A DNA stretch of 64,000 nt from Rhodospirillales bacterium. GTDB lineage: Bacteria > Pseudomonadota > Alphaproteobacteria > Acetobacterales > Acetobacteraceae. Shown piece after piece: positions 1 through 64,000 of this stretch. Both the position numbers and the translations under genes were made by a program. Every line of letters starts with the position of its first letter. The stretch's first letter is position 1. The DNA lies in the NCBI GenBank assembly GCA_025352565.1, contig JANXTF010000070.1, forward strand, positions 1 through 64,000. The letters run 5' to 3'. Under the pieces are notes generated by a model. The model saw only the letters and a list, made by a program, of their open reading frames with translations. It was not told where the DNA came from and made no database searches.

Positions 1-3
1 CTG

Positions 4-30
4 TTAGCACTCAATTGGCTTGAGTGCTAA
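4..30. promoter_or_regulatory. CIRCE element (HrcA repressor site)
   Basis: The sequence is TTAGCACTC, nine spacer bases, then GAGTGCTAA: a perfect match to the CIRCE consensus bound by the heat-shock repressor HrcA. It ends 23 nt before the ATG at 54, where a 5'UTR operator would sit. The site is symmetric, so it could equally serve a leftward groESL operon just outside the window. Identity of the element is seen directly; which gene it controls is inferred. Confidence 0.93.
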
Positions 31-53
31 ATAAGTTTTGGAGTGCAGGGCCG

Positions 54-1115
54 ATGCGTGTTTCCTTGCGACAGGCCGCCATGGCCCCGATATGGGCGGC
101 GCAGCTGCTGACCGGGGCCAAGTCCTTCGGCGACAACCCGATTCTCGGTAGCAGGATGCTGAACGAGTGGGGCCTGCATGTCGGCCGGCTGCGGCTGGCG
201 CACGGGCTCGCGTGGCAGCGCCGCTCGCGACTCGCCTCCCGCCTGTCGGCTGCGCGCCGCGCGGAATTCGACCGCGACGGTTTCGTGGCGGTGCCGGATT
301 TCCTGCCGCCGGAGCAGTTTCGGGCACTCCGCCAACAGGTGCGCGATTGTCGCGGGCCGGTGCGCGAGATGGTGCAGGGCGACACCATCACCCGCCGCGT
401 GCCGCTGGACCCAACCACGCTCGCGCGCATCCCCGCCGCGGCCGACCTGCTGGAGATGCCGGCGTGGCGTGGCCTGATCCGCTATGCCGGCAGCTACGAT
501 GCCGAGCCTGTCAGCTACATCCAGACCATATTGAACAAGGTGCATCCCGGCCCGCCGGACCCGCAGACAGCCCTGCACGCCGACACCTTCCACCCATCGG
601 TGAAGGCGTGGCTGTTCCTGACCGATGTGGCCGAGGATGCCGGGCCGTTCGTCTATGTGCCGGGCTCGCACCGCCTCACTCCGGGCCGGCTCGCCTGGGA
701 GCGTCGCATCAGCATCGCCGCCGCGACCGACGAGGACCGGCTGACGCGACGAGGCTCGTTCCGCATCCCCGAGGCGGCCCTGGCCGAGATCGGGCTGCCG
801 CCCGCACGGGCCTTCGCGGTGCCGGCCAACACGCTGGTGGTCGCCGACACGTTCGGTTTCCACGCGCGCGGCCCGAGCCTCGTGCCGTCGATGCGGGTGG
901 AGGTGTGGGCCTATGGGCGCCGCAACCCGTTCCTGCCCTGGACCGGGCTCGACATCTGGAGCATCGACGCGCTGGGCCGCCGCCGGGCGCCCGCCTTCTG
1001 GCGGGTCAGCGACCGGCTGGAGGCCATGAAGATCAAGGGTCACGCCTGGCGCGCGCGGGAGAACGTCTCGGCGTTCGATGGCGCGGGGCAGGTGGTGCCT
1101 CCGCTGTTCGACTGA
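54..1115 (+). CDS. Phytanoyl-CoA dioxygenase (PhyH) family protein
   Basis: A 353-aa predicted Fe(II)/2-oxoglutarate dioxygenase of the PhyH fold, the family that hydroxylates small molecules and lipids. The iron ligands are visible as LHAD (H175, D177) and a distal His in GFHARG (H270), with an Arg shortly after in MRVEVWAYGR that could hold 2-oxoglutarate. The ATG at 54 is preferred because GGAG lies 10 nt upstream; an in-frame GTG at 24 falls inside the CIRCE palindrome. The gene stands alone on the plus strand, 4 nt from a convergent lipoprotein gene. The substrate cannot be told; heat-shock control is possible if the CIRCE acts on this gene. Confidence 0.85.
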   Translation: MRVSLRQAAMAPIWAAQLLTGAKSFGDNPILGSRMLNEWGLHVGRLRLAHGLAWQRRSRLASRLSAARRAEFDRDGFVAVPDFLPPEQFRALRQQVRDCRGPVREMVQGDTITRRVPLDPTTLARIPAAADLLEMPAWRGLIRYAGSYDAEPVSYIQTILNKVHPGPPDPQTALHADTFHPSVKAWLFLTDVAEDAGPFVYVPGSHRLTPGRLAWERRISIAAATDEDRLTRRGSFRIPEAALAEIGLPPARAFAVPANTLVVADTFGFHARGPSLVPSMRVEVWAYGRRNPFLPWTGLDIWSIDALGRRRAPAFWRVSDRLEAMKIKGHAWRARENVSAFDGAGQVVPPLFD

Positions 1116-1119
1116 GGCG

Positions 1120-1614
1120 CTATTGCAGGAAGCCCCACCGTTCGACCGCGGGTTCCGCGGAGGCCCATTTCCAGTCCGGTCCCCGCGCCGTCGCATCCTT
1201 CGCGCAGATGGTGGTGGTGAACCAGGCAGGCGGGGCGGGCGGGTCGTCCAGCATCGAGAACGCGATCTCGCGGCAAATGGCCAGGGAAGAGACGATTTCA
1301 CGCACCACGCGGACCTCGCCGTGTTCGTTGCCGACCGGGATATCGTGGCGGATCGCCCATTGGGCGGCCATGCCGGGCGCCAGCGGGCCGGCGACGCCGG
1401 CGATGGCGTCCTGCTCGGCGCGGGCGCGCACGCGGGAGATGTAGGCGACCGTGGCGTCGACCGCCGCCGCAGTACTGACGGCGACCGCATAGCCGATGGC
1501 GGGGTTGGCCGTAGCGCCACCGGCCACGGCACCCGTGGCGAGGCCGGTCAGGCTGCCGATCGTGTGGCATCCCGACACGGCGAAGGCTGCAAGCAGCAGC
1601 ACACCCCGCCTCAC
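1120..1614 (-). CDS. Small lipoprotein, paralogue B
   Basis: A 164-aa protein of unknown function with a short signal peptide and a lipobox ending SGC near residue 16, then a Gly/Ala-rich stretch (TGLATGAVAGGATANPAIG) that could form a membrane-associated glycine zipper. The GTG start at 1614 overlaps the stop of the upstream gene as GTGA, implying translational coupling. Longer in-frame starts would run into the upstream gene and lack a signal peptide. The C-terminus (WKWASAEPAVERWG) nearly repeats that of the upstream neighbour, and both keep a CREI motif, so the two are tandem duplicates. Confidence 0.75.
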   Translation of the reverse strand: MRRGVLLLAAFAVSGCHTIGSLTGLATGAVAGGATANPAIGYAVAVSTAAAVDATVAYISRVRARAEQDAIAGVAGPLAPGMAAQWAIRHDIPVGNEHGEVRVVREIVSSLAICREIAFSMLDDPPAPPAWFTTTICAKDATARGPDWKWASAEPAVERWGFLQ

Positions 1615-2129
1615 TGGAGCGAGCCCCACCGCTCCGTGGCGGGCTCGGCGGTGGCCCATTTCCATTGCGCGCCGTCCTGGCACACAGTCGCGGTATAGAA
1701 GCCCCGCCTGATCGCCTCCGGCTTGCCGCGCTCGACCGAGAACACGATCTCGCGGCATGCGAGGCCGGACCCTCCGATATCGCGGATTACCGCCAACTGG
1801 CCGTGCTCGTCGTCCTCGATGGGCAGGTCGTGCTCGACCGACCAGGGCGCCGTGGCGCCGATGGCGGTGGCCCCCGCGACGGCGGCGATGCCGTCCTGCT
1901 CATAGCGATGCACGCGGCGCTGGGCGTATTTGAGGCCGGTGTCGGCGAGCGATTTCACGCCGAGGCCGATGGCGGCCCCGATCGTCGCGTTCTTGGTGAT
2001 GCCGGCGGCAATGCCGGCGCCGGCGATGCCGGCGGCATCCGAGGTGCCCTCCGCGAGGAGCGCTCCGCAGGCGGGTAAAGCGAGGGTGGCAATAAGCAGC
2101 ACGGCCAGGCCGGCGAATGGGATACGCAT
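1611..2129 (-). CDS. Small lipoprotein, paralogue A
   Basis: A 172-aa predicted lipoprotein: an N-terminal hydrophobic segment ends in LPAC (lipobox, Cys near residue 21), followed by a Gly/Ala-rich zipper-like stretch (GIAGAGIAAGITKN). The second half shares CREI, a later Cys (TVCQDG) and WKWATAEPATERWG with the gene immediately downstream. It probably sits in the outer membrane or periplasm. No family function was recognised. It lies 119 nt downstream of an MBL-fold gene on the same strand and overlaps its paralogue by 4 nt. Confidence 0.78.
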   Translation of the reverse strand: MRIPFAGLAVLLIATLALPACGALLAEGTSDAAGIAGAGIAAGITKNATIGAAIGLGVKSLADTGLKYAQRRVHRYEQDGIAAVAGATAIGATAPWSVEHDLPIEDDEHGQLAVIRDIGGSGLACREIVFSVERGKPEAIRRGFYTATVCQDGAQWKWATAEPATERWGSLQ

Positions 2130-2248
2130 CGTTGCAGGTTACATGGCGCGCCGCGCGGGCAAAATCGCAAGGACGTTACCTTCCGGCGCCGAAAACCGGA
2201 TTGCGGTCGGGGGCGCTTCGTCATGTGCGGGCTTGCCGCACCGCCCCG

Positions 2249-2935
2249 CTATCCCTGCAAAAACGGGTTGCTCCGTCGTTCCTCGCCAAAGCTCGAACCC
2301 TGGCCGTGCCCACAGACGAAGGTGACGTCGTCGCCCAGCGGCAGCAGCTTGGTGTGGATGTGCGCGATCAGCGCCTCGCCGTCGCCGTAAGGAAAATCGG
2401 TGCGGCCGACCGACCCCTGGAAAAGCACGTCTCCCACGATCGCGAAACGCTGCTGTTTCTCGACGAACACCAGATGGCCCGGCGTGTGGCCCGGACAATG
2501 CAGCACGTCGAAGCGGAGCGAGCCGAATTCGATGGTCTCGCCTTCGGTCAGGAATCGGTCCGGCAGCACGTTGACCATGCCAGACAGGCCATAGGCGACC
2601 GACACCTGCTCGATGCTTTCCAGCAGGAAGCGGTCCCGCTCGTCAGGCCCGAGCAGGGGAATGGGCGGCAGGCCGGCGGCGGCGGCCTTCTGGTCGAGCA
2701 CGGCCTTCAGCGGCTTGGCGCCGCCCGCGTGATCGAGATGGCCGTGAGTCAGCAGGATCAGCTCGGCGGTGAGGCCGAGGCGGTCGAGGGTGGCGAGGAT
2801 GCGGCCGGCCTCGCCGCCGGGATCGACGACCATCGCGCGCCTGGTCTCGGTCTCCCACAATATGGCGCAGTTCTGCTGGAACACGGTGACGGGCACGAGC
2901 GCCACCTGGAAGGCGGGGAGCGGCTTGGGGGGCAT
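2249..2935 (-). CDS. MBL-fold metallo-hydrolase (glyoxalase II-like)
   Basis: A 228-aa metallo-beta-lactamase-fold hydrolase. The zinc motif THGHLDHAGG is at residues 63-72, with further ligands in HCPGHTPGH, IVGDVLF and a late VCGHG. This arrangement matches the short GloB-like proteins that hydrolyse thioesters such as S-lactoylglutathione or act on related small substrates. It starts 10 nt downstream of the M20 amidohydrolase gene, so the two are likely co-transcribed. The precise substrate is not visible. Confidence 0.9.
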   Translation of the reverse strand: MPPKPLPAFQVALVPVTVFQQNCAILWETETRRAMVVDPGGEAGRILATLDRLGLTAELILLTHGHLDHAGGAKPLKAVLDQKAAAAGLPPIPLLGPDERDRFLLESIEQVSVAYGLSGMVNVLPDRFLTEGETIEFGSLRFDVLHCPGHTPGHLVFVEKQQRFAIVGDVLFQGSVGRTDFPYGDGEALIAHIHTKLLPLGDDVTFVCGHGQGSSFGEERRSNPFLQG

Positions 2936-2945
2936 GGCGGGGCTT

Positions 2946-4160
2946 TCAGGTGGCGGCGAGCAGGTCGGCGACGGCGGCAGCCATCACCTGGCAGCCGAGC
3001 ACGATGTCGGCCTCGGCGGTGTCCTCGCTCCAATGGTGGCTGATGCCGCCGATGCTGGGGACGAACAACATTCCGGCGGGCATCACCTTGGCCAGAAGCT
3101 GTGCGTCATGGCCGGCCCCGCTCGGCATGTGCTGGGACTGGCCGGGGGCGATGCGTTCGGCGGCCTGGGCGAGGGCGTTCTGGATGGCTTCGTCCATCAG
3201 CTTCGGCACGCCGCGTGACATGGCGTGCAGGGTGACTTCGCACGGACCCCGGTTCGAGTCGGCCACGATGGCGGCGAGTTCGGCTTGCATCCGCTCCAGC
3301 ACGGCGGGGTCGGAGTCGCGAAGCTGGAACAGCATCTCCGCACCGCCGGGAATGATGCTGGCGGCCCCGGGATCGAGCGTGATGCGGCCGGTGGTCCAGA
3401 CCGAGCGGGGGCCGGCGACGGCGGGAAAGCGCCGGTCGATCTCCACCACGAGCTTGGCCAACGCCAATCCGGCATCCTTGCGGATCGCCATGCGCGTGGT
3501 GCCGGCATGGTTCTGGATGCCGGTGAAGGTGAGGCGGAACTGCCAGATGGCGACGATGGAGGTGACGATGCCGAGGCGCAGGCCGCGCCGTTCGAGGTCG
3601 TCGCCCTGCTCGATATGCGCTTCGAGGTAGCCGCGATAACGGCCGGGCTCGACCCGCGCGCGGGGTTTGCCGGCGAGACCGGCGGCGGCGAGGGCGTCGG
3701 GCAGAGGAGTGCCGTCATAGCGGTTGCGGGCGGCGGCGATTTCGGTGTCGGGAAGTTCGCCGATGAACGAGCGGCTGCCCGGGAAGGCCGCATAATGCCC
3801 CTCCTCGTCGGCCCAGCAGGCGACATCTACGCCGTGGCCGAGGGCGCGCGCGACCTCGATGGCATACATGACGCCGAGCGCGCCATCGAGCCACCCGGCG
3901 TGGTTCTGCGTCTCGCTGTGGCTGCCGAGCAGGAAGCGGGGGCCGTCGCCGGGGCCGCGCCCGATCACGTTGCCGATGCCGTCGATGACGGGCGTGAGGC
4001 CCGCCTCGCGCATACGGTCGGCGATCCAGTTGCGGGATTGCATGTCGGGTTCGGAGTAGGTCGGGCGATGCACGCCCGTTTTGTGGATGCCGAACTGGCG
4101 CAGCCGATGCAGGTCGGCGAGCAGGCGGGGGCCGTCGATGCTGATGTTGGACAAACTCAT
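2946..4160 (-). CDS. M20-family amidohydrolase (N-carbamoyl-amino acid hydrolase / allantoate type)
   Basis: A 404-aa metallopeptidase-like amidohydrolase of the AmaB/HyuC/AllC group, which cleaves carbamoyl or ureido amides in the cytoplasm. Metal-site motifs are GSHSETQN with WLDGALGV, WADEEGH, EAHIEQG and GAGHDAQ. Together with the small dimerisation domain in the middle they match the family order. The start at 4160 (MSLSN) gives the family's usual length; an upstream Met would add 20 Arg/Lys-rich residues. It leads a minus-strand group with the MBL hydrolase. GSHSE replaces the commoner GSHLD, but the His and the catalytic Asp of LDG are kept. The substrate is not determinable. Confidence 0.87.
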   Translation of the reverse strand: MSLSNISIDGPRLLADLHRLRQFGIHKTGVHRPTYSEPDMQSRNWIADRMREAGLTPVIDGIGNVIGRGPGDGPRFLLGSHSETQNHAGWLDGALGVMYAIEVARALGHGVDVACWADEEGHYAAFPGSRSFIGELPDTEIAAARNRYDGTPLPDALAAAGLAGKPRARVEPGRYRGYLEAHIEQGDDLERRGLRLGIVTSIVAIWQFRLTFTGIQNHAGTTRMAIRKDAGLALAKLVVEIDRRFPAVAGPRSVWTTGRITLDPGAASIIPGGAEMLFQLRDSDPAVLERMQAELAAIVADSNRGPCEVTLHAMSRGVPKLMDEAIQNALAQAAERIAPGQSQHMPSGAGHDAQLLAKVMPAGMLFVPSIGGISHHWSEDTAEADIVLGCQVMAAAVADLLAAT

Positions 4161-4277
4161 CGGCGCAAGATGGCGGGGTTTCCGGTTTTGTCGAGAACTC
4201 TTCTCCCCGGCCCTCCCCAAAAGGAGCGAGGTTCATCCGCCAGGGAGGCGCGTGGCCCATACCTCCTGGCCGCGGAA

Positions 4278-4308
4278 CCCCTCCCCCGCCATGCCGCTGG
4301 GGGAGGGG
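4278..4308 (-). terminator. Perfect 10-bp stem downstream of sodB
   Basis: CCCCTCCCCC at 4278-4287 pairs with GGGGGAGGGG at 4299-4308 across an 11-nt loop, 14 nt after the SOD stop codon. No T-run follows, so it may be a Rho-assisted terminator or an mRNA-stabilising structure. The surrounding 160-bp gap (4161-4322) also carries a CCCGGCCCTCCCC word shared with the palindrome near 55.2 kb. Confidence 0.55.
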
Positions 4309-4322
4309 ATGGCAGGCAAGTC

Positions 4323-4925
4323 CTACATCTGGGCGGCTGCGAACTCGTAGTTGGCGATCTTGTCGAGCCAGTTCTGCACGTAGTCGGGACGGCGGTTGCG
4401 GAAGTCGAGGTAGTAGCTGTGCTCCCACACGTCGCAGCCGAGCAGCGCCTTGCCCTCGCCGGTCGCCAGCGGGTTGGAGCCGTTCGGCGTCTTGGTCACC
4501 TTCAGCTTGCCGTCGGTGCCGAGCACGAGCCAGGCCCAGCCGGAGCCGAACTGGCCGACGGCGGCGGCCTTGAAGGCCTCCTTGAACTTGTCCACGCCGC
4601 CGAGATCCGCGGTGATCTTCTTCTCGAGCGCGCCGGGGATCTTGCCGCCCGAGGTGGGGGACATGTTCTGCCAGAACAGATTGTGGTTCCAATGCTGGCC
4701 CGCGTTGTTGAACACCGGCGCCATGTCGGGCTTGCCGTGGGAGAGCATGACGATCTCCTCGAGCGACTTGCCCTTGAGTGCCTCGTTCTTCTCGACGAAG
4801 CCGTTCAGCGCCGTGACATAGGCCTGATGGTGCTTGTCGTGATGCAACTCCAGGGTCTCCTGGCACATGCCTTGGGCCGCGAGGGCGGCATGCGAATAGG
4901 GAAGGGGGGGAAGTTCGAAGGCCAT
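4323..4925 (-). CDS. sodB: Superoxide dismutase, Fe-type (Fe/Mn family)
   Basis: A 200-aa cytoplasmic superoxide dismutase that converts superoxide to hydrogen peroxide and oxygen. Metal ligands are H28 (LHHDKHH), H81 (QHWNHN), D165 and H169 (DVWEHSYYLDF). Q77 in NNAGQHWNH is at the position of the active-site Gln in E. coli Fe-SOD (NNAAQVWNH), and FGSGW carries no Gln where Mn enzymes have one, so Fe or cambialistic use is likely. There is no signal peptide. It is monocistronic, with a hairpin after the stop. Confidence 0.96.
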   Translation of the reverse strand: MAFELPPLPYSHAALAAQGMCQETLELHHDKHHQAYVTALNGFVEKNEALKGKSLEEIVMLSHGKPDMAPVFNNAGQHWNHNLFWQNMSPTSGGKIPGALEKKITADLGGVDKFKEAFKAAAVGQFGSGWAWLVLGTDGKLKVTKTPNGSNPLATGEGKALLGCDVWEHSYYLDFRNRRPDYVQNWLDKIANYEFAAAQM

Positions 4926-5000
4926 GGATGGCGTCTCCTGTTATGGGTGGGCAAACATATCACGCTTGCCAAGGATAGCCGCGCGGGCCACCTCGGTCGC

Positions 5001-5792
5001 ATGACAAGCTCGGCATCATTGCCCGCCTATGCGGCTGCCGTGAAGCGGCAAGACCCGGATCGGTTCCTGACCGCCCTGTTCGCGCCCCCCGCGCGGCGGG
5101 ATGTATTGCTGCTGCTCTATGCGTTCAACCACGAGCTTGCCCGGGCGCGCGCCGTCGCGAGCGAGCCGTTGCTGGCGTTGATTCGGCTGCAATGGTGGCG
5201 CGAGGTGGTCGAGGGCGAGCGCAAGCGGCACGAGGTGGCATCCCCGCTTTCCGATGCGCTGGAAGCCGGGTTGCTCGCCCGCGCCGACCTGCTGGAGATG
5301 ATCGAGGCGCGCGAACTCGAGGCCGGGCCTGCCATACCCGACCAGGTGATGTTCGCCCGCTATCTCGACGGCTCGGCGGGCGCGCTGGCGGTGGCGGCGG
5401 CGCGGCTCCTGGGGGATGCGGACCCGGAGCGCGCGCGTCCGCTCGGCCGCGCCTATGGACTCGCCGGGCAGCTGCGCGGCGTGGCGTCATTGGCGGCCCA
5501 GGGAAGATGCCAGTTGCCCGAGGACGTGCTCGGCCGCCACGGACTCGGCATCCACGACGTGATCGCCGATCCGGTTTCGGACGCAATGAGGGCGGTGCGG
5601 GCGGAACTGGCGGCCGAGGGGCTGGCATCGCTTCAACCGGCCCATCGGCGCTTTTCCCGGGCAAGCATCGCGGCGGCGCTGCCCGGCGCGTTGGCGCGGC
5701 GCGACCTGCGCCGGTTGGGCGTCGTGGCTGGGCCACGTGGATTGGGCGACAAGCTGGCGGTCATGCGTGCCGCGTTTCGCGGGTGGGTCTGA
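5001..5792 (+). CDS. Squalene/phytoene synthase-family protein, NDUFAF6-like
   Basis: A 263-aa all-helical trans-isoprenyl-synthase-fold protein. It has the family's LLLLYAFNHELARARAV and IRLQWWREVVEG segments and a second AYGLAGQLRGV stretch, but lacks the paired DxxxD motifs that bind prenyl diphosphates. That pattern is known for the NDUFAF6/SicilyA branch linked to respiratory complex I assembly rather than for true synthases. The ATG at 5001 is the first start that gives only this domain. No carotenoid or hopanoid gene is nearby. The non-catalytic assignment is inferred from the missing aspartates. Confidence 0.72.
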   Translation: MTSSASLPAYAAAVKRQDPDRFLTALFAPPARRDVLLLLYAFNHELARARAVASEPLLALIRLQWWREVVEGERKRHEVASPLSDALEAGLLARADLLEMIEARELEAGPAIPDQVMFARYLDGSAGALAVAAARLLGDADPERARPLGRAYGLAGQLRGVASLAAQGRCQLPEDVLGRHGLGIHDVIADPVSDAMRAVRAELAAEGLASLQPAHRRFSRASIAAALPGALARRDLRRLGVVAGPRGLGDKLAVMRAAFRGWV

Positions 5793-5869
5793 CTCCGTGC
5801 TGGCACAGCGGCCGGACGCCCGTGGTCAGGGCGCCCGTCAACGCCGGTTGGTGGCCTCCGTCTTGCGGG

Positions 5870-7201
5870 CTACGTCTTGTAGTAACGCTTCGCCCGCCGC
5901 TCGGCCTCCGCCGCCGCGTCCGCGGCGCTGGATTGCCCGGAGGCCACGGAGGCGAACATGTTGACGATGACGTATTCCGCGTTCACCGCGCCGGACGCCG
6001 CCGTGATCGGGCCCTGGTAGCCGTTCCAGAACTGGTTGGCGCAGGTGTCGCGATAGGCGAGCAGCTTGGGATCGCTCTTCCATACATCCAACTCGGCATA
6101 GGCCTTGAGCGGCTGCGCCCAATAGCCGAGGCAGCCGGTGAGCCATTTCTCGTACTGGTCCTGCTCCATCATGAAGGTCAGGAATTGCTTGGCGGCGTTC
6201 GGGTATTTCGAGTGCTTGAAGATCATCCCGTTCAGGATCAGCGCCGATTCGCCAGGTTTGCCGATCGGGCCAGATGGCACGCGCGCGTGATCGACGTCAG
6301 CGGCGATGGCGGCTGAAGCGGGGTTGTTCTTGAGAGCGAAATAGATCGACACGCCGTTCGTGGTCATCGAGATCTGTTCGGCGATGAAGGCCTTGTTGTT
6401 GCTCGGGTCCTGCCATGACAGGGTGCCCTCGATCATCGTCGGGTACAATTCCTTCACGTAGTTCAGCGCGTCGATCGTCTCGCGGCGATTGATGGAGACC
6501 TTGCCGTCCGCGTCCACGATGGTGCCGCCATGCGCCCAAAGCAGCCATTGGGTGAAGCCGTTGGCGTCGCCCACCGCGTTGCCCAGAGCGAAGCCGACCG
6601 GATGGCCGTTCTTCTTGAGGGATTTGCAGAGCGCCAAATATTGGCCGAGATCGTTCGGGATTTTTTCGAAGCCCGCTTCCCTCACCCAGGATTTGCGGTA
6701 CACCATCGGCCCGCCGGAGCCGCCCATGGGCACGGCGATCCAGTTGTTGGTGCCGTTCTTCTTGCCGTATTTCTCGGCGAGGAAATACCAGCCGCCGTAT
6801 TTTTTGCCGAGATATTCGGCGATGTCGCTGACCTCGACGAGCTTGTCGGTGTAGAGGTGCGGGTCGTCCGGCCAGCCGATGACGATGTCGGGCCCGGCGC
6901 CGGTGTTGGCGGAGACGGCGGTTTGCGGGCGGAGATCCTCCCAGCCGACGAAATCGACGCGGACGGGCACGCCGGTGGCGTCGGTGAACTTCTTGATGTT
7001 CTCGCGGAAGATCACTTCATCGGGATCGACGAACTTGGTCGGGCGGAGCACGCGGAGCGTGGCGCCGTTCTCGATCGGCAGCTTGGGCATCTCGGCATTG
7101 CCGAGCGTAATGGCGGATGCCTTGAAGCCGGGCATCGCGGTCGAGGCAATGATGCCGCCGCCGGTGGCGAGGGCGGTACGGCGCGTGATGATGTTGGCCA
7201 T
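5870..7201 (-). CDS. ABC transporter substrate-binding protein, sugar type (family 1)
   Basis: A 443-aa periplasmic binding protein of the extracellular solute-binding family 1. The N-terminus ITRRTALATGG is a Tat-like signal followed by a hydrophobic stretch and an Ala-rich cleavage region. The mature part has the family's typical VGWEDLRPQ, GPDIVIGWPDD and late EQDQYEKWLTGCLGYW segments. GGAAACC lies just before the ATG. It follows a ThDP-dependent enzyme gene by 47 nt, so they may be co-transcribed. No ABC permease or ATPase for it lies in the window, making it an orphan here. Confidence 0.88.
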   Translation of the reverse strand: MANIITRRTALATGGGIIASTAMPGFKASAITLGNAEMPKLPIENGATLRVLRPTKFVDPDEVIFRENIKKFTDATGVPVRVDFVGWEDLRPQTAVSANTGAGPDIVIGWPDDPHLYTDKLVEVSDIAEYLGKKYGGWYFLAEKYGKKNGTNNWIAVPMGGSGGPMVYRKSWVREAGFEKIPNDLGQYLALCKSLKKNGHPVGFALGNAVGDANGFTQWLLWAHGGTIVDADGKVSINRRETIDALNYVKELYPTMIEGTLSWQDPSNNKAFIAEQISMTTNGVSIYFALKNNPASAAIAADVDHARVPSGPIGKPGESALILNGMIFKHSKYPNAAKQFLTFMMEQDQYEKWLTGCLGYWAQPLKAYAELDVWKSDPKLLAYRDTCANQFWNGYQGPITAASGAVNAEYVIVNMFASVASGQSSAADAAAEAERRAKRYYKT

Positions 7202-7248
7202 GGTTTCCGCGGTTTCCTTGTGACGGGCGTTTCCTGTGGAGCGGGCAC

Positions 7249-8865
7249 TCAGGGGCGCGAGACTTCGGTTTCCTTGCAGGTGATGAATTCGAGCAGCACC
7301 GGCACGCCGGCCTGCGTCTGTGCAATACCGCGCTTGATGGCGGGGACGATCTCGGCGGCATCGAGCACCCGCTCGCCATAGCCGCCGAACGCGCGGGCCA
7401 TGGCCGCATAATCGCCCGAGATATCGGTGGAGCGGTATTTTTCCGTGGAGATCGGCATCACCTTGAGTTCGATCGCCATGGAGAAGTTGTTCAGTAAAAT
7501 CGACATGATCGGGATGCGCTCGCGCACCGCGGTCTCGAAATCCATGCCGGTGAAGCCGATGGCGGCATCCCCCCAGACGTTGATGCAGAGCTTGTCGGGA
7601 TGCGCGAGCTTGGCGCCAAGGGCGAGACCCAGGCCATAGCCGAGTTGCGTGGTCTTGCCCCAGCCGATGTAGCTGAGCGGCTCGGTGCTGTTCCAGAACG
7701 GCGAAAGCTGGTCGCGCGGGCTGCCGGCGTCGTGGGTGATGATGGTGTTGGCGACATCGACGGTGTGCAGCAGGTCCCAGATGACGCGGTAGGGCGACAG
7801 CGGCGCATCGTTGCTGGTGAGTTTCGGCATCCATTTGGCGAGCCACGGGTCGCGAATGGATTTCACTTCCGCGGCGACGGCGGCGGTGTCGCGCGGAACG
7901 GAGATGTGCGCCGCGAGCAAGGCGTCGAGCGTGAGGGCGGCGTCTCCCACCAATCCGATCTCGGCACGGACGTCCTTGTTCAGATGGTCCGGGTCGAGCG
8001 TCGCGTGGATGATGCGCTTGCCCTTGGGGATGGCGACCGCGAAGGAGCTTTCGGTGAAGCTGCAGCCAATGCCCAGGATGACATCCGCCTCGCGCAGAAA
8101 ATGCGGCACGGTCGCGCACATGGCGACACCGGCGGCGCCGAGCGAGAGGGGATGGGTCTCGGGAAACGCGCTCTTGCCGCCGAGGCTGGTGACGACGGGG
8201 GCGGCCAGCAGCTCGGACAGGCGGGCGAGCTGCGCCCAGGCGCGGGCATAATGCACGCCCTGTCCCGCGTAGATGACCGGGCGTTTGGCCCCCGCGAGAA
8301 GCGCGGCCGCCCGCTTCACGTCGGCCGGGTCCGGGCCGTAGCGGGTCGTCAGCACCGGCTGGTAGTCGAATTCGCCGACCTCCTCGGTCCACATATCGGC
8401 GGGGATTTCGACCAGGACCGGCCCGCCGCGCCCGTTGCGCAGCCGCGAGAAGGCGCGGCGCATGATGTTGGGCACCTCGGCCGCGAGCATGATGGGCTCG
8501 GCGGATTTGGTGATGCCGCGCATGGCCGACACGGAGTTGAAGTTGGGGCCGATATGGGCAAGCCGGCGCGGGTAGCCCATGGGCAGCACCAGCACCGGCA
8601 CGCTCTCGCCGTAGCACTGCGCCACCCCGCCATAGGCGTTCTCGGAGCCCGGCCCGTGCTGCATGCAGAAGGCGCCGATGGTGCGGCCGGAGGACAGGCG
8701 GGAGATGGCGTCGGCCATGTGCAGGCCGATGCGCTCCTGGCGCACCATGACGGGGCGGATGTCGATGGCGGCGGCATATTCGATCAGATGGTTGACCGGG
8801 TAGCCGGTGAGGATCTCGATCCCCTCGGCCTTCATGATCGCGGCAATCGCCTCGCCGACCTTCAT
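7249..8865 (-). CDS. Thiamine diphosphate-dependent enzyme, acetolactate-synthase family
   Basis: A 538-aa protein with the three-domain ThDP fold: N-terminal pyrimidine-binding domain with the catalytic Glu in MVRQERIGLHMADA, a central domain, and a C-terminal diphosphate-binding domain with GDAAIGFTGMDFETA followed by LLNN. This architecture is shared by acetohydroxyacid synthases, benzoylformate decarboxylases and oxalyl-CoA decarboxylases. The window shows no regulatory ilvN subunit, and the sequence looks like the uncharacterised 'ThDP-requiring enzyme' group. GGGAG lies about 10 nt before the ATG. The downstream sugar-type binding protein hints at catabolism of an imported compound, but that is speculative. 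Confidence 0.85.
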   Translation of the reverse strand: MKVGEAIAAIMKAEGIEILTGYPVNHLIEYAAAIDIRPVMVRQERIGLHMADAISRLSSGRTIGAFCMQHGPGSENAYGGVAQCYGESVPVLVLPMGYPRRLAHIGPNFNSVSAMRGITKSAEPIMLAAEVPNIMRRAFSRLRNGRGGPVLVEIPADMWTEEVGEFDYQPVLTTRYGPDPADVKRAAALLAGAKRPVIYAGQGVHYARAWAQLARLSELLAAPVVTSLGGKSAFPETHPLSLGAAGVAMCATVPHFLREADVILGIGCSFTESSFAVAIPKGKRIIHATLDPDHLNKDVRAEIGLVGDAALTLDALLAAHISVPRDTAAVAAEVKSIRDPWLAKWMPKLTSNDAPLSPYRVIWDLLHTVDVANTIITHDAGSPRDQLSPFWNSTEPLSYIGWGKTTQLGYGLGLALGAKLAHPDKLCINVWGDAAIGFTGMDFETAVRERIPIMSILLNNFSMAIELKVMPISTEKYRSTDISGDYAAMARAFGGYGERVLDAAEIVPAIKRGIAQTQAGVPVLLEFITCKETEVSRP

Positions 8866-8903
8866 GCGTGCGTCTCCCTTATGCTTTGAACGGGACGGTA
8901 GGC

Positions 8904-8950
8904 GGCAGGCGGGGGGCTGGCAAGTTGGCGAAAGGATGCCCCCGGCTGCC
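8904..8950 (-). terminator. Imperfect hairpin after the DsbA-fold gene
   Basis: GGCAGGCGGGGG at 8904-8915 can pair with CCCCCGGCTGCC at 8939-8950 with one internal mismatch. The right arm touches the stop codon of the DsbA-fold gene. No T-run follows on the minus strand, so terminator function is uncertain. Confidence 0.35.
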
Positions 8951-9618
8951 TACTCCTCCATGGCGTCCACCACCGCCACGTCCAGCAGCCGCTCGATCAC
9001 CTCGGGCTCCTGCGCGCCGGCGATCGCGTGGCGCCCGCTCACCACGAAGCAGGGCACGCCGTTGATGCCGAGGCGGTGGGCGCGGAGGTTTTCGCCGTGG
9101 ACGAGGTCCACTTCGGCGTCGCTGGCGAGGAAGGCGCGGGCGGCGTCGCCGTCGAGGCCGCAGGCGAGCGCCACGGCCACCAGCACGCCGATGTCGCCGA
9201 TGTCGCGGCCGTCGGTGAAGTGGGCCGAGAACAGCGCCTCCACCATCTCGGCCCCGCGTCCGAAGCCGGTGGCCCAGCGGACCAGGCGGTGGGCGTCGAC
9301 CGAGGAGGGGGTGCGGCGGATGCGGTCGAAGCGGAACAGCAGGCCCTCGGCGCGGCCGATCTCGGTGATGGAGCCGTAAAGGCGCCGGGCGCGTTCCTCG
9401 CCGCCGAACTTGCGGACCACGTAGTCCGAGCGTGGCATCCCGGCGCGCGGCATGTCGGGGTTCAGCAGGAACGGCCGCCAGATGAGGGTGAACAGCAGGT
9501 CCGGCCGGCGGCGGAGCGTGCGGAGCAGGCGGCGCAGGCCGAGGAAGCACCAGGGGCACACGAGGTCATGCACGACCTCGATCGACAGACGCGCCTTCGG
9601 GGGGGCCAGGACGTTCAT
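8950..9618 (-). CDS. DsbA-family (FrnE/HCCA isomerase-like) thioredoxin-fold protein
   Basis: A 222-aa thioredoxin-fold protein with a CPWC active site at residues 21-24 close to the N-terminus, a helical insertion and the late GINGVPCFVVSGRHAIAGAQ segment containing the cis-Pro. These features match the DsbA/FrnE and 2-hydroxychromene-2-carboxylate isomerase superfamily. There is no signal peptide, so it acts in the cytoplasm, perhaps in thiol redox or glutathione-dependent isomerisation. Its ATG overlaps the stop of a 56-aa upstream ORF as ATGA. Confidence 0.88.
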   Translation of the reverse strand: MNVLAPPKARLSIEVVHDLVCPWCFLGLRRLLRTLRRRPDLLFTLIWRPFLLNPDMPRAGMPRSDYVVRKFGGEERARRLYGSITEIGRAEGLLFRFDRIRRTPSSVDAHRLVRWATGFGRGAEMVEALFSAHFTDGRDIGDIGVLVAVALACGLDGDAARAFLASDAEVDLVHGENLRAHRLGINGVPCFVVSGRHAIAGAQEPEVIERLLDVAVVDAMEE

Positions 9619-9785
9619 GCGGGTTCCAGTATCGCGGCGACGGGAGGGACGGCGCAAGGGTTCTGGAGAGCGGCCTCGGCCAGGACAGGGTCGTGCCTGA
9701 ACTCCTCGACGGCCAAGAGGGTGCCGCGTTCGGTGACGCGGATAAAGCGGCGGCAGGCGGCGACGATCTCCAAGGCGCGTCCCAA
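9615..9785 (-). CDS. Small hypothetical protein (56 aa, TTG start)
   Basis: An ORF between the peroxiredoxin promoter region and the DsbA-fold gene. It runs from TTG at 9785 (or TTG at 9773) to a TGA that overlaps the downstream ATG as ATGA. The product includes VAACRRFIRVTERGTLLAVE and EEFRHDPVLAEAALQ. Almost every third codon position is G or C, as in real genes nearby, and the coupling overlap supports translation. No Shine-Dalgarno sequence is evident and no family was recognised. It could be chance, but the codon pattern is better than either alternative frame. Confidence 0.45.
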   Translation of the reverse strand: MGRALEIVAACRRFIRVTERGTLLAVEEFRHDPVLAEAALQNPCAVPPVAAILEPA

Positions 9786-9811
9786 TCAACGTTCATTCGG
9801 CGTGACTTGTT

Positions 9812-9840
9812 TTGACGGCACGGGACCGGCGTGGTGTGGT
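9812..9840 (+). promoter_or_regulatory. Possible sigma-70-like promoter of the peroxiredoxin gene
   Basis: TTGACG at 9812-9817 and TGTGGT at 9835-9840 are 17 bp apart, 29 nt before the peroxiredoxin ATG. The -35 is good, the -10 weak. No other candidate was seen in this 84-bp gap. Confidence 0.35.
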
Positions 9841-9869
9841 CCGCGCCAAAACCGATCGAGGAGCATCGC

Positions 9870-10511
9870 ATGACCATCCAGCTTGGCCAGATCGCGCCGG
9901 ACTTCACGCAGGACAGCAGCCAGGGGCCGATCAGCTTCCATGCCTATCTCGGCACCTCGTGGGGCGTGCTGTTCAGCCACCCGAAGGATTACACGCCCGT
10001 CTGCACGACGGAACTGGCCGAGGTCGCGCGGCTCAAGCCCGAATGGGACAAACGCCATGTGAAGCCGCTTGGCCTGTCGGTCGATACCGGAGAAAATCAT
10101 GTGGGCTGGGCCAAGGACATCGAGGAGACCCAAGGCCAGTCATTGAATTTTCCGGTTTTGGCGGATGCGGACCGCAAGGTTTCCGACCTGTACGGCATGG
10201 TCCATCCGGATGCCGACCCGTTGGTGACGGTGCGCAGCGTGTTCGTCGTTGACCCCAACAAGAAGGTCCGGCTGATCCTGACCTATCCGCCGAGCACCGG
10301 CCGCAACTTCGACGAGATTCTGCGCGTGATCGACAGCCTGCAGCTGACCGACGCGCACAAGGTGGCGACGCCGGTGAACTGGCAGAACGGCGAGCAGGTG
10401 ATCATCGTGCCCAGCCTGTCGGACGCGGATGCCAAGGCCCGGTTCCCGAATGGGTGGAGGACGCTGAAGCCGTATCTCCGCATGGTCGACCAGCCACCGC
10501 TGCCGCGCTGA
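9870..10511 (+). CDS. Peroxiredoxin, 1-Cys (Prx6) type
   Basis: A 213-aa thiol peroxidase that reduces hydrogen peroxide and alkyl hydroperoxides. The peroxidatic cysteine is C45 in HPKDYTPVCTTE. No second cysteine exists anywhere in the protein, so it is a 1-Cys enzyme needing an external thiol. The long C-terminal extension (PVNWQNGEQVIIVPSLSD onwards) is diagnostic of the Prx6 subgroup. GAGGAG precedes the ATG by 8 nt. It stands alone, divergent from the DsbA-fold pair. Confidence 0.95.
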   Translation: MTIQLGQIAPDFTQDSSQGPISFHAYLGTSWGVLFSHPKDYTPVCTTELAEVARLKPEWDKRHVKPLGLSVDTGENHVGWAKDIEETQGQSLNFPVLADADRKVSDLYGMVHPDADPLVTVRSVFVVDPNKKVRLILTYPPSTGRNFDEILRVIDSLQLTDAHKVATPVNWQNGEQVIIVPSLSDADAKARFPNGWRTLKPYLRMVDQPPLPR

Positions 10512-10607
10512 TCCGTTATGCGTGGATTACTGTAAAATACACCGCGACAACGCGAAATCGAGCGATTAACATAGGGGGTGGCGAGATAATCGGGTCTGGA
10601 GCGGTTC

Positions 10608-12290
10608 ATGGATGGTGGCGGGCGGATTTCCGGCGAGGCGACAAAGAAGCTCTCGGCGGTCGAGGGCCTCAAGGCCGGCAGTCATCGCCTGCGGGGGCGG
10701 CTGGCCGAGGAATTGGCGGAAGGCGGGTCGCAGGTCAGCGAGGACGGCTACAACCTGCTGAAATTCCACGGAAGCTATGAACAGCACGACCGCGATACGG
10801 CGACCACGCTGAAGCAGGCGGGCCAGGAGAAGGACTATTCCTTCATGGTCCGCGTGCGGATGCCGGGCGGGCGGCTGACGGCGGCGCAGTATATCGCTTT
10901 GGATGCGCTGGCCAACCGCTATGGCACCACCGGATTGCGGCTGACCACCCGGCAGGGAGTGCAGTTTCACGGTATCCCGAAGGGCGATCTGAAGCCCGCC
11001 ATCGCCGATATCAATGCGACGTTGCTCACCACCCAGGCCGCTTGCGGCGACGTGGTGCGCAACGTGATGACCACGCCGGCGCCGGTTCGCGATGCGGTGC
11101 ATCGCCAGTTGGAGGCCGATGCGCGGCTGCTCAGCGCGGCCCTGCTGCCGGCCAGCCGGGCCTACCACCAGATCTTTCTGGACGAGGAAGCGACCTCGAA
11201 CGACGAGGCGGAACCGCTCTATGGGGCCACTTATCTGCCCAGAAAATTCAAGATCGGTCTCGCCGCGCCCACCGACAACACCCCCGACGTGCTCACCAAC
11301 GATCTCGGGCTCCTGGCCGTTTGTAATGAGCAGGGCGTCATCGTCGCCTATAATGTCGCTGTCGGCGGCGGATTGGGTATGACGCATAACAATGCGCGCA
11401 CCTTCCCCCGCATTGCCAGCATCATCGGCTCGGTCCCGTCCGCCGACCTGGTCGCTGTCACCGAGGCGGTGATCCGCCTGCAGCGCGACCATGGCGACCG
11501 GGGGGACCGGCGGCGCGCACGGTTGAAATACGTGGTCGAGGACATGGGCGTGGATTGGGTGGCCGACACGCTGGCCACCTATTTCGGCCGCAGGCTCGAT
11601 CCGGTGCTGGCGATGCCGCCGATCGCGGTGCCGGAATTGCTCGGTTGGCACGAACAGGGAGATGGCCAGTTCTGGCTCGGCGTGCCGGTCCCCTCGGGTC
11701 GCATCGACGGCACGATCAAGCAGGCTCTGCGCGAAATCGTCGCCCGTTTCGCGCCCGACCCGATCGTGACGCCGCAACAGGATATCCTGCTCAGCAACCT
11801 CCGCGAGCAGGATCGCGCTCCCATCGAGGCCATCCTGCGCGCCCACGACGTGGCCCTGTCCCACGAGATTTCGCCCATCGCGCGCTGGGTCCTGGCCTGC
11901 CCGGCATTGCCCACCTGCGGCCTGGCGCTCACCGAGGCGGAGCGGGTGCGGGCGCCTTTGGTCGCCGAATTCGAGGGGGCACTCGCCCGTCACGGCCTGT
12001 TGGGCGAGCGCATCAGTCTGCGTATCACCGGCTGCCCCAATGGCTGCGTGCGGCCGTATGCCGGCGACATCGGCTTGGTCGGCCGCGTGCCCGGCTCCTA
12101 CGCGATCTACCTGGGCGGCGATTTCGCCGGCACCCGCCTGTCGTTCCAGTTCAAGGACCGCGTGAAGGTCACCGACCTCGCCGCCACCTTCGATCCGATC
12201 CTGAGCGCCTTCGCAACCGATCGCGACGGCGACGAGACGTTCGGCGATTTCTGCGCCCGCATCGGCCGCGACGGGTTGCTGGCGCTCTGA
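10608..12290 (+). CDS. cysI: Sulfite reductase (NADPH/ferredoxin) hemoprotein subunit
   Basis: A 560-aa siroheme/[4Fe-4S] enzyme of the nitrite/sulfite reductase family, performing six-electron reduction of sulfite to sulfide in assimilation. It has two ferredoxin-like half domains, siroheme contacts such as TTRQGVQFHG and the cluster motif C431-X5-C437 with C476-X3-C480 (GCPNGC). Length and motif spacing fit CysI better than the shorter NirA/SIR forms. GGAG lies 8 nt upstream of the ATG. No flavoprotein CysJ, reductase CysH or siroheme-synthase gene is adjacent, so the electron donor is unknown. Confidence 0.9.
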   Translation: MDGGGRISGEATKKLSAVEGLKAGSHRLRGRLAEELAEGGSQVSEDGYNLLKFHGSYEQHDRDTATTLKQAGQEKDYSFMVRVRMPGGRLTAAQYIALDALANRYGTTGLRLTTRQGVQFHGIPKGDLKPAIADINATLLTTQAACGDVVRNVMTTPAPVRDAVHRQLEADARLLSAALLPASRAYHQIFLDEEATSNDEAEPLYGATYLPRKFKIGLAAPTDNTPDVLTNDLGLLAVCNEQGVIVAYNVAVGGGLGMTHNNARTFPRIASIIGSVPSADLVAVTEAVIRLQRDHGDRGDRRRARLKYVVEDMGVDWVADTLATYFGRRLDPVLAMPPIAVPELLGWHEQGDGQFWLGVPVPSGRIDGTIKQALREIVARFAPDPIVTPQQDILLSNLREQDRAPIEAILRAHDVALSHEISPIARWVLACPALPTCGLALTEAERVRAPLVAEFEGALARHGLLGERISLRITGCPNGCVRPYAGDIGLVGRVPGSYAIYLGGDFAGTRLSFQFKDRVKVTDLAATFDPILSAFATDRDGDETFGDFCARIGRDGLLAL

Positions 12291-12315
12291 AAGGCTCTTG
12301 CGTAGCGGCGATTTT

Positions 12316-12354
12316 TATGGCCATATGCCTTTATGACACGAGCATATGGCCATA
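12316..12354. promoter_or_regulatory. Palindromic operator overlapping the antitoxin start
   Basis: TATGGCCATATGC at 12316-12328 and GCATATGGCCATA at 12342-12354 form a perfect 13-bp inverted repeat around a 13-nt spacer that contains the antitoxin ATG at 12333. Each arm holds its own palindrome TATGGCCATA, so two dyad sites 29 bp apart are present. This is the layout expected for cooperative autorepression by an antitoxin or toxin-antitoxin complex. Function is inferred from position. Confidence 0.7.
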
Positions 12355-12773
12355 GAGGCTTCAGCGAGGTCCAACAGCCCTTTCACCTTCCCCTCTCCTG
12401 GGCATCGTCCTCGGCGTCCACCATCGAAGCTGTCCGCGAGGGGCTGCCGGTTGCCGTCATCGACGATCTGCTTGCCTGTGGTCGTCTCTCGGCGGTCGAA
12501 CTCGATCGGCTTGTGCTCCCGCGCAAAACCCTGGCGCATCGGCGCACCATGGGGCGGCTCTCGCCCGAGCAGTCGGATCGCCTGCTGCGCATCCTGCGCA
12601 TCCTCGACGAGGCCGACGGCGTTTTCGGGGCTCCGGACAAGGCCGCGCGATGGCTGCGGCGCCCCACCGCCCCGCTCGGCGACAGCGCGCCGCTCGATCT
12701 GCTCGACACCGATATCGGCACCCGCGAAGTCGAACGCCTGCTCGCCCGCATTGCCCACGGCATCGCCGCCTGA
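12333..12773 (+). CDS. Xre/MbcA/ParS antitoxin of a RES-Xre toxin-antitoxin pair
   Basis: A 146-aa antitoxin. The N-terminal half is a degenerate Xre-like helix-turn-helix (AVREGLPVAVIDDLLA through LPRKTLAHRRT). The C-terminal half is the ParS/DUF2384 toxin-binding domain, with LSPEQSDRLLRILRILDEAD, GAPDKAARWLRRP and a closing LLDTDIGTREVERLL. It neutralises the RES toxin encoded just downstream. The only in-frame start is the ATG in the centre of the operator palindrome, without a Shine-Dalgarno, so leaderless or weak initiation is possible. Autoregulation is likely. Confidence 0.88.
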   Translation: MTRAYGHRGFSEVQQPFHLPLSWASSSASTIEAVREGLPVAVIDDLLACGRLSAVELDRLVLPRKTLAHRRTMGRLSPEQSDRLLRILRILDEADGVFGAPDKAARWLRRPTAPLGDSAPLDLLDTDIGTREVERLLARIAHGIAA

Positions 12774-13201
12774 TCCAGGGGTGGCGCCTGTGCCGGCGGC
12801 CTCACGCCGATTTGTCGGGGCAGGGGGCTCGCCTCGTCGGCGGGCGCTGGAACAGCCCGGGCCGGCCGGTGGTGTATTTCGCGGAGCATCCTGCTTTGGC
12901 CGTGCTGGAGGTGCGCGTCCATCTCGATCTTCCGCTGGACCTGATCCCGGACGATTACGTATTGGTGGGCGTGGACCTCCCCGACGAGCCGCCTGAGGAA
13001 CTCCCTCCGCAGCCCGACCCGCGCGCCGCCGGCGATGCCTGGCTCCTACGCGGGCGCTCCGCCTTGCTCAGCGTGCCCTCGGTCCTCGTGCCGCCCGCCC
13101 GCAACCTTCTGTTGAACCCGTTGCATCCCCGTGCCGCGGAGGCCCGGATCGCTTCCATCGCCGCCTTCCTGTTCGACCCGCGCCTCTGGCTCCCGGCCTG
13201 A
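12770..13201 (+). CDS. RES-domain toxin (NAD+-depleting family)
   Basis: A protein of about 143 aa with the RES fold, known in this family to degrade NAD+ by an ADP-ribosyltransferase-like mechanism. Visible signatures are GARLVGGRWNSPGRPVVYF, AEHPALAVLEVRVHL and late PSVLVPPARNLLLNP; the Arg, Tyr and Glu expected in the active site are present. Homology begins at WRLCRR, yet no ATG, GTG or TTG lies in frame near there. The best start is CTG at 12770, overlapping the antitoxin stop as CTGA; the first standard start is an ATG far inside the antitoxin gene. Its end overlaps no gene, but the Pho-box-like site follows at once. Confidence 0.82.
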   Translation: MIQGWRLCRRPHADLSGQGARLVGGRWNSPGRPVVYFAEHPALAVLEVRVHLDLPLDLIPDDYVLVGVDLPDEPPEELPPQPDPRAAGDAWLLRGRSALLSVPSVLVPPARNLLLNPLHPRAAEARIASIAAFLFDPRLWLPA

Positions 13202-13205
13202 TGCG

Positions 13206-13234
13206 CTGTCATCGAAGCTTCATCGAACTGCCAC
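13206..13234 (+). promoter_or_regulatory. Pho-box-like PhoB site upstream of pstS
   Basis: Three 7-mers resembling the PHO box half-site CTGTCAT lie at an 11-bp period with identical CGAA spacers: CTGTCAT, GCTTCAT and CTGCCAC. They begin 94 nt before the pstS ATG, immediately after the RES toxin stop. PhoB encoded in the same operon would bind here under phosphate starvation. The first half-site is perfect, the others diverge. Confidence 0.65.
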
Positions 13235-13299
13235 AGTCCGGTCGCGGCTGCCCGGTAGGTTCCGCGCTGTTAGCAAGCTCCCCAGGAGAGAGAGATTCG

Positions 13300-14307
13300 A
13301 TGAAGATCGCCACAGCGGCGCTGGCCATCATGGTTGGCAGCATTACCTTCGCACAGGCCCAGCAGATCACCGGCGCCGGCTCCACCTTTGGCGCGCCGAT
13401 CTACGGCAAATGGGCCGAGGCCGCCGCGGCCGACACCGGCGTCAAGCTGAACTACCAGGCCGTCGGATCGGGTGCGGGCATCAACCAGATCAACAACCGC
13501 ACCGTCGATTTCGGCGCGTCGGACATGCCGGTTTCGGCCGCCGACCTCGCCTCGCACAAGCTGATGCAGTTCCCAACCGTCATCGGCGGCGTCGTCGTGA
13601 TCGTGAACCTTCCGGACGTCAAGCCGAACGAGTTGAAGCTCACGGGCGAGCTTCTGTCCGAAATCTACCTTGGCACCATTACCAAGTGGAACGATCCCAA
13701 GCTGGTCGAGATGAACCGCGGCGTGAAGCTGCCGGCCCTCGCTATCGCGCCGGTGTATCGCGCGGATGGCTCCGGCACGACCTTCGTGTTCACCGACTAT
13801 CTTTCGCAGGTAAGTCCGGACTGGAAATCCAAAGTTGGCACCGCTACCTCCGTCAAGTGGGCGGCGGGAAATGGCGCAAAGGGCAATGACGGCATCGCTG
13901 CAACCGTTCGGCAGGTGAAGGGCGGCATTGGCTATGTCGAAAGCTCCTTCGCGGAGCAGAACAAGCTGACCACGACAATGTTGCGTAACAAAGCGGGCGT
14001 GTTCGTGGCGCCGACCATGGAAAGCTTCGCCGCAACCGCGGCGAGCGCCGATTGGTCCAAGGTTCAGAACTTCGCCATCAACCTCAACGACCAGCCGGGT
14101 GACAAAAGCTGGCCGATCGAAAGCGCCACCTTCGTGCTTCTGCCGACCGACCCGAAGGACCCGGCGCAGAATGTCGCGGTCACGAAATTCTTCGACTGGG
14201 GCTTCTCCAAGGGCGGCGCGCTCGCGACCAGCCTGCTCTACGTGCCGCTGCCCGCCAGCGTGCAGGCCGCCGTCCGCTCCACCTGGAGCGGCACGGTCAA
14301 GAAGTGA
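13300..14307 (+). CDS. pstS: Phosphate ABC transporter, periplasmic phosphate-binding protein
   Basis: A 335-aa periplasmic phosphate receptor. A Sec signal (MKIATAALAIMVGSITFAQA) is followed by the PstS hallmarks ITGAGSTFGAPIYGKW, SGAGINQINNRTVDFGASD and YRADGSGTTFVFTDYL, which supply backbone and side-chain phosphate contacts. AGGAGAGAG precedes the ATG at 13300. First gene of pstS-C-A-B-phoU-phoB; its stop overlaps the pstC start as GTGA. Expected to be induced by PhoB at the site upstream. Confidence 0.97.
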   Translation: MKIATAALAIMVGSITFAQAQQITGAGSTFGAPIYGKWAEAAAADTGVKLNYQAVGSGAGINQINNRTVDFGASDMPVSAADLASHKLMQFPTVIGGVVVIVNLPDVKPNELKLTGELLSEIYLGTITKWNDPKLVEMNRGVKLPALAIAPVYRADGSGTTFVFTDYLSQVSPDWKSKVGTATSVKWAAGNGAKGNDGIAATVRQVKGGIGYVESSFAEQNKLTTTMLRNKAGVFVAPTMESFAATAASADWSKVQNFAINLNDQPGDKSWPIESATFVLLPTDPKDPAQNVAVTKFFDWGFSKGGALATSLLYVPLPASVQAAVRSTWSGTVKK

Positions 14308-15272
14308 GCACGACCACCGTCGATACCCCTCCCGTCGCACGCGCGACGGGAGGGAACTCCCGGACGGGCGACAAGCTGTTCGCTGGTGCTGCCACCGCCT
14401 CCGGCCTGTTCGTGCTGGTGCTGCTGGGCGCCATCATCGTCTCGTTGTTCATCGGCGCGCTGCCGGCCTTCCGCGCTTTCGGCCCGTTCTTTCTCGTCAA
14501 CGCGAACTGGGACCCGGTGCAGGAGATCTTCGGCGCCGCCGTGCCGATCTTCGGCACTGTCGTCACATCCGTGCTGGCCTTGCTCATGGCCGTGCCGCTC
14601 GCCTTCGGCATCGCCTTCTTCCTCACCGAGCTGGCGCCCGCGTGGATGCGCCGCCCGGTCGGCACCGCGATCGAGCTGCTTGCCGCCGTGCCGTCGATCA
14701 TCTTCGGCATGTGGGGTTTCTTCGTGATCGTGCCGATCATGGGCACCTATATCGAGCCGCCGATCATCGACCTGCTCGACGGCGTGCCCCTCCTCGGCAC
14801 TCTGTTCTCCGGCGCGCCGTTCGGCACCGGCATCTTCACAGCCGCCCTTATTCTGGCACTCATGGTCATCCCGTTCATTGCCGCCACCATGCGCGACGTG
14901 TTCCTGACAGTGCCGGCTGTCTACAAGGAATCCGCCTACGGCCTCGGTTGCACCACCTGGGAGGTGATGCGCTCCATCGTCATCCCGTTCACCCGCGTGT
15001 CCGTGGTTGGCGGCATCATGCTCGGCCTCGGCCGCGCGTTGGGCGAAACCATGGCGGTCACCTTCGTGATAGGCAACACCAACCGCATCACCGGCAGCCT
15101 GTTCGGCCCCGGCAATACCATCGCCTCGATCGTGGCCCTGGAGTTCCCCGAAAGCCCGGCCGGCAGTCTGAAGCTGTCCTCGTTGCTGGCGCTGGGATTC
15201 ATCCTGTTCGCGATCTCGTTCATCGTGCTGGCGATATCGCGCTTCCTGCTCAAGCCGAAGGCTGCGGCATGA
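14304..15272 (+). CDS. pstC: Phosphate ABC transporter permease
   Basis: A 322-aa inner-membrane permease with six predicted helices and the binding-protein-dependent transport EAA loop ([20 protein letters not shown]). GTG start at 14304 overlaps the pstS stop. It pairs with PstA to form the phosphate channel. Codons about 9-17 lie in a very stable hairpin (14327-14354), which may lower its translation relative to pstS. Confidence 0.96.
14327..14354 (+). promoter_or_regulatory. Perfect 12-bp hairpin at the pstS/pstC junction
   Basis: CCCTCCCGTCGC at 14327-14338 pairs perfectly with GCGACGGGAGGG at 14343-14354 around a 4-nt loop. It starts 20 nt after the pstS stop and within the first codons of pstC. 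Such structures commonly protect the upstream binding-protein mRNA and give more PstS than PstC. No T-run follows, so full termination is unlikely. Confidence 0.7.
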
Positions 15273-15297
15273 GCTCTCGCCAGACAGTCTCGAACCC

Positions 15298-16173
15298 ATG
15301 AGCGCGACCCTCACCATCACGCGCGACAGGCGCGTGGCCGAAATGCTATCGCGGCGGCGCCAGCGCTCCAACGCGGTCGTGAAAACGCTTTGCCTGATCG
15401 CCACCCTGATCGGACTTGCCTTCCTGGTGTCCATCCTGCTCACCCTGGTGTTGCGTGGCGCCGGTGCAATCGCGCTCTCGACCTTCACGCACGTCACCAA
15501 GGCGCCCGGTTCGGGTGGCGGCCTGCTGAACGCGATCATAGGCAGCCTGATCCAGACGGTGGTCGGCACCGCCATCGGCACCCCGATCGGCCTGCTCGCC
15601 GGGACTTACCTTGCCGAATACGCCAGCGGCTCCCGGCTCGGAGATGTCATCCGGTTCGTCTCCGACATCCTGCTCTCGGCCCCCTCCATCCTGATCGGCC
15701 TGTTCGTCTACCAATTGATGGTCGCCCCGGCTGGCGGCTTCTCGGGCATCGCCGGCTGTGTGGCGCTCGCGGTGATCGTGATCCCGATCGTGGTCCGGAC
15801 CACGGAGGACATGCTTCGGCTGATCCCGGTTTCGCTGCGCGAGGCGGCCGTGGCCCTTGGCGCGCCCAAGTGGAAGAGCATCACGCTGATCTGCTACCGC
15901 GCGGCACGCGACGGCATCGCCACCGGCGTGCTGCTGGCGGTCGCGCGCATTGCGGGCGAGACGGCGCCGCTGTTGTTCACCAGCCTGGGAAATCTCAACT
16001 GGTCTCTCGATCTCACCCAACCGATGTCGAGCCTGCCGGTCACCATCTACCAGTATGCCGGCTCGGCATTCGACGACTGGGTGCAACTGGCCTGGGCCGG
16101 GGCGCTCATCATCACCATGGGCGTGCTGGCAATCAATGTCGTCGCGCGCCTCGTGCTGCGGCCGCGAAGCTGA
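15298..16173 (+). CDS. pstA: Phosphate ABC transporter permease
   Basis: A 291-aa inner-membrane permease with six helices, the second half of the PstCA channel. The EAA-type loop [20 protein letters not shown] and the late [11 protein letters not shown] segment are typical of PstA. The gene starts 25 nt after pstC and its stop overlaps the first possible pstB start (TGATG). Confidence 0.96.
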
Positions 16174-17036
16174 TGCCGAACGACCCCAATGAAAGGCCCA
16201 CGCTCCCCATGAGCACCACGTTGAACATGGCGCCCCCTCTCGTGCGTGAGCAGAGTTCGGCCGCGTCGGTGCTGGCCGGGGTGCCGGCGCGGCTGTCGAT
16301 CCAGAACCTCGATTTCTACTACGGCGCCAACAGGGCGCTGAAATCGGTCGACCTCGACCTGCCGGACCGCAAGGTGACGGCCATGATCGGCCCGTCCGGT
16401 TGCGGCAAGTCCACGCTGCTGCGCGTGCTCAACCGCATGTACGACCTGTATCCGGGCCAGCGCGCCGAGGGCCGGGTGATGTTGGACGGCGAGAATATCC
16501 TCGATCCGGGGTTGGACCTGAACCAGCTTCGCAGCCGCGTCGGCATGGTGTTCCAGAAGCCGACGCCGTTCCCGATGTCGATCTACGACAACATCGCGTT
16601 CGGCGTGAAGCTGCACGAGCGTCTGTCCAAATCCGCCATGGACGAGCGGGTCGAGTGGTCGCTCAGCCGGGCGGCGCTCTGGGGCGAGGTCAAGGACCGT
16701 CTCGCCAGCTCCGCGACCGGCCTTTCTGGCGGCCAGCAGCAGCGCCTGTGCATCGCGCGCACCATCGCGGTGCGTCCCGAGGTCATCCTGCTGGACGAGC
16801 CGACCAGCGCGCTCGACCCGATCAGCACGCTGAAGGTCGAGGAACTGATCGACGAACTGAAACAGGACTTCACCATCGCCATCGTCACGCACAACATGCA
16901 GCAGGCCGCGCGCTGCGCGGACCAGGTCGCGTTCTTCTACATGGGCGAGATGGTCGAGGTGGCGGCGGCGGCGCAGATGTTCACGGCGCCAAAACAGAAG
17001 CGCACGCAGGATTACATCACCGGCCGGTTTGGCTGA
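16173..17036 (+). CDS. pstB: Phosphate ABC transporter ATP-binding protein
   Basis: The ATPase of the phosphate importer. Walker A is GPSGCGKST, the ABC signature LSGGQQQR and Walker [30 protein letters not shown] is a PstB hallmark. The ATG at 16173 overlaps the pstA stop and gives 287 aa; an ATG at 16209 (MSTTLN) gives 275 aa, nearer the common length of about 260. Both lack a strong Shine-Dalgarno; the coupled start is listed. Confidence 0.95.
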
Positions 17037-17050
17037 GAAGGAACGAAGCC

Positions 17051-17773
17051 ATGCCTGGCACGGAACATATCGTCAAAAGCTACGAGCAGGAATTGAACCG
17101 CCTGCGCTCGCTGGTCACCGAAATGGGCGGGCTGGTGGAGAACCAGGTTGCGCTGGCCTGTCAGGCGGTGCTGAAGGATGACAGCACGGCGGCCGCGCGG
17201 GCGATGGAGATGGACCCAAAGGTCGATGCGCTGGAACGGGAGGTCGAGCAATACGTCATCCGCCTGCTGGCGCTGCGCCAGCCCATGGCCCAGGATCTGC
17301 GTCACATCGTCTCCACATTGAAGATGACCGGCGACCTGGAGCGGATCGGCGACTATGCCGCCAACGTCGCCAAGCGCAGCATCGTGCTGGAGCAATTCAG
17401 CCTGCCCTCCTCGCTCAGCGGCCTGGCCCAGATGTCGCGCCTGGTGCAGGAGAACCTCAAGCTCATCATCGACGCGATCGGCGACGGCGACGCCGACAAG
17501 GCGCTGGATGTGTGGCGCTCCGACGAGTTGATCGACGACACCTACAACGCCCTGTTCCGCGAACTCATCACCTACATGATGGAAGACCCGCGCAGCATCA
17601 GCCCCTGCGCGCATCTGCTGTTCATCGCGAAGAACCTCGAGCGCATCGGCGACCACGCGACCAACATCGCCGAGAATTTGTATTATGCCGTGACCGGCGA
17701 GCCGCTCGAACAGGCGCGCCCGAAGGGTGACACCTCGGCCTTTGCGGTGGTTCGCCCACGTGAGGCAAGCTGA
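17051..17773 (+). CDS. phoU: Phosphate signalling protein PhoU
   Basis: A 240-aa cytoplasmic all-helical protein made of two PhoU three-helix repeats, with metal-binding signatures DLERIGDYAANVAKR and NLERIGDHATNIAEN. It links PstSCAB to PhoR/PhoB and keeps the regulon off when phosphate is plentiful. AAGGAA sits 8 nt before the ATG. Its stop shares one base with the phoB start. Confidence 0.97.
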   Translation: MPGTEHIVKSYEQELNRLRSLVTEMGGLVENQVALACQAVLKDDSTAAARAMEMDPKVDALEREVEQYVIRLLALRQPMAQDLRHIVSTLKMTGDLERIGDYAANVAKRSIVLEQFSLPSSLSGLAQMSRLVQENLKLIIDAIGDGDADKALDVWRSDELIDDTYNALFRELITYMMEDPRSISPCAHLLFIAKNLERIGDHATNIAENLYYAVTGEPLEQARPKGDTSAFAVVRPREAS

Positions 17774-18486
17774 TGCAAGCGGTCACAAATGGCGCAAGGC
17801 CGCTGGTTCTCGTGGTCGAGGACGAGGCGGCGCTGGTGACCATGCTGCGCTATAATCTCGAAAAGCAGGGCTATCGCGTCGACGAGGCCGGGGATGGGCA
17901 GGAGGCGCTCACGCGTATCGCCGAGACGCAGCCGGACCTGGTGCTGCTGGACTGGATGCTCCCGGTGATGTCCGGCATCGAGGTCTGCCGCCAGATCCGC
18001 CGCGGCAGCGCCACCCGCGACCTCCCGGTCATCATGGTCACCGCCCGCGCCGAGGACCAGGACGCGGTGCGCGGGCTGAACACCGGGGCGGACGACTATA
18101 TCACCAAGCCGTTTAATATGGAGGCGCTGCTCGCGCGGGTCCGCGCGTTGCTGCGCCGCGCGGCGCCGACGCCGCTGAAGGAGAAGCTGGCGTTCCACGA
18201 CATGCAGATGGACCTCGTGACCCACCGCGTGCAGCGCAACGGTCGCTCGCTGCATCTCGGCCCCACCGAGTTCCGCCTGCTGGCATTCTTTCTTCAGCAT
18301 CCGCACCGCGTGTTTTCGCGCGAGGAGTTGCTGGATGCCGTGTGGGGACCGGACATCCATGTCGAGCCCCGTACCGTGGACGTCCATATCCGCCGACTGC
18401 GCAAGTCGATCAATGCCGAGGGCGAACTCGATCTCGTGCGCACGGTGCGCGCGGCGGGATATGCGCTGGATACGGACGCGGCTTGA
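17773..18486 (+). CDS. phoB: Phosphate regulon response regulator
   Basis: A 237-aa OmpR-family response regulator. The receiver domain (residues about 11-125) has the acidic pocket VEDE, phospho-acceptor D60 (LLDWMLP) and ITKPFN with the conserved Lys. The winged-helix DNA-binding domain follows, ending VRTVRAAGYALD. It is last in the pst operon, coupled to phoU by a 1-nt overlap. The cognate kinase PhoR, which often sits beside phoB, is not in the window. Confidence 0.95.
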   Translation: MQAVTNGARPLVLVVEDEAALVTMLRYNLEKQGYRVDEAGDGQEALTRIAETQPDLVLLDWMLPVMSGIEVCRQIRRGSATRDLPVIMVTARAEDQDAVRGLNTGADDYITKPFNMEALLARVRALLRRAAPTPLKEKLAFHDMQMDLVTHRVQRNGRSLHLGPTEFRLLAFFLQHPHRVFSREELLDAVWGPDIHVEPRTVDVHIRRLRKSINAEGELDLVRTVRAAGYALDTDAA

Positions 18487-18605
18487 CGGTCTTGGGCCGG
18501 CGAAGGCCGGGCAGCTGTCTCCCCCATCGCTCCGGCGGAACCACGCATTCGTGAGGCGCTGGTTTTGGCGTGCCCTGCCGATCCGTCTCGGTGCTGGCCT
18601 GAGGG

Positions 18606-19724
18606 TCAGCCGAATTTTTCGCCGTAGATCTCCACCTCGTCGAGGTGGAGCATCGTGGGCGTGCGTGAGGTGATCCGCACGAGCCGGGCCAGGACCATGC
18701 CGGTAAACCGCAGCACCAGCTCCGGCGTGGTCCCCGCGGTCCAGTCATGATTGTCGAGCGTGCCGGCTTCCGCCCAATCGCCACCGTCGGTGCTGACCTC
18801 GATCGCAAGGTTGGCAGCCCGGTTCATGATCGCTTTCTGGTCGCCCCGGTTGACGATGCGCATCTCGCGCAGGACATGAACGTCCAGCAAGTCGACCATC
18901 CACCACGGCGCGTCCTCGAACGTGGTGTGGAACCCGAAATGACCGGAGATGAAACCGTCATTGGCGCGTCCCTCCGCATGTGCCAGATGACTGCCCGTTG
19001 AACCCATGTAGCGCGAGCTTTGCCGGGTCGGCTTGCGGAGCGCCACATTGGGCAGGGCCGGGGGAGGGAGGCTGTGCCGCGCTCGTGTCGCGAACAGATG
19101 CGCGGTCCGCTCCGCCCAGAACGCCGCCAGCGTGTGATCCTCCACGGCGTTGAACGCGGGATCGGATGTTCTCGCGAATTGCGCGACGTAAGCGCCCTCG
19201 GTGCCCGCATCGACGGTTGCGCCGGCGGTCCCGGCACGAACGAGCATTTTGGTCGCCCTGTCCGGAAGCTCCGCCCGCCGCGTGCGCGCAAACAAAATGA
19301 AGTCGTCGCTGGCCGCCGCGTGGTGGTTGTCGCCGAACACCCGCACACCCAGCGACACCGCCGCGCACCCCTCCGCGACGGTCGTCAGGAACGCCGTCAC
19401 CGAGTCGCTGCCGGGGAATACCAGGAACTCGTTCACGTCGAGGAAGCAGAACCAGCCGGTCGCCTGTTTGCGGTTGTCCAGGAAATGCTGCCGGGCCGAT
19501 GCCTGATCGTCCGCGGCGCCCCAGTGCCGGAACGCCACGCACGGCGTCGCCTGCATCAGATAGGGGGTCAGTGCCTTCAGCAACGTCATGGGCGTGTCGT
19601 CGCCGCCATAGATGGTGAAATGCCCGACGCCGATGGCGCGGTGATATTCGATCCATTCGACGATCGCGCGCTCGTCTCCCCGCGCGAGCGCCGCCAGGGA
19701 AAAACCCGGTTTGTTTTCCGCCAT
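18606..19724 (-). CDS. Glycosyltransferase (GT92/GT2_4-like) fused to a discoidin domain
   Basis: A 372-aa two-domain protein. Residues about 10-230 match the bacterial 'family 2-4/GT92' transferases: RAIVEWIEYHRAIGVGHFTI, YGGDDT and WFCFLDVNEFLVF. The usual D-x-D-E of the last motif is D-V-N-E here, so metal binding may be altered. Residues about 235-372 form an F5/8 type C (discoidin) carbohydrate-binding module: NVALRKPTRQSSRY at its start and LDEVEIYG at its end. The start at 19724 has no signal peptide. It is monocistronic, converging with phoB across a 119-bp gap in which nothing further was recognised. The acceptor sugar is unknown. Confidence 0.8.
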   Translation of the reverse strand: MAENKPGFSLAALARGDERAIVEWIEYHRAIGVGHFTIYGGDDTPMTLLKALTPYLMQATPCVAFRHWGAADDQASARQHFLDNRKQATGWFCFLDVNEFLVFPGSDSVTAFLTTVAEGCAAVSLGVRVFGDNHHAAASDDFILFARTRRAELPDRATKMLVRAGTAGATVDAGTEGAYVAQFARTSDPAFNAVEDHTLAAFWAERTAHLFATRARHSLPPPALPNVALRKPTRQSSRYMGSTGSHLAHAEGRANDGFISGHFGFHTTFEDAPWWMVDLLDVHVLREMRIVNRGDQKAIMNRAANLAIEVSTDGGDWAEAGTLDNHDWTAGTTPELVLRFTGMVLARLVRITSRTPTMLHLDEVEIYGEKFG

Positions 19725-19823
19725 GCCTTCTCCCGCGCCGTATCCGGCCCTATCTCGACGCAACCGGCACGCGGACGCATGATAGGTGACCGCGTGCGCA
19801 CACGTGCGAGAAGGTGAGGAAAC

Positions 19824-21257
19824 ATGTATCCCGACGTCAACCTGTTCATCGACGGGGCCTGGACGCCCAGCGCCTCCGGCAAGACCCTGGAAGTGTTGAA
19901 CCCCGCCACCGGCGAGCCCCTGGGCCGCCTGGCCCATGCCGGCATCGCCGACCTGGACCGTGCCTTGGAAGCCGCCCAGAAGGGCTTCGATATCTGGCGC
20001 AAGGTCTCGGCCAACGAGCGCTCGAAAATCATGCGCAAGGCCGCCGGCCTGATGCGCGAGCGCACCGACGCCATCGCCCGGCTCATGACGATGGAGCAGG
20101 GCAAACCTTTGGCCGAAGCCAAGGGAGAACTCGGCGTGGCCGCCGACGTGATCGAGTGGTGCGCCGAGGAAAGCAGGCGGACCTATGGCCGGGTCATCCC
20201 GGCCCGCGCCGAGGGCGTGTACCAGCTGGTGATCAAGGAGCCGGTCGGTCCCGTGGCCTGCTTTACGCCCTGGAACTTCCCGGTCAATCAGGCGGTTCGC
20301 AAGCTCTCGGCCGGACTCGCCGCCGGCTGCTCGATCATCCTGAAAGGCCCGGAGGAGACCCCGGCCTCCTGCGCCGAACTGATCCGCGCCTATGTCGATG
20401 CGGGCGTGCCGGCGGGCGTGCTGGGCCTCGTGTTCGGCGTGCCCTCCGAAATCAGCGAGTATCTGATCCCGAGCCCGATCATCCGCAAGATTTCGTTCAC
20501 CGGGTCGACCGCGGTGGGCAAGCACCTCGCGTCCCTTGCCGGGCAGCACATGAAGCGCGTGACCATGGAGCTCGGTGGCCACGCCCCGGCGATCGTGTTC
20601 GACGACGCCGATGTGGTCTATGCCACCAAAATTCTGGCCGCCAACAAGTTCCGCAACGCCGGCCAGGTCTGCGTGGCACCGACGCGCTTCCTGATCCAGG
20701 AAAAGGTCTACGATCAGTTCGTCGAAACCTTCGTGGCGGCGGCCAGGAAGCTGAAGGTCGGCGACGGCCTGGAGGCCGGCACCACCATGGGACCGCTCGC
20801 CAACGCGCGCCGCATCACCGCCATGGAGGGCTTCATCACCGATGCGGTGAAACACGGCGGCAAGGTCGAGACCGGCGGCAACCGGATCGGCAACAAGGGC
20901 TATTTCTTCGAGCCCACGGTGCTGACCGGCGTGTCGAAGGAGGCGCGCGTGATGAACGAGGAACCGTTCGGGCCGCTCGCGATCATCTCCCCGTTCAGCA
21001 CGTTCGATGAGGTGGTGACGGAGGCCAACCGCCTGCCGTTCGGCCTCGCCGCCTACGCCTACACGGCGTCCGCCAAGACGGCCAACGCCATCGCGGCGCA
21101 GGTGGAAACCGGCATGATGTCGATTAACCATCACGGTCTGGCGTTGCCGGAAGTGCCGTTCGGCGGCGTGAAGGATTCCGGATACGGGTCCGAGGGCGGG
21201 CTGGAAGCGATCGAAGCCTATCTCAACACGAAGTTCGTGAGCCAGGCCGGATTATAG
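19824..21257 (+). CDS. NAD(P)-dependent aldehyde dehydrogenase, succinate-semialdehyde dehydrogenase-like
   Basis: A 477-aa ALDH-superfamily enzyme oxidising an aldehyde to an acid. General base E249 (MELGGHAP) and nucleophile C283 (NAGQVCVAP) are present, as are FTPWNFPV and FTGSTAVG of the cofactor fold. Overall sequence resembles GabD-type succinate-semialdehyde dehydrogenases, but no GABA transaminase is adjacent. An AAGGTGAGG motif precedes the ATG. Its last codons overlap the end of nagA by 6 nt on the opposite strand. Confidence 0.9.
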
Positions 21258-22349
21258 CCTCTCGCCGCCAATCCAGACCGCTTCCACCCTTAACGTCCGA
21301 TCCAAACATACAAAATCCGCACGGCAGCCGGGGGCCACGCGCCCCCGGTCACGCGCGCCGAGTGCGGCCGCCGGTGTCGCCGTCGCCATCCGCAAGGCAT
21401 CCGCAGCCACGATGCCCATCATCGAAACCGCGTTCCGCACCGCGCTTGCGATGGTAAGATGCGCTCCCGCCAGCGTTCCCGCATCGTCGGTCAGCTTCCC
21501 GTCGCACAGGCGAATCGTCATGGCGTTCAGCATGAACGCCGTGACGTCCGATCCCGCCGTCGCCATGGCGTCCGACACCAGGAACATCCGGTCCGGCCCC
21601 AGGGCGGCGTAAGCGGCAGCGATGCTGACGGGATCGACATGCAGGCCGTCCGCGATGATGCCGGCATAGGCGGCGCGATCGGCCAGGGCCGCCCCAACGG
21701 CGCCGGGCGCACGGGAACCGAATTGCGACATGGCGTTGAACAGATGCGTGAAGCCGACGATACCCGCACGAAGCCCGGCAAGCGTCTCCGCCGCCGTGGC
21801 ATCGGTATGGCCGGCAAACACACGCACGCCGCGTGACGCAAGCGCCCCGATATGGACGGCGCCCACGCATTCCGGCGCCAGCGTCACGAGCGCGGCCGAT
21901 CCCAGCATTTCCACATCCGCGTCGGTCATGGTCGTGACATTCGCGGCCGGATGAATGCCACGTCGCGCGAGCGATATGAAAGGCCCCTCGATATGCACGC
22001 CCAGGGTGCCCCGCCCGGCCGCCACAGCCGCCGCGATTTGCGCGCGCGTGCCGCTGATGAGCGTGGGCAGGATCGTTGTCGTGCCGCAGCGCGCATGGGC
22101 CGCGGCCATGATACGGATCGCGTCCGCGTCGCACGAGTCGTTGAACATCACGCCGCCGCCGCCGTTTACCTGAAGATCGATAAAGCCCGGCGCAAGCATG
22201 CGCCCATCGTCCAGGGTCTCGACGGCCACCCCCTCTGGCGCGGCACCGGCGTCCAGCAGCGCCTCGATCCGTCCATTCTCGATCAGCACCGTCGCCGGGC
22301 CGCGCATCGCGATGCCGTCGAACAGCATCGACGTGCGGAGCGCCCTCAT
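21252..22349 (-). CDS. nagA: N-acetylglucosamine-6-phosphate deacetylase
   Basis: A 365-aa amidohydrolase-fold enzyme converting GlcNAc-6-P to GlcN-6-P and acetate. Signatures are [13 protein letters not shown], the metal-binding [28 protein letters not shown] and the catalytic Asp in SDAMATAGS. It is the second gene of murQ-nagA, overlapping murQ as ATGA, so the pair takes MurNAc-6-P from wall recycling through GlcNAc-6-P to GlcN-6-P. No nagB isomerase is in the window. Confidence 0.95.
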
Positions 22350-23233
22350 TCCGCGAGTGCCGCCCGCAGGCGGCCGCCGTGCCGCGCCAGCAGGGCATCC
22401 GCCTCCGCCACGCCTTTGCCGCCGACCACCAGCACCGCCGGTTTCACCCGCCCGCCGGTTTGCGCCAGTGCCGCGCGCGCGGCGGTGGGGTCGCAGCCGG
22501 TCAAATGCGTCAGCATCCGCACCGCCCGCAGGCGCAGCTTGTCGTTGCGCGCCAGCATATCGACCATGGTGCCCTGGTAGACGCGCCCCAGTCGCACCAT
22601 CACCAAGGTGGAGAACAGGTTCAGCACCGCCTTCTGCGCGGTGCCGGCCTTCATGCGCGTGGAGCCCGCGATGGCCTCGGCCCCGGTCTCCACCAGGATT
22701 TTGTGCGCAGCCGCCGCGAGCACCGCGCCGCCGGGGGAGTTTGCGATGCCGATGGTCAACGCGCCGCGCCGCGCCGATTCCTCAAGACATGCGGCGGTGA
22801 AGGGCGTGCCGCCGCTCGCGGCTATTCCGAGCACCACGTCATCCGGCCCGACCGCGTGCTCGCCAATGCGGCGAATGGCGGCGGGGCGATCATCCTCCGC
22901 GTTCTCGACCGCGCGGGTGAAGGCGATGTCGCCGCCCGCCATCAGCAGCACCAGCCTGTTCTCCGGCCAGTCGAAGGTCGGCGGCAACTCCGCGCCGTCC
23001 TGCACGCCGATGCGCCCGGACGTGCCGGCGCCGCAATAGACCAGCCTGCCGCCGCGCGCGAGCAGCGGGACCGACGCGGCGGCGGCGGCGGCCAGCGCCG
23101 GCAGGGCGGGGCGGACGGCCGCGATGGCGGCGAGCTGGCTTTCCCAGAGCGCATCGAGGATGGTTTCGGGCGCCCAGTCGTCCAGGTCTCGGTAGCGGTC
23201 GCTGATCGCCTCGGTCTCCGGCAGGGCCGCCAT
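22346..23233 (-). CDS. murQ: N-acetylmuramic acid 6-phosphate etherase
   Basis: A 295-aa SIS-domain enzyme that cleaves the D-lactyl ether of MurNAc-6-P to give GlcNAc-6-P. The phosphosugar site GAGTSGRIGVQDGAELPPTF, VLGIAASGGTPF and the family motif GSTRMKAGTAQKAVLN are all intact, and the small C-terminal helical domain follows. It is the first gene of the murQ-nagA operon. The MurNAc kinase (AnmK or MurK) that supplies its substrate was not seen nearby. Confidence 0.96.
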   Translation of the reverse strand: MAALPETEAISDRYRDLDDWAPETILDALWESQLAAIAAVRPALPALAAAAAASVPLLARGGRLVYCGAGTSGRIGVQDGAELPPTFDWPENRLVLLMAGGDIAFTRAVENAEDDRPAAIRRIGEHAVGPDDVVLGIAASGGTPFTAACLEESARRGALTIGIANSPGGAVLAAAAHKILVETGAEAIAGSTRMKAGTAQKAVLNLFSTLVMVRLGRVYQGTMVDMLARNDKLRLRAVRMLTHLTGCDPTAARAALAQTGGRVKPAVLVVGGKGVAEADALLARHGGRLRAALAE

Positions 23234-23412
23234 CGTGTTGCTCCATCGCGCGTGGCGCCACTCAAAGCCCTTGCGCCGCCGCGATCAAGCCTGGATCGGG
23301 AAGCATTTTGCCTGTTGCCAAAATGGCTGCTACGGGCAACACCTTTCGCTGGTTCGGCATGATGCCGATTCGGGGTTGTCGCGCGAGCGAACAGAAAGGA
23401 TTGGAATTCACC

Positions 23413-23682
23413 ATGTCGAAGGCCTTCATCGCCAGCGTGATCCAGGAATCAGCCGACCTGACCGGCACAGCGGCGAATCGCGCGGCGGGCGACCTCATGG
23501 CCGCCATCGTCAAGGAACTGAAGAAGAACGGCCGCTTCACGCTGCCCAGCTTCGGCAGCTTCATCGTGCGCAAGACCAAGGCCCGCAAGGGCCTTAATCC
23601 CCGCACCGGCGAGTCGATCAAGGTGAAGGCCGGCAAGACCGTCCGCTTCAAGGCCTCGCCCACCCTCAAAAAAGCCGTCTAA
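23413..23682 (+). CDS. hupB: HU/IHF-family DNA-binding protein
   Basis: An 89-aa nucleoid protein: MSKAFIASVIQESADLT (helical dimer part), then GRFTLPSFGSFIVRKTKARK, the beta-arm GLNPRTGESIKVKAGKTV and the closing FKASPTLKKAV. It binds DNA as a dimer and compacts the chromosome. AAAGGA precedes the ATG at 23413 by 12 nt. It is monocistronic, closed by a clear hairpin terminator. Whether it is HU or a DNA-binding paralogue of IHF cannot be settled, though the lack of a long tail favours HU. Confidence 0.93.
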   Translation: MSKAFIASVIQESADLTGTAANRAAGDLMAAIVKELKKNGRFTLPSFGSFIVRKTKARKGLNPRTGESIKVKAGKTVRFKASPTLKKAV

Positions 23683-23701
23683 GGACGCCTCTGCCGCACG
23701 G

Positions 23702-23745
23702 GGCTGGCCCGCGTTTGCGTTGACTTGCGCGGGTCAGCCTTGTTT
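23702..23745 (+). terminator. Hairpin terminator after the HU gene
   Basis: GGCTGGCCCGCG at 23702-23713 pairs with CGCGGGTCAGCC at 23728-23739 (12 pairs, one G-T), followed by TTGTTT. It begins 20 nt after the HU stop and fits an intrinsic terminator. Confidence 0.8.
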
Positions 23746-23784
23746 CATCGGCCCCAACGCCAATCCGAGTATCGGGGACCGACC

Positions 23785-25449
23785 ATGAACCTGCGCGCGG
23801 CGCTTGCTGCATCCACCATCCTTGTCCTCTGCGGCGCGGCATCTGGCGCCCTCGCGAAGGACGACCTCGTGATCGGGGTGGCGCAATTTCCCTCCAGCCT
23901 GAACCCGAACATCGATTCCGAGGTGGTGAAGGCCTATGTGCTGGATTTCGCCATCCGGCCGATCACCGCCTTCGACAAGGACTGGAAGAACTCCTGCCTG
24001 CTCTGCACGGAGTTGCCGACGCTGGAGAACGGGCTCGCCAAGCTGGAGGATCAGCCGGACGGCACGAAGGGCATGGCGGTCACGCTGAAGCTGAAGCCGG
24101 ACCTGAAATGGGGCGACGGAGTCCCGGTCACGACCAAGGATCTGATGTTCACCTGGAAGCTGGGCCTCGATCCAGCCTCGGGCTTCAGCAACAACCATCC
24201 GTGGAACCGTGCGACGAAAATCGACGTGGTGGATGACCATACCGCCGTGTTGCACCTGTCGCGCGTCAGCGTCAGCTACAACCAATGGGATCAGTTGCTG
24301 CCCGAGCATATCGAGGCGCCGGTTGTGGCAAAGCTCGCGAGCCCGGCCGAATACATCAAGAACACCGTCTTCACGCGCACGCCCACCACGGCCGGGCTAT
24401 GGAACGGGCCGTACATGATAACGGCCTATCAATCCGGCGCGCAGGTGGTGTTCGAGCCGAACCCCCACTGGGCGGGAACCAAGCCCGGCTTCAAGCACAT
24501 CGTCATCAAGACCATCGAGAACACTTCGGCGTTACAGGCCAACCTGTTGTCGGGCGACGTGGACATGGTCGCGGGCGAGGGGATCGGGCTGACCATCGAC
24601 CTGGCCTTGGCGCTCCGCAAGCAGCAACCCGACAAATTCACCTACGAGTTCAAGCCGAGCCTGACCTACGAGCACATCGACGTACAGGTCGGCAATCCGA
24701 TCCTGGCCGATGTGCGGGTTCGCAAGGCTTTGCTGTACGCAGCGGACCGGCAGACCATGGTGAACCGGCTGTTCGAGGGGTTGCAGCCGGTGGCGGCAAC
24801 CTGGGTCAATCCGCTTGACCCCAATTACACCAAGGACACGGCGGTTTATCCGTTCGATGCGGCGAAGGCGAAGGGGCTGCTGGCCGAGGCCGGGTGGAAG
24901 CCGGGAGCCGACGGCATCTGCCGCAACGCGAAGGACGAGCGACTCTCGATCGAGCTGACCACGACGGCGGGCAACCGGCTGCGTGAGTTGCAGGAGCAGG
25001 TACTGCAAAGCCAGTGGAAGGCGTCGTGCATCGAGGCGGTCATCAGAAACGAGCCGGCGCGCACGCTGTTCGGCGAGACCCTCAAGAAGCGCGTCTATAC
25101 CGGGCTTGCCATGTATGGCTGGTCCAGCGGGGTCGGTGAAAGCCCACGCCGCACGCTCGGCAGCGGCGACATCCCGACGGCGGCGAACAACTATGGCGGC
25201 TCCAACTACATCGCCTTCAAGGACGCGACGATGGATGCGGATATCGCCAAGGTGGAATCCGAACTGGATGCCGCCAAGCAGAAGGCGGACTGGGCGGAGA
25301 TGCAGAAGATCTACGCCGATCAGGTGCCGGTGTTGCCGCTGTTCTTCCGCGCCGAGCCGCATATCGTGCCGAAATGGCTGAAGGGCTACACGCCGACGGG
25401 CCATGGCGATTTCAGTCCGTTGTGGGCGGAGAACTGGAAGTCCGGCTAG
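23785..25449 (+). CDS. Peptide-type ABC transporter substrate-binding protein 1 (family 5)
   Basis: A 554-aa periplasmic binding protein of extracellular solute-binding family 5, which takes up oligopeptides, nickel, opines or similar. A Sec signal ends ALA before KDDLVIGVAQFPSSLNPNID. Family features include KPDLKWGDGVPVTTKDLMFT and ANLLSGDVDM. It is about half identical along its length to the next gene, a tandem duplicate. GGGGACC lies before the ATG. It opens the operon with two binding proteins and D, F, B, C components. Confidence 0.9.
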   Translation: MNLRAALAASTILVLCGAASGALAKDDLVIGVAQFPSSLNPNIDSEVVKAYVLDFAIRPITAFDKDWKNSCLLCTELPTLENGLAKLEDQPDGTKGMAVTLKLKPDLKWGDGVPVTTKDLMFTWKLGLDPASGFSNNHPWNRATKIDVVDDHTAVLHLSRVSVSYNQWDQLLPEHIEAPVVAKLASPAEYIKNTVFTRTPTTAGLWNGPYMITAYQSGAQVVFEPNPHWAGTKPGFKHIVIKTIENTSALQANLLSGDVDMVAGEGIGLTIDLALALRKQQPDKFTYEFKPSLTYEHIDVQVGNPILADVRVRKALLYAADRQTMVNRLFEGLQPVAATWVNPLDPNYTKDTAVYPFDAAKAKGLLAEAGWKPGADGICRNAKDERLSIELTTTAGNRLRELQEQVLQSQWKASCIEAVIRNEPARTLFGETLKKRVYTGLAMYGWSSGVGESPRRTLGSGDIPTAANNYGGSNYIAFKDATMDADIAKVESELDAAKQKADWAEMQKIYADQVPVLPLFFRAEPHIVPKWLKGYTPTGHGDFSPLWAENWKSG

Positions 25450-25523
25450 TGGGGACGTTCCTCGCCCCCCACGGCCTCGCCGGAGGACGCGACCGAAAGA
25501 CGCGTCACGACACGCGCGTGACG

Positions 25524-27182
25524 ATGCTGTCGCGGCCTCTCCCCGTCGCGGCCCTCCTCGGCACCCTCCTTGCAACCCCCGCCCACGCCAAGGACGACCT
25601 CGTCATCGGCGTGTCCTCGTTCCCGTCGATGATGCACCCCTACATCAACCCCGAGGTGGTCAAACAATACACGCTCGGCTTCGCGCTGCGCCCGGTGACC
25701 GCACTGAACGCGGCCTGGACCAAGGAGTGCATTCTCTGCGCGGAGCTGCCGACGCTTGCGAACGGGTTGGCCAAGATCGAACGACACGCTGACGGCACCG
25801 AGGGCCTCGCCGTCACCGTGAAGATGAAGCCGGATCAGAAATGGGGCGATGGCGTGCCGGTCACGACCGCCGACCTCGCGTTCACGGCGAAGGTCGCGCA
25901 CGATCCGCTGTCGGGCTTCACCAACAACCAGACATGGCTCGGCGTGGAGAGCGTCGATGTGATCGACGCGACCACGGCGGTGATGCACTTCGCCACCGTC
26001 AACGTGCTGTTCGACCGCATTCCGAACCTGCTGCCGGAACACATCGAGCGCGCCGTGTACGAAAAGGCCGGCAACGCGGCGGACTACATCAAGGCCACCA
26101 CGTACAATCGCGCGCCGACCACGCCCGGGCTGTATAACGGCCCCTACATGGTGACGGCCTATCAGTCCGGCGCGCAGATCGTGCTGGAGCCGAATCCGAA
26201 CTGGTCCGGCACCAAGCCCGGCTTCCGGCGCATCGTGGTGCGGACCATCGAGAACACCGCCTCGTTGCAGGCGAATCTGCTGTCAGGCGACGTGGACATG
26301 ACGCCGGGCGAGGGCATCGGCCTCACGCTCGACCAGGTGCTGACCATGAGGAAGCAGCAGCCGGATCGCTTCGACTACGTGTTCCGCGACAGCACGGCCT
26401 ATCTGCATCTCGACACGCAGCTCAACAGTCCATTGCTGGCCGATGTGCGCGTGCGGCGCGCGCTGCTGATGGCGCTGGACCGCAAGACCATGTCGGACAA
26501 GTTGGTCGATGGGCTCTGGACCCAGGCCGATGCGTGGATCGCGCCGCAAGACCCCGTGTACGCGAAGGGTCTGCCGCATTACGGGTATGATCCGGCGGGC
26601 GCGCGGGCGTTGTTCAAGCAGGCGGGATGGAACCCCGGCGATGACGGCATCCTGCGCGACGCGAAGGGCGAGCGTTTCGTCCTCGAGTTGCGCGGCACCA
26701 CGGGCATTCGGTTGAACGAATTGTTCCAGGCGGTGGCGCAGCAGCAGCTGAAGGCGGTGGGCGTGGAGGTGACGATCAAGAACGAGCAGCCGCGCGCCTT
26801 CTTCGGCGAGACGCTGAAGCACCGGACATTCACGGGCCTCGCGTATTACTCGTGGCTGTTCCAGCCGAGCTATCCGGCGCGCCAGACTCTGGGTCTCGAC
26901 CAGATCCCGACGGCGGCGAACAATTGGGGCGGGTCCAACTACATGGACTGGAAGAACCCCACGGTCGAGGCCGCGCTGAAGGTGACGGAGACGGAGCTCG
27001 ATCCGGCGAAGGCGCAGGTGGCATGGACCACGATGCAGCAAGCCTATGCCGAGGAATTGCCCGTGCTGCCGTTGTTCTTCCGGCCGGAAAGCCACGTGAT
27101 CCCGAAATGGCTGAAGGGCTATGTGCCGACCGGGCACACGAACTATGGCACGCTGCACGGCGAGGACTGGCATAGCGAATGA
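25524..27182 (+). CDS. Peptide-type ABC transporter substrate-binding protein 2 (family 5)
   Basis: A 552-aa periplasmic binding protein with a Sec signal cleaved after AHA, then KDDLVIGVSSFPSMMHPYIN. It shares long identical blocks with the preceding gene (LPEHIE, NGPYMVTAYQSGAQ, FFRPESHVIPKWLKGY), showing recent tandem duplication with divergence in the ligand cleft regions. A GTG two codons before the ATG at 25524 is an alternative start. The ATP-binding gene follows 16 nt after the stop. Confidence 0.9.
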   Translation: MLSRPLPVAALLGTLLATPAHAKDDLVIGVSSFPSMMHPYINPEVVKQYTLGFALRPVTALNAAWTKECILCAELPTLANGLAKIERHADGTEGLAVTVKMKPDQKWGDGVPVTTADLAFTAKVAHDPLSGFTNNQTWLGVESVDVIDATTAVMHFATVNVLFDRIPNLLPEHIERAVYEKAGNAADYIKATTYNRAPTTPGLYNGPYMVTAYQSGAQIVLEPNPNWSGTKPGFRRIVVRTIENTASLQANLLSGDVDMTPGEGIGLTLDQVLTMRKQQPDRFDYVFRDSTAYLHLDTQLNSPLLADVRVRRALLMALDRKTMSDKLVDGLWTQADAWIAPQDPVYAKGLPHYGYDPAGARALFKQAGWNPGDDGILRDAKGERFVLELRGTTGIRLNELFQAVAQQQLKAVGVEVTIKNEQPRAFFGETLKHRTFTGLAYYSWLFQPSYPARQTLGLDQIPTAANNWGGSNYMDWKNPTVEAALKVTETELDPAKAQVAWTTMQQAYAEELPVLPLFFRPESHVIPKWLKGYVPTGHTNYGTLHGEDWHSE

Positions 27183-27198
27183 CAATTCTGCTTCGCCA

Positions 27199-28134
27199 GT
27201 GATCGAGGTCGATCGCCTCCGCGTGGCCTTCGGGCCGAACGAAGTCGTCGCCGGCATATCCTACGCCATTCCCGCCGGGCGCACGCTCGGCGTGGTGGGC
27301 GAAAGCGGCTGCGGCAAGTCGATGACCGCGCTGGCGTTGATGGGGCTGGTGCCGGGGCCGGGCGCGGTGTCGGGGTCGGTGCGGTTCGAGGGGCGCGAGA
27401 TGGTCGGCCAGTCGGCGGCCGACTGGCGAGCGGTGCGGGGCCAGCGGATCGCCATGGTGTTCCAGGAACCGATGAGCGCCCTCAATCCGGTGATGACGGT
27501 GGGACGGCAGATCGCCGAGGTGCTGGTCCTGCACGGGGAAGCGGGCTGGCGCATCGCGGAGGAACGCGCGGTCGGCCTGCTGGAGCAGGTCGGCATCAAC
27601 TCGCCCGCCCAGCGCGCGCGGGCCTATCCGCACCAGCTTTCCGGGGGAATGCGGCAGCGGGCGATGATCGCGATGGCGCTGGCCTGCGAGCCCGCCTTGC
27701 TGATCGCCGACGAGCCCACCACGGCACTCGACGTGACCATCCAGGCGCAAATCCTCGACCTGATGGTGGAATTGCAGGAGCGGATCGGCATGGCGATCCA
27801 GTTCATCAGCCACAACCTCGCCGTCATCAGCGAAGTCGCGCACGAGATTATCGTGATGTATGCGGGCCGCGTGGTGGAGCGGGCGCCGGCGGACGCGCTG
27901 TTCGGCAACCCGCTGCATCCCTACACGCTCGGTTTGATCGCGACCTTGCCGGACCCCGACCACCGGGTCGGCCGCCTGCCGGTGATCCCCGGCGGGGTGC
28001 CCGATTTCGATTCCCGCGCGCAAGGCTGCCGCTTCGCCGACCGCTGTGCGCGGGGCGATGCGAGCTGCCGACAGGCGGAGCCGCCGTTGCGGGCGCTGGC
28101 GCCGGGCCATGAAGTGGCGTGCTTCAAGGCATGA
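27199..28134 (+). CDS. dppD: Peptide-type ABC transporter ATP-binding protein (DppD-like)
   Basis: A 311-aa importer ATPase: Walker A GESGCGKSM, signature LSGGMRQR, Walker B LLIADEPTTALD and switch His in SHNLAV, then the oligopeptide C-terminal domain with the Cys-rich segment CRFADRCARGDASC. The GTG at 27199 (VIEVDRL) is the start that matches the family boundary; an ATG at 27145 would overlap the previous gene by 38 nt. No good Shine-Dalgarno is visible. The next gene overlaps as ATGA. Confidence 0.88.
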   Translation: MIEVDRLRVAFGPNEVVAGISYAIPAGRTLGVVGESGCGKSMTALALMGLVPGPGAVSGSVRFEGREMVGQSAADWRAVRGQRIAMVFQEPMSALNPVMTVGRQIAEVLVLHGEAGWRIAEERAVGLLEQVGINSPAQRARAYPHQLSGGMRQRAMIAMALACEPALLIADEPTTALDVTIQAQILDLMVELQERIGMAIQFISHNLAVISEVAHEIIVMYAGRVVERAPADALFGNPLHPYTLGLIATLPDPDHRVGRLPVIPGGVPDFDSRAQGCRFADRCARGDASCRQAEPPLRALAPGHEVACFKA

Positions 28135-29102
28135 GCGGCGCGGAAATCTTCGCGCTCGACGGCGTCTCCGTCCATTTCGACCTTGGCGGCGGCGGCCTGT
28201 TCGGGCGCGCGCGGAAAACCCTGCGCGCGGTGGAGCATGTGTCTCTCACCATCGCCGATGGCGAGACGCTGGCGCTGGTGGGCGAGAGCGGCAGCGGCAA
28301 ATCGACGCTCGGCAACGTGGTCGGCGGCTTGCAGGTGCCGACCTCGGGCACGTTGCGCTATCGGGGCGGGCCGATGGACGAAGCCGCGTGGAAGCGCGCG
28401 CGGCGCGACATCCAGATGGTGTTCCAGGACCCGTTCAGCGCGCTCGACCCGCGTATGCCGGTCAGCGCCATCATCGCCGAGCCGCTGCTGATCCAGGGCA
28501 CCGCGACCGCCGCCGAACGGCGCGCGCGGGCGGCGGAACTGGTGCGCCAGGTCGGGTTGCCGCTCGATGCGCTGAACCGCTACCCGCATGAATTCTCCGG
28601 CGGCCAGCGCCAGCGTATCGCCATCGCGCGCGCCCTGGCACCCGATCCGGCGCTGATCGTGGCCGACGAGCCGCTCTCGGCGCTCGACGTGTCGATCCAG
28701 AGCCAGATACTGAACCTGATGCAGGAATTGCGGGAGCGCCGGAAGCTGGCCTACCTGTTCATCAGCCACGACCTCGCCGTGGTGAACCATCTGGTGGACC
28801 GTGTCGCCGTGCTCTATCTCGGCCGCGTGGTCGAGTTGGCGCCCCGCGCGGAGTTGTTCGCGACCCCGTCGCACCCCTACACCCAGGCGTTGCTTGCCGC
28901 CGTGCCCCGCATCGGCCGCAGGCGGGCGCGGGGCGCGTCATCGATCAAGGGCGAGATGCCGAGCCCGCTGGCGCCGCCGCCCGGCTGCGTGTTCCATCCG
29001 CGCTGCCCCAAAGCGCAGGCGGTCTGCCGCACGAAGGCGCCCGTGCTGGAACCGGCGCCGGGCCGCGCGGCGCAATCCGCCGCGTGCCATTTCAAGGAGT
29101 GA
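28131..29102 (+). CDS. dppF: Peptide-type ABC transporter ATP-binding protein (DppF-like)
   Basis: A 323-aa ATPase, partner of the preceding one. Walker A GESGSGKST, signature FSGGQRQR, Walker B LIVADEPLSALDVS and SHDLAVV are present, with the C-terminal CVFHPRCPKAQAVC motif of the oligopeptide subfamily. The ATG at 28131 is inside the dppD stop (ATGA). AAGGAG at its end serves the following permease gene. Confidence 0.93.
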   Translation: MSGAEIFALDGVSVHFDLGGGGLFGRARKTLRAVEHVSLTIADGETLALVGESGSGKSTLGNVVGGLQVPTSGTLRYRGGPMDEAAWKRARRDIQMVFQDPFSALDPRMPVSAIIAEPLLIQGTATAAERRARAAELVRQVGLPLDALNRYPHEFSGGQRQRIAIARALAPDPALIVADEPLSALDVSIQSQILNLMQELRERRKLAYLFISHDLAVVNHLVDRVAVLYLGRVVELAPRAELFATPSHPYTQALLAAVPRIGRRRARGASSIKGEMPSPLAPPPGCVFHPRCPKAQAVCRTKAPVLEPAPGRAAQSAACHFKE

Positions 29103-29109
29103 GGCATTC

Positions 29110-30063
29110 ATGACCCGCTTCATCCTGCGCCGCCTCATGCAGGCTCTGATCGTGCTGCTGGTGATGTCGTTCGTCATCTACGGGCTGATCGGGCTCATGC
29201 CTGGCGATCCGCTCGACATCATGATCGCGAGCAATCCCGGCGCCACGCCCGAAGTGGTGGCGCATCTGCGGGCGATCTACGGCCTCGATCAGCCGCTGAT
29301 GCTGCGCTACTGGCATTGGCTGATCTCGGCGCTGATGGGTGATTTCGGCTTTTCGCGCATTCATTCGCAACCCACGCTCGAAGTGCTGGGCCCGGCGCTG
29401 CTGCAAACCTGCAAGTTGCTGCTGGCGAGCTTTGTCGTGAGCGTGGTCCTGTCCTTCGTGCTCGGCATCGTCGCGGCGCTGCGGCCGGGCGGGATCGTCG
29501 ACAGCTTCATCAGCCTGTTCGCCTTCGCCGGCATCTCGGTGCCGGTGTTCTGGCTGGCGCTGATGATGATATTGGTGTTCGCGGTGAACCTGCACTGGTT
29601 CCCGGCCAGTGGCATGGCCAATATCGGCGATGGCGGCTTCATGGATCAGGCGCGCCACCTCATCATGCCCGTCACCACGCTCGCACTCGCCAACACCGGC
29701 GGCTTCATCCGCTACGTGCGCGCGAGCATGATCGAGACGCTGCGGATGGACCATGTGCGGACCGCGCGCGCCAAGGGGGCGGGGGAGGGGCGGGTCGTGC
29801 TGATCCATGCGTTCCGCAACGCGCTCATTCCGGTGGTGACCGTGATCGCGCTCAATTTCGGCACGCTGTTCTCCGGTGCGCTGCTGACCGAGACGATGTT
29901 CGCGCAGCCGGGGATGGGGAAGATGATCTATGATTCCATTCTCGGAAACGACTTCAATCTCGCGCTGACCGGACTGCTGTTCGCCACCGTGGTCACGCTG
30001 CTGAGCAATCTGCTGGCGGATCTGGCCTATGGCTGGCTCGATCCGCGGATCGCGGTGCGATGA
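29110..30063 (+). CDS. dppB: Peptide-type ABC transporter permease (DppB-like)
   Basis: A 317-aa inner-membrane permease with the DppB N-terminal helix (FILRRLMQALIVLLVMSFVI), MPGDPLD, and an EAA loop (VRTARAKGAGEGRVVLIHAF). AAGGAG lies 9 nt before the ATG at 29110. The stop overlaps the dppC start as ATGA. Confidence 0.94.
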   Translation: MTRFILRRLMQALIVLLVMSFVIYGLIGLMPGDPLDIMIASNPGATPEVVAHLRAIYGLDQPLMLRYWHWLISALMGDFGFSRIHSQPTLEVLGPALLQTCKLLLASFVVSVVLSFVLGIVAALRPGGIVDSFISLFAFAGISVPVFWLALMMILVFAVNLHWFPASGMANIGDGGFMDQARHLIMPVTTLALANTGGFIRYVRASMIETLRMDHVRTARAKGAGEGRVVLIHAFRNALIPVVTVIALNFGTLFSGALLTETMFAQPGMGKMIYDSILGNDFNLALTGLLFATVVTLLSNLLADLAYGWLDPRIAVR

Positions 30064-30986
30064 GCGGCATTGCGACGCTTCCCGACCGCGCGATTTCGGT
30101 CGGCCGCCTGCGATGGCGGCGGTTCCGCACCCATCGGGCGGCGGTGGCGAGCCTGATCGTGCTGGCGCTGCTGGTGCTGTTCTGCCTCGCGGCGTGGCCG
30201 CTCAAGACCTATCTGGGCATCGACCCCGACGCCACCGACCTGCTCGCGCGCTTCGATCCGCCATCCGCCGCGCATTGGCTCGGCACCGACGACGCGGGCC
30301 GCGACGAGTTGCTGCGGCTGATGGTGGGCGGCCAGATTTCGCTGCTGGTGGGCCTGCTCGCCACGGCCATCGGCGGCATTTTCGGGCTGCTGATCGGCGT
30401 GACGTCCGGCTATTTCGGCGGCCGCATCGACGCGGCATTGATGCGTTTCACCGACGGCATGATCATCCTGCCGCTGCTGCCGCTGCTGATCGTGCTGGGG
30501 GCGCTCGACCTCACCAAGCTCGGCTTCACCAAGGAGTTCGCGACCTCGGGCGCGGCCGGGTTCTGGCGCATCGTGGTCATCATCTCGATCGTGGACTGGA
30601 CTTCCATCGCGCGCCTGGTGCGGGCGGCCGCGCTGGCGATCAAGGAGCGCGACTTCGTGCGCGCCGCGCGCGCCAGCGGGGCCGGGCCGTTCTATGTGAT
30701 GCGCGCGCATGTGCTGCCGAACGTGGCGACGCCGATCATCGTGGCGTTCACGCTGACGGTGGGCCGCGTGATCCTGCTGGAAAGCGTGCTGAGCTTCCTC
30801 GGCTTCGGCATCGTGCCGCCGACGCCAAGCTGGGGCAATATGCTGAACAACGCCCAGGAATTGGTGAACACGGCACCCGCGCTCGCGGTGTATCCCGGAT
30901 TGCTGATCTTCATCACCGTGATCGCGGTGAACTTCGTGGGGGACGGGTTGCAGCACGCCTTCGACCCGCGCTCGGAGCGTTCTTGA
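30060..30986 (+). CDS. dppC: Peptide-type ABC transporter permease (DppC-like)
   Basis: A 308-aa inner-membrane permease with a cytoplasmic N-tail, HWLGTDDAGRDELLRLMVGG typical of DppC, several membrane helices and an EAA loop (VRAARASGAGPFYVMRAHVL). It completes the transporter. Its stop TGA overlaps a TTG that starts the next gene, a glycosyltransferase. Confidence 0.94.
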   Translation: MSGIATLPDRAISVGRLRWRRFRTHRAAVASLIVLALLVLFCLAAWPLKTYLGIDPDATDLLARFDPPSAAHWLGTDDAGRDELLRLMVGGQISLLVGLLATAIGGIFGLLIGVTSGYFGGRIDAALMRFTDGMIILPLLPLLIVLGALDLTKLGFTKEFATSGAAGFWRIVVIISIVDWTSIARLVRAAALAIKERDFVRAARASGAGPFYVMRAHVLPNVATPIIVAFTLTVGRVILLESVLSFLGFGIVPPTPSWGNMLNNAQELVNTAPALAVYPGLLIFITVIAVNFVGDGLQHAFDPRSERS

Positions 30987-32065
30987 CGCCGTATTTGACC
31001 GTCGTCGTGCCCACCTACCGCGAACGCGACAACGTCTCTCCTCTCGTGACGCGGCTGGATGCGGCGCTCGCGGGGATCGCGTGGGAAGTCGTGTTCGTGG
31101 ACGACGACAGCCCCGACGGCACGTATGCCGAGGCGCGTCGTATCGCGCGGGACGATCCCCGTGTGCGGTGCATCCGCCGGATCGGCCGACGCGGCCTGTC
31201 TTCGGCCGCGATCGAGGGCGTGCTGTCGTCCTCGGCGGAGTATGTCGCGGTGATGGACGGCGATTTGCAGCATGACGAGACCCGGCTGCCCGAGATGCTG
31301 CGCGCGGTGCAGGCCGGCAGCGACATCGCGGTCGCCAGCCGCCATGCGGAGGGCGGCGACGCGGCCGGGCTGTCCGGCGTGTGGCGGCATCGCATCTCGC
31401 AGAGCGGCATCCGGGCCGCCAACGCCATGCTGGCGGTGCGGCTGAGCGACCCGATGAGCGGCTTCTTCCTGCTGCGGCGCGACCTGTTCGAGCGTGTGGC
31501 CCCACGGTTGAGCGGACAGGGGTTCAAGATCCTGCTCGATCTGCTGCTGTCATCGAGGCTGCCGCTGCATGTTGCCGAGGTGCCGATGATGTTCGCCGCG
31601 CGCGAGATGGGCGAGAGCAAGCTCGACGTGCTGGTGATGGCGCAGTTCGCCGGGATGCTGCTGGACAAGACGACGCATGGGCTGCTGCCGCTGCGCTTCG
31701 TGTCGTTCGCGCTGGTGGGCGGGGTGGGCGTGCTGGCGCATCTATCGGTGTTGACCGCGTTGCGCGGCACCGGATGGGGCTTCGCCGCCACGCAGGTGAT
31801 CGCCACGATCGCCGCGATGGGGCTGAATTTCTGGCTCAACAACGCCATCACCTACCGCTCCGACCGCCTGCGCGGCCCCGCTTTGTGGCGCGGGCTGCTG
31901 CTGTTCATGGCGGTGTGCAGCGTGGGCGCGATCGCCAACGTGGGGATCGCGCGGCTGTTGTACCAGGCACATTCCGGCTGGACGCCGGCGGGGGCCATGG
32001 GGGCCGCGATCGGCGTAGTGTGGAATTACGCGGTGTCGGCCACCTTGGTGTGGCGGCGGCGTTAG
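30983..32065 (+). CDS. DPM1-like glycosyltransferase fused to a GtrA membrane domain
   Basis: A 360-aa fusion. Residues about 5-225 form a GT2 polyprenol-phosphate mannosyl/glucosyltransferase: VVVPTYRERDNV, D40-D42 in VDDDSPDGT and MDGDLQHD at 91-98. Residues about 235-358 are a four-helix GtrA domain (LRFVSFALVGGVGVLAHL to WNYAVSATLVW). It probably loads a sugar onto a lipid carrier and helps flip it. The TTG start at 30983 overlaps the dppC stop as TTGA and begins exactly at the domain boundary. The link to a peptide transporter operon is unexplained. The end overlaps the convergent TauD-like gene by 4 nt. Confidence 0.88.
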   Translation: MTPYLTVVVPTYRERDNVSPLVTRLDAALAGIAWEVVFVDDDSPDGTYAEARRIARDDPRVRCIRRIGRRGLSSAAIEGVLSSSAEYVAVMDGDLQHDETRLPEMLRAVQAGSDIAVASRHAEGGDAAGLSGVWRHRISQSGIRAANAMLAVRLSDPMSGFFLLRRDLFERVAPRLSGQGFKILLDLLLSSRLPLHVAEVPMMFAAREMGESKLDVLVMAQFAGMLLDKTTHGLLPLRFVSFALVGGVGVLAHLSVLTALRGTGWGFAATQVIATIAAMGLNFWLNNAITYRSDRLRGPALWRGLLLFMAVCSVGAIANVGIARLLYQAHSGWTPAGAMGAAIGVVWNYAVSATLVWRRR

Positions 32066-32886
32066 GCGGGCGTGTCGCCCGCCAGCGTGATGCGATGCAT
32101 CAGGCGGCGGAAGCCGTGATAATCGTTGACCGGGTTGTGCTGGGCGGCCCGGTTGTCCCAGAACGCGATGGAGTTCGGCTGCCAGCGGAAGCGGCAGGTG
32201 AATTCCGGCTTCACCTGATGCGCGAACAGGAAGTTCAGCAAGGGGGCGCTTTCCTCCTCCGTCCAGCCGGCGAAGCGCGCGGTATGGGCGACATTCACAT
32301 AGAGCGCGCGGCGTCCGGTTTCCGGATGGGTGCGGATCACGGGATGCTCGGCGGCGTAGTCCTGCCTGGCCGTCGCCGCCCCGCTGTCCTTCACCCGGTC
32401 CTCGCGCGTGCGCGTCACATCGGCCTTCGCCGATGTGTTCACCCCGCGCAGCGTGTCCAGCATCCGCTTCAACCCGTCCGACAGCGCCTCGTAGGCGAGG
32501 TATTGATTGGCGAACAGCGTGTCCCCGCCATAGGGCGGCAATTCGCGCGCCAGGAGGATGCTGCCCATCGGAGGCTGGTCGAGATAGCTCGTGTCGCTGT
32601 GCCAGATGCCGCCGAAATTGCTGCGCTCATCCTCGCGCTTGAGAACCTGGATGATCTCGGGGAAGCCCTCCAGGCCGCGCACGAACGGGTATTCGATCGG
32701 CGTGCCAAAACGCGCGGTGAAGGCGCGGAAGGCGGCCGGGGCCAGATCCTGGTCGCGGAAGAACACCACCAGATGATCGAGCAGCGCCTGGCGGATCGCG
32801 GCCGTGGTGGCGGCGTCCAGCCCCCCTGCGAGGTCCACCCCGGAGATTTCGGCGCCGAGAGCGCCCGCGATCGGATGTATTTTCAT
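32062..32886 (-). CDS. TauD/TfdA-family dioxygenase
   Basis: A 274-aa Fe(II)/2-oxoglutarate dioxygenase. Iron ligands are H96 and D98 (IWHSDTSYL) and H250 (RAAQHNPVNDY), with a following Arg-rich RRLMHR for 2-oxoglutarate. The family includes taurine, alkylsulfatase and 2,4-D dioxygenases. The start at 32886 (MKIHPIAGALGAEI) matches the family N-terminus. It is divergent from a TRAP binding protein (83-bp gap). The exact substrate is unknown; no sulfonate transporter is adjacent. Confidence 0.9.
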   Translation of the reverse strand: MKIHPIAGALGAEISGVDLAGGLDAATTAAIRQALLDHLVVFFRDQDLAPAAFRAFTARFGTPIEYPFVRGLEGFPEIIQVLKREDERSNFGGIWHSDTSYLDQPPMGSILLARELPPYGGDTLFANQYLAYEALSDGLKRMLDTLRGVNTSAKADVTRTREDRVKDSGAATARQDYAAEHPVIRTHPETGRRALYVNVAHTARFAGWTEEESAPLLNFLFAHQVKPEFTCRFRWQPNSIAFWDNRAAQHNPVNDYHGFRRLMHRITLAGDTPA

Positions 32887-32968
32887 GGTGTGCTTCCCCC
32901 GTTTCCCCAGTGTAGCATGGCGGCCGCAACTCGCCACAGAGCGGGCGACCCTTGGAGGAATGACCGCC

Positions 32969-33994
32969 ATGACGATCACCCGTCGCAGTTCACTCGCCCT
33001 CGGGCTCGGCGTCCTCGCGATGCCGGCGATCGTCGGCCGCGCCCAGGCGGCCGCGCGGATGCTCCGCATCTCGCACCAGTTCCCGGCAAGCTCCGGCGAT
33101 ATCGGCGATTTCCGCGACCGGATGTGCCACCGCTTCGCGAAACTGGTCGCCGAGCGCACCGGGGGCGAGCTGCAATTCGAGGTGTACGCCAATGCCTCCC
33201 TGATGAAGACGTTCGCGCAGATCAGCGGGTTGCGGAAAGGCGCGTTGGATATCGGCCTGGTGCCGCTGACCTATGCGGGCGGCGAGATCCACGAGATGAA
33301 CATCAGCTTCATGCCGGCGATCGTGACCAATTATGCCCAGGCCTATAACTGGCGCACCTCGCAGATCGGGCGGGAACTGACCGGCCTGCTGGAGCAGCGC
33401 GGCATCGTGCTGGTGAGCTGGATGTGGCAATCGGGCGGCATGGCCTCGCGCGTGCAGCCGATGGTCGAGCCGGCCGACGCGAAGGGGCTGAAGATCCGCG
33501 GCGGCTCGCGCGAGATGGACGAGATGTTCACCGCTGCCGGTGCCTCGGTGTCCACCATGCCGTCGAACGAGATTTATATCGGCATGCAGACCGGCGTGAT
33601 GGATGTGGCCTGCACGAGTTCGAGCAGCCTGATCTCGTTCCGGCTGCAAGAGACGTCCAAGCACCTCACCACACCGGGCAACCGCAGCTTCTTCTTCATC
33701 CTGGAGCCGATCATGGTGTCGAAATCGGTGTGGGACACGCTGACCAGGCCGCAGCAGGAGGCCATGATGGCGGTGGGCGAGGAGATGGTGCCGTTCAACC
33801 TCGCGGGGGCGAAGGCTGACGACACCGAGTTGGCGCGCATCTTCGCCGCCGCCGGCAACACGATCCATCCGATGGGCGATGCGACGGTGGATCGCTGGCA
33901 GGCGGTGGCGCGCGGGTCGTCGTGGAAGCAGTATTCGGAAAAAACGCCGCTGGCCGCCAAGATGCTGAAGCTGGCGGAGGCGGTGGCGGGCTAG
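32969..33994 (+). CDS. TRAP transporter substrate-binding protein (DctP family)
   Basis: A 341-aa periplasmic receptor of the DctP type, for C4-dicarboxylates or related organic acids. The N-terminus TRRSSLALGLG is a Tat-type signal ending near AQA. Family features include ERTGGELQFEVYANASL and MQTGVMDVACTS. GGAGGA at 32954-32959 fits the ATG at 32969; an ATG at 32960 is too close to it. The membrane subunits DctQ and DctM are absent, so this is an orphan receptor here. Confidence 0.9.
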   Translation: MTITRRSSLALGLGVLAMPAIVGRAQAAARMLRISHQFPASSGDIGDFRDRMCHRFAKLVAERTGGELQFEVYANASLMKTFAQISGLRKGALDIGLVPLTYAGGEIHEMNISFMPAIVTNYAQAYNWRTSQIGRELTGLLEQRGIVLVSWMWQSGGMASRVQPMVEPADAKGLKIRGGSREMDEMFTAAGASVSTMPSNEIYIGMQTGVMDVACTSSSSLISFRLQETSKHLTTPGNRSFFFILEPIMVSKSVWDTLTRPQQEAMMAVGEEMVPFNLAGAKADDTELARIFAAAGNTIHPMGDATVDRWQAVARGSSWKQYSEKTPLAAKMLKLAEAVAG

Positions 33995-34158
33995 TGGTCC
34001 GAACCTGACGCTCGCTACCCGAGCGTCAGGGAATTTGGCCCATGAAATCAGAGCTAGTGGATGGAATCTGACGGATGCTCCCGTCAGATTCCATCCGCTA
34101 GCGGTCCAAACCTGACGCTCGCTACCTGGGCGTCGGGTAATTTGGCCCATGAAACCAG
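33991..34158. repeat. Pair of 61-bp direct repeats around a 21-bp-arm hairpin
   Basis: Repeat 1 (33991-34051) and repeat 2 (34098-34158) match at 54 of 61 positions. Between them, 34054-34074 and 34081-34101 form an inverted repeat of 21-bp arms with one G-T pair and a 6-nt loop. Repeat 1 itself holds a perfect hairpin (CCTGACGCTCG at 34004-34014 with CGAGCGTCAGG at 34020-34030). The cluster starts at the stop of the TRAP receptor and runs into the broken higB. It may be a small mobile or extragenic palindromic element; no transposase is present. Confidence 0.85.
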
Positions 34159-34159
34159 C

Positions 34160-34422
34160 GAGGGACGCAAACGGGGGTTCGGCGCGTGGTCAGATCCAAT
34201 CGGCGATTTCGTCGAGCGGCCTTTTGATGCCGCCGGCGACCGGCACTTCGCAGCCGTCGATACGTTTTCGACATTCGCGGAAATCGTTACCGCTCGGTCT
34301 GCTCAATCGATTCCGCGCGGCACGGCGTGCTGGTTCTGCGGGTCGGCACGCATGTGGAATACGACCAGTTGATGAAGAACGATGGCCGCAAGTTCAATCA
34401 GCTTTTCGGAGATGCGCCGTGA
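34160..34422 (+). pseudogene. higB: Remnant of a HigB-family mRNA interferase toxin
   Basis: Translated fragments match the HigB toxin in two frames. The frame from 34160 reads GAWSDPIGDFVERPFDAAGD. The frame from 34261 to the TGA at 34420-34422 reads YVFDIRGNRYRSV, then VLRVGTHVEYDQL, the family's signature core. A stop (34225-34227) blocks the second frame upstream, so a frameshift lies between about 34235 and 34261. The first part of the toxin is missing, where the 61-bp repeat abuts. The TGA still overlaps the higA start as GTGA, as in an intact operon. Assigned by similarity, without alignment. Confidence 0.6.
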
Positions 34423-34859
34423 CGACCGCCTCACCCATTCAGCCGATCCGAGATGAAAACTCCTACCAGGCCGCCTTGGCGGAAGTGCGGGCGTCGTGGG
34501 GTGCCGAACCGGGCACACCGGAGGGCGACCGTCTCGACGTGCTGCTCGTGTTGCTGGAGGTGTATGAGACGGTTCACCACGGAATCGACCTGCCGGACCC
34601 GATCGAGGCGATCAAACTGCGCATGGAGGATTTGGGCATTGGCCGGGAGCGGCCCGGCGCGTTGCTGGGGATCGGCAGCGGCCGGGTGTCGGAAGCGTTG
34701 AACCGGCGCTGCCGGCCTACCCTGGAGATGATCCGAGTGCTTGCCGTGGAACTCAAACTTCCGGAAGGGTGTCTGATACAGGTTTATGACCTCGTGCCGC
34801 CGAAGCCGCGAGCGGCTGGACACCGAAGTGTGCGCGGTGGGCAATCCGAGGCGGCTTAA
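34419..34859 (+). CDS. higA: HigA-family antitoxin (helix-turn-helix)
   Basis: A 146-aa protein with an N-terminal helical part (IRDENSYQAALAEVRASWGA) and a C-terminal Xre helix-turn-helix (ALLGIGSGRVSEALNRRC to RVLAVELKLP), the layout of HigA antitoxins of the YgjM type. The GTG at 34419 overlaps the toxin remnant's stop. It appears full length, although its toxin is broken, so it may now be a solitary regulator. Its promoter presumably came from the disrupted upstream part. Confidence 0.82.
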   Translation: MTTASPIQPIRDENSYQAALAEVRASWGAEPGTPEGDRLDVLLVLLEVYETVHHGIDLPDPIEAIKLRMEDLGIGRERPGALLGIGSGRVSEALNRRCRPTLEMIRVLAVELKLPEGCLIQVYDLVPPKPRAAGHRSVRGGQSEAA

Positions 34860-34914
34860 GCGTAATTCGCCGCAACATTGAACCTCCATGGGTAGCGGTT
34901 TACCAGATACGTTA

Positions 34915-36393
34915 TCACTCCTCCCCCTCGTTCCACGTCCGCCCGTCCCGCTCGATCAGCGCGATCGACGCCGACGGCCCCCAGGTGCCGGAGGTGTAGG
35001 TTTTCGGGGCCTCCTTGCTGGCAGCCCAGGCCTGCAGAATGGGGTCGATCCAGATCCAGGCCGCCTCCACCTCGTCGCGGCGCATGAACAAAGTCTGGCT
35101 GCCGCGCACCACGTCCATCAGCAGGCGCTCGTACGCGTCAGCCTGGCGCACGTTGAAGCTGCGGGCGAAGCTCATGTCGAGCGGCACGTGTTGCAGGCGC
35201 ATGCCTCCCGGTCCGGGGTCCTTGATCATCAGCCAGAGTTTCACGCCTTCGTCCGGTTGCAGGCGGATGATCAGGTGGTTGGCGGCGATCGGCCCGGCAT
35301 CGGGCGTGAACACCGAATGCGGGATGGGCTTGAAGGCGACGACGATCTCGGACACACGGGTGGAGAGGCGCTTGCCCGAGCGGAGATAGAACGGCACCCC
35401 GGCCCAGCGCCAGTTGGCGATGTCGATCTTCAGCGCCACGAATGTCTCGGTTTCGCTGTCGTCGCGGCCCAGCTCGTCGAGGTAGCCCTTGACCGCGCCG
35501 CCGGCCGAGGCGCCGGCACGGTACTGGCCGCGCACGGTGCGCTCGGTCATCGTCTGCGGCGTGACCGGCACCAGCGATTGCAGCACCTTCAGCTTCTCGT
35601 CGCGCACCGCGTCGGCGGCGAGCGAGCGGGGCGGCTCCATCGCCACCAGGCAGAGCAGCTGGAGCATGTGGTTCTGCACCATGTCACGAAGCGCGCCGGC
35701 GGTGTCGTAATAGCCGGCGCGATTTTCGAGCCCCACGGTTTCGGCGACCGTGATCTGCACGTGGTCGATGTGCTGGGCGTTCCAGAGCGGCTCGAACAGC
35801 GCGTTGGCGAAGCGCAGCGCCATCAGGTTCTGTACCGTCTCCTTGCCGAGATAATGGTCGATGCGATAGACGCGCTCCTCGGAAAACACCCGGCCGATGC
35901 CCTCGTTCACCTCGCGGGCGGAATCGAGGCTTTTGCCGATCGGCTTCTCGACCACCACGCGTGAGGCGTCGGTGACCAGGCCATGCGCGCCCAGCCGCTC
36001 GCAGATGGGCACGAACAATTCGGGCGCGGTCGCGAGATAGAACACGCGGATGCGTTCCGGCGCGTCGGCGAGGCGCCTGGCCAGCGCGTCCCACCCGGCA
36101 TCCTTGTCGGCGTCGGCGCTGGTCCAGCTGAGGCGGGTGAGGAATTTCTCCACGGCCTCGGCTTTGCGGTTCTTTTTGCCGACATGCTCCTCGAGCGAGG
36201 CGCGGGCGAGGTCCCGGAAGGTCTCGTCGGTGAGCTTGCTGCGCGAGACGCCGATGATGCGTGATTCGGGTGCGAGCTGGCCGGCCTCGTCGCGGAAAAA
36301 CAAGGCCGGGATCAGCTTGCGGCGAGCCAGATCGCCGGTGGCGCCGAACACCACGAGGTCGAACGGATCGGTCTGGATCACTCGGGTGGGCAT
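34915..36393 (-). CDS. zwf: Glucose-6-phosphate 1-dehydrogenase
   Basis: A 492-aa enzyme oxidising glucose-6-phosphate to 6-phosphogluconolactone with NADP or NAD, feeding the pentose phosphate and Entner-Doudoroff routes. The coenzyme motif GATGDLARRKL and the signature RIDHYLGKE with the catalytic-site His-Tyr are clear. AAGGAG precedes the ATG at 36393 by 7 nt. It is not clustered with pgl, edd or gnd here. It diverges from a CitE-like gene. Confidence 0.97.
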   Translation of the reverse strand: MPTRVIQTDPFDLVVFGATGDLARRKLIPALFFRDEAGQLAPESRIIGVSRSKLTDETFRDLARASLEEHVGKKNRKAEAVEKFLTRLSWTSADADKDAGWDALARRLADAPERIRVFYLATAPELFVPICERLGAHGLVTDASRVVVEKPIGKSLDSAREVNEGIGRVFSEERVYRIDHYLGKETVQNLMALRFANALFEPLWNAQHIDHVQITVAETVGLENRAGYYDTAGALRDMVQNHMLQLLCLVAMEPPRSLAADAVRDEKLKVLQSLVPVTPQTMTERTVRGQYRAGASAGGAVKGYLDELGRDDSETETFVALKIDIANWRWAGVPFYLRSGKRLSTRVSEIVVAFKPIPHSVFTPDAGPIAANHLIIRLQPDEGVKLWLMIKDPGPGGMRLQHVPLDMSFARSFNVRQADAYERLLMDVVRGSQTLFMRRDEVEAAWIWIDPILQAWAASKEAPKTYTSGTWGPSASIALIERDGRTWNEGEE

Positions 36394-36481
36394 CGGCGTC
36401 TCCTTGTGGCGCGACCGTACCGAACATATGAGTATGCGATCCGCGCGCGCTACCTCGCGCGAACAATGCGAGGGGTACGCC

Positions 36482-37339
36482 ATGCCGGGCCTGAAGCTGC
36501 GGAGTTTGTTGTTCGCACCGGGGGATTCCGGGCGAAAGGTGGAAAAGGCGCTCGCGAGCGGGGCCGACCGGGTCATCCTGGACCTGGAGGATTCGGTGGC
36601 ACCGGACGCCAAGGGCGATGCCCGCGCGCTGGTGGCAGGGGTGCTGGGCGGGCGCGGGGACGTGATCGTGCGGATCAATCCTCACGGCACGCAGTGGTAT
36701 CTGGCCGATCTCGCGGCCGTGGTGCCGGGGCGGCCCGCGGCGGTGATGCTGCCGAAATGCACCGGGGCGGCCGATCTCGTGGCGCTGGACCATCATCTGG
36801 AGGCGCTGGAGACCGCGGCCGGGCTGCCCGTGGGGAGCATTCTGGTGTTGCCGCTGGTGACGGAGACGGCGGCGTCGGTGTTCGGTCTCGATGGCCGCGC
36901 CCATGCGCGGCTGCTCGGGATGTGCTTCGGGGCGGAGGATCTTTCCGCCGATCTCGGCATCGCGCCGCGCCGCGCCGATATGAGCTATCCGGCCCCGATC
37001 GCGGCCGCGCGCGCGGCCGCTCTGCTGGCGGCGGCGGCGGCCGGCGTGCCGGCGATCGACACGCCCTGGCCCGATCCGCGCGACCCGGAGGGGTTGGCGC
37101 GCGAGGCCGAAACGGCCGCATCGGATGGGTTCGCCGGCAAGTTGTGCATCCATCCGGGCCAGATCGCCGCCGTGAACGCCGTGTTCACGCCCGGCGAGGA
37201 GCGGGTGGCGTGGGCGCGGCTCGTGGAGCGGGCGTTCGCGGAAAATCCGGGGGCGGGAGTGCTCGCGATGGACGGCAAGATGATCGATCGTCCCCATCTG
37301 AAGCTGGCGCTGCGCATCCTCGCCACCGCCGAGCCCTAA
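36482..37339 (+). CDS. HpcH/HpaI aldolase/CitE-family lyase (CoA ester lyase)
   Basis: A 285-aa TIM-barrel enzyme like CitE and malyl-CoA or citramalyl-CoA lyases. It has LRSLLFAPGDSGRKVEKAL at the start, VILDLEDSV with the metal Glu-Asp, IRINPHGT-type VRINPHGT, LPLVTETAASV, GAEDLSADLG and FAGKLCIHPGQI. GAGGGG stands 8 nt before the ATG. Citrate lyase partners are absent, so it is a stand-alone lyase. Specific substrate not determinable. Confidence 0.88.
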   Translation: MPGLKLRSLLFAPGDSGRKVEKALASGADRVILDLEDSVAPDAKGDARALVAGVLGGRGDVIVRINPHGTQWYLADLAAVVPGRPAAVMLPKCTGAADLVALDHHLEALETAAGLPVGSILVLPLVTETAASVFGLDGRAHARLLGMCFGAEDLSADLGIAPRRADMSYPAPIAAARAAALLAAAAAGVPAIDTPWPDPRDPEGLAREAETAASDGFAGKLCIHPGQIAAVNAVFTPGEERVAWARLVERAFAENPGAGVLAMDGKMIDRPHLKLALRILATAEP

Positions 37340-37413
37340 TCCCGCCGTCATGCCGCGGTAACATTGCGGATGCTAAAGCGTTCGCCCGCCTCAAGGAATG
37401 TGCCATCCGCGCC

Positions 37414-37461
37414 GTGACCGCTCTCGTGACCGTTCTGGTGACCGCGTTCGTGACCGCTCTG
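37414..37461 (+). repeat. Four 12-bp tandem repeats in a signal peptide
   Basis: GTGACCGCTCTC, GTGACCGTTCTG, GTGACCGCGTTC and GTGACCGCTCTG follow one another, each encoding V-T-[AV]-[LF] in the hydrophobic core of the efflux lipoprotein's signal peptide. Every unit begins with a possible GTG start codon. Unit loss or gain would keep the frame while changing signal-peptide length. Confidence 0.9.
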
Positions 37462-38883
37462 GGCGTTGCCGGATGCAGCCTTGGACCGGATTACCATGCG
37501 CCCGAGGTGACGTTGCCGGCGGCCTATCGCGGCACGACGGCCACGGCGGCCGAGGCGTGGCCCGCGCCCGATTGGTGGCGGGGGTTCAACGCGCCGGTGC
37601 TCGACCAGCTGATCGAGCAGGCGAGGGGGGGCAATTTCGACATTCAGGCCGCGATCGCCCGCGTGCGCCAGGCCGATGCGCAGGTGCGGGTGAGCGGCGC
37701 GGCGCTGCTGCCGGCCGTCGAGGGTTCCGGCAAGGCAAGCTACCAGCGATCGGGAGCGGCGGGCCGCGGCCGCAATTCCGCGTTAGCCACCGCATCGGGC
37801 GGCCGCTACGTCGACAGCCGCAGCTACAGCCTCGGCCCCAGCGTGAGCTACGAGATCGATTTGTGGGGCCGGGTGCGCGCGGTGCAGGACAGCGCCGAGG
37901 CCAGCGCGATGTTCAGCCGGTTCGACCAGCAGACGGTGGCGCTCACGGTGGTAACCTCGGTTGCCAACACCTGGTTCACGGCACTCGCCGATGCCGACCG
38001 GGTGGCAATCGTGCGGCGCAACCTGCGCGACGCGGAGCAGATATTGCAGGCGATCCAGGGGCGTCTGTCGGTGGGCACCGCCTCGCTGCTGGACGTGTCG
38101 CAGCAGGGGGCGCTGGTGGCCGGGCTGCGGGCGCAGGTGCCCGGATTGCAGAACCAGCTCGCGCAGCAGGTGAATGGCCTCGGCATCCTGACCGGGCGGC
38201 CGCCGCAGGAGGTAACGGTCACTCCGGACACGCTGACCAAGCTGTCGCTGCCGGAAATCCCGGCCGGTCTGCCGTCGCAACTGCTCGAACGCCGCCCCGA
38301 TATTGCCGCTGCCGAGGCGCAACTGGTGGCTGCGAACGCGAATATACGGGAGGCACGGGCGAATTTCTTCCCGCAGATCACGCTCACTGGCTCGGCTGGC
38401 CTCCAAAGCGCCGCGCTCACGGCCATCACCGGCCCCGGCTCGATCCTCATCACCGCCGCCGCGTCGGTGGCGCAGACCATCTTCGACAACGGGCAGAAGG
38501 GCGGGCAGTACGAGCAGGCCCGTGCCCGGTACGACGAGTTGCTGGCCGATTACCGCAAGGCCGTGGTGCAGGCGCTCACCGACGTGCAGGACGCGCTGGA
38601 TGCCTATCGCCTCACCACCGAGCAGGAAAGACTAGAGCAGCAGGCGGTGAACATCGCCCAGCGCGCGTCCGATATTGCGAGGGCGCAACTGCTGGCCGGC
38701 ACCAGCGATATCGTTATTGCATTGCAGGCGCAGACCACTTTGTTCAACGACCTCGACAACCTGGCGCAGGTGCGTCTGGCCCGGTTCCAGGCTTTGCTCA
38801 ACCTGTACAAGGCGTTGGGCGGCGGGTGGGACCGCACCCGGACGGCCGTCCCGCCCAGCACCGTCTTTCACGGCGTATTGTGA
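37414..38883 (+). CDS. Outer-membrane efflux lipoprotein (TolC/NodT family)
   Basis: A 489-aa trimeric channel subunit forming the outer-membrane exit of the RND pump encoded next. A signal peptide ends in a lipobox (GVAGC, Cys near residue 20), followed by SLGPDY typical of the NodT class. It has two TolC repeats, with LLERRPDIAAAEAQL and a late VQALTDVQDALDAY. The GTG at 37414 is the first start of a 48-bp repeat (four 12-bp units), so later GTGs at 37426, 37438 or 37450 could also be used. The adaptor gene follows after 10 nt. Confidence 0.88.
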   Translation: MTALVTVLVTAFVTALGVAGCSLGPDYHAPEVTLPAAYRGTTATAAEAWPAPDWWRGFNAPVLDQLIEQARGGNFDIQAAIARVRQADAQVRVSGAALLPAVEGSGKASYQRSGAAGRGRNSALATASGGRYVDSRSYSLGPSVSYEIDLWGRVRAVQDSAEASAMFSRFDQQTVALTVVTSVANTWFTALADADRVAIVRRNLRDAEQILQAIQGRLSVGTASLLDVSQQGALVAGLRAQVPGLQNQLAQQVNGLGILTGRPPQEVTVTPDTLTKLSLPEIPAGLPSQLLERRPDIAAAEAQLVAANANIREARANFFPQITLTGSAGLQSAALTAITGPGSILITAAASVAQTIFDNGQKGGQYEQARARYDELLADYRKAVVQALTDVQDALDAYRLTTEQERLEQQAVNIAQRASDIARAQLLAGTSDIVIALQAQTTLFNDLDNLAQVRLARFQALLNLYKALGGGWDRTRTAVPPSTVFHGVL

Positions 38884-38893
38884 GAACCTCTTG

Positions 38894-40090
38894 ATGCGTC
38901 GGCTCTTTTTTCTGATCGTGCTGCTCGCCGCCATGGGTGGCGGTGCATGGTGGTGGTTCGGCCCCCACGCCGCCACAACCGCCGCCACAGCCCGGCGCAA
39001 CCAGCGGCCGGATACAATTCCTGTCGTGATAACAACGGCCTCTCAACAGGACGTGCCGATCTACCTGGAGGGCTTGGGCACCGCCCAGGCCTCGGCCACC
39101 GTCACCGTCAAGGCGCAGGTGGATGGCGCCCTGCAACAGGTTCTCTTCCGCGAGGGGCAGGACGTGAAGGCCGGCGACGTACTGGCCAAGATCGATCCGC
39201 GCGGCTACCAGGCGACCCTCGATCAGGCATCGGGCAAAAAGCAGCAGGATCAAGCCAATCTGGCGAATGCCCGGGTCGATCTCGGCCGCTACGCCAAGCT
39301 CGCGGCCACCGCGTATACCTCGGCGCAGCAGGCCGACACGCAGAAGGCGATGGTGGCGCAGCTGGAGGCGCAGGTGGCGCAGGACCAGGCGCAGATCGAT
39401 TCCGCCCGCACCAATCTCGGCTTCACCACTGTGGTGGCGCCGATCGCCGGCCGGGTGGGCATCCGTCAGGTCGATGCCGGCAATATCGTGCATGCGTCCG
39501 ATGTCACCGGATTGGCGGTTATCACCACTTTAAAGCCGATTTCGGTCGTTTTCACCCTCCCCCAGCAGGCCCTTCGTTCGGTTTCCGCCGCGATGTCGGC
39601 GGGTGCGCCGGAGGTGATAGTTATGCCTCAGAACAATCGGACGGATGTGCTGGATCGCGGCACGCTGACCGTGCTCGACAACCAGGTGGACCAGACAACC
39701 GGCACCATCAAACTCAAGGCCAGCTTTCCCAACGACCGCCTCCAGCTCTGGCCCGGGGCCTTCCTCACCGTCCGCCTGCGCGTCGATACGGCCATGGGCG
39801 CCACCGTGGTGCCGCCAGTTGCGGTGCAGCGCGGGCCGGATGGGGCTTACGTTTACGTCATCGGCACGGGCGACATCGCCGAGCGCCGCCGCGTGACGAT
39901 CGGCCACGAGGACCAGGCCGCCTCCATCGTGACGCAAGGCCTGCAACCCGGCGAGCGCGTGGTGATCGACGGTGCCGCGCGGCTGTCGGACAAATCCAAG
40001 GCCAGCATCGTCCAGCCCGGCATCAACCCGCCTTTGCCCGATGCACCCGCAAAGCCGGCGGTGCGGCCGCGCACCAGCAGCGCCACATGA
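38894..40090 (+). CDS. mdtA: RND efflux periplasmic adaptor (MdtA-like)
   Basis: A 398-aa membrane-fusion protein linking the inner-membrane pump to the outer-membrane channel. One N-terminal anchor helix (LFFLIVLLAAMGGGAWWWFG) is followed by the biotinyl-lipoyl-like halves, a coiled-coil hairpin (KKQQDQANLANARVDLGRYA) and a beta-barrel domain with TTVVAPIAGRVGIRQVDAGN. TTG three bases upstream is an alternative start. The permease gene starts 19 nt downstream. Confidence 0.92.
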   Translation: MRRLFFLIVLLAAMGGGAWWWFGPHAATTAATARRNQRPDTIPVVITTASQQDVPIYLEGLGTAQASATVTVKAQVDGALQQVLFREGQDVKAGDVLAKIDPRGYQATLDQASGKKQQDQANLANARVDLGRYAKLAATAYTSAQQADTQKAMVAQLEAQVAQDQAQIDSARTNLGFTTVVAPIAGRVGIRQVDAGNIVHASDVTGLAVITTLKPISVVFTLPQQALRSVSAAMSAGAPEVIVMPQNNRTDVLDRGTLTVLDNQVDQTTGTIKLKASFPNDRLQLWPGAFLTVRLRVDTAMGATVVPPVAVQRGPDGAYVYVIGTGDIAERRRVTIGHEDQAASIVTQGLQPGERVVIDGAARLSDKSKASIVQPGINPPLPDAPAKPAVRPRTSSAT

Positions 40091-40109
40091 TCGCCTTGGC
40101 CACGGCGCC

Positions 40110-43100
40110 GTGAACATCTCCGCCCCCTTCATCGCCCGCCCCATCGCCACCACCCTGCTCGCCATCGCGGTCCTGCTCGGTGGCGTGCTCGGCTACCGCG
40201 CGCTGCCCGTGTCGGCTCTCCCCCAGGTCGATTTTCCCACCATCCAGGTCACCACCCAGCTTCCCGGCGCCAACCCCGACACCGTCTCCACGCTGATCAC
40301 CGCATCGCTCGAACGCCAGTTCGGCCAAATCCCCGGCCTCACGACCATGACCTCCACCAGTTCGGAGGGCACCAGCCAGATCACCCTGCAATTCTCCCTC
40401 TCTCGCAGCATCGACAGCGCGGCACAGGACGTGCAAGCCGCCATCAACTCGTCGTCGGGCACCCTGCCGGTGACCCTCCCGTATCCCCCGGTCTATTCCA
40501 AGGTGAACCCGGCCGACGCGCCCATCGTCACCCTCGCGCTGATGTCTGACGCGGTCACCATCGACCGCGTCAGCGACGCCGCTGATACGATTTTGCAACC
40601 GAAGCTCAGCCAGATCGACGGCGTCGGCAAGGTGACGGTGCAAGGCAACATGCGCCCCGCCGTGCGCGTCCGGGTCGATCCCGCGCGCCTCGCCGGCTAC
40701 GGCCTGTCGATGGAGGATGTCCGCATCGCGGTCGCCGCGGCCAACGTCAACGGCGCCAAGGGCGGCTTCGACGGGCCGAGGCAGGCCATCGCGTTGGGTG
40801 CGAACGACCAGCTTCTGTCGCCGGATTCCTACCGCGACCTCGTCATCGCTTACCGCAACGCGGCCCCCGTGCGTCTGTCCGATGTCGGCACCGTCATCGG
40901 CGGCGTCGAGAACGACCGTGTCGCCGCCAGCTACATCGGCAGCGCGCCCGCGCACCCGGCCGTGGTGCTCGACATCCAGCGTCAGCCGGGCGCCAACATC
41001 GTGCAGACCGTGGACCGCATCAAGGCCGCCCTTCCGGCCCTGCAGCGCGCGATGCCGGCCGCCATCTCGCTCACCATCGTCACGGACCGCACCGAGACCA
41101 TCCGCGCCAGCGTGAACGACGTGCAGTTCACCCTCATTCTCTCAATCGTCCTCGTCGTGCTCGTCATCTTCGCGTTCCTGCGCTCGTGGCGCGCCACCTT
41201 CATCCCCGCCGTGGCGCTCCCTCTCAGCCTCATCGGCACCTTCGGGATCATGTCGTGGCTCGGCTATGGCCTCGACAACCTCTCGCTCATGGCCCTCACC
41301 GTTGCCACCGGCTTCGTGGTGGACGACGCCATCGTCATGATCGAGAACGTGGTCCGCTACATCGAGGACGGCGTGCCCCCGCTGGAGGCCGCCTACAAGG
41401 GCGCCGCCCAGATCGGCTTCACCATCGTCTCGCTCACCATCAGCCTCATCGCGGTGTTCATCCCGCTGCTCTTCATGACCGGCGTGGTCGGCCGCCTGTT
41501 CAGCGAGTTCGCCGTTACTCTCTCGGTCTCGGTCATCGTCTCGGCGGTCGTGTCGCTCACCCTCACGCCGATGATGTGCGGCCGCCTGTTGCGTCCCGCC
41601 AGCGAGGAGCAGCCCGGCCGCATCGCCCGCATCACCGAAGGCGGCTTCATCCGCATGTTGGCTGGCTACAAGCGCGGTCTGGAATGGTCGCTCCGCCGCC
41701 AGGGCTTCATCCTGCTGCTGGCACTCGCCACCCTCGTCGGCACGGTGGCCCTCTACGTCATGGTGCCGAAAGGCTTTCTCCCCCAGCAGGACACCGGTGT
41801 CATCGTCGCCGTCACGGAGGCCGCGCAAAGTGTCTCCATCCCGCGCATGAGCACGTTGCAGGCCCAGGCCGCCGATGTGGTGCGGCAAGACCCGGCCGTC
41901 GCGGGCATCGTCTCCTTCGTCGGCGCCGGCAGCATCAACGCCACGCCGAACACCGGCCGCCTCACCATCGCGCTGAAGCCCCGCACGGCGCGGGACGCCG
42001 ATGCCGCCACCACCGCCGCGCGTCTGCAATCCGAACTCGCCGCCATCCCCGGCCTCACCGTGTTCATGCAGCCGGTGCAGGACATCCAGATCGGCACCCG
42101 CATCAGCCGCACGCAATTCCAGTACACCTTGATCGACACCGACGCGCGCGAACTCAACGAATGGGCGCCGCGCCTGCTCGCGAAACTCCGCACGGTGCCA
42201 GATCTGCTCGATGTCGCCAGCGACGCGCAGAACGATGGCTTCCGTACCTTCATCCGCATCGACCGCGACAGCGCCATGCGCCTCGGCGTCTCGATGCAGG
42301 CGATCCAGGACGTGCTGTACGACAGCTTCGGCCAGCGCCAGATCTCCACCATCTTTGCACAAAGCAACCAGTATCGCGTGGTGCTGGAAAGCGACCCCGC
42401 CTGGCAGGCGGACCCCAACTCCCTGCTCAACCTCCGCTTCCCCGGCACCGCCGGCGCGCAGGTGCCGCTCACCGCAATTGCCACCATCGAGCGCATCACG
42501 GCGCCCTTGTCGGTCACCCACGAACAGCAATTCCCGTCCACCACCATCAGCTTCAACCTCATCCCCAACGCCTCGCTGGGCGACGCGGTGAAGGCTGTGG
42601 CCGACGCCGAGCGCGAGATCGGCCTCCCCGCCACCATCAACGGCAGCTATTCCGGCGACGCGGCCGAGTTCCAGAACTCGCTCGCCACCGAACCGTATCT
42701 GATCCTGGCCGCCATCGTCGTGATCTACATCGTGCTCGGCGTGCTTTATGAAAGCATGATCCACCCCATTACCATCCTTTCCACCTTGCCATCGGCCGGC
42801 ATCGGCGCGCTGTTGGCGCTGCGGTTCGTGGGGCAGGATCTCTCGCTGGTGGCGCTGGTCGGCATCGTGCTGCTCATGGGCATCGTCAAGAAGAACGCGA
42901 TCATAATGATCGACTTCGCGATCGAGGCGGAGCGCGAACGCGGCATCTCCCCCGAGGCCGCCATCCACGAAGCCTGCCTGCTGCGCTTCCGCCCCATCAT
43001 GATGACCACGATGGCGGCCCTGCTGGGCGCCTTGCCGCTGGTCATCGAGAACGGCACTGGCTCGGAACTGCGTTTTCCCTTGGGCGTCACCATCGTCGGC

Positions 43101-43208
43101 GGCCTGTTGCTGAGCCAGTTGCTGACGCTGTTCACCACGCCGGTGATTTATCTGGCGCTGGAGCGGATGCGCCTGCGCTGGGGGGGCTTCGCGGGCCAAA
43201 CATCGTGA
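40110..43208 (+). CDS. mdtB: RND multidrug efflux permease (MdtB-like)
   Basis: A 1032-aa inner-membrane proton-driven exporter with 12 helices and two large periplasmic loops. It starts NISAPFIARPIATTLLAIAV and carries the proton-relay Asp pair D405-D406 (GFVVDDAIVMIEN) and the duplicated GIVKKNAIIMIDFA in the second half. The GTG at 40110 gives exactly the family N-terminus. It overlaps mdtC as GTGA. MdtB and MdtC are known to work as a heterotrimer. Confidence 0.95.
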   Translation: MNISAPFIARPIATTLLAIAVLLGGVLGYRALPVSALPQVDFPTIQVTTQLPGANPDTVSTLITASLERQFGQIPGLTTMTSTSSEGTSQITLQFSLSRSIDSAAQDVQAAINSSSGTLPVTLPYPPVYSKVNPADAPIVTLALMSDAVTIDRVSDAADTILQPKLSQIDGVGKVTVQGNMRPAVRVRVDPARLAGYGLSMEDVRIAVAAANVNGAKGGFDGPRQAIALGANDQLLSPDSYRDLVIAYRNAAPVRLSDVGTVIGGVENDRVAASYIGSAPAHPAVVLDIQRQPGANIVQTVDRIKAALPALQRAMPAAISLTIVTDRTETIRASVNDVQFTLILSIVLVVLVIFAFLRSWRATFIPAVALPLSLIGTFGIMSWLGYGLDNLSLMALTVATGFVVDDAIVMIENVVRYIEDGVPPLEAAYKGAAQIGFTIVSLTISLIAVFIPLLFMTGVVGRLFSEFAVTLSVSVIVSAVVSLTLTPMMCGRLLRPASEEQPGRIARITEGGFIRMLAGYKRGLEWSLRRQGFILLLALATLVGTVALYVMVPKGFLPQQDTGVIVAVTEAAQSVSIPRMSTLQAQAADVVRQDPAVAGIVSFVGAGSINATPNTGRLTIALKPRTARDADAATTAARLQSELAAIPGLTVFMQPVQDIQIGTRISRTQFQYTLIDTDARELNEWAPRLLAKLRTVPDLLDVASDAQNDGFRTFIRIDRDSAMRLGVSMQAIQDVLYDSFGQRQISTIFAQSNQYRVVLESDPAWQADPNSLLNLRFPGTAGAQVPLTAIATIERITAPLSVTHEQQFPSTTISFNLIPNASLGDAVKAVADAEREIGLPATINGSYSGDAAEFQNSLATEPYLILAAIVVIYIVLGVLYESMIHPITILSTLPSAGIGALLALRFVGQDLSLVALVGIVLLMGIVKKNAIIMIDFAIEAERERGISPEAAIHEACLLRFRPIMMTTMAALLGALPLVIENGTGSELRFPLGVTIVGGLLLSQLLTLFTTPVIYLALERMRLRWGGFAGQTS

Positions 43209-46200
43209 ACTTCTCCGCCATCTTCATCCGCCGCCCCATCGCGACCCTGCTGTTGGCCGTCGGCCTCCTGCTGTCCGGCGCCGTCGCCTATCGTTTCCTT
43301 CCCGTCTCCCCGCTTCCCAGCATCGACATCCCCACCATCGTCGTCTTCGCCGGCCGCCCCGGCGCCGATCCCGAAACCATGGCGACCTCCATCGCCGCCC
43401 CGCTCGAACGCCATCTCGGCGTCATCGGCGGCGTGACCGAGATCACCTCGATCAGTTCCACCGGCAGCGTCAGCATCATCATCCAGTTCGACATCGCGCG
43501 CGGCATCGAGGGTGCGGCGCACGACGTGCAGGCGGCACTCAACGCCGCCACGGCCGACCTGCCGTCCGACCTCCCCACGCGCCCGTATTTCCGCAAGTTC
43601 AATCCGGCCGACGCGCCGATCATGACCATTGCGCTCACCTCGGACACGCTGCCCACCGCCCAGGTGTATGACGCCGCCGACACCATCCTCGGCCAGCGCC
43701 TCGCGCAAGTCAGCGGCGTCGCCCAGGTGCAGATCAATGGGGCCGAGAAGCCCGCCGTCCGCGTCCGGCTCGATCCGGCGGCGCTGGCCGCGGCAGGGCT
43801 TTCCGCGCAGGACGCCTATGTCGCCATCCGCAACACCAACGTGAACGGCGCCCTCGGCGGCTTCCAGGGGCCGGACCGCGCCGAGACCATCGGACTCAAC
43901 AACCAGCTCAGGAAAGCCGTCGAGTATCGTTCCCTCGTGCTGAAAAGCGTGAACGGTGCCGTGGTGCGCCTGTCCGACGTGGCCTCCGTGGTGGACGGCG
44001 TCGCCAACTCCCGTCTCGCCGCCTGGTTCGGCCAGAAACCCGCCATCCTCCTCACACTGACCAAATCCGTTGACGCCAACGTCATCGACACGGTCGAGAG
44101 CGTGAAGGCGATCCTGCCGCTGCTGCAAAGCTGGATACCGTCGGACATCCAGCTCACCATTCTGACCGACCGCACAGCCACGATCCGCGCCAGCGTGGAC
44201 GATATCCAGAAGACGCTGCTCATCACGGTGGCGCTCGTGCTGTTGGTGGTGCTGCTGTTCATGCGCCGCGCCGTGCCCACCATCGCCGCCGGCGTCACCG
44301 TCCCGCTGTCGATTGCCGGCACGCTCGCCGCCATGTGGTTCGAGGGTTTCGCGCTCGACAATTTCTCCCTCATGGCCATCACCATCTCGGTCGGCTTCGT
44401 GGTGGACGACGCCATTGTCATGATCGAGAACATCGTCCGCCACATCGAGCACGGCGAAACGCCGCTTACGGCAGCCTTCAACGGCGCCAAACAGATCGGC
44501 TTCACCGTCATGTCGATCAGCGTTTCGCTGGTGGCCGTGTTCATCCCGGTGCTGTTCATGGGCGGCATCCTCGGCCGCCTGCTGCACGAATTCGCCGTCA
44601 CCCTCACGCTCGCCATCGCCATCTCGGCCGTGGTGTCGCTCACCCTCACGCCGATGATGTGCGGCCTGCTGATGCGCGACGCCAACCCGCCCAACCCGCG
44701 TTCGCTGTGGGGCCGGGTCGATCGGGTGGTCGATGCCGGTTTCACCGCGACGCAGCGTTTCTACGCCCGCACCCTCGGCTGGGCGCTGCGCTGGCGCGGC
44801 TTCATGCTGCTGGTCACGTTCGCCACCGTGGGTCTCACCGTCTGGCTCTACACCGTGGTTCCAAAAGGTTTCTTTCCCACGCAGGATACCGGGCTGATCC
44901 AGGGCGGCACCGTTGCCAGCCCCGACGTGTCCTTCGCCGCCATGACCGAGCGGCAGCGCGCCGTGGTGGACGTGCTGCTGAAGGACCCCGCGATCGACAC
45001 CATCGGCTCCACCATCGGGGTCAGCAGCGGCTTTTCCTCGCTCAATCGCGGCCAGCTCACCATCGGCCTGAAGCCGCCCGCCGAACGCGGGCTTTCCGCC
45101 GAGCAGGTCATCGCCCGGCTGCGTCCGGCACTCGCCCGCATCGGCGGCATACAGACCTTCCTGTACTCCGCGCAGGACCTGCGCGGAGGCGGGCGGTCGG
45201 GCGGCGCCAACCAATACGTGCTGCTCGATGAGAACCTCACCGAGTTGCGCGAATGGACGCAGAAGCTCGAGGACAAATTGCGCACCGTTCCAGGCCTCGC
45301 CGATATCAGCAGCGATCAGGACCGCTCGGCGCCGCAGCTGAACATCGTCATCGACCGCGAGGCGGCATCGCGCCTCGGCATCAGCGTCTCGGCGATCGAC
45401 AACGCGCTCAACAACGCCTACGCGCAGCGCCAGATCTCCATCATCTACAGCGACCGCAACCAGTACCGCGTGGTCGAGGAGATCGACCCGGCCATCCAGG
45501 GCGATCCCGCCATGCTCGGCCGTATCCGCGTGGGCGCCATCAACGGCACCCAGGTTCCGCTCACCGCCGTGGTGTCCACCACCATGGGCTACGCGCCGCT
45601 CGCGGTGCGCCATCAGGGCCAGTTCCCGGCCGCCACCATCAGCTTCAACACCGCGCCCGATCTGGCCTTGGGCGACGCCCTCGATCTGGTGCGGCAGGCC
45701 GCGTTCGATCTGCACATGCCCGAGACGGTGCGCACCGACACGGCGGGCAACGCCAAGTTCCTGGCCGACAGCCTCTCCTCGCAGCCCTTCCTCATCGGCG
45801 CCGCGTTCCTGACCATCTACATCGTGCTCGGCGTGCTCTACGAAAGCTGGACCCAGCCGCTCACCATCATCTCGACTCTGCCGTCGGCCGGGCTTGGCGC
45901 ATTGCTGGCGCTGCTGGTGACGCACACGGATTTCTCCGTCATGGGCATCATCGGCATCCTGCTGCTGATGGGCATCGTGAAGAAGAATGCAATCCTTCTG
46001 GTCGATTTCGCGTTGGAGCAGGAGCGGCTGCACGGCCGAACCCCAACCGAGGCCATCCATGCCGCATGCCTCGAACGTTTCCGTCCGATCATCATGACCA
46101 CGCTGGCCGCCCTGTTCGGCGCCTTGCCGCTGGCGTTCTCGTCCGGCGTTGGCTCCGAATTGCGCGTGCCGCTCGGCATCGCCATCGCCGGCGGCCTCAT

Positions 46201-46300
46201 CGTGTCGCAGGCGCTTACGCTCTACACCACGCCGGTCGTCTACCTTGCCTTGCAGCCCCGTCGCCGTCGCCCGGCCGCGAAACTCGCGGCCGCCGAGTGA
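43205..46300 (+). CDS. mdtC: RND multidrug efflux permease (MdtC-like)
   Basis: A 1031-aa second RND subunit with the same architecture (NFSAIFIRRPIATLLLAVGL start, D401-D402 proton relay, GIVKKNAILLVDFA). It probably assembles with the preceding permease. The GTG at 43205 lies in the mdtB stop. Its own stop overlaps a GTG that starts an EEP-family gene, which extends the operon. Confidence 0.95.
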   Translation: MNFSAIFIRRPIATLLLAVGLLLSGAVAYRFLPVSPLPSIDIPTIVVFAGRPGADPETMATSIAAPLERHLGVIGGVTEITSISSTGSVSIIIQFDIARGIEGAAHDVQAALNAATADLPSDLPTRPYFRKFNPADAPIMTIALTSDTLPTAQVYDAADTILGQRLAQVSGVAQVQINGAEKPAVRVRLDPAALAAAGLSAQDAYVAIRNTNVNGALGGFQGPDRAETIGLNNQLRKAVEYRSLVLKSVNGAVVRLSDVASVVDGVANSRLAAWFGQKPAILLTLTKSVDANVIDTVESVKAILPLLQSWIPSDIQLTILTDRTATIRASVDDIQKTLLITVALVLLVVLLFMRRAVPTIAAGVTVPLSIAGTLAAMWFEGFALDNFSLMAITISVGFVVDDAIVMIENIVRHIEHGETPLTAAFNGAKQIGFTVMSISVSLVAVFIPVLFMGGILGRLLHEFAVTLTLAIAISAVVSLTLTPMMCGLLMRDANPPNPRSLWGRVDRVVDAGFTATQRFYARTLGWALRWRGFMLLVTFATVGLTVWLYTVVPKGFFPTQDTGLIQGGTVASPDVSFAAMTERQRAVVDVLLKDPAIDTIGSTIGVSSGFSSLNRGQLTIGLKPPAERGLSAEQVIARLRPALARIGGIQTFLYSAQDLRGGGRSGGANQYVLLDENLTELREWTQKLEDKLRTVPGLADISSDQDRSAPQLNIVIDREAASRLGISVSAIDNALNNAYAQRQISIIYSDRNQYRVVEEIDPAIQGDPAMLGRIRVGAINGTQVPLTAVVSTTMGYAPLAVRHQGQFPAATISFNTAPDLALGDALDLVRQAAFDLHMPETVRTDTAGNAKFLADSLSSQPFLIGAAFLTIYIVLGVLYESWTQPLTIISTLPSAGLGALLALLVTHTDFSVMGIIGILLLMGIVKKNAILLVDFALEQERLHGRTPTEAIHAACLERFRPIIMTTLAALFGALPLAFSSGVGSELRVPLGIAIAGGLIVSQALTLYTTPVVYLALQPRRRRPAAKLAAAE

Positions 46301-46890
46301 AGATTATCAGCTGGAACCTGCTGCGTCGCGTCGGCGCCACGCTCGACGACCTGGTCAGCCTGATCGAAGCCGAGAAGCCCGACGTGCTCCTGATGCAGGA
46401 AGCCACCCAGATGGTGGAACACCTGCCGAACCGCGTCGGCGGCGAGTGCCGCCGCGCCCCGCTCCCCGGCCGCATCCACGGCCCGGCCATCTGGACCCCC
46501 AGCGCGATGCACAGCCGCCCGCTCACCTTCGACCTGCCGCGTGGCACCCATTTCGACCGTCACAGCCTCATCCTCGATATGGGCGAGTTCGCTGTCGCCA
46601 ACGTGCATCTCAGCCATGGCCAGGTGCTGAACCGCCGCCAGCTCCGCCGCCTCGGCCGCGTCCTGCCCGACCGCGCCGCCGTCCTGGGCGACTATAATCT
46701 CGTCGGCCCCGCCTTGCTCCCCGGTTTTCGCGATGTCGGGCCGCGCCGCGCCACCCACATGATGGCCGAGATGCTCCCCATCCGCCTCGACCGCTGCCTC
46801 GTGCGCGGCCTGGTTTGCACGGAGGCCGCCGTGTTGCCCCGCGGCCGCTCCGACCACCGGCCGATCATGGTCCGTCTGGAGATCGCCTGA
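46297..46890 (+). CDS. Endonuclease/exonuclease/phosphatase-family protein
   Basis: A 197-aa metal-dependent phosphodiesterase-fold protein with all EEP signatures: ISWNLL, LMQEATQM (metal Glu), NVHLSHG, LGDYN (Asp and Asn) and the C-terminal SDHRPI (Asp-His). Members hydrolyse DNA, RNA, phospholipids or phosphoinositides. GTG 46297 overlaps the mdtC stop as GTGA. There is no signal peptide. A short, single-domain form; substrate unknown, and its role in an efflux operon is unclear. Confidence 0.85.
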   Translation: MKIISWNLLRRVGATLDDLVSLIEAEKPDVLLMQEATQMVEHLPNRVGGECRRAPLPGRIHGPAIWTPSAMHSRPLTFDLPRGTHFDRHSLILDMGEFAVANVHLSHGQVLNRRQLRRLGRVLPDRAAVLGDYNLVGPALLPGFRDVGPRRATHMMAEMLPIRLDRCLVRGLVCTEAAVLPRGRSDHRPIMVRLEIA

Positions 46891-46894
46891 ACCA

Positions 46895-46970
46895 TCGTCA
46901 TGCCCGGCCTTCGTCATGCCCAGGCCTTCGTCATGCCCAGGCCTTCGCCAGCCCCGGCCTTCGCCAGGCA
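46895..46970. repeat. 16/17-bp tandem repeats between convergent genes
   Basis: Units beginning TCGTCATGCCCRGGCCT are repeated about four and a half times at 46895-46970, the last ones degenerate (TCGCCAGCCCCGGCCT). They fill most of the 93-bp gap between the EEP gene and the cardiolipin-synthase-like gene. Such GTCATGCCCGG units are common extragenic repeats in alphaproteobacteria. Confidence 0.75.
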
Positions 46971-46983
46971 TAGCCCGGTAACC

Positions 46984-48423
46984 TCACAGATAAGGCAGCC
47001 CCAGCCGCACACCCGCATCCCGCAGCCGCCCGAGGAACGGGCGCGCGTCCAGTTCCTCCAGCGTCATCCGGTTCGCCATCTCCCGCCTGATCGCCGCACT
47101 CAGCACGCCGGCCAGCGCCTCGTCGTACACCTCCACGTTCAGCTCGAAGTTGAGCCGGAAGCTCCGCATGTCCCAGTTGGAGCTGCCCACCAGGCACCAC
47201 ACCCCATCCACCACCATGATCTTGGAATGGTTGAACGGGTTCGGGCTGCGCCAGACGCGCACTCCGTCCGCCAGCAACGGCCCCACATTGGCGCGCATCG
47301 CCATGTCCACCGCCGCGTGGTCGCTGTGCGACGGCACCACCACATCCACCATCACGCCCCGCATCGCGGCCAGGCCAAGCGTCGTGATGAGCCGTTCGTC
47401 CGGAAGGAAATACGGTGTCATCACCTCGATCCGCTCGCGCGCGCAGGAGATTGCCTGCAGCACCACGAACTCGATCTTCTCCAAATCCTGATCCGGCCCG
47501 GAGGTCACCACCCGGGCGGTGGCCGGACCCGTCTCGGTCAGCGGCGGGAACCACGCTCCGCCTTTCAGGTCCTCGTCCATCACGAACGCCCAGTCATGCG
47601 CGAACGCCTCCGTGAGCTGCCCCACCACCGGTCCATCGAAGCGGAAATGCGTGTCGCGCACCGGATGCGGCGGATTGGTCAGCACCAGGTTCTCGGCCGC
47701 GATGTTGATGCCGCCGGCGAAGCCGACACGTCCATCGACCACCAAAATCTTCTTGTGCGACCGCAAATTCAGGAACGACATCCGCCAGGGCAGGGCGGAG
47801 TGCATGAACTGCCCCACCGGCACGCCGGCCCGCCGCAGCCGGCGCACCGCGCCCGAGAGAAAATAGCCGCTGCCGATGCCGTCGAGCGCCACGCGCACCT
47901 GCACCCCGCGCCTGTGTGCCTCGGCCAGCGCGTCGATGAAGCGGTTGCCCGCGTCGTCGGCCCGGAAGATGTAGCTGGACAGACCAACGCTGTGCTTGGC
48001 GCCGGCGATCGCCTCCAGCATCGGCCCGTACGCCGCGTCGCCGTTGTGGAACACCGCGATCGTGTTGCCCGCCTCGGCCGAGCGCCGCGTGATGCGCCCG
48101 CCCGCGTTGCGCAGCGACGTGAGGTGCCCGCCGCCCGTCTGCCCCGTCATGCCGCGCCGCCGCCGTCCCCGTCTGGGCCGCTCGCGCAGCCGCTGCGCCC
48201 GGCGCTCCACGCGGTTGATCCCGAAGATGAAATATATCAGTCCGCCGATGATCGGCGAGAACCACGCGAGCCCGATCCAGCCGATCGACGACGCGACCTC
48301 GCGTTTGTGCAGCAGCACATGGCAGCTGACCGCGATCGCGATCAGGAACCCCAGCGGTGCCGCGATCTCGGCGCGGAGATGGGTGAAGCGGCCCAGCAGG
48401 CTGACCGTGTCGATTCCGAACAT
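46984..48423 (-). CDS. cls: Cardiolipin synthase-like phospholipase D protein
   Basis: A 479-aa membrane-anchored PLD-superfamily enzyme. Two helices at the N-terminus (LGFLIAIAVSCHVLLH and IGLAWFSPIIGGLIYFIFGI) precede two HKD motifs: SHKKILVVDGRVGFAGG and NHSKIMVVDGVWCLVGSSN. This is the architecture of bacterial Cls, which joins two phosphatidylglycerols into cardiolipin. The ATG at 48423 shares a base with the kinase stop (TGATG); a GTG at 48426 would give GTGA overlap. It is last in the amino-sugar operon. Confidence 0.9.
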   Translation of the reverse strand: MFGIDTVSLLGRFTHLRAEIAAPLGFLIAIAVSCHVLLHKREVASSIGWIGLAWFSPIIGGLIYFIFGINRVERRAQRLRERPRRGRRRRGMTGQTGGGHLTSLRNAGGRITRRSAEAGNTIAVFHNGDAAYGPMLEAIAGAKHSVGLSSYIFRADDAGNRFIDALAEAHRRGVQVRVALDGIGSGYFLSGAVRRLRRAGVPVGQFMHSALPWRMSFLNLRSHKKILVVDGRVGFAGGINIAAENLVLTNPPHPVRDTHFRFDGPVVGQLTEAFAHDWAFVMDEDLKGGAWFPPLTETGPATARVVTSGPDQDLEKIEFVVLQAISCARERIEVMTPYFLPDERLITTLGLAAMRGVMVDVVVPSHSDHAAVDMAMRANVGPLLADGVRVWRSPNPFNHSKIMVVDGVWCLVGSSNWDMRSFRLNFELNVEVYDEALAGVLSAAIRREMANRMTLEELDARPFLGRLRDAGVRLGLPYL

Positions 48424-49319
48424 CACGCGCTCTCCAGGCCCATCCGTGCCGCCGCCGCTGCCGCGTCCACGTCCACGAGGCGCGCATCCGGCACCGCCGC
48501 GCGCATCGCCGCCAATATCGCCGGATGAAGTCCGGCCGCCCGCCCGATCAACGCGACCGGCAGCGCGCCCTCCCGGGCCGCGAGCGCCCCGGCCAGTCCC
48601 GCGAGTTCGACACCGGCACGCCGCAGCAGCCCCAGCGCGTCCGCGTCACCCGAGTTCGCCGCCTGTGCGACGGCCCGCGCCAGTTGCGCCACCGCGTCCC
48701 GCCCGCCGCCATACACGTAGCGGCGCGCCGAGTCCCAGTCGGCGGCCCCGATCGCGGTTGCCAGCGCGCGGGGCAGGGGGGTCTCGCCCGCATCCCCCGT
48801 CGCGTCGATACGCCGCCAGACCAGGCGCAGCGCCTCCCGCCCGATCCAGAACGCCGACCCCGCGTCGTCGATCAGCATTCCGCGCCCGCCGACCCGCAGC
48901 ACCGAGCCGTCGCTTCGCACATGCAGCCCGATCGACCCGGTGCCGCAATACACCACATGGCCCGCGCCCGGCCGGAACGCCGCGTGATACCCGATCCACA
49001 GATCGTCCCGCACCACCACGCGATCCAACGTGAGCCCGACCGCCTCCGCCACCACGCCCGCGAACCGTGCCGCCTCGTCCGATCCCGAACTCAGCCCCGT
49101 CACTCCCACAACCGCGCGCCCGACGCCGTAGCGCCCGACGCCGTAGCGCGAGACCGCCGCCCGCAACGCCGCCGCCATCGCGCCAAGCCGCTCCCGCTCG
49201 GCCGCGTTGAAGAGATGTCCCGAAACCGCCGGCAACTCGCCCCGCGCGACGATCCCGTCCTGGTCGCAAACGACCCACCGGGTTGCCGAACCGCCGCAGT
49301 CGAGGCCTAATCCGGACAT
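48423..49319 (-). CDS. BadF/BadG-type ATPase, N-acetylglucosamine kinase-like
   Basis: A 298-aa sugar kinase of the BadF/BcrA/N-acetylhexosamine kinase family. ATP-site signatures are GLDCGGSATRWVV, VVYCGTGSIGLHV and RGMLIDDAGSAFWIGREALR. Lying directly after nanE, it may phosphorylate ManNAc or GlcNAc. A perfect 15-bp tandem duplication at 49116-49145 inserts RYGVG twice. It overlaps nanE by 13 nt and cls by 1 nt. Kinase activity is inferred from the family and the neighbours. Confidence 0.85.
   Translation of the reverse strand: MSGLGLDCGGSATRWVVCDQDGIVARGELPAVSGHLFNAAERERLGAMAAALRAAVSRYGVGRYGVGRAVVGVTGLSSGSDEAARFAGVVAEAVGLTLDRVVVRDDLWIGYHAAFRPGAGHVVYCGTGSIGLHVRSDGSVLRVGGRGMLIDDAGSAFWIGREALRLVWRRIDATGDAGETPLPRALATAIGAADWDSARRYVYGGGRDAVAQLARAVAQAANSGDADALGLLRRAGVELAGLAGALAAREGALPVALIGRAAGLHPAILAAMRAAVPDARLVDVDAAAAAARMGLESA
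49116..49145. repeat. Perfect 15-bp tandem duplication inside the kinase gene
   Basis: GCGCCCGACGCCGTA occurs twice in direct succession. It adds five residues (RYGVG) between a helix and the following strand of the BadF-type kinase without breaking the frame. Confidence 0.9.
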
Positions 49320-49960
49320 GCCCGCACGAATTTCCGGGTGATCTCGCGCGGGTTGGTGATCGCCGTCCCCACCACCACCGCATGAGCCCCCATGGCGAAA
49401 GCGCGCGCCACCTGCGAAGGCGTCTCGAACCGCCCCTCCGCCACCACCGGCCCCCGGCATCGCGCCACCAACTCCGCCAGCAGCGCGAAATCCGGCCCCT
49501 CGGTCATCGCCCGCGCATCGGTGTAGCCCGCCAGCGTGCTCGCCACATACGTCGCCCCGGCGCGCTCGGCCGCCAGCGCCTCGTCCAGCCCCGCCACGTC
49601 GGCCAGCACCTCGCGCCCAAGCTCCGCCCGGATGCGCCCGATCAACACCGAGGCCGCCTCGCCATCCCGTGCCCGCCCCGTCGCATCGACCGCCACGATG
49701 TCAGCTTCGCGCACCGATGCCGCGTCCGCGAACCCTGGCGTGATGTAAACCGGGAACGCCGCGTCGAACCGTTTGGCCAGCCCGATCACCGGCACACCCA
49801 CCGCGGCCCGGATCGCCGCCACATCGGCCGCCCCGTTGGCCCGGATGCCCCCCGCGCCGCCCGCCACCGCCGCCCGCGCCATCGCGACCATCTGCCCGTG
49901 CAACGGATTATCCGCCCGCGCCTGGCACGACACCACGAAAGCGCCTTTCGGGAGCAGCAA
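49307..49960 (-). CDS. nanE: N-acetylmannosamine-6-phosphate 2-epimerase
   Basis: A 217-aa TIM-barrel enzyme interconverting ManNAc-6-P and GlcNAc-6-P. Family features are the N-terminal SCQARADNPLH, GIRANGAADVAAI, VPVIGLAKR, VYITPGF, DIVAVDATGRAR, TLAGYT and VAEGRFETPSQ. The start at 49960 follows the M20 gene by 4 nt. In this operon it would send an N-acetylated sugar to the nagA step encoded 27 kb away. Confidence 0.93.
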   Translation of the reverse strand: MLLPKGAFVVSCQARADNPLHGQMVAMARAAVAGGAGGIRANGAADVAAIRAAVGVPVIGLAKRFDAAFPVYITPGFADAASVREADIVAVDATGRARDGEAASVLIGRIRAELGREVLADVAGLDEALAAERAGATYVASTLAGYTDARAMTEGPDFALLAELVARCRGPVVAEGRFETPSQVARAFAMGAHAVVVGTAITNPREITRKFVRACPD

Positions 49961-49964
49961 GCCT

Positions 49965-51146
49965 TCAGCCCGCCTCGCTCCCGCGCGGCAGCGTCTGCTC
50001 CACCAGCGTCGCGAACATCGCCGCCCCGATCGGCAGCGCCGCGTCGTTGAAGTCGTATCGCTCGTTATGCACCTGGCAGCTTCCCACGGTGTCGCCGTTG
50101 CCGATGTTGATGTAGGCGCCCGGCACCGCCTCCATCATGAAGCTGAAATCCTCGCTCGCCATGACGGCCGGCCCGTTGCCATCCACCTGCTCCGCGCCGA
50201 CCACCGCGGCGGCGGCCGCCAGCATGTCCCGCGTGCGCTCCGGATGATTGACCGTGGGCGCGAACAAATAGCGGAAATCCACCGCCGCCGTCGCCCCGAA
50301 CGCCTCGGCCACATTGGTCGCGATCCGCTTCGTCGCCGTCTCGATCAGCGCCATCGTCTCGGTCTTGAACGTCCGCGCCGTGCCCCGGATCGTCGCCGTC
50401 TGCGGGATCACGTTGTAGGCGTCGCCGCCGGTCACGCTGGTCACGCTCACCACCGCCGTATCCACCGGCGGCACGTTGCGCGACACGATGGATTGCAGCG
50501 CCGTCACGATGTGGCACGCCGTCAGCACCGGATCGATGCTTCCCTCCGGCCGCGCCCCGTGGCTCCCTTGGCCCGTCACGGCGATGTCGAAGAACCCGCC
50601 GCCCGCCATCATCGCCCCCGGCCGCATCGCAAATTGTCCGATCGGCAGCCCCGGCCGGTTGTGCATCCCGAACACCGCGTTGCACGGGAAACGGGCGAAC
50701 AGCCCGTCCTCGATCATGGCCTTGGCACCCCCCAGCCCCTCCTCCGCCGGCTGGAAGATGAAGTTCACCGTGCCGTTGAACTTCCCCTCGGTCGCCAGAT
50801 ACCGCGCCGCCCCCAGGAGCATCGTGGTGTGGCCGTCATGCCCGCAGGCATGCATCCGCCCCTTGTTCTGGCTGCGATACGGGACATCGTTCGCCTCCTC
50901 GATCGGCAGCGCGTCCATGTCCGCCCGCAGACCGATGCTCGCCTCCCCGTTGCCGCGCCGCAGCACGCCCACCACGCCGGTGCGCCCCACCTGCCGATGC
51001 ACCTCGATCCCGAGGGCCGCCAGTTCGGCGGCCACCAGATCGGACGTGCGGTGCTCCTCGAAGCCAAGCTCCGGATGGGCGTGGATGTCGCGACGGATGA
51101 GCGTCAATTGGTCGTGGAAGCCGCGAATGATATCGAGGGCCGTCAT
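49965..51146 (-). CDS. M20-family amidohydrolase (hippurate/N-acyl-amino acid hydrolase type)
   Basis: A 393-aa zinc-dependent amidase: ASIGLRADMDALPIEE, HACGHDGHTTMLLGAA and IFQPAEEG hold the metal ligands and catalytic Glu, and a lid domain sits between. These are signatures of the AbgB/hippurate hydrolase branch. It removes acyl groups from amino acids and, given nanE and a sugar kinase downstream, could deacylate an amino-sugar or peptide-sugar, but that is only contextual. It is first in the minus-strand operon. Confidence 0.9.
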   Translation of the reverse strand: MTALDIIRGFHDQLTLIRRDIHAHPELGFEEHRTSDLVAAELAALGIEVHRQVGRTGVVGVLRRGNGEASIGLRADMDALPIEEANDVPYRSQNKGRMHACGHDGHTTMLLGAARYLATEGKFNGTVNFIFQPAEEGLGGAKAMIEDGLFARFPCNAVFGMHNRPGLPIGQFAMRPGAMMAGGGFFDIAVTGQGSHGARPEGSIDPVLTACHIVTALQSIVSRNVPPVDTAVVSVTSVTGGDAYNVIPQTATIRGTARTFKTETMALIETATKRIATNVAEAFGATAAVDFRYLFAPTVNHPERTRDMLAAAAAVVGAEQVDGNGPAVMASEDFSFMMEAVPGAYINIGNGDTVGSCQVHNERYDFNDAALPIGAAMFATLVEQTLPRGSEAG

Positions 51147-51253
51147 GAAAGCTCCTGGTTCGGGTCGTGCCGGCCCAATCTACGGAATGAATCTTGCGCG
51201 CGCATCCCCGATATGCATACAAGCTGCCTCAAACAAACGGGAGGCGTCCGAGG

Positions 51254-52006
51254 ATGTCAGACACCATCCTGGAGACTGTTGGACTAACGCGGGAGTTCAA
51301 GGGGTTCGTTGCCGTCAGCGGTGTCGATCTTCGTGTTGCCACGGGTTCGATCCACGCGCTGATCGGTCCCAATGGGGCCGGCAAAACCACGTGCTTCAAC
51401 ATGCTCACCAAGTTCCTCGCCCCCACGCGCGGCACCATCAAGTTCAAGGGGCGCGACATCACGCGCGAGAAGCCGGCCGACGTGGCCCGCCTGGGCCTCA
51501 TCCGCAGCTTCCAGATCTCCGCCGTGTTCCCGCATCTCTCCTCGCTGGAAAACGTGCGCCTCGCTTTGCAGCGCGCGCGCGGCGGCAGCTTCGATTTCTG
51601 GCGGTCGGAAAGCCTGCTCCACATGTACGACGACCGCGCCCGCGCGCTCCTCGAGGATGTCGGCCTCTCGGAATACATTCTTACCACGGCGGGTGAACTC
51701 TCCTACGGCCGCAAGCGCGCGCTGGAAATCGCCACCACGCTCGCACTCGACCCCGAAATGATGCTGCTCGACGAACCCACCGCCGGCATGACGCATGAGG
51801 ACGTGGAGCGTATCGTCGCCCTCATCCGGCGCATCCGCACTGGCCGCACCATCCTGATGGTCGAGCACAACCTCTCGGTCGTCGAAGGCCTGTGCGACCG
51901 TATCACCGTGCTCACGCGCGGCCGCGTGCTGGCCGAGGGCGACTACGACACCGTGTCGAAAAACCCCGAGGTCATCGCCGCCTATCTGGGGTCCGCCGAT
52001 GCTTGA
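51254..52006 (+). CDS. livG: Branched-chain-type ABC transporter ATPase (LivG)
   Basis: A 250-aa ATPase: Walker A GPNGAGKTT, an LSYGRKR signature, Walker B MMLLDEPTAGM and VEHNLSV switch region. The LSYG variant is typical of LivG. ATG 51254 follows GAGG. First in livG-F-SBP-SBP-H-M. The upstream 107-bp divergent gap contains a weak TTGCGC/ATACAA promoter-like pair at 51194-51222. Confidence 0.94.
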   Translation: MSDTILETVGLTREFKGFVAVSGVDLRVATGSIHALIGPNGAGKTTCFNMLTKFLAPTRGTIKFKGRDITREKPADVARLGLIRSFQISAVFPHLSSLENVRLALQRARGGSFDFWRSESLLHMYDDRARALLEDVGLSEYILTTAGELSYGRKRALEIATTLALDPEMMLLDEPTAGMTHEDVERIVALIRRIRTGRTILMVEHNLSVVEGLCDRITVLTRGRVLAEGDYDTVSKNPEVIAAYLGSADA

Positions 52007-52691
52007 CGTCTCGCAACTCAACGCCTGGTACGGCGAAAGCCACATCCTGCATGGCGTGGACTTCAACGTTCAGCAGGGCGAGGTCGTGACATTGCTCGGC
52101 CGCAACGGCGCGGGCAAGACCACGACGCTGAAAAGCATCATGGGCCTGGTCGGCAAACGGCAGGGCCACATCAAGCTCAACGGCCGCGAGATCGTGGGCC
52201 TGCGTTCCGACAACATCGCCAAGGCCGGCATCGCCATCTGTCCCGAGGAGCGCGGCATCTTCGCGTCCCTCAACGTCACCGAGAACCTGATGCTGCCCCG
52301 CGTGGTCGCACCCGGCGGCCTCGACCTGGCCGAGATCTACACGCTGTTTCCCAACCTCAAGGAACGTGCGAACAGCCAGGGCACGAAGCTGTCCGGCGGC
52401 GAGCAGCAGATGCTGGCGATCGCGCGAATCCTGCGCACGGGCGCCAAGCTCCTGCTGCTCGACGAGCCCACCGAGGGCCTCGCCCCCGTCATCGTCCAGC
52501 AGATCGGCCGGACCATCCGCGAGATCAAGGCGCGCGGCTTCACCGTGTTGCTGGTCGAACAGAACTTCCGCTTCGCCGCCACGGTCGCCGACCGACATTA
52601 CGTGATGGAGCATGGCCGCGTGATCGACATGATCCAGAACGCCGAACTTGCCGCCAACATGGGCAAGCTGCACGACTATCTCGGCGTCTGA
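51999..52691 (+). CDS. livF: Branched-chain-type ABC transporter ATPase (LivF)
   Basis: A 230-aa ATPase with Walker A GRNGAGKTTTL, signature LSGGEQQM, Walker B LLLLDEPTEGLAP and VEQNFRFA, all typical of LivF. Its ATG is 8 nt inside livG. It pairs with LivG to power the importer. Receptor genes follow after about 30 nt. Confidence 0.95.
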   Translation: MLDVSQLNAWYGESHILHGVDFNVQQGEVVTLLGRNGAGKTTTLKSIMGLVGKRQGHIKLNGREIVGLRSDNIAKAGIAICPEERGIFASLNVTENLMLPRVVAPGGLDLAEIYTLFPNLKERANSQGTKLSGGEQQMLAIARILRTGAKLLLLDEPTEGLAPVIVQQIGRTIREIKARGFTVLLVEQNFRFAATVADRHYVMEHGRVIDMIQNAELAANMGKLHDYLGV

Positions 52692-52722
52692 CGCCGCAAC
52701 AAATCAGATGGAGCCGCCAGAA

Positions 52723-53940
52723 ATGGGTATCGACCGCCGCACCCTCCTTGCCGCCGCAGCTGCCGCGTCGCTGCCGCTTTCGCGCGCCGGCGCCCAGACG
52801 CCCACGCTGAAAATCGGCTGCCTCACCGATCTTTCAGGTCCGTACAAGGACCTTGCCGGCCCCGTCGCGGTCTCGTGCGTGCATCAGGCGCTCGAGGATT
52901 TCGGCATCTCCGGCAAGGCCATCAAGGTCGAGGTGGTCTCCGCCGACCACCAGAACAAGCCCGACGTGGGTGCTGGCATCGCCGGGCAGTGGTTCGACCG
53001 GGACGGCGTCGATATCATCCTGGAAGTCGCCAACTCGGGCGTGGCGCTCGCGGTCGCTGGCGTCGCCAAGGCCAAGAACAAGGTCTACATCAACTCGGGT
53101 GCCGCCACGTCGGACCTCACCGGCTCGGGCTGCAACGCCAACACCATCCACTGGGCCTACGACACCTACATGCTGGCCAAGTCCACCGGCGGGGCGCTCG
53201 CCCGCGCCGGCGGCGACAGCTGGTTCTTCATCACCGCCGACTACGCCTTCGGCAAGGCGTTGCAACGCGATACGACGGGCTTCATCACCGAGGCAGGCGG
53301 CAAGGTCGCCGGCAGCATCGCCTACCCGTTCCCCGGCACCACCGATTTCTCCTCGCTGCTGCTCCAGGCGCAATCCTCCGGCGCCAAGGTGCTTGGTCTC
53401 GCCAATGCCGGCACCGACACCATCAACTCGATCAAGCAGGCCAACGAGTTCGGCCTCAAGATGAAGATCGCGGGCCTGCTGCTGTTCATCAGCGACGTGC
53501 ATTCCATCGGCCTTCAGGTGGCCCAGGGCATCAACGTCACCGACAGTTTCTACTGGGACATGAACGACCGCAGCCGCGCCTTCTCCGAGCGCCTCAAGCC
53601 CAAGGCGCCGGGTGTGCGTCCCACCATGGTCCATGCCGGCGTCTATTCCAGCACGCTGCATTACCTCAAGGCCGCCGCCGCCATGGGCGTCGCCCAGATC
53701 AAGGCCGATGGCGCGGCCACGGTCGCCCAGCTCAAGAAAATGCCGACCGACGATGATTGCTTCGGTCCCGGCAGCATTCGCGAGGATGGCCGCAAGATCC
53801 ATCCCTCCTATCTGTGGGAGATCAAGAAACCCGGTGAAAGCAAGGGGCCGTGGGACTACTACAAGGCCGTCGCCAACACCCCGGCCGACCAAGCCTTCCG
53901 GCCGCTCAATCAGGGCGGCTGCCCGATGGTGAAGGCATGA
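52723..53940 (+). CDS. Branched-chain-type ABC transporter substrate-binding protein 1
   Basis: A 405-aa periplasmic receptor of the Peripla_BP_6 (leucine/amide/urea-type) fold. The Tat-like signal DRRTLLAAAAAASLPLSRAG ends near GAQ. Family features are KIGCLTDLSGPYKD, EVVSADHQNKPDVG and YPFPGTTDFSSLLLQAQSSG. GGAG lies 9 nt before the ATG at 52723; an ATG at 52708 is the alternative. The next gene is a close paralogue overlapping by 4 nt. True ligand not visible; the SGxADHQNKP-type sequence is common in receptors for short amides or aromatic acids. Confidence 0.92.
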   Translation: MGIDRRTLLAAAAAASLPLSRAGAQTPTLKIGCLTDLSGPYKDLAGPVAVSCVHQALEDFGISGKAIKVEVVSADHQNKPDVGAGIAGQWFDRDGVDIILEVANSGVALAVAGVAKAKNKVYINSGAATSDLTGSGCNANTIHWAYDTYMLAKSTGGALARAGGDSWFFITADYAFGKALQRDTTGFITEAGGKVAGSIAYPFPGTTDFSSLLLQAQSSGAKVLGLANAGTDTINSIKQANEFGLKMKIAGLLLFISDVHSIGLQVAQGINVTDSFYWDMNDRSRAFSERLKPKAPGVRPTMVHAGVYSSTLHYLKAAAAMGVAQIKADGAATVAQLKKMPTDDDCFGPGSIREDGRKIHPSYLWEIKKPGESKGPWDYYKAVANTPADQAFRPLNQGGCPMVKA

Positions 53941-55172
53941 ACCCCGTGCTTCCCCGCCGCACCCTGCTCGCCGGTGCCGCGGCCGCCCCGCTCGTCGGCT
54001 TCGGTCGCCGTGCCAGGGCGCAGGCCAACACGCTGCGCATCGGCGTGTTGAACGACCAGTCGGGCCCCTACCGGGACACCGGCGGCACCACTTCGGCCAT
54101 CTGCTGCCGCCAGGCCGTCGAGGAATTCGGCAGCCAGGGCTTCAACGTCGAGGTCGTCACTGCCGATCACCAGAACAAGCCGGACCTCGGTGCCTCGATC
54201 GCCCGCGAATGGTACGACCGCAACGACGTGGACATGATCCTCGACGTGCCGACCTCGTCGGTCGCCCTCGCGGTCGCCGCCGTCGCCAAGGAGAAGAACA
54301 AGGTCCATCTCAACACCGGGGCCGCCACCGCGGACCTCACCGGCAAGGCCTGCGCGCCCTGCATCGTACACTGGTCGTACGACACCTACATGCTTGCCAA
54401 ATCGACTGGCGGCGCGACGGTGAAGGCCGGCGGCACCAGCTGGTATTTCATCACCGCGGACTACGCTTTCGGCCAGCAGCTTCAGCGCGACACCACCGCC
54501 TTCGTCCAGGCCGCCGGCGGCAAGGTGCTCGGCGCCTCGCCCTATCCGTTCCCCGGCACCACGGATTTCTCGTCCTTCCTGCTCCAGGCGCAATCCTCCG
54601 GCGCCAAGGTGCTCGGCCTCTGCAACGCCGGCGGCGACACGGTCAACAGCATCAAGCAGGCGGTCGAGTTCGGCCTCACCAAAAACGGCACCATGAGCAT
54701 CGCCGCCATGCTGATGTTCATCACCGACGTGAACGCCCTCGGCCTCGATATCGCGCAAGGCCTGTCGCTCACCGAAAGCTTCTACTGGGATTTGAACGAC
54801 GGCACCCGCGCCTTCACCAACCGGGTGAAGTCCAAGACTCCGAACAACTGGCCCAACATGATCCACGCCGCCTGCTACGCCGGCACGAAGCACTTCCTGA
54901 AGGCCGTCGCCGGTCTCGGCATCGCCGACGCCAAGAAAAGCGGCAAGGCGATCGTGGACAAGATGAAGTCCATGCAGACCGACGATGATTGCTTCGGCAA
55001 GAATACCATCCGCGAAGATGGGCTGCTGCTGTGTCCGGCCTATCTGTTCCAGGTGAAGAAGCCATCGGAAAGCAAGGGAAAATGGGACTACTACACCACC
55101 AAGGTCACCTCGCCCGCCGCCGAGGCCTGGAAGCCGCTGAACGAAAGCGGCTGCGCGTTCGTAAAAGCCTGA
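53937..55172 (+). CDS. Branched-chain-type ABC transporter substrate-binding protein 2
   Basis: A 411-aa receptor with a Tat signal (PRRTLLAGAAAAPLVGFGRR) and blocks nearly identical to the preceding gene (VVTADHQNKPDLGASIA, TYMLAKSTGGA, PFPGTTDFSS, PTDDDCFG-like QTDDDCFGKN). It is a tandem duplicate with divergent linker and cleft residues. It starts as ATGA in the stop of receptor 1. A 150-bp gap with a large palindrome separates it from livH. Confidence 0.92.
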   Translation: MNPVLPRRTLLAGAAAAPLVGFGRRARAQANTLRIGVLNDQSGPYRDTGGTTSAICCRQAVEEFGSQGFNVEVVTADHQNKPDLGASIAREWYDRNDVDMILDVPTSSVALAVAAVAKEKNKVHLNTGAATADLTGKACAPCIVHWSYDTYMLAKSTGGATVKAGGTSWYFITADYAFGQQLQRDTTAFVQAAGGKVLGASPYPFPGTTDFSSFLLQAQSSGAKVLGLCNAGGDTVNSIKQAVEFGLTKNGTMSIAAMLMFITDVNALGLDIAQGLSLTESFYWDLNDGTRAFTNRVKSKTPNNWPNMIHAACYAGTKHFLKAVAGLGIADAKKSGKAIVDKMKSMQTDDDCFGKNTIREDGLLLCPAYLFQVKKPSESKGKWDYYTTKVTSPAAEAWKPLNESGCAFVKA

Positions 55173-55206
55173 CGTGACGGAACTCTCCAAGCTCTAGCGC
55201 GGTCCC

Positions 55207-55279
55207 CCACCCCGGCCCTCCCCGCAAAAGCGGGGGGGAAGATTATGCTCCCTCCCCTTGGTGGAGAGGGCCGGGGTGG
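55207..55279. repeat. Large extragenic palindrome between receptor 2 and livH
   Basis: CCACCCCGGCCCTC at 55207-55220 pairs perfectly with GAGGGCCGGGGTGG at 55266-55279; the loop holds another small hairpin (CCCGCAAAAGCGGG). The word CCCGGCCCTCCCC also occurs near 4.2 kb, so this is a family of extragenic palindromes. It lies inside the operon, so it probably adjusts mRNA levels of the receptors versus the permeases. Confidence 0.75.
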
Positions 55280-55323
55280 CGGGAAATCAGCGCAATCTGC
55301 ACGCCCCCTCTGGATACCACCGC

Positions 55324-56211
55324 ATGTTCATGATCCTCGGCTACCCCGCCCCCCTGATGTTTGGCCAGCTTCTGCTCGGCCTCATCAACGGCGCCTTCTA
55401 CGCGCTGCTCTCGCTGGGCCTGGCCATCATCTTCGGCATGTTGCGGATCATCAACTTCGCCCATGGCGCCTTGTTCATGCTCGGCGCCTTCGTCGCCTGG
55501 GGCATGCTGCAATACGGCGGCATCGGCTATTGGCCGGCACTGATCGTCGCCCCGATCATCGTGGGCGCCTTCGGGGTGTTCCTCGAACGCACCATGATCC
55601 GGCACCTGTACAAGCTGGACCATCTGTATGGCCTGCTGCTCACCTTCGGGTTGGCCGAAATCATTGAGGGCCTGGCCCGCAACCAGTTCGGCAGCTCTGG
55701 CATGCCCTACGCCATCCCGGCCGCCTTGCAAGGCGCGGTCAACCTCGGCTTCATGTTCCTGCCCATCTACCGTGGCTGGGTCGTCATCGCCGCGGTCGTC
55801 GTGTGCCTGGTCACCTGGATCGCGATCGAGCGGACCAGCCTGGGAGCCACCTTGCGCGCAGCCACCGAGAACGCTCCGCTGGTACAGGCCTTCGGCGTCA
55901 ACGTGCCGCGCCTCATCACACTCACCTACGGCGCGGGCGTGGCGCTCGCCGCCTTCGGGGGCGTGCTGGCGGCGCCGATCTATTCGGTCAATCCCAACAT
56001 GGGGTCGAACTTCATCATCGTCGTGTTCGCCGTCGTGGTCATCGGCGGCATGGGCTCCATCCTCGGTTCGATCGTCACCGGCTTTGGCCTCGGCGTCGTC
56101 GAGGGGCTGACCAAGGTCTTCTACCCGCAGGCCTCGGCCACGGTGATCTTCGTTGTCATGGTGATCGTCCTGCTCGCCAGACCCGCCGGTCTGTTCGGAA
56201 AGGCCACCTGA
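55324..56211 (+). CDS. livH: Branched-chain-type ABC transporter permease (LivH)
   Basis: A 295-aa inner-membrane permease with about 8 helices. LGLINGAFYALLSLGLAIIF, INFAHGALFMLGAF, a cytoplasmic ERTSLGATLRAATENAPLVQ loop and FAVVVIGGMGSILGS are typical of LivH. ATG 55324 begins after the palindrome; no strong Shine-Dalgarno. livM starts 1 nt after its stop. Confidence 0.94.
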   Translation: MFMILGYPAPLMFGQLLLGLINGAFYALLSLGLAIIFGMLRIINFAHGALFMLGAFVAWGMLQYGGIGYWPALIVAPIIVGAFGVFLERTMIRHLYKLDHLYGLLLTFGLAEIIEGLARNQFGSSGMPYAIPAALQGAVNLGFMFLPIYRGWVVIAAVVVCLVTWIAIERTSLGATLRAATENAPLVQAFGVNVPRLITLTYGAGVALAAFGGVLAAPIYSVNPNMGSNFIIVVFAVVVIGGMGSILGSIVTGFGLGVVEGLTKVFYPQASATVIFVVMVIVLLARPAGLFGKAT

Positions 56212-56212
56212 G

Positions 56213-57163
56213 ATGACCGGTTTCCTCGCGCGCCAGGGCTTCTCGCGCGCCCAGGGCATCGCCTTCGTGCTGATGGTCGTGCTGATCGCGGTGGCGCCGT
56301 TCCAGCTCTACCCCGTGTTCCTGATGAAGGTGCTCTGCTTCGCGCTGTTCGCCTGCGCTTTCAACCTGCTGATCGGCTATGTCGGCCTGCTGAGCTTCGG
56401 CCACGCCGCCTATTTCGGCTTCGGCAGCTACGTCGCCGCCTGGACCGCCAAGAACTGGGGCCTCAGCGCGGAGGTCGCGATCCTGCTTGGCGGCCTGACA
56501 GGTGCGGGCCTCGGCACCGCCTTCGGCTGGCTCGCCATCCGCCGCCTCGGCATCTACTTCTCCATGATTACCCTCGCCCTCGCCCAGATGGCCTATTTCT
56601 TCGCCCTCCAGGCCCCGTTCACCGGCGGCGAGGACGGCATCCAGCAGGTGCCGCGCGCGCCCTTGTTCGGCACCATCTCCATGCAGTCCGACCTGCATAC
56701 CTACTGGCTGGTCGCCGGCGTGTTCATCCTGTTCTTCCTGCTGATCCATCGGGTGGTGCATTCGCCGTTCGGCCAGGTGCTGAAGGCCATCCGCGAGAAC
56801 GAGCCGCGCGCCATCTCGCTCGGCTACCGGGTGGACAGCTACAAGCTGACCGCCTTCATCCTGTCGTGCTTCGTGGCCGGCATCGCCGGCGGCACCAAGT
56901 CCCTGGTGTTCGGCATCGCAACGCTGACCGATGTGAATTTCCAGATGTCAGGCGAGGTCGTGCTGATGACGCTCCTCGGTGGCCTCGGCACCATCTTCGG
57001 CCCCGTCATGGGCGCGCTGATCGTCACCGGCATGGAGCAGTATTTCGCCCAGCTCGGCGCCTGGGTGACCGTGATGCAGGGTGTCATCTTCGTCGCCTGC
57101 GTGCTGCTGTTCCGCCGCGGCATCGTCGGCGAAATCGGTGCGAAACTGAAAATCATCCTCTGA
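56213..57163 (+). CDS. livM: Branched-chain-type ABC transporter permease (LivM)
   Basis: A 316-aa inner-membrane permease partner of LivH. NLLIGYVGLLSFGHAAYFGF, IRENEPRAISLGYRVDSYKL (ATPase-contact loop) and MTLLGGLGTIFGPVMGA are typical. It ends the operon and is followed 1 nt later by a 15-bp-arm terminator hairpin. Confidence 0.94.
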   Translation: MTGFLARQGFSRAQGIAFVLMVVLIAVAPFQLYPVFLMKVLCFALFACAFNLLIGYVGLLSFGHAAYFGFGSYVAAWTAKNWGLSAEVAILLGGLTGAGLGTAFGWLAIRRLGIYFSMITLALAQMAYFFALQAPFTGGEDGIQQVPRAPLFGTISMQSDLHTYWLVAGVFILFFLLIHRVVHSPFGQVLKAIRENEPRAISLGYRVDSYKLTAFILSCFVAGIAGGTKSLVFGIATLTDVNFQMSGEVVLMTLLGGLGTIFGPVMGALIVTGMEQYFAQLGAWVTVMQGVIFVACVLLFRRGIVGEIGAKLKIIL

Positions 57164-57195
57164 GCGTGTTGGCCGGCCCAGGCCGGCCAACACGC
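57164..57195 (+). terminator. Perfect 15-bp-arm hairpin after livM
   Basis: GCGTGTTGGCCGGCC at 57164-57178 is the exact inverse of GGCCGGCCAACACGC at 57181-57195, directly after the livM stop. The tight centre leaves a loop of about four bases. It could act on both the liv operon and the convergent GST gene, which ends 15 nt later. Confidence 0.8.
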
Positions 57196-57209
57196 CTTGC
57201 TTCGGTGCC

Positions 57210-57905
57210 CTATCGCGCGGCGAACTGCGTGGCGCCGAACATCACCTCGCGCTCCGCGTCGGTAATCGCCCCCTGACGCCGGCTTTCCGACAGCACCTCC
57301 ACCCCCCGCATCACCGCCGGCCGCGCCGCGATCGCATCGTGCCACCGCTTCACCGCGGGATAGGCTGCAAGGTCGATGCCCCGCCGCTCCGGGCCGCGCA
57401 CCCACGGGAAGGTCGCGATATCGGCGATCGAGTACTCGTCGCCCGCCAGATACGCCGCCTCCGAAAGCCGCTTGTCCAGCACCCGGTGCAGCCGCTTCAC
57501 CTCGTTGGCATACCGCTCGATCGCATAGGGCAGCTTTTCGGGCGCGTAGGCGGCGAAGTGGTTCCATTGCCCGAACATCGGTCCCACGCCGCCCATCTGG
57601 AACATCAGCCATTGCAGGCAGGCGTAGCGCGCATGCGGGTCGGCGGGCATCAGCTTGCCTGTCTTCTCCGCCAGGTAAATCAGGATTGCGCCGCTCTCGA
57701 ACAGCACGATATGCCTGCCTCCCGGCCCCTCCGGATCGACGATCGCCGGAATGCGGTGGTTCGGCGTGAGCGCCAGGAACCCGGGCTTGAACTGGTCGCC
57801 CGCGCCGATGTTCACTGGGATCACCTTGTAGGGCAGCCCCAGTTCCTCCAGTGCGATATGCACCTTGTGGCCGTTCGGCGTGGGCCAGGTCCAGGCTTCG
57901 ATCAT
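57210..57905 (-). CDS. Glutathione S-transferase, YfcG/Ure2-like
   Basis: A 231-aa cytosolic GST. The thioredoxin-like half carries TPNGHKVHIALEELGLPYKV, LTPNHRIPAIVDPEG and FESGAILIYLAEKTGKL, the pattern of the nu-class/YfcG disulfide-bond oxidoreductases, followed by the helical C-terminal half. It is divergent from the MarR regulator with a 187-bp gap, so regulation by that protein is plausible. Confidence 0.92.
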   Translation of the reverse strand: MIEAWTWPTPNGHKVHIALEELGLPYKVIPVNIGAGDQFKPGFLALTPNHRIPAIVDPEGPGGRHIVLFESGAILIYLAEKTGKLMPADPHARYACLQWLMFQMGGVGPMFGQWNHFAAYAPEKLPYAIERYANEVKRLHRVLDKRLSEAAYLAGDEYSIADIATFPWVRGPERRGIDLAAYPAVKRWHDAIAARPAVMRGVEVLSESRRQGAITDAEREVMFGATQFAAR

Positions 57906-57975
57906 CGGGATGCGCTCCGTTGTGTCTGCGGCATGTGGGATGGCGCGCACGGGAATGGAAGCCGCCCTGTGCTTG

Positions 57976-58035
57976 CCTCCGTCCTCCCGCCCTCCGTCCT
58001 CCCGCCCTCCGTCCCCCCGTCCTCGGTCCCCCCGC
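57976..58035. repeat. Four 15-bp tandem repeats in the GST-MarR intergenic region
   Basis: CCTCCGTCCTCCCGC at 57976-57990 and 57991-58005 are identical, followed by two variants (CCTCCGTCCCCCCGT, CCTCGGTCCCCCCGC). The array is pyrimidine-rich and sits between the divergent GST and MarR genes. Confidence 0.9.
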
Positions 58036-58092
58036 TGGCCCACCCCCTGCCCATCCACGGCATCGTTTGCCTACGAACGACTTCCTGCCTAC

Positions 58093-58536
58093 ATGCTCTC
58101 TATGGCCCCGGCACAAACCCTCTTGCCCTACGTCGTCGAACGCCAGGCCGGCTATTGGTTGCGCCGTGCGCATCAGCGCCACACGGCCTTGTTCCAGGAA
58201 GCCATGGCGACACTCGACCTCACGCCCACCCAGTTCACGGCGCTTTTGAAAATCGTCGAACTCGGCCGCACCACGCAGAACCTGCTGGGCCGCCTCGCCG
58301 CCATGGACCCGGCCACCATCCAGGGTGTGGTCCGCCGCCTCGTGGCGCGGGGCCTGTTGCACACGGCGAATGACCCGCTGGACCGGCGCACCGTCGTGCT
58401 GATGCCGACCCCGGCCGGCCGCGACCTCGCGGCGGCGGCCATTCCGATCGCGCGCGACATCACCACATCGACGCTGCAACCGCTGGACGAACATGAACAG
58501 GGCGTGTTCCTGGCGCTTCTCGCCAGACTTGCCTGA
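58093..58536 (+). CDS. MarR-family transcriptional regulator
   Basis: A 147-aa winged-helix dimeric repressor: LTPTQFTALLKIVELGRTTQ, recognition helix region MDPATIQGVVRRLVARGLL and wing NDPLDRRTVVLMPTPAGRD are typical. MarR proteins are released from DNA by small phenolic or oxidising ligands. The start is ATG 58093 or 58102. It probably controls the divergent GST or the downstream oxidoreductase. Its stop lies in the first unit of a 17-bp tandem repeat array. Confidence 0.9.
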   Translation: MLSMAPAQTLLPYVVERQAGYWLRRAHQRHTALFQEAMATLDLTPTQFTALLKIVELGRTTQNLLGRLAAMDPATIQGVVRRLVARGLLHTANDPLDRRTVVLMPTPAGRDLAAAAIPIARDITTSTLQPLDEHEQGVFLALLARLA

Positions 58537-58614
58537 TACCCGGACCTTCCTGATACCCGGACCTTCCTGATACCCAGACCTGCCTGATACCCAGACCTGC
58601 CTGATACGAGGACA
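58532..58614 (+). repeat. 17-bp tandem repeats between marR and the fusion oxidoreductase
   Basis: CCTGATACCCGGACCTT twice (58532-58565), CCTGATACCCAGACCTG twice (58566-58599), then a partial unit (CCTGATACGAGGACA). The array starts in the MarR stop codon and ends in the GAGG ribosome-binding region of the next gene. Confidence 0.92.
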
Positions 58615-58617
58615 CCG

Positions 58618-61600
58618 ATGGACGCCAACGTTCTGGGCTTCGGCTCGACCTTCTCCGGTCTCGCTTCCCGCGACGGCCTCGTGGCGCTCGATCGCCGCTT
58701 CGTGGCCGATCTCGCGACGCGCGATCCCGGCCTGCACGACCGGCTGATGGCCGCCCGCGCCGCACCGGACGCGGTCGATGCCAAGGTCGAAAGCGAACTC
58801 GTGGTCGCGCTCGGACCGTACGTCGAGGATTTCGTGGCCGAACTGTTCGGCGTTACCGACGAGATCGCCGCGATCGCGCGCCGCACCCGCACGCTGGAGC
58901 CGATCCACGCCTGCAAGCGGCTGTTCGTCCAGCGTCAGGCCGTCCGCAAATACGCCGACCCGTCCGCGTTCGATGGCGCCGCATTGCGGGCCGACCTCGA
59001 GGCCCGCTTCGGCGCGCCATTCTCCGAGGCCGCCTTCGCCGCCCATGTGGAAACCTGGGAGCAGGCCGCCGATGCCGAGGCGCTCGACGTGGCGCTGCGC
59101 TACGCTGCCTGGGCCACGCTCACCCCCGCCGGCCGCGCGCGCCATCATGGCGACACGCTGTTCGGCGTGCCGCGCAAGCTCGATTTCCAGCACCTCGTCC
59201 CGGTCGAGACGATCGAGCGGAACGGCGTCACCATGCAGCGCCTGCCGGAACACGACTGGCGGCACCGCGAGGGGTTCGCGCTCACCGATCACGGCATGAA
59301 CGACCAGCAGGCGCTGGACCAGATGAACTACTGCATCCTGTGCCACACCCAGTCCAAGGATTCGTGCAGCAAGGGCCTGAAGGACCGCAAGACCGGCGCA
59401 TTCCAGAAATCGCCCTTCGGGGTCACGCTCGCCGGCTGTCCGCTGGATGAAAAGATCAGCGAGATGCACACGCTGCGGGCGCAAGGTTGCCTGCTGGGCG
59501 CATTCGCCACCATCGCCATCGACAACCCGATGATGGCGGCCACCGGCCACCGCATCTGCAACGACTGCATGAAGGCCTGCGTGTTCCAAAAGCAGGAGCC
59601 GGTGGATATCCCCCAGGCCGAGACATCGGTACTGAAGGATGTGCTGGCCCTGCCATGGGGCTTCGAGATTTATTCCCTGCTGACCCGCTGGAACCCGGCG
59701 GATATTCGCCGTCCGCTGCCTTTGCCCGATAGCGGCCGCAAGGTGCTGATCGTGGGGCTCGGCCCGGCCGGCTTCACGCTGGCGCATCATCTGATGAACG
59801 ACGGCCACACAGTCGTCGCCGTGGACGGCCTCAAGATCGAGCCGCTGGGCTTCGACTTGTCGGCCCCTGTGCGCGATACCGAAAGCCTGTTCGAAGACCT
59901 CGACGACCGCATCATGGCCGGTTTCGGCGGGGTCGCGGAGTACGGCATCACCGTCCGCTGGAACAAGAACTACCTCAAGCTGGTACGCCTGCTGCTGGAG
60001 CGGCGCGCGCAATTCGCCATGTTCGGCGGCGTTCGCTTCGGCGGCGGCGGCACCGTCTCGATCGACGACGCCTGGGCCATGGGCTTCGACCACATCGCGT
60101 TGTGCATGGGGGCCGGCCGCCCCACCGTGATCGACATGCCGGGCGGGCTTGCGCGCGGCGTGCGGCAGGCGTCAGATTTCCTGATGGCGCTGCAACTGAC
60201 GGGCGCGGCCAAGATGGCGTCCATCGCCAACCTGCAGCTCCGCCTGCCGGTCGTGGTGATCGGCGGCGGCCTCACGGCGGTCGATACTGCGACCGAAAGC
60301 CTCGCCTATTACGTTCGCCAGGTGGAGAAATTTTCCCGCCGCTTCCGCACACTCGCCTCCGAGCGCGGCGAGGACGCCGTCCGGCGCGGCTGGAGCGAGG
60401 AGGAGCGCGGCATCGCCGAAACCTTCCTGGCCCACGCCGACGCCATCCGCGCCGAACGCGCCCGTGCTTCGGGGCAGGGCAGGGCGCCCCGCCTCGCCCA
60501 ACTGCTCGAAAGCTGGGGCGGCGCCACCGTCGCCTATCGCAGAAAACTGACCGACGCGCCGAGCTACACGCTGAACCACGAGGAAGTCGCCAAGGCGATG
60601 GAGGAGGGCGTCCGCTTCGCCGAGAACCTCTCGCCGCTCGCGGTCGAGACCGACGAATACGGCCACGCCGCCGGCCTGCGCTGCAAGGCGGCCGATGGCA
60701 CCGAGCATGTCCTGCCTGCCCGCGCCGTCATCGTCGCCGCCGGCACGCAGCCCAACACCGTGCTTGCCCGCGAGGACGGCCGCATCCTGCTCGACGGCAA
60801 GTATTTCCAGGCGATCGCCGACGACGGCGCCCCCGTCTCGCCACAACGCGCCATGAGCAAGCCGGACCACACCCATGTGATGATGCACCGTGCCGGGGAT
60901 GGCCGCCGCATCAGCTTCTTCGGCGACCTGCACCCGAGCTTCTTCGGCAACGTGGTCAAGGCCATGGGCAGCGCCAAGCGCGGTTATCCGCTGGTCACCG
61001 CCGCCCTCTCCGCCCGTCCGGCAACTTCGGTCACCGGCGCCGCGATGATGGCCCGCTGCCACGACGACCTCTCGGCGACCGTCCATGCGGTGCATCGCCT
61101 CACCCCCACCATCATCGAGGTGATCCTCCGCGCGCCAGCCGCCGCCCGCGCGTTCCGCCCCGGCCAGTTCTATCGCCTGCAGAACTACGAGATGAACGCG
61201 CCCCGTCTCTCGGAGAACGCCGGCTCGACCTTGCTCGCCATGGAGGGCCTCGCCATGACCGGGGCGTGGACCGACCCAGAACAAGGTCTGGTTTCGGTGA
61301 TCGCCCTCGAAATGGGCGGCAGCTCCGACCTCTGCGCCACCCTGCGCCCAGGCGAGGCCGTCGTGCTGATGGGTCCGACCGGCACCCCGACCGAGATCCA
61401 CCCGAACACCACGGTCGCCCTCGTCGGCGGCGGCCTTGGCAACGCCGTGCTGTTCAGCATCGGGGCTGCCACCCGCGCCGCCGGCTCCCGCGTGATCTAC
61501 TTCGCCGGCTACAAGGCGTTGCGCGACCGCTACAAGGTCGAAGAGATCGAGCGCGCCGCCGACGTCATCATCTGGTGCTGCGACGAGGCGCCCGGCTTCG

Positions 61601-62064
61601 CGCCGACCCGGCCGCAGGACCGCAGCTTCGTCGGCAACATCGTGCAGGCCATGGCAGCCTACGGCTCCGGCCGGCTCGACCCCGCCATCGCGCTGTCGGA
61701 CGCGGAGCACATCATCGTCATCGGCTCGGACCGCATGATGCAGGCGGTCGGCCTCGCCCGCCACGGCGTGATGGCGCCGTACCTGCGGCCCGAACACACC
61801 GCCATCGGGTCGATCAACTCGCCGATGCAGTGCATGATGAAGGAGGTCTGCGCCCAGTGCCTCCAGCCGCAGACCGATCCGATCACCGGCATCCGCACAG
61901 TGGTGTTCAGCTGCTTCAATCAGGATCAGGCGCTCGACCGCGTCGATTTCCCCGCGTTGAACGAGCGCCTGCGGCAGAACTCGCTGGCCGAGAAGCTAAC
62001 CGGCCAGTGGATCGACCGCGCCTTGCGGATGCTGGAAGCCCGCCCCGCCCTCGCGGCCGAGTGA
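58618..62064 (+). CDS. 1148-aa iron-sulfur flavoprotein, GltD/NfnB-like fused to PyrK/NfnA-like module
   Basis: A single 1148-aa polypeptide. Residues 1-230 match no family recognised here. Cys motifs follow at C239-X2-C242-X7-C250, C274, C291 and C314-X2-C317-X3-C321, candidates for two Fe-S clusters. Then comes a GltD/NfnB-type FAD domain (VLIVGLGPAGFTLAHHL at 376-392) and NAD(P)-domain VVVIGGGLTAVDTATE at about 545-560. The C-terminal quarter is a ferredoxin-NADP reductase-like/PyrK module: LTPTIIEVILRAP and AFRPGQFYRLQNYE (from about 822), VALVGGGLGNAVLF and C1072-X5-C1078-X2-C1081-X17-C1099 for a [2Fe-2S] cluster. Such Nfn-like enzymes shuttle electrons between NAD(P)H and ferredoxin or flavodoxin. 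Substrate unknown. The last 69 nt overlap a convergent gene. Confidence 0.82.
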   Translation: MDANVLGFGSTFSGLASRDGLVALDRRFVADLATRDPGLHDRLMAARAAPDAVDAKVESELVVALGPYVEDFVAELFGVTDEIAAIARRTRTLEPIHACKRLFVQRQAVRKYADPSAFDGAALRADLEARFGAPFSEAAFAAHVETWEQAADAEALDVALRYAAWATLTPAGRARHHGDTLFGVPRKLDFQHLVPVETIERNGVTMQRLPEHDWRHREGFALTDHGMNDQQALDQMNYCILCHTQSKDSCSKGLKDRKTGAFQKSPFGVTLAGCPLDEKISEMHTLRAQGCLLGAFATIAIDNPMMAATGHRICNDCMKACVFQKQEPVDIPQAETSVLKDVLALPWGFEIYSLLTRWNPADIRRPLPLPDSGRKVLIVGLGPAGFTLAHHLMNDGHTVVAVDGLKIEPLGFDLSAPVRDTESLFEDLDDRIMAGFGGVAEYGITVRWNKNYLKLVRLLLERRAQFAMFGGVRFGGGGTVSIDDAWAMGFDHIALCMGAGRPTVIDMPGGLARGVRQASDFLMALQLTGAAKMASIANLQLRLPVVVIGGGLTAVDTATESLAYYVRQVEKFSRRFRTLASERGEDAVRRGWSEEERGIAETFLAHADAIRAERARASGQGRAPRLAQLLESWGGATVAYRRKLTDAPSYTLNHEEVAKAMEEGVRFAENLSPLAVETDEYGHAAGLRCKAADGTEHVLPARAVIVAAGTQPNTVLAREDGRILLDGKYFQAIADDGAPVSPQRAMSKPDHTHVMMHRAGDGRRISFFGDLHPSFFGNVVKAMGSAKRGYPLVTAALSARPATSVTGAAMMARCHDDLSATVHAVHRLTPTIIEVILRAPAAARAFRPGQFYRLQNYEMNAPRLSENAGSTLLAMEGLAMTGAWTDPEQGLVSVIALEMGGSSDLCATLRPGEAVVLMGPTGTPTEIHPNTTVALVGGGLGNAVLFSIGAATRAAGSRVIYFAGYKALRDRYKVEEIERAADVIIWCCDEAPGFAPTRPQDRSFVGNIVQAMAAYGSGRLDPAIALSDAEHIIVIGSDRMMQAVGLARHGVMAPYLRPEHTAIGSINSPMQCMMKEVCAQCLQPQTDPITGIRTVVFSCFNQDQALDRVDFPALNERLRQNSLAEKLTGQWIDRALRMLEARPALAAE

Positions 62065-63285
62065 CCCCTCGCCGCCGGGTGAGTCTGCTGCGGCCAACCA
62101 CGCCAGCACGCCACGCCCGGCGGCGTGGCCGGTGCTGAAGCAGGCCTGGAGCAGATAGCCCCCGGTCGGGGCTTCCCAGTTCAGCATCTCGCCCGCCGCG
62201 AACAGGCCGGGGTGTGCGGTCAGCATGAAATTCTCGTCCAGCCCGTCCATCAGGATGCCGCCCGCCGTGGAAATCGCGCGGTCGAGACCCGTGGTCCCCA
62301 GCAGCCGCAGCGGCAGCGTCTTGATGAGGGTCGCCAGCGGGCGCGCCGGCGAGCCATCGTGCAGCGCCTCCTGCACCAGCCCCACCGCGACCGGCGAAAG
62401 CCCCGCCGTCTTGCGCAGGAAATTGGACAGCGACAGGCTCCCGCGCGGCCGCGCCAGCCGCGTGGCAAGCGTCGCCGCGTCGAGATCGGGCCGCAGATCG
62501 AGCGTCGCCACGGCCGGCCCGCGCGCGTCGATGGCGTCGCGCAACGCACCGGACAGGGCATAGACCGCACCGCCCTCGATGCCCGCCGCCGTCATCATCG
62601 CCTCGCCCCGCACCGTCTGCCCGTCGAAGCTCAGCGCGATCCGCTTCAGCGGTTCGCCGGCGAATTTCGTGGCGAAGCCCTGGCTCCACGCCACCCGGAA
62701 CCCGCAATTGGCCGGCCGCAACCGCGCGATCGGCACCTCCGGCAACAGCGCCGTCCAATGACCATCGGAGCCAAGCCGGGGCCACGAGGCGCCGCCCATC
62801 GCCAGCACGGCCGCGCGCGGGTGCAGCACTGTTTCGCCCCCGGCCGAAGCGAAAATCCACCCGCCATCCGCCGCGCGCCCGACCCAGCGGTGGCCGTCCC
62901 GCAATTCGACGCCCAGGCCGGCAAGCCGCAATCGCCACGCCCGCAGCAGCGGCGAGGCTTTCAGGGCGCGCGGAAAAACCCTTCCGCTGGAGCCGGTGAA
63001 AGTCGGCTGACCCAAACCCTCGCACCATGCCGTCAACGCCGACGGCGTGAACGCTGCGATGGCCCGGCGCAGCAATGGCTGGTCCGGCCGGTAGCGGTCG
63101 AGCAAACGGGGCAGGGGTTCGCTGTGCGTGAGGTTCAGCCCGCCGCGCCCAGCCATCAGGAACTTGCGCCCGGGGCTCGGCATCTGGTCGAGCACCGCCA
63201 CGCGCCGGCCGCCGCGCGCGGTCACCTCGGCCGCCATCAGCCCGGCCGGGCCGCCGCCGATGACGACGACATCGAAAGGCGTCAT
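61996..63285 (-). CDS. YhiN/HI0933-family FAD flavoprotein (TIGR03862-like)
   Basis: A 429-aa flavoprotein of the HI0933/YhiN family with VVVIGGGPAGLMAAEVTARG, GRKFLMAGRGGLNLTH, FPRALKASPLLRAWR, a central insertion domain and the C-terminal FAD contact FAAGEMLNWEAPTGGYLLQA. Physiological reaction unknown. The reading frame continues about 25 residues past the usual end and overlaps the opposite-strand fusion gene by 69 nt; the tail (SPGGEGSLGREGGAG) looks like low-complexity read-through of antisense sequence. The glpD gene starts 75 nt upstream in the other direction. Confidence 0.9.
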   Translation of the reverse strand: MTPFDVVVIGGGPAGLMAAEVTARGGRRVAVLDQMPSPGRKFLMAGRGGLNLTHSEPLPRLLDRYRPDQPLLRRAIAAFTPSALTAWCEGLGQPTFTGSSGRVFPRALKASPLLRAWRLRLAGLGVELRDGHRWVGRAADGGWIFASAGGETVLHPRAAVLAMGGASWPRLGSDGHWTALLPEVPIARLRPANCGFRVAWSQGFATKFAGEPLKRIALSFDGQTVRGEAMMTAAGIEGGAVYALSGALRDAIDARGPAVATLDLRPDLDAATLATRLARPRGSLSLSNFLRKTAGLSPVAVGLVQEALHDGSPARPLATLIKTLPLRLLGTTGLDRAISTAGGILMDGLDENFMLTAHPGLFAAGEMLNWEAPTGGYLLQACFSTGHAAGRGVLAWLAAADSPGGEGSLGREGGAGFQHPQGAVDPLAG

Positions 63286-63360
63286 CGCTTGTCTCTCCGC
63301 CGAGGTGACTCTAGATCAGAACGCGAGGCTACACCGTCTCGCGCCTCGCCGGGAGAACCC

Positions 63361-64000
63361 ATGTCCGACGACCAGGCAGCCATCGTGGACCTCGCCATCA
63401 TCGGCGGCGGCATCAACGGCGCCGGCATCGCTCGCGACGCCGCCGGGCGCGGCTGGTCGGTGTTCCTGTGCGAACAGAGCGACCTCGGAAGCGCCACCTC
63501 TTCCGCCTCCACCAAGCTGGTGCATGGCGGCTTGCGCTACCTCGAATACTACGAATTCCGCCTGGTCCGCGAGGCGCTGATGGAGCGCGAGGTGCTGTGG
63601 GCCATCGCACCGCACATCATCTGGCCGCTGCGCTTCGTGCTGCCGCACCACAAGGGACTGCGCCCGGCATGGCTGCTGCGTCTCGGCCTGTTCCTGTACG
63701 ACAACATCGGCGGCCGAAAGCGCCTGCCGCCGACGCGCGCCGTGCGGCTCGACACCGACGAGGTTGGCCGCCCGCTGAAAGCGATCTACCACCGCGCCTT
63801 CGAGTATTCCGATTGCTGGGTCGAGGATTCGCGCCTCGTGGTGCTGAACGCGCGCGACGCTGCCGCCAAGGGCGCCGAGATCCGGCCGCGCACACGCTGC
63901 GCCTCCGCCGACCGCGAATCCGGCCTCTGGCGCATCGCCGTGCAGGACACCGAGACCCACGAGACGCGCACGCTGCGTGCCCGCGCCCTGGTCAACGCCG
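63361..64000 (+). CDS. glpD: Glycerol-3-phosphate dehydrogenase, truncated by window end
   Basis: At least 213 codons of an FAD-dependent glycerol-3-phosphate dehydrogenase, continuing beyond the window. FAD motif DLAIIGGGINGAGIARDAAG, the family signature TKLVHGGLRYLEYYEFRLV and VEDSRLVVLNARDAAAKGA are clear. GGGAG precedes the ATG at 63361 by 7 nt. It oxidises glycerol-3-phosphate to DHAP at the inner membrane, passing electrons to quinones. No glpK or glpF appears within the window. Confidence 0.92.
   Translation, partial: MSDDQAAIVDLAIIGGGINGAGIARDAAGRGWSVFLCEQSDLGSATSSASTKLVHGGLRYLEYYEFRLVREALMEREVLWAIAPHIIWPLRFVLPHHKGLRPAWLLRLGLFLYDNIGGRKRLPPTRAVRLDTDEVGRPLKAIYHRAFEYSDCWVEDSRLVVLNARDAAAKGAEIRPRTRCASADRESGLWRIAVQDTETHETRTLRARALVNA

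Follow-up and report, generated by a model that had tools for sequence, protein, structure and literature searches.

The question raised by this locus is whether a protein that domain libraries would call a glycosyltransferase (GT) is still one. Within the window, the whole stretch of 64,000 nucleotides that was analysed, a single gene (hereafter the query; Table 1) encodes a GT92/GT2_4-like domain followed by an F5/8 type C (discoidin) module. An earlier note on this DNA had recognized these two domains, had seen no signal peptide, and had read the D-x-D-E motif of the enzyme as D-V-N-E, proposing that the protein might be an unusual enzyme or lectin-like.

Domain architecture and localization

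The presence of both domain types in one protein was confirmed by Pfam, with scores of 45.5 bits for Glyco_tranf_2_4 (PF13704; cut-off 27.5, residues 17-112), 27.7 bits for Glyco_transf_92 (PF01697; cut-off 23), and 41.2 and 36.5 bits for F5_F8_type_C_2 and F5_F8_type_C, both above their cut-offs. No NCBIfam model matched the 372-aa protein at E <= 0.01. Additionally, a family profile built without the query gave 146.2 bits for the GT half (residues 4-165 on profile columns 8-169) and 127.0 bits for the lectin half. Neither a signal peptide nor a membrane segment was visible in the Kyte-Doolittle hydropathy of the 372-aa protein, in which 19-residue stretches reached at most 0.59 for starts in the first 25 residues and 1.56 anywhere (residue 109). 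Since the first strand of the GT domain begins at residue 8 of the predicted structure and the N-terminal hydropathy is low, the earlier reading on the signal peptide stands.

Table 1. Positions of the query gene and its features in the window.
Feature	Coordinates	Strand	Details or basis
Whole gene	18606..19724	-	ATG 19724, stop 18606; 372 aa; GT92/GT2_4-like and F-type-lectin-like domains
N-terminal GT part still present, residues 5-165	19230..19712	-	Profile match; A2 profile places 19230-19712
Altered DxD-E motif, D96-V97-N98-E99	19428..19439	-	A1 alignment
Place of missing GT blocks, residues 165-195	19140..19232	-	A1; profile columns 170-277 unmatched
Gln182, where the family has a near-invariant His, a proposed C-terminal metal ligand	19179..19181	-	A1 and wider row set
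F-type-lectin-like domain, residues 222-372	18609..19061	-	VIA-align to 3cqo; phmmer E 1.7e-14
H266-R302 stretch (H266, R293, D295, R302), fucose-contact set of F-type lectins	18819..18929	-	Motif from the available part of PMC5712786

Relatives of the query and occurrence of the fusion

The joining of a GT to an F5/8 type C module, which the earlier note took as odd, turned out to be common among the relatives. In a survey of 397 genomes of the same family, with at most five candidates scored per genome, at least 155 genomes matched one or both halves at E <= 1e-5. The wider set, consisting of the loci from the family searches and 60 more regions, gave 102 related frames after the removal of duplicates, and 55 of these had both parts, 20 had the GT without the lectin, 19 had the lectin only, and 8 were partial or other, so that the GT-discoidin fusion was ruled out as an anomaly. 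A lectin-like tail behind non-GT sequence was observed in 19 frames, among them L008, L012, L067, L077, L079, L081, L082, and L084-L094.

For comparison of residues, two alignments (A1 and A2) were made of 58 from 60 stretches chosen for the length and score of their profile matches (start at column 12 or before, end at column 285 or beyond, E < 1e-90). L067:830-1870 and L060:435-1808 were left out of A1, and L083, L084, and L095 were excluded as duplicates or the window's own sequence. The 58 include five degenerate rows of the genus g40 and one row from another bacterial family, L032, a GT-only relative from a Methylorubrum MAG. All 58 rows of A2 matched both GT models and 51 matched the F5/8 models, a share that overstates the frequency of the fusion because A2 was picked for long, high-scoring matches. 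In a class sample of 289 genomes, two matched the full-length profile at E <= 1e-40, namely the query genome and a second one from the same family; at this threshold, the full-length relatives thus seem to be concentrated in the family.

The same-family fusions (e.g., L020) share both modules with the query in the same order, at an identity of no more than 36% in A1. They differ from it in that the second D of DxD and the His discussed below are present in 58/58 rows, in that most have the GT blocks missing from the query, and in size (approximately 450 aligned residues versus 372 aa). The query may also be a chimera in which a lectin tail was added to a GT-only relative, an idea prompted by the GT rows nearest by path (L005, L003, and L016), which lack the lectin; in the GT tree, the length of the query branch prevents its placement, and the query belongs to none of the starred groups.

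No polysaccharide cluster was seen beside the relatives in a small picked sample of 20 neighbour genes from six loci searched with Pfam (L111, L112, L113, L114, L116, and L117; the seventh neighbourhood fetched, L115, lay outside the run). Five of these genes had no match and the rest were mostly housekeeping genes, with one other glycosyltransferase (L116) and one GlcNAc 2-epimerase (L114). The titles and abstract beginnings surveyed in the literature named no fusion of a GT with an F-type lectin. According to the available part of PMC5712786, most prokaryotic F-type lectin domains are linked to other domains, including glycoenzymes, and an earlier survey cited there may already record the fusion.

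Changes at the putative metal site

The motif indeed reads D96-V97-N98-E99, and its D-to-N change is exceptional. The column of N98 held D in 58/58 relatives in A1 and in 78 of all 82 covering profile rows, the others being I, G, N, and V (one each). These four rows are three frames of the genus g40 and one contig-end fragment; the only other N belongs to a partial, degenerate second frame in L055, and the I at the second DxD position to L060:435-1808, the most degenerate row. N is therefore not common among the relatives, which the earlier note had left to be checked. A contig-end fragment, L004:1456-2064, which has an identical match at L033:2998-3606, carries another altered motif, DVGE in place of DxDE. 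In addition, the solved galactan synthase GalS1 has YFDVDEYI at the matching motif, with D where the query has N98.

A second change concerns Q182, the column of which held H in 58/58 relatives in A1 and, in the wider set, in 71 of 72 rows (R in one), on the MAFFT alignment; the profile HMM leaves that segment unaligned (gaps). We propose from its position and from the available part of PMC7185993 that this near-invariant His is the 'C-His' of GT-A enzymes. Accordingly, of the features of GT92/GT2_4 enzymes, the query lacks the intact DxD (D96-V-N98) and, in the MAFFT alignment, the metal-ligand C-terminal His (Q182), and no A1 relative (0/58) combines N98 with Q182. D96, E99, D196, and W203 are unchanged in the query; D196, in a column with D in 56 and N in 2 of the 58 A1 rows, is a candidate for the xED base.

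PMC7185993, in the text available, lists DxD, xED, G-loop, and C-His as the core features of the GT-A fold. It also describes GT14 and prokaryotic GT6 enzymes that lack DxD, stay active, and no longer need metal, as well as GT-A families that remain active without C-His. Because such enzymes are active, motif loss is no proof of inactivity. The same text reports that COSMC, a relative of GT31, lost both DxD and xED, is inactive, and acts as a chaperone. Against this partial background, catalytic loss in the query is likely, not certain.

Missing blocks and uneven conservation of the two halves

The query lacks approximately 85 columns that half or more of the relatives fill (A1, n = 58), in three gaps of 30, 21, and 34 such columns. 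The missing blocks comprise about 51 residues around residues 167-171 and about 34 after residue 191, and they contain conserved positions of the relatives (H in 53/58, R in 53/58, R in 53/58, G in 47/58, and W in 49/58). Other GT-conserved residues are changed as well, namely W20G, Y41T, N45G, and N130G (profile columns). A single clean deletion of the C-terminal GT part was rejected, since A1 (MAFFT) shows a remnant aligned with the segment of the invariant His; the query therefore has separate missing blocks and a His-to-Gln change. The term 'unusual enzyme' used previously thus understated the case, with the near-invariant His replaced by Gln and blocks of the GT domain gone; the earlier note held neither the change at residue 182 nor the loss of about 85 GT residues, nor the commonness of the fusion.

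With conservation of a column defined as identity in 85% or more of 52 full-length relatives, the query kept 30/48 conserved columns of the GT part (relatives' median, 96%) and 16/21 of the lectin part (median, 91%). Its end branch was the longest of 59 in the GT tree (3.24; median, 0.29) and the third longest of 52 in the lectin tree (1.95; median, 0.38). These sequence comparisons indicate that divergence affects both halves and is stronger in the GT half.

Predicted structure

The AlphaFold model of the query had a mean pLDDT of 87.5 and a pTM of 0.72, and that of the intact relative L020 a mean pLDDT of 92.3. On the predicted model, the GT half has a GT-A-type fold; GalS1 (8d3t_D) was its best solved match among the matches listed (Z 18.2, rmsd 3.0, 206 aligned, 13% identity), and L020 matched the same structure with Z 18.6 and rmsd 3.5 over 220 aligned residues. 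GalS1 is the galactan synthase of Populus (PDB 8d3t/8d3z), which we take to belong to CAZy family GT92. It resembles the query GT half in fold, compared over the GT part only, and differs from it as a plant enzyme with the DVDE-type motif given above and as one for which a manganese-bound structure exists (title of 8d3z).

The tail (model residues 222-372) has an F-type jellyroll fold on the predicted model, matching the F-type lectin 3cqo with Z 19.6 and rmsd 2.0 over 139 aligned residues (VIA-align), which gives strong support to the discoidin fold assigned earlier. The structure 1k12, presumably eel agglutinin, matched with Z 17.3. Among the 50 matches listed, F-type lectins outranked the other discoidin-type modules, the lowest of them being 1k12 (17.3 versus 16.3 for the next). 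A shared fold alone, here a modelled one, would say nothing on function.

Lectin-like tail and its binding site

All four residues of the fucose-contact set, H266, R293, D295, and R302, are present in the query tail, as in 34/51 lectin-bearing relatives in A1. The fold and these H-R-D-R residues are shared with the F-type lectins FBP32 (3cqo), the lectin domain of lectinolysin (3lei), the pneumococcal fucose-binding module (2j1t), and eel agglutinin (1k12), and the tail is 27-32% identical to F-type lectins over the aligned part. 'Lectin-like' can consequently be narrowed: in sequence, predicted fold, and sugar-contact residues, the tail appears nearest to F-type (fucose) lectins. In contrast to these lectins, the query domain forms the tail of a protein that resembles a GT, and its site departs from theirs in two respects. 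The available part of PMC5712786 prints the fucose motif as H-X24-R-X-D-X4-(R/K), the fucose contacts of eel agglutinin as His52, Arg79, and Arg86, and the cation motif as h2-D-G-x. Between H266 and R293 there are 26 residues versus the printed 24, the same as between His52 and Arg79 in the eel agglutinin numbering; between D295 and R302 there are 6 versus the printed 4, making the D-to-R loop two residues longer. The cation (calcium) motif is absent, AIDGN of 3cqo standing opposite HAEGR of the query in the phmmer alignment. The query tail has also lost the conserved G414, G418, and D336-A337 pair (profile columns), and, given these losses together with the absent calcium motif, the lectin site may therefore be altered too.

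Coding constraint and origin of the gene

The GC content by codon position (0.653, 0.492, and 0.831) is like that of the neighbour genes and native in both halves. The frame is open over 372 codons, the length changes preserve the frame, and an apparent ribosome-binding site (GGGAG) lies ahead of ATG 19724. In a simulation of neutral drift from the query gene (400 replicates, simple mutation model), the frame stayed open in 59, 13, and 4 of 400 replicates at 80, 60, and 40% identity, respectively. The GC3-GC2 difference of the query (0.339) exceeded that of every replicate at 60% (maximum, 0.317) and 40% (maximum, 0.228); the maximum at 80% was 0.344. The open frame and the codon composition point to coding constraint over a long time, and they say nothing on whether the gene has a function at present. 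Very long wrong-strand frames were also observed in the window, e.g., an 842-aa frame running upstream of the gene through the aldehyde dehydrogenase gene, and are probably due to the high GC content.

The gene is single-copy in its genome (protein search), where it is the sole PF13704 match. Its contig spans 140,793 bases, and the gene lies well away from the contig ends, between normal flanks. The comparison covered one other genome of the same genus, G010, in which phoB adjoins the aldehyde dehydrogenase gene and the query gene is absent; between alignable flanks (81-85% identity), the phoB-dehydrogenase stretch measures 229 bases there versus 1,269 here, and searches of that gap gave no convincing gene remnant (lowest E value, 3.1 by tblastn and 0.019 by blastn). 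In G002, the two genes are adjacent (approximately 175 bases) with no query gene between them, and in G006 the 3.9 kb between them have no match to the query gene. The remaining four stretches showed no phoB in the vicinity of the dehydrogenase gene. From the sequences of these few genomes, gain in this lineage would be the simplest reading. Searches of the family genomes found no close ortholog against which selection on the gene after the damage could be measured.

Degenerate relatives in the genus g40

Six frames of the genus g40 keep 50-69% of the GT-conserved columns and 19-21/22 in the lectin part. Pairwise comparison of five of these relatives (L042, L050, L055, L059, and L060) gave dN well below dS, with several dS values saturated; for L060 versus L059, the GT part had a dN of 0.105 and a dS of 0.781. 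They resemble the query in having a degenerate GT half and a kept lectin. Unlike the query, they have changed the first D to N or E, have lost conserved R residues without any large deletion, keep the His at column 237, and form a separate clade in the GT tree. In L060, L055, and L059, a second degenerate frame adjoins the first. The substitution pattern suggests that selection can maintain degenerate GT-lectin proteins. In g40 this would not be for fucose binding, and because none of the five g40 rows of A1 retains the fucose His, these relatives lend no support to a kept fucose-binding role.

Other genes in the window

NagA (TIGR00221 above cut-off) is encoded beside N-acetylmuramic acid 6-phosphate etherase (NF003915 above cut-off) in a region (21252-23233, minus strand; 23725-30986, plus strand) that also holds two SBP_bac_5 proteins and an oligopeptide-type ABC transporter. 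By its gene content, this region appears to serve the recycling of cell-wall sugars and peptides. GT2 and GtrA/DPMS domains occur in a frame (30029-32065, plus strand) that overlaps an OppC-like permease at 30060-30986; the true start of this frame is probably further downstream, since the GT2 match begins at residue 324. In addition, a RES-domain toxin of the RES/Xre type II toxin-antitoxin kind was found at 12650-13201 on the plus strand (NF049844 above cut-off); as for its antitoxin, the overlapping ORF 12346-12996 had no NCBIfam match.

Interpretation

We favour, with slightly better than even confidence, the reading that the query, probably a cytosolic protein that binds sugar, is a pseudo-glycosyltransferase bearing an F-type-lectin-like tail. 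Its GT-A-like domain would descend from a GT92/GT2_4-like enzyme in a family often fused to such a tail, and the N-terminal, nucleotide-binding-type half is predicted to fold still. Because of N98, Q182, and the loss of the H and R-R-G blocks, the domain would no longer hold a divalent metal and a nucleotide-sugar in the usual way. The soluble cytosolic protein would most likely work by its tail, with a fucose-like or related sugar as the intracellular ligand. Of the parts of this reading, the loss of catalysis is highly probable, the chance that the tail still binds sugar appears even, and whether the cell uses the protein is similarly balanced.

COSMC (C1GALT1C1), the inactive GT31 chaperone of T-synthase, is alike in having lost its catalytic motifs and, as far as the available part of PMC7185993 goes, keeps a non-enzymatic role. 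It differs in serving an active relative, and a COSMC-like chaperone for an active paralog is disfavoured here, since the query genome has no second match to the protein or to PF13704.

Several lesions in one protein, the long branches of both halves, and the absence of the gene from the same place in G010 and G002 and of any second copy would also fit a decaying gene, which was acquired, was recently inactivated, and is open only for lack of time, with no present function. We consider this unlikely, though it carries appreciable weight, as the open frame, the frame-keeping length changes, the native codon-position composition in both halves, the apparent ribosome-binding site, and the better-kept lectin residues argue against it; the constraint seen covers most of the divergence, and a very recent loss is compatible with it. 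An active, metal-independent glycosyltransferase compensating for the lost DxD and His is distinctly improbable. Such an enzyme would have precedents in GT14 and prokaryotic GT6 (the available part of PMC7185993), and D96, E99, and D196 are kept in a domain predicted to fold. However, the missing blocks hold the conserved H and R-R-G positions, many other GT-conserved residues are changed (W20G through N130G), and the pair of N98 and Q182 has no parallel in A1. That the gene is a sequence artefact, or a spurious frame arising from GC-rich DNA, as the long antisense frames common in the window might suggest, is hardly credible in view of the profile scores of both halves, the confident fold, and the position of the gene deep within its contig between normal flanks.

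A wider and rather doubtful possibility is that the intracellular GT92-like enzymes with lectin tails of this family became pseudoenzymes more than once, here and separately in g40, with the dead GT as a scaffold or a sugar-nucleotide-free sensor and, here, the tail kept as an intracellular lectin.

These findings correct an annotation. Sequence libraries assign the protein to the glycosyltransferases, but two otherwise near-invariant residues of its likely metal site have been replaced and the domain is incomplete. They also bring to notice a set of fusions of GTs with F-type lectins. If the tail works, the query would be a natural case of a glycosyltransferase turned intracellular lectin, with many intact relatives for comparison.
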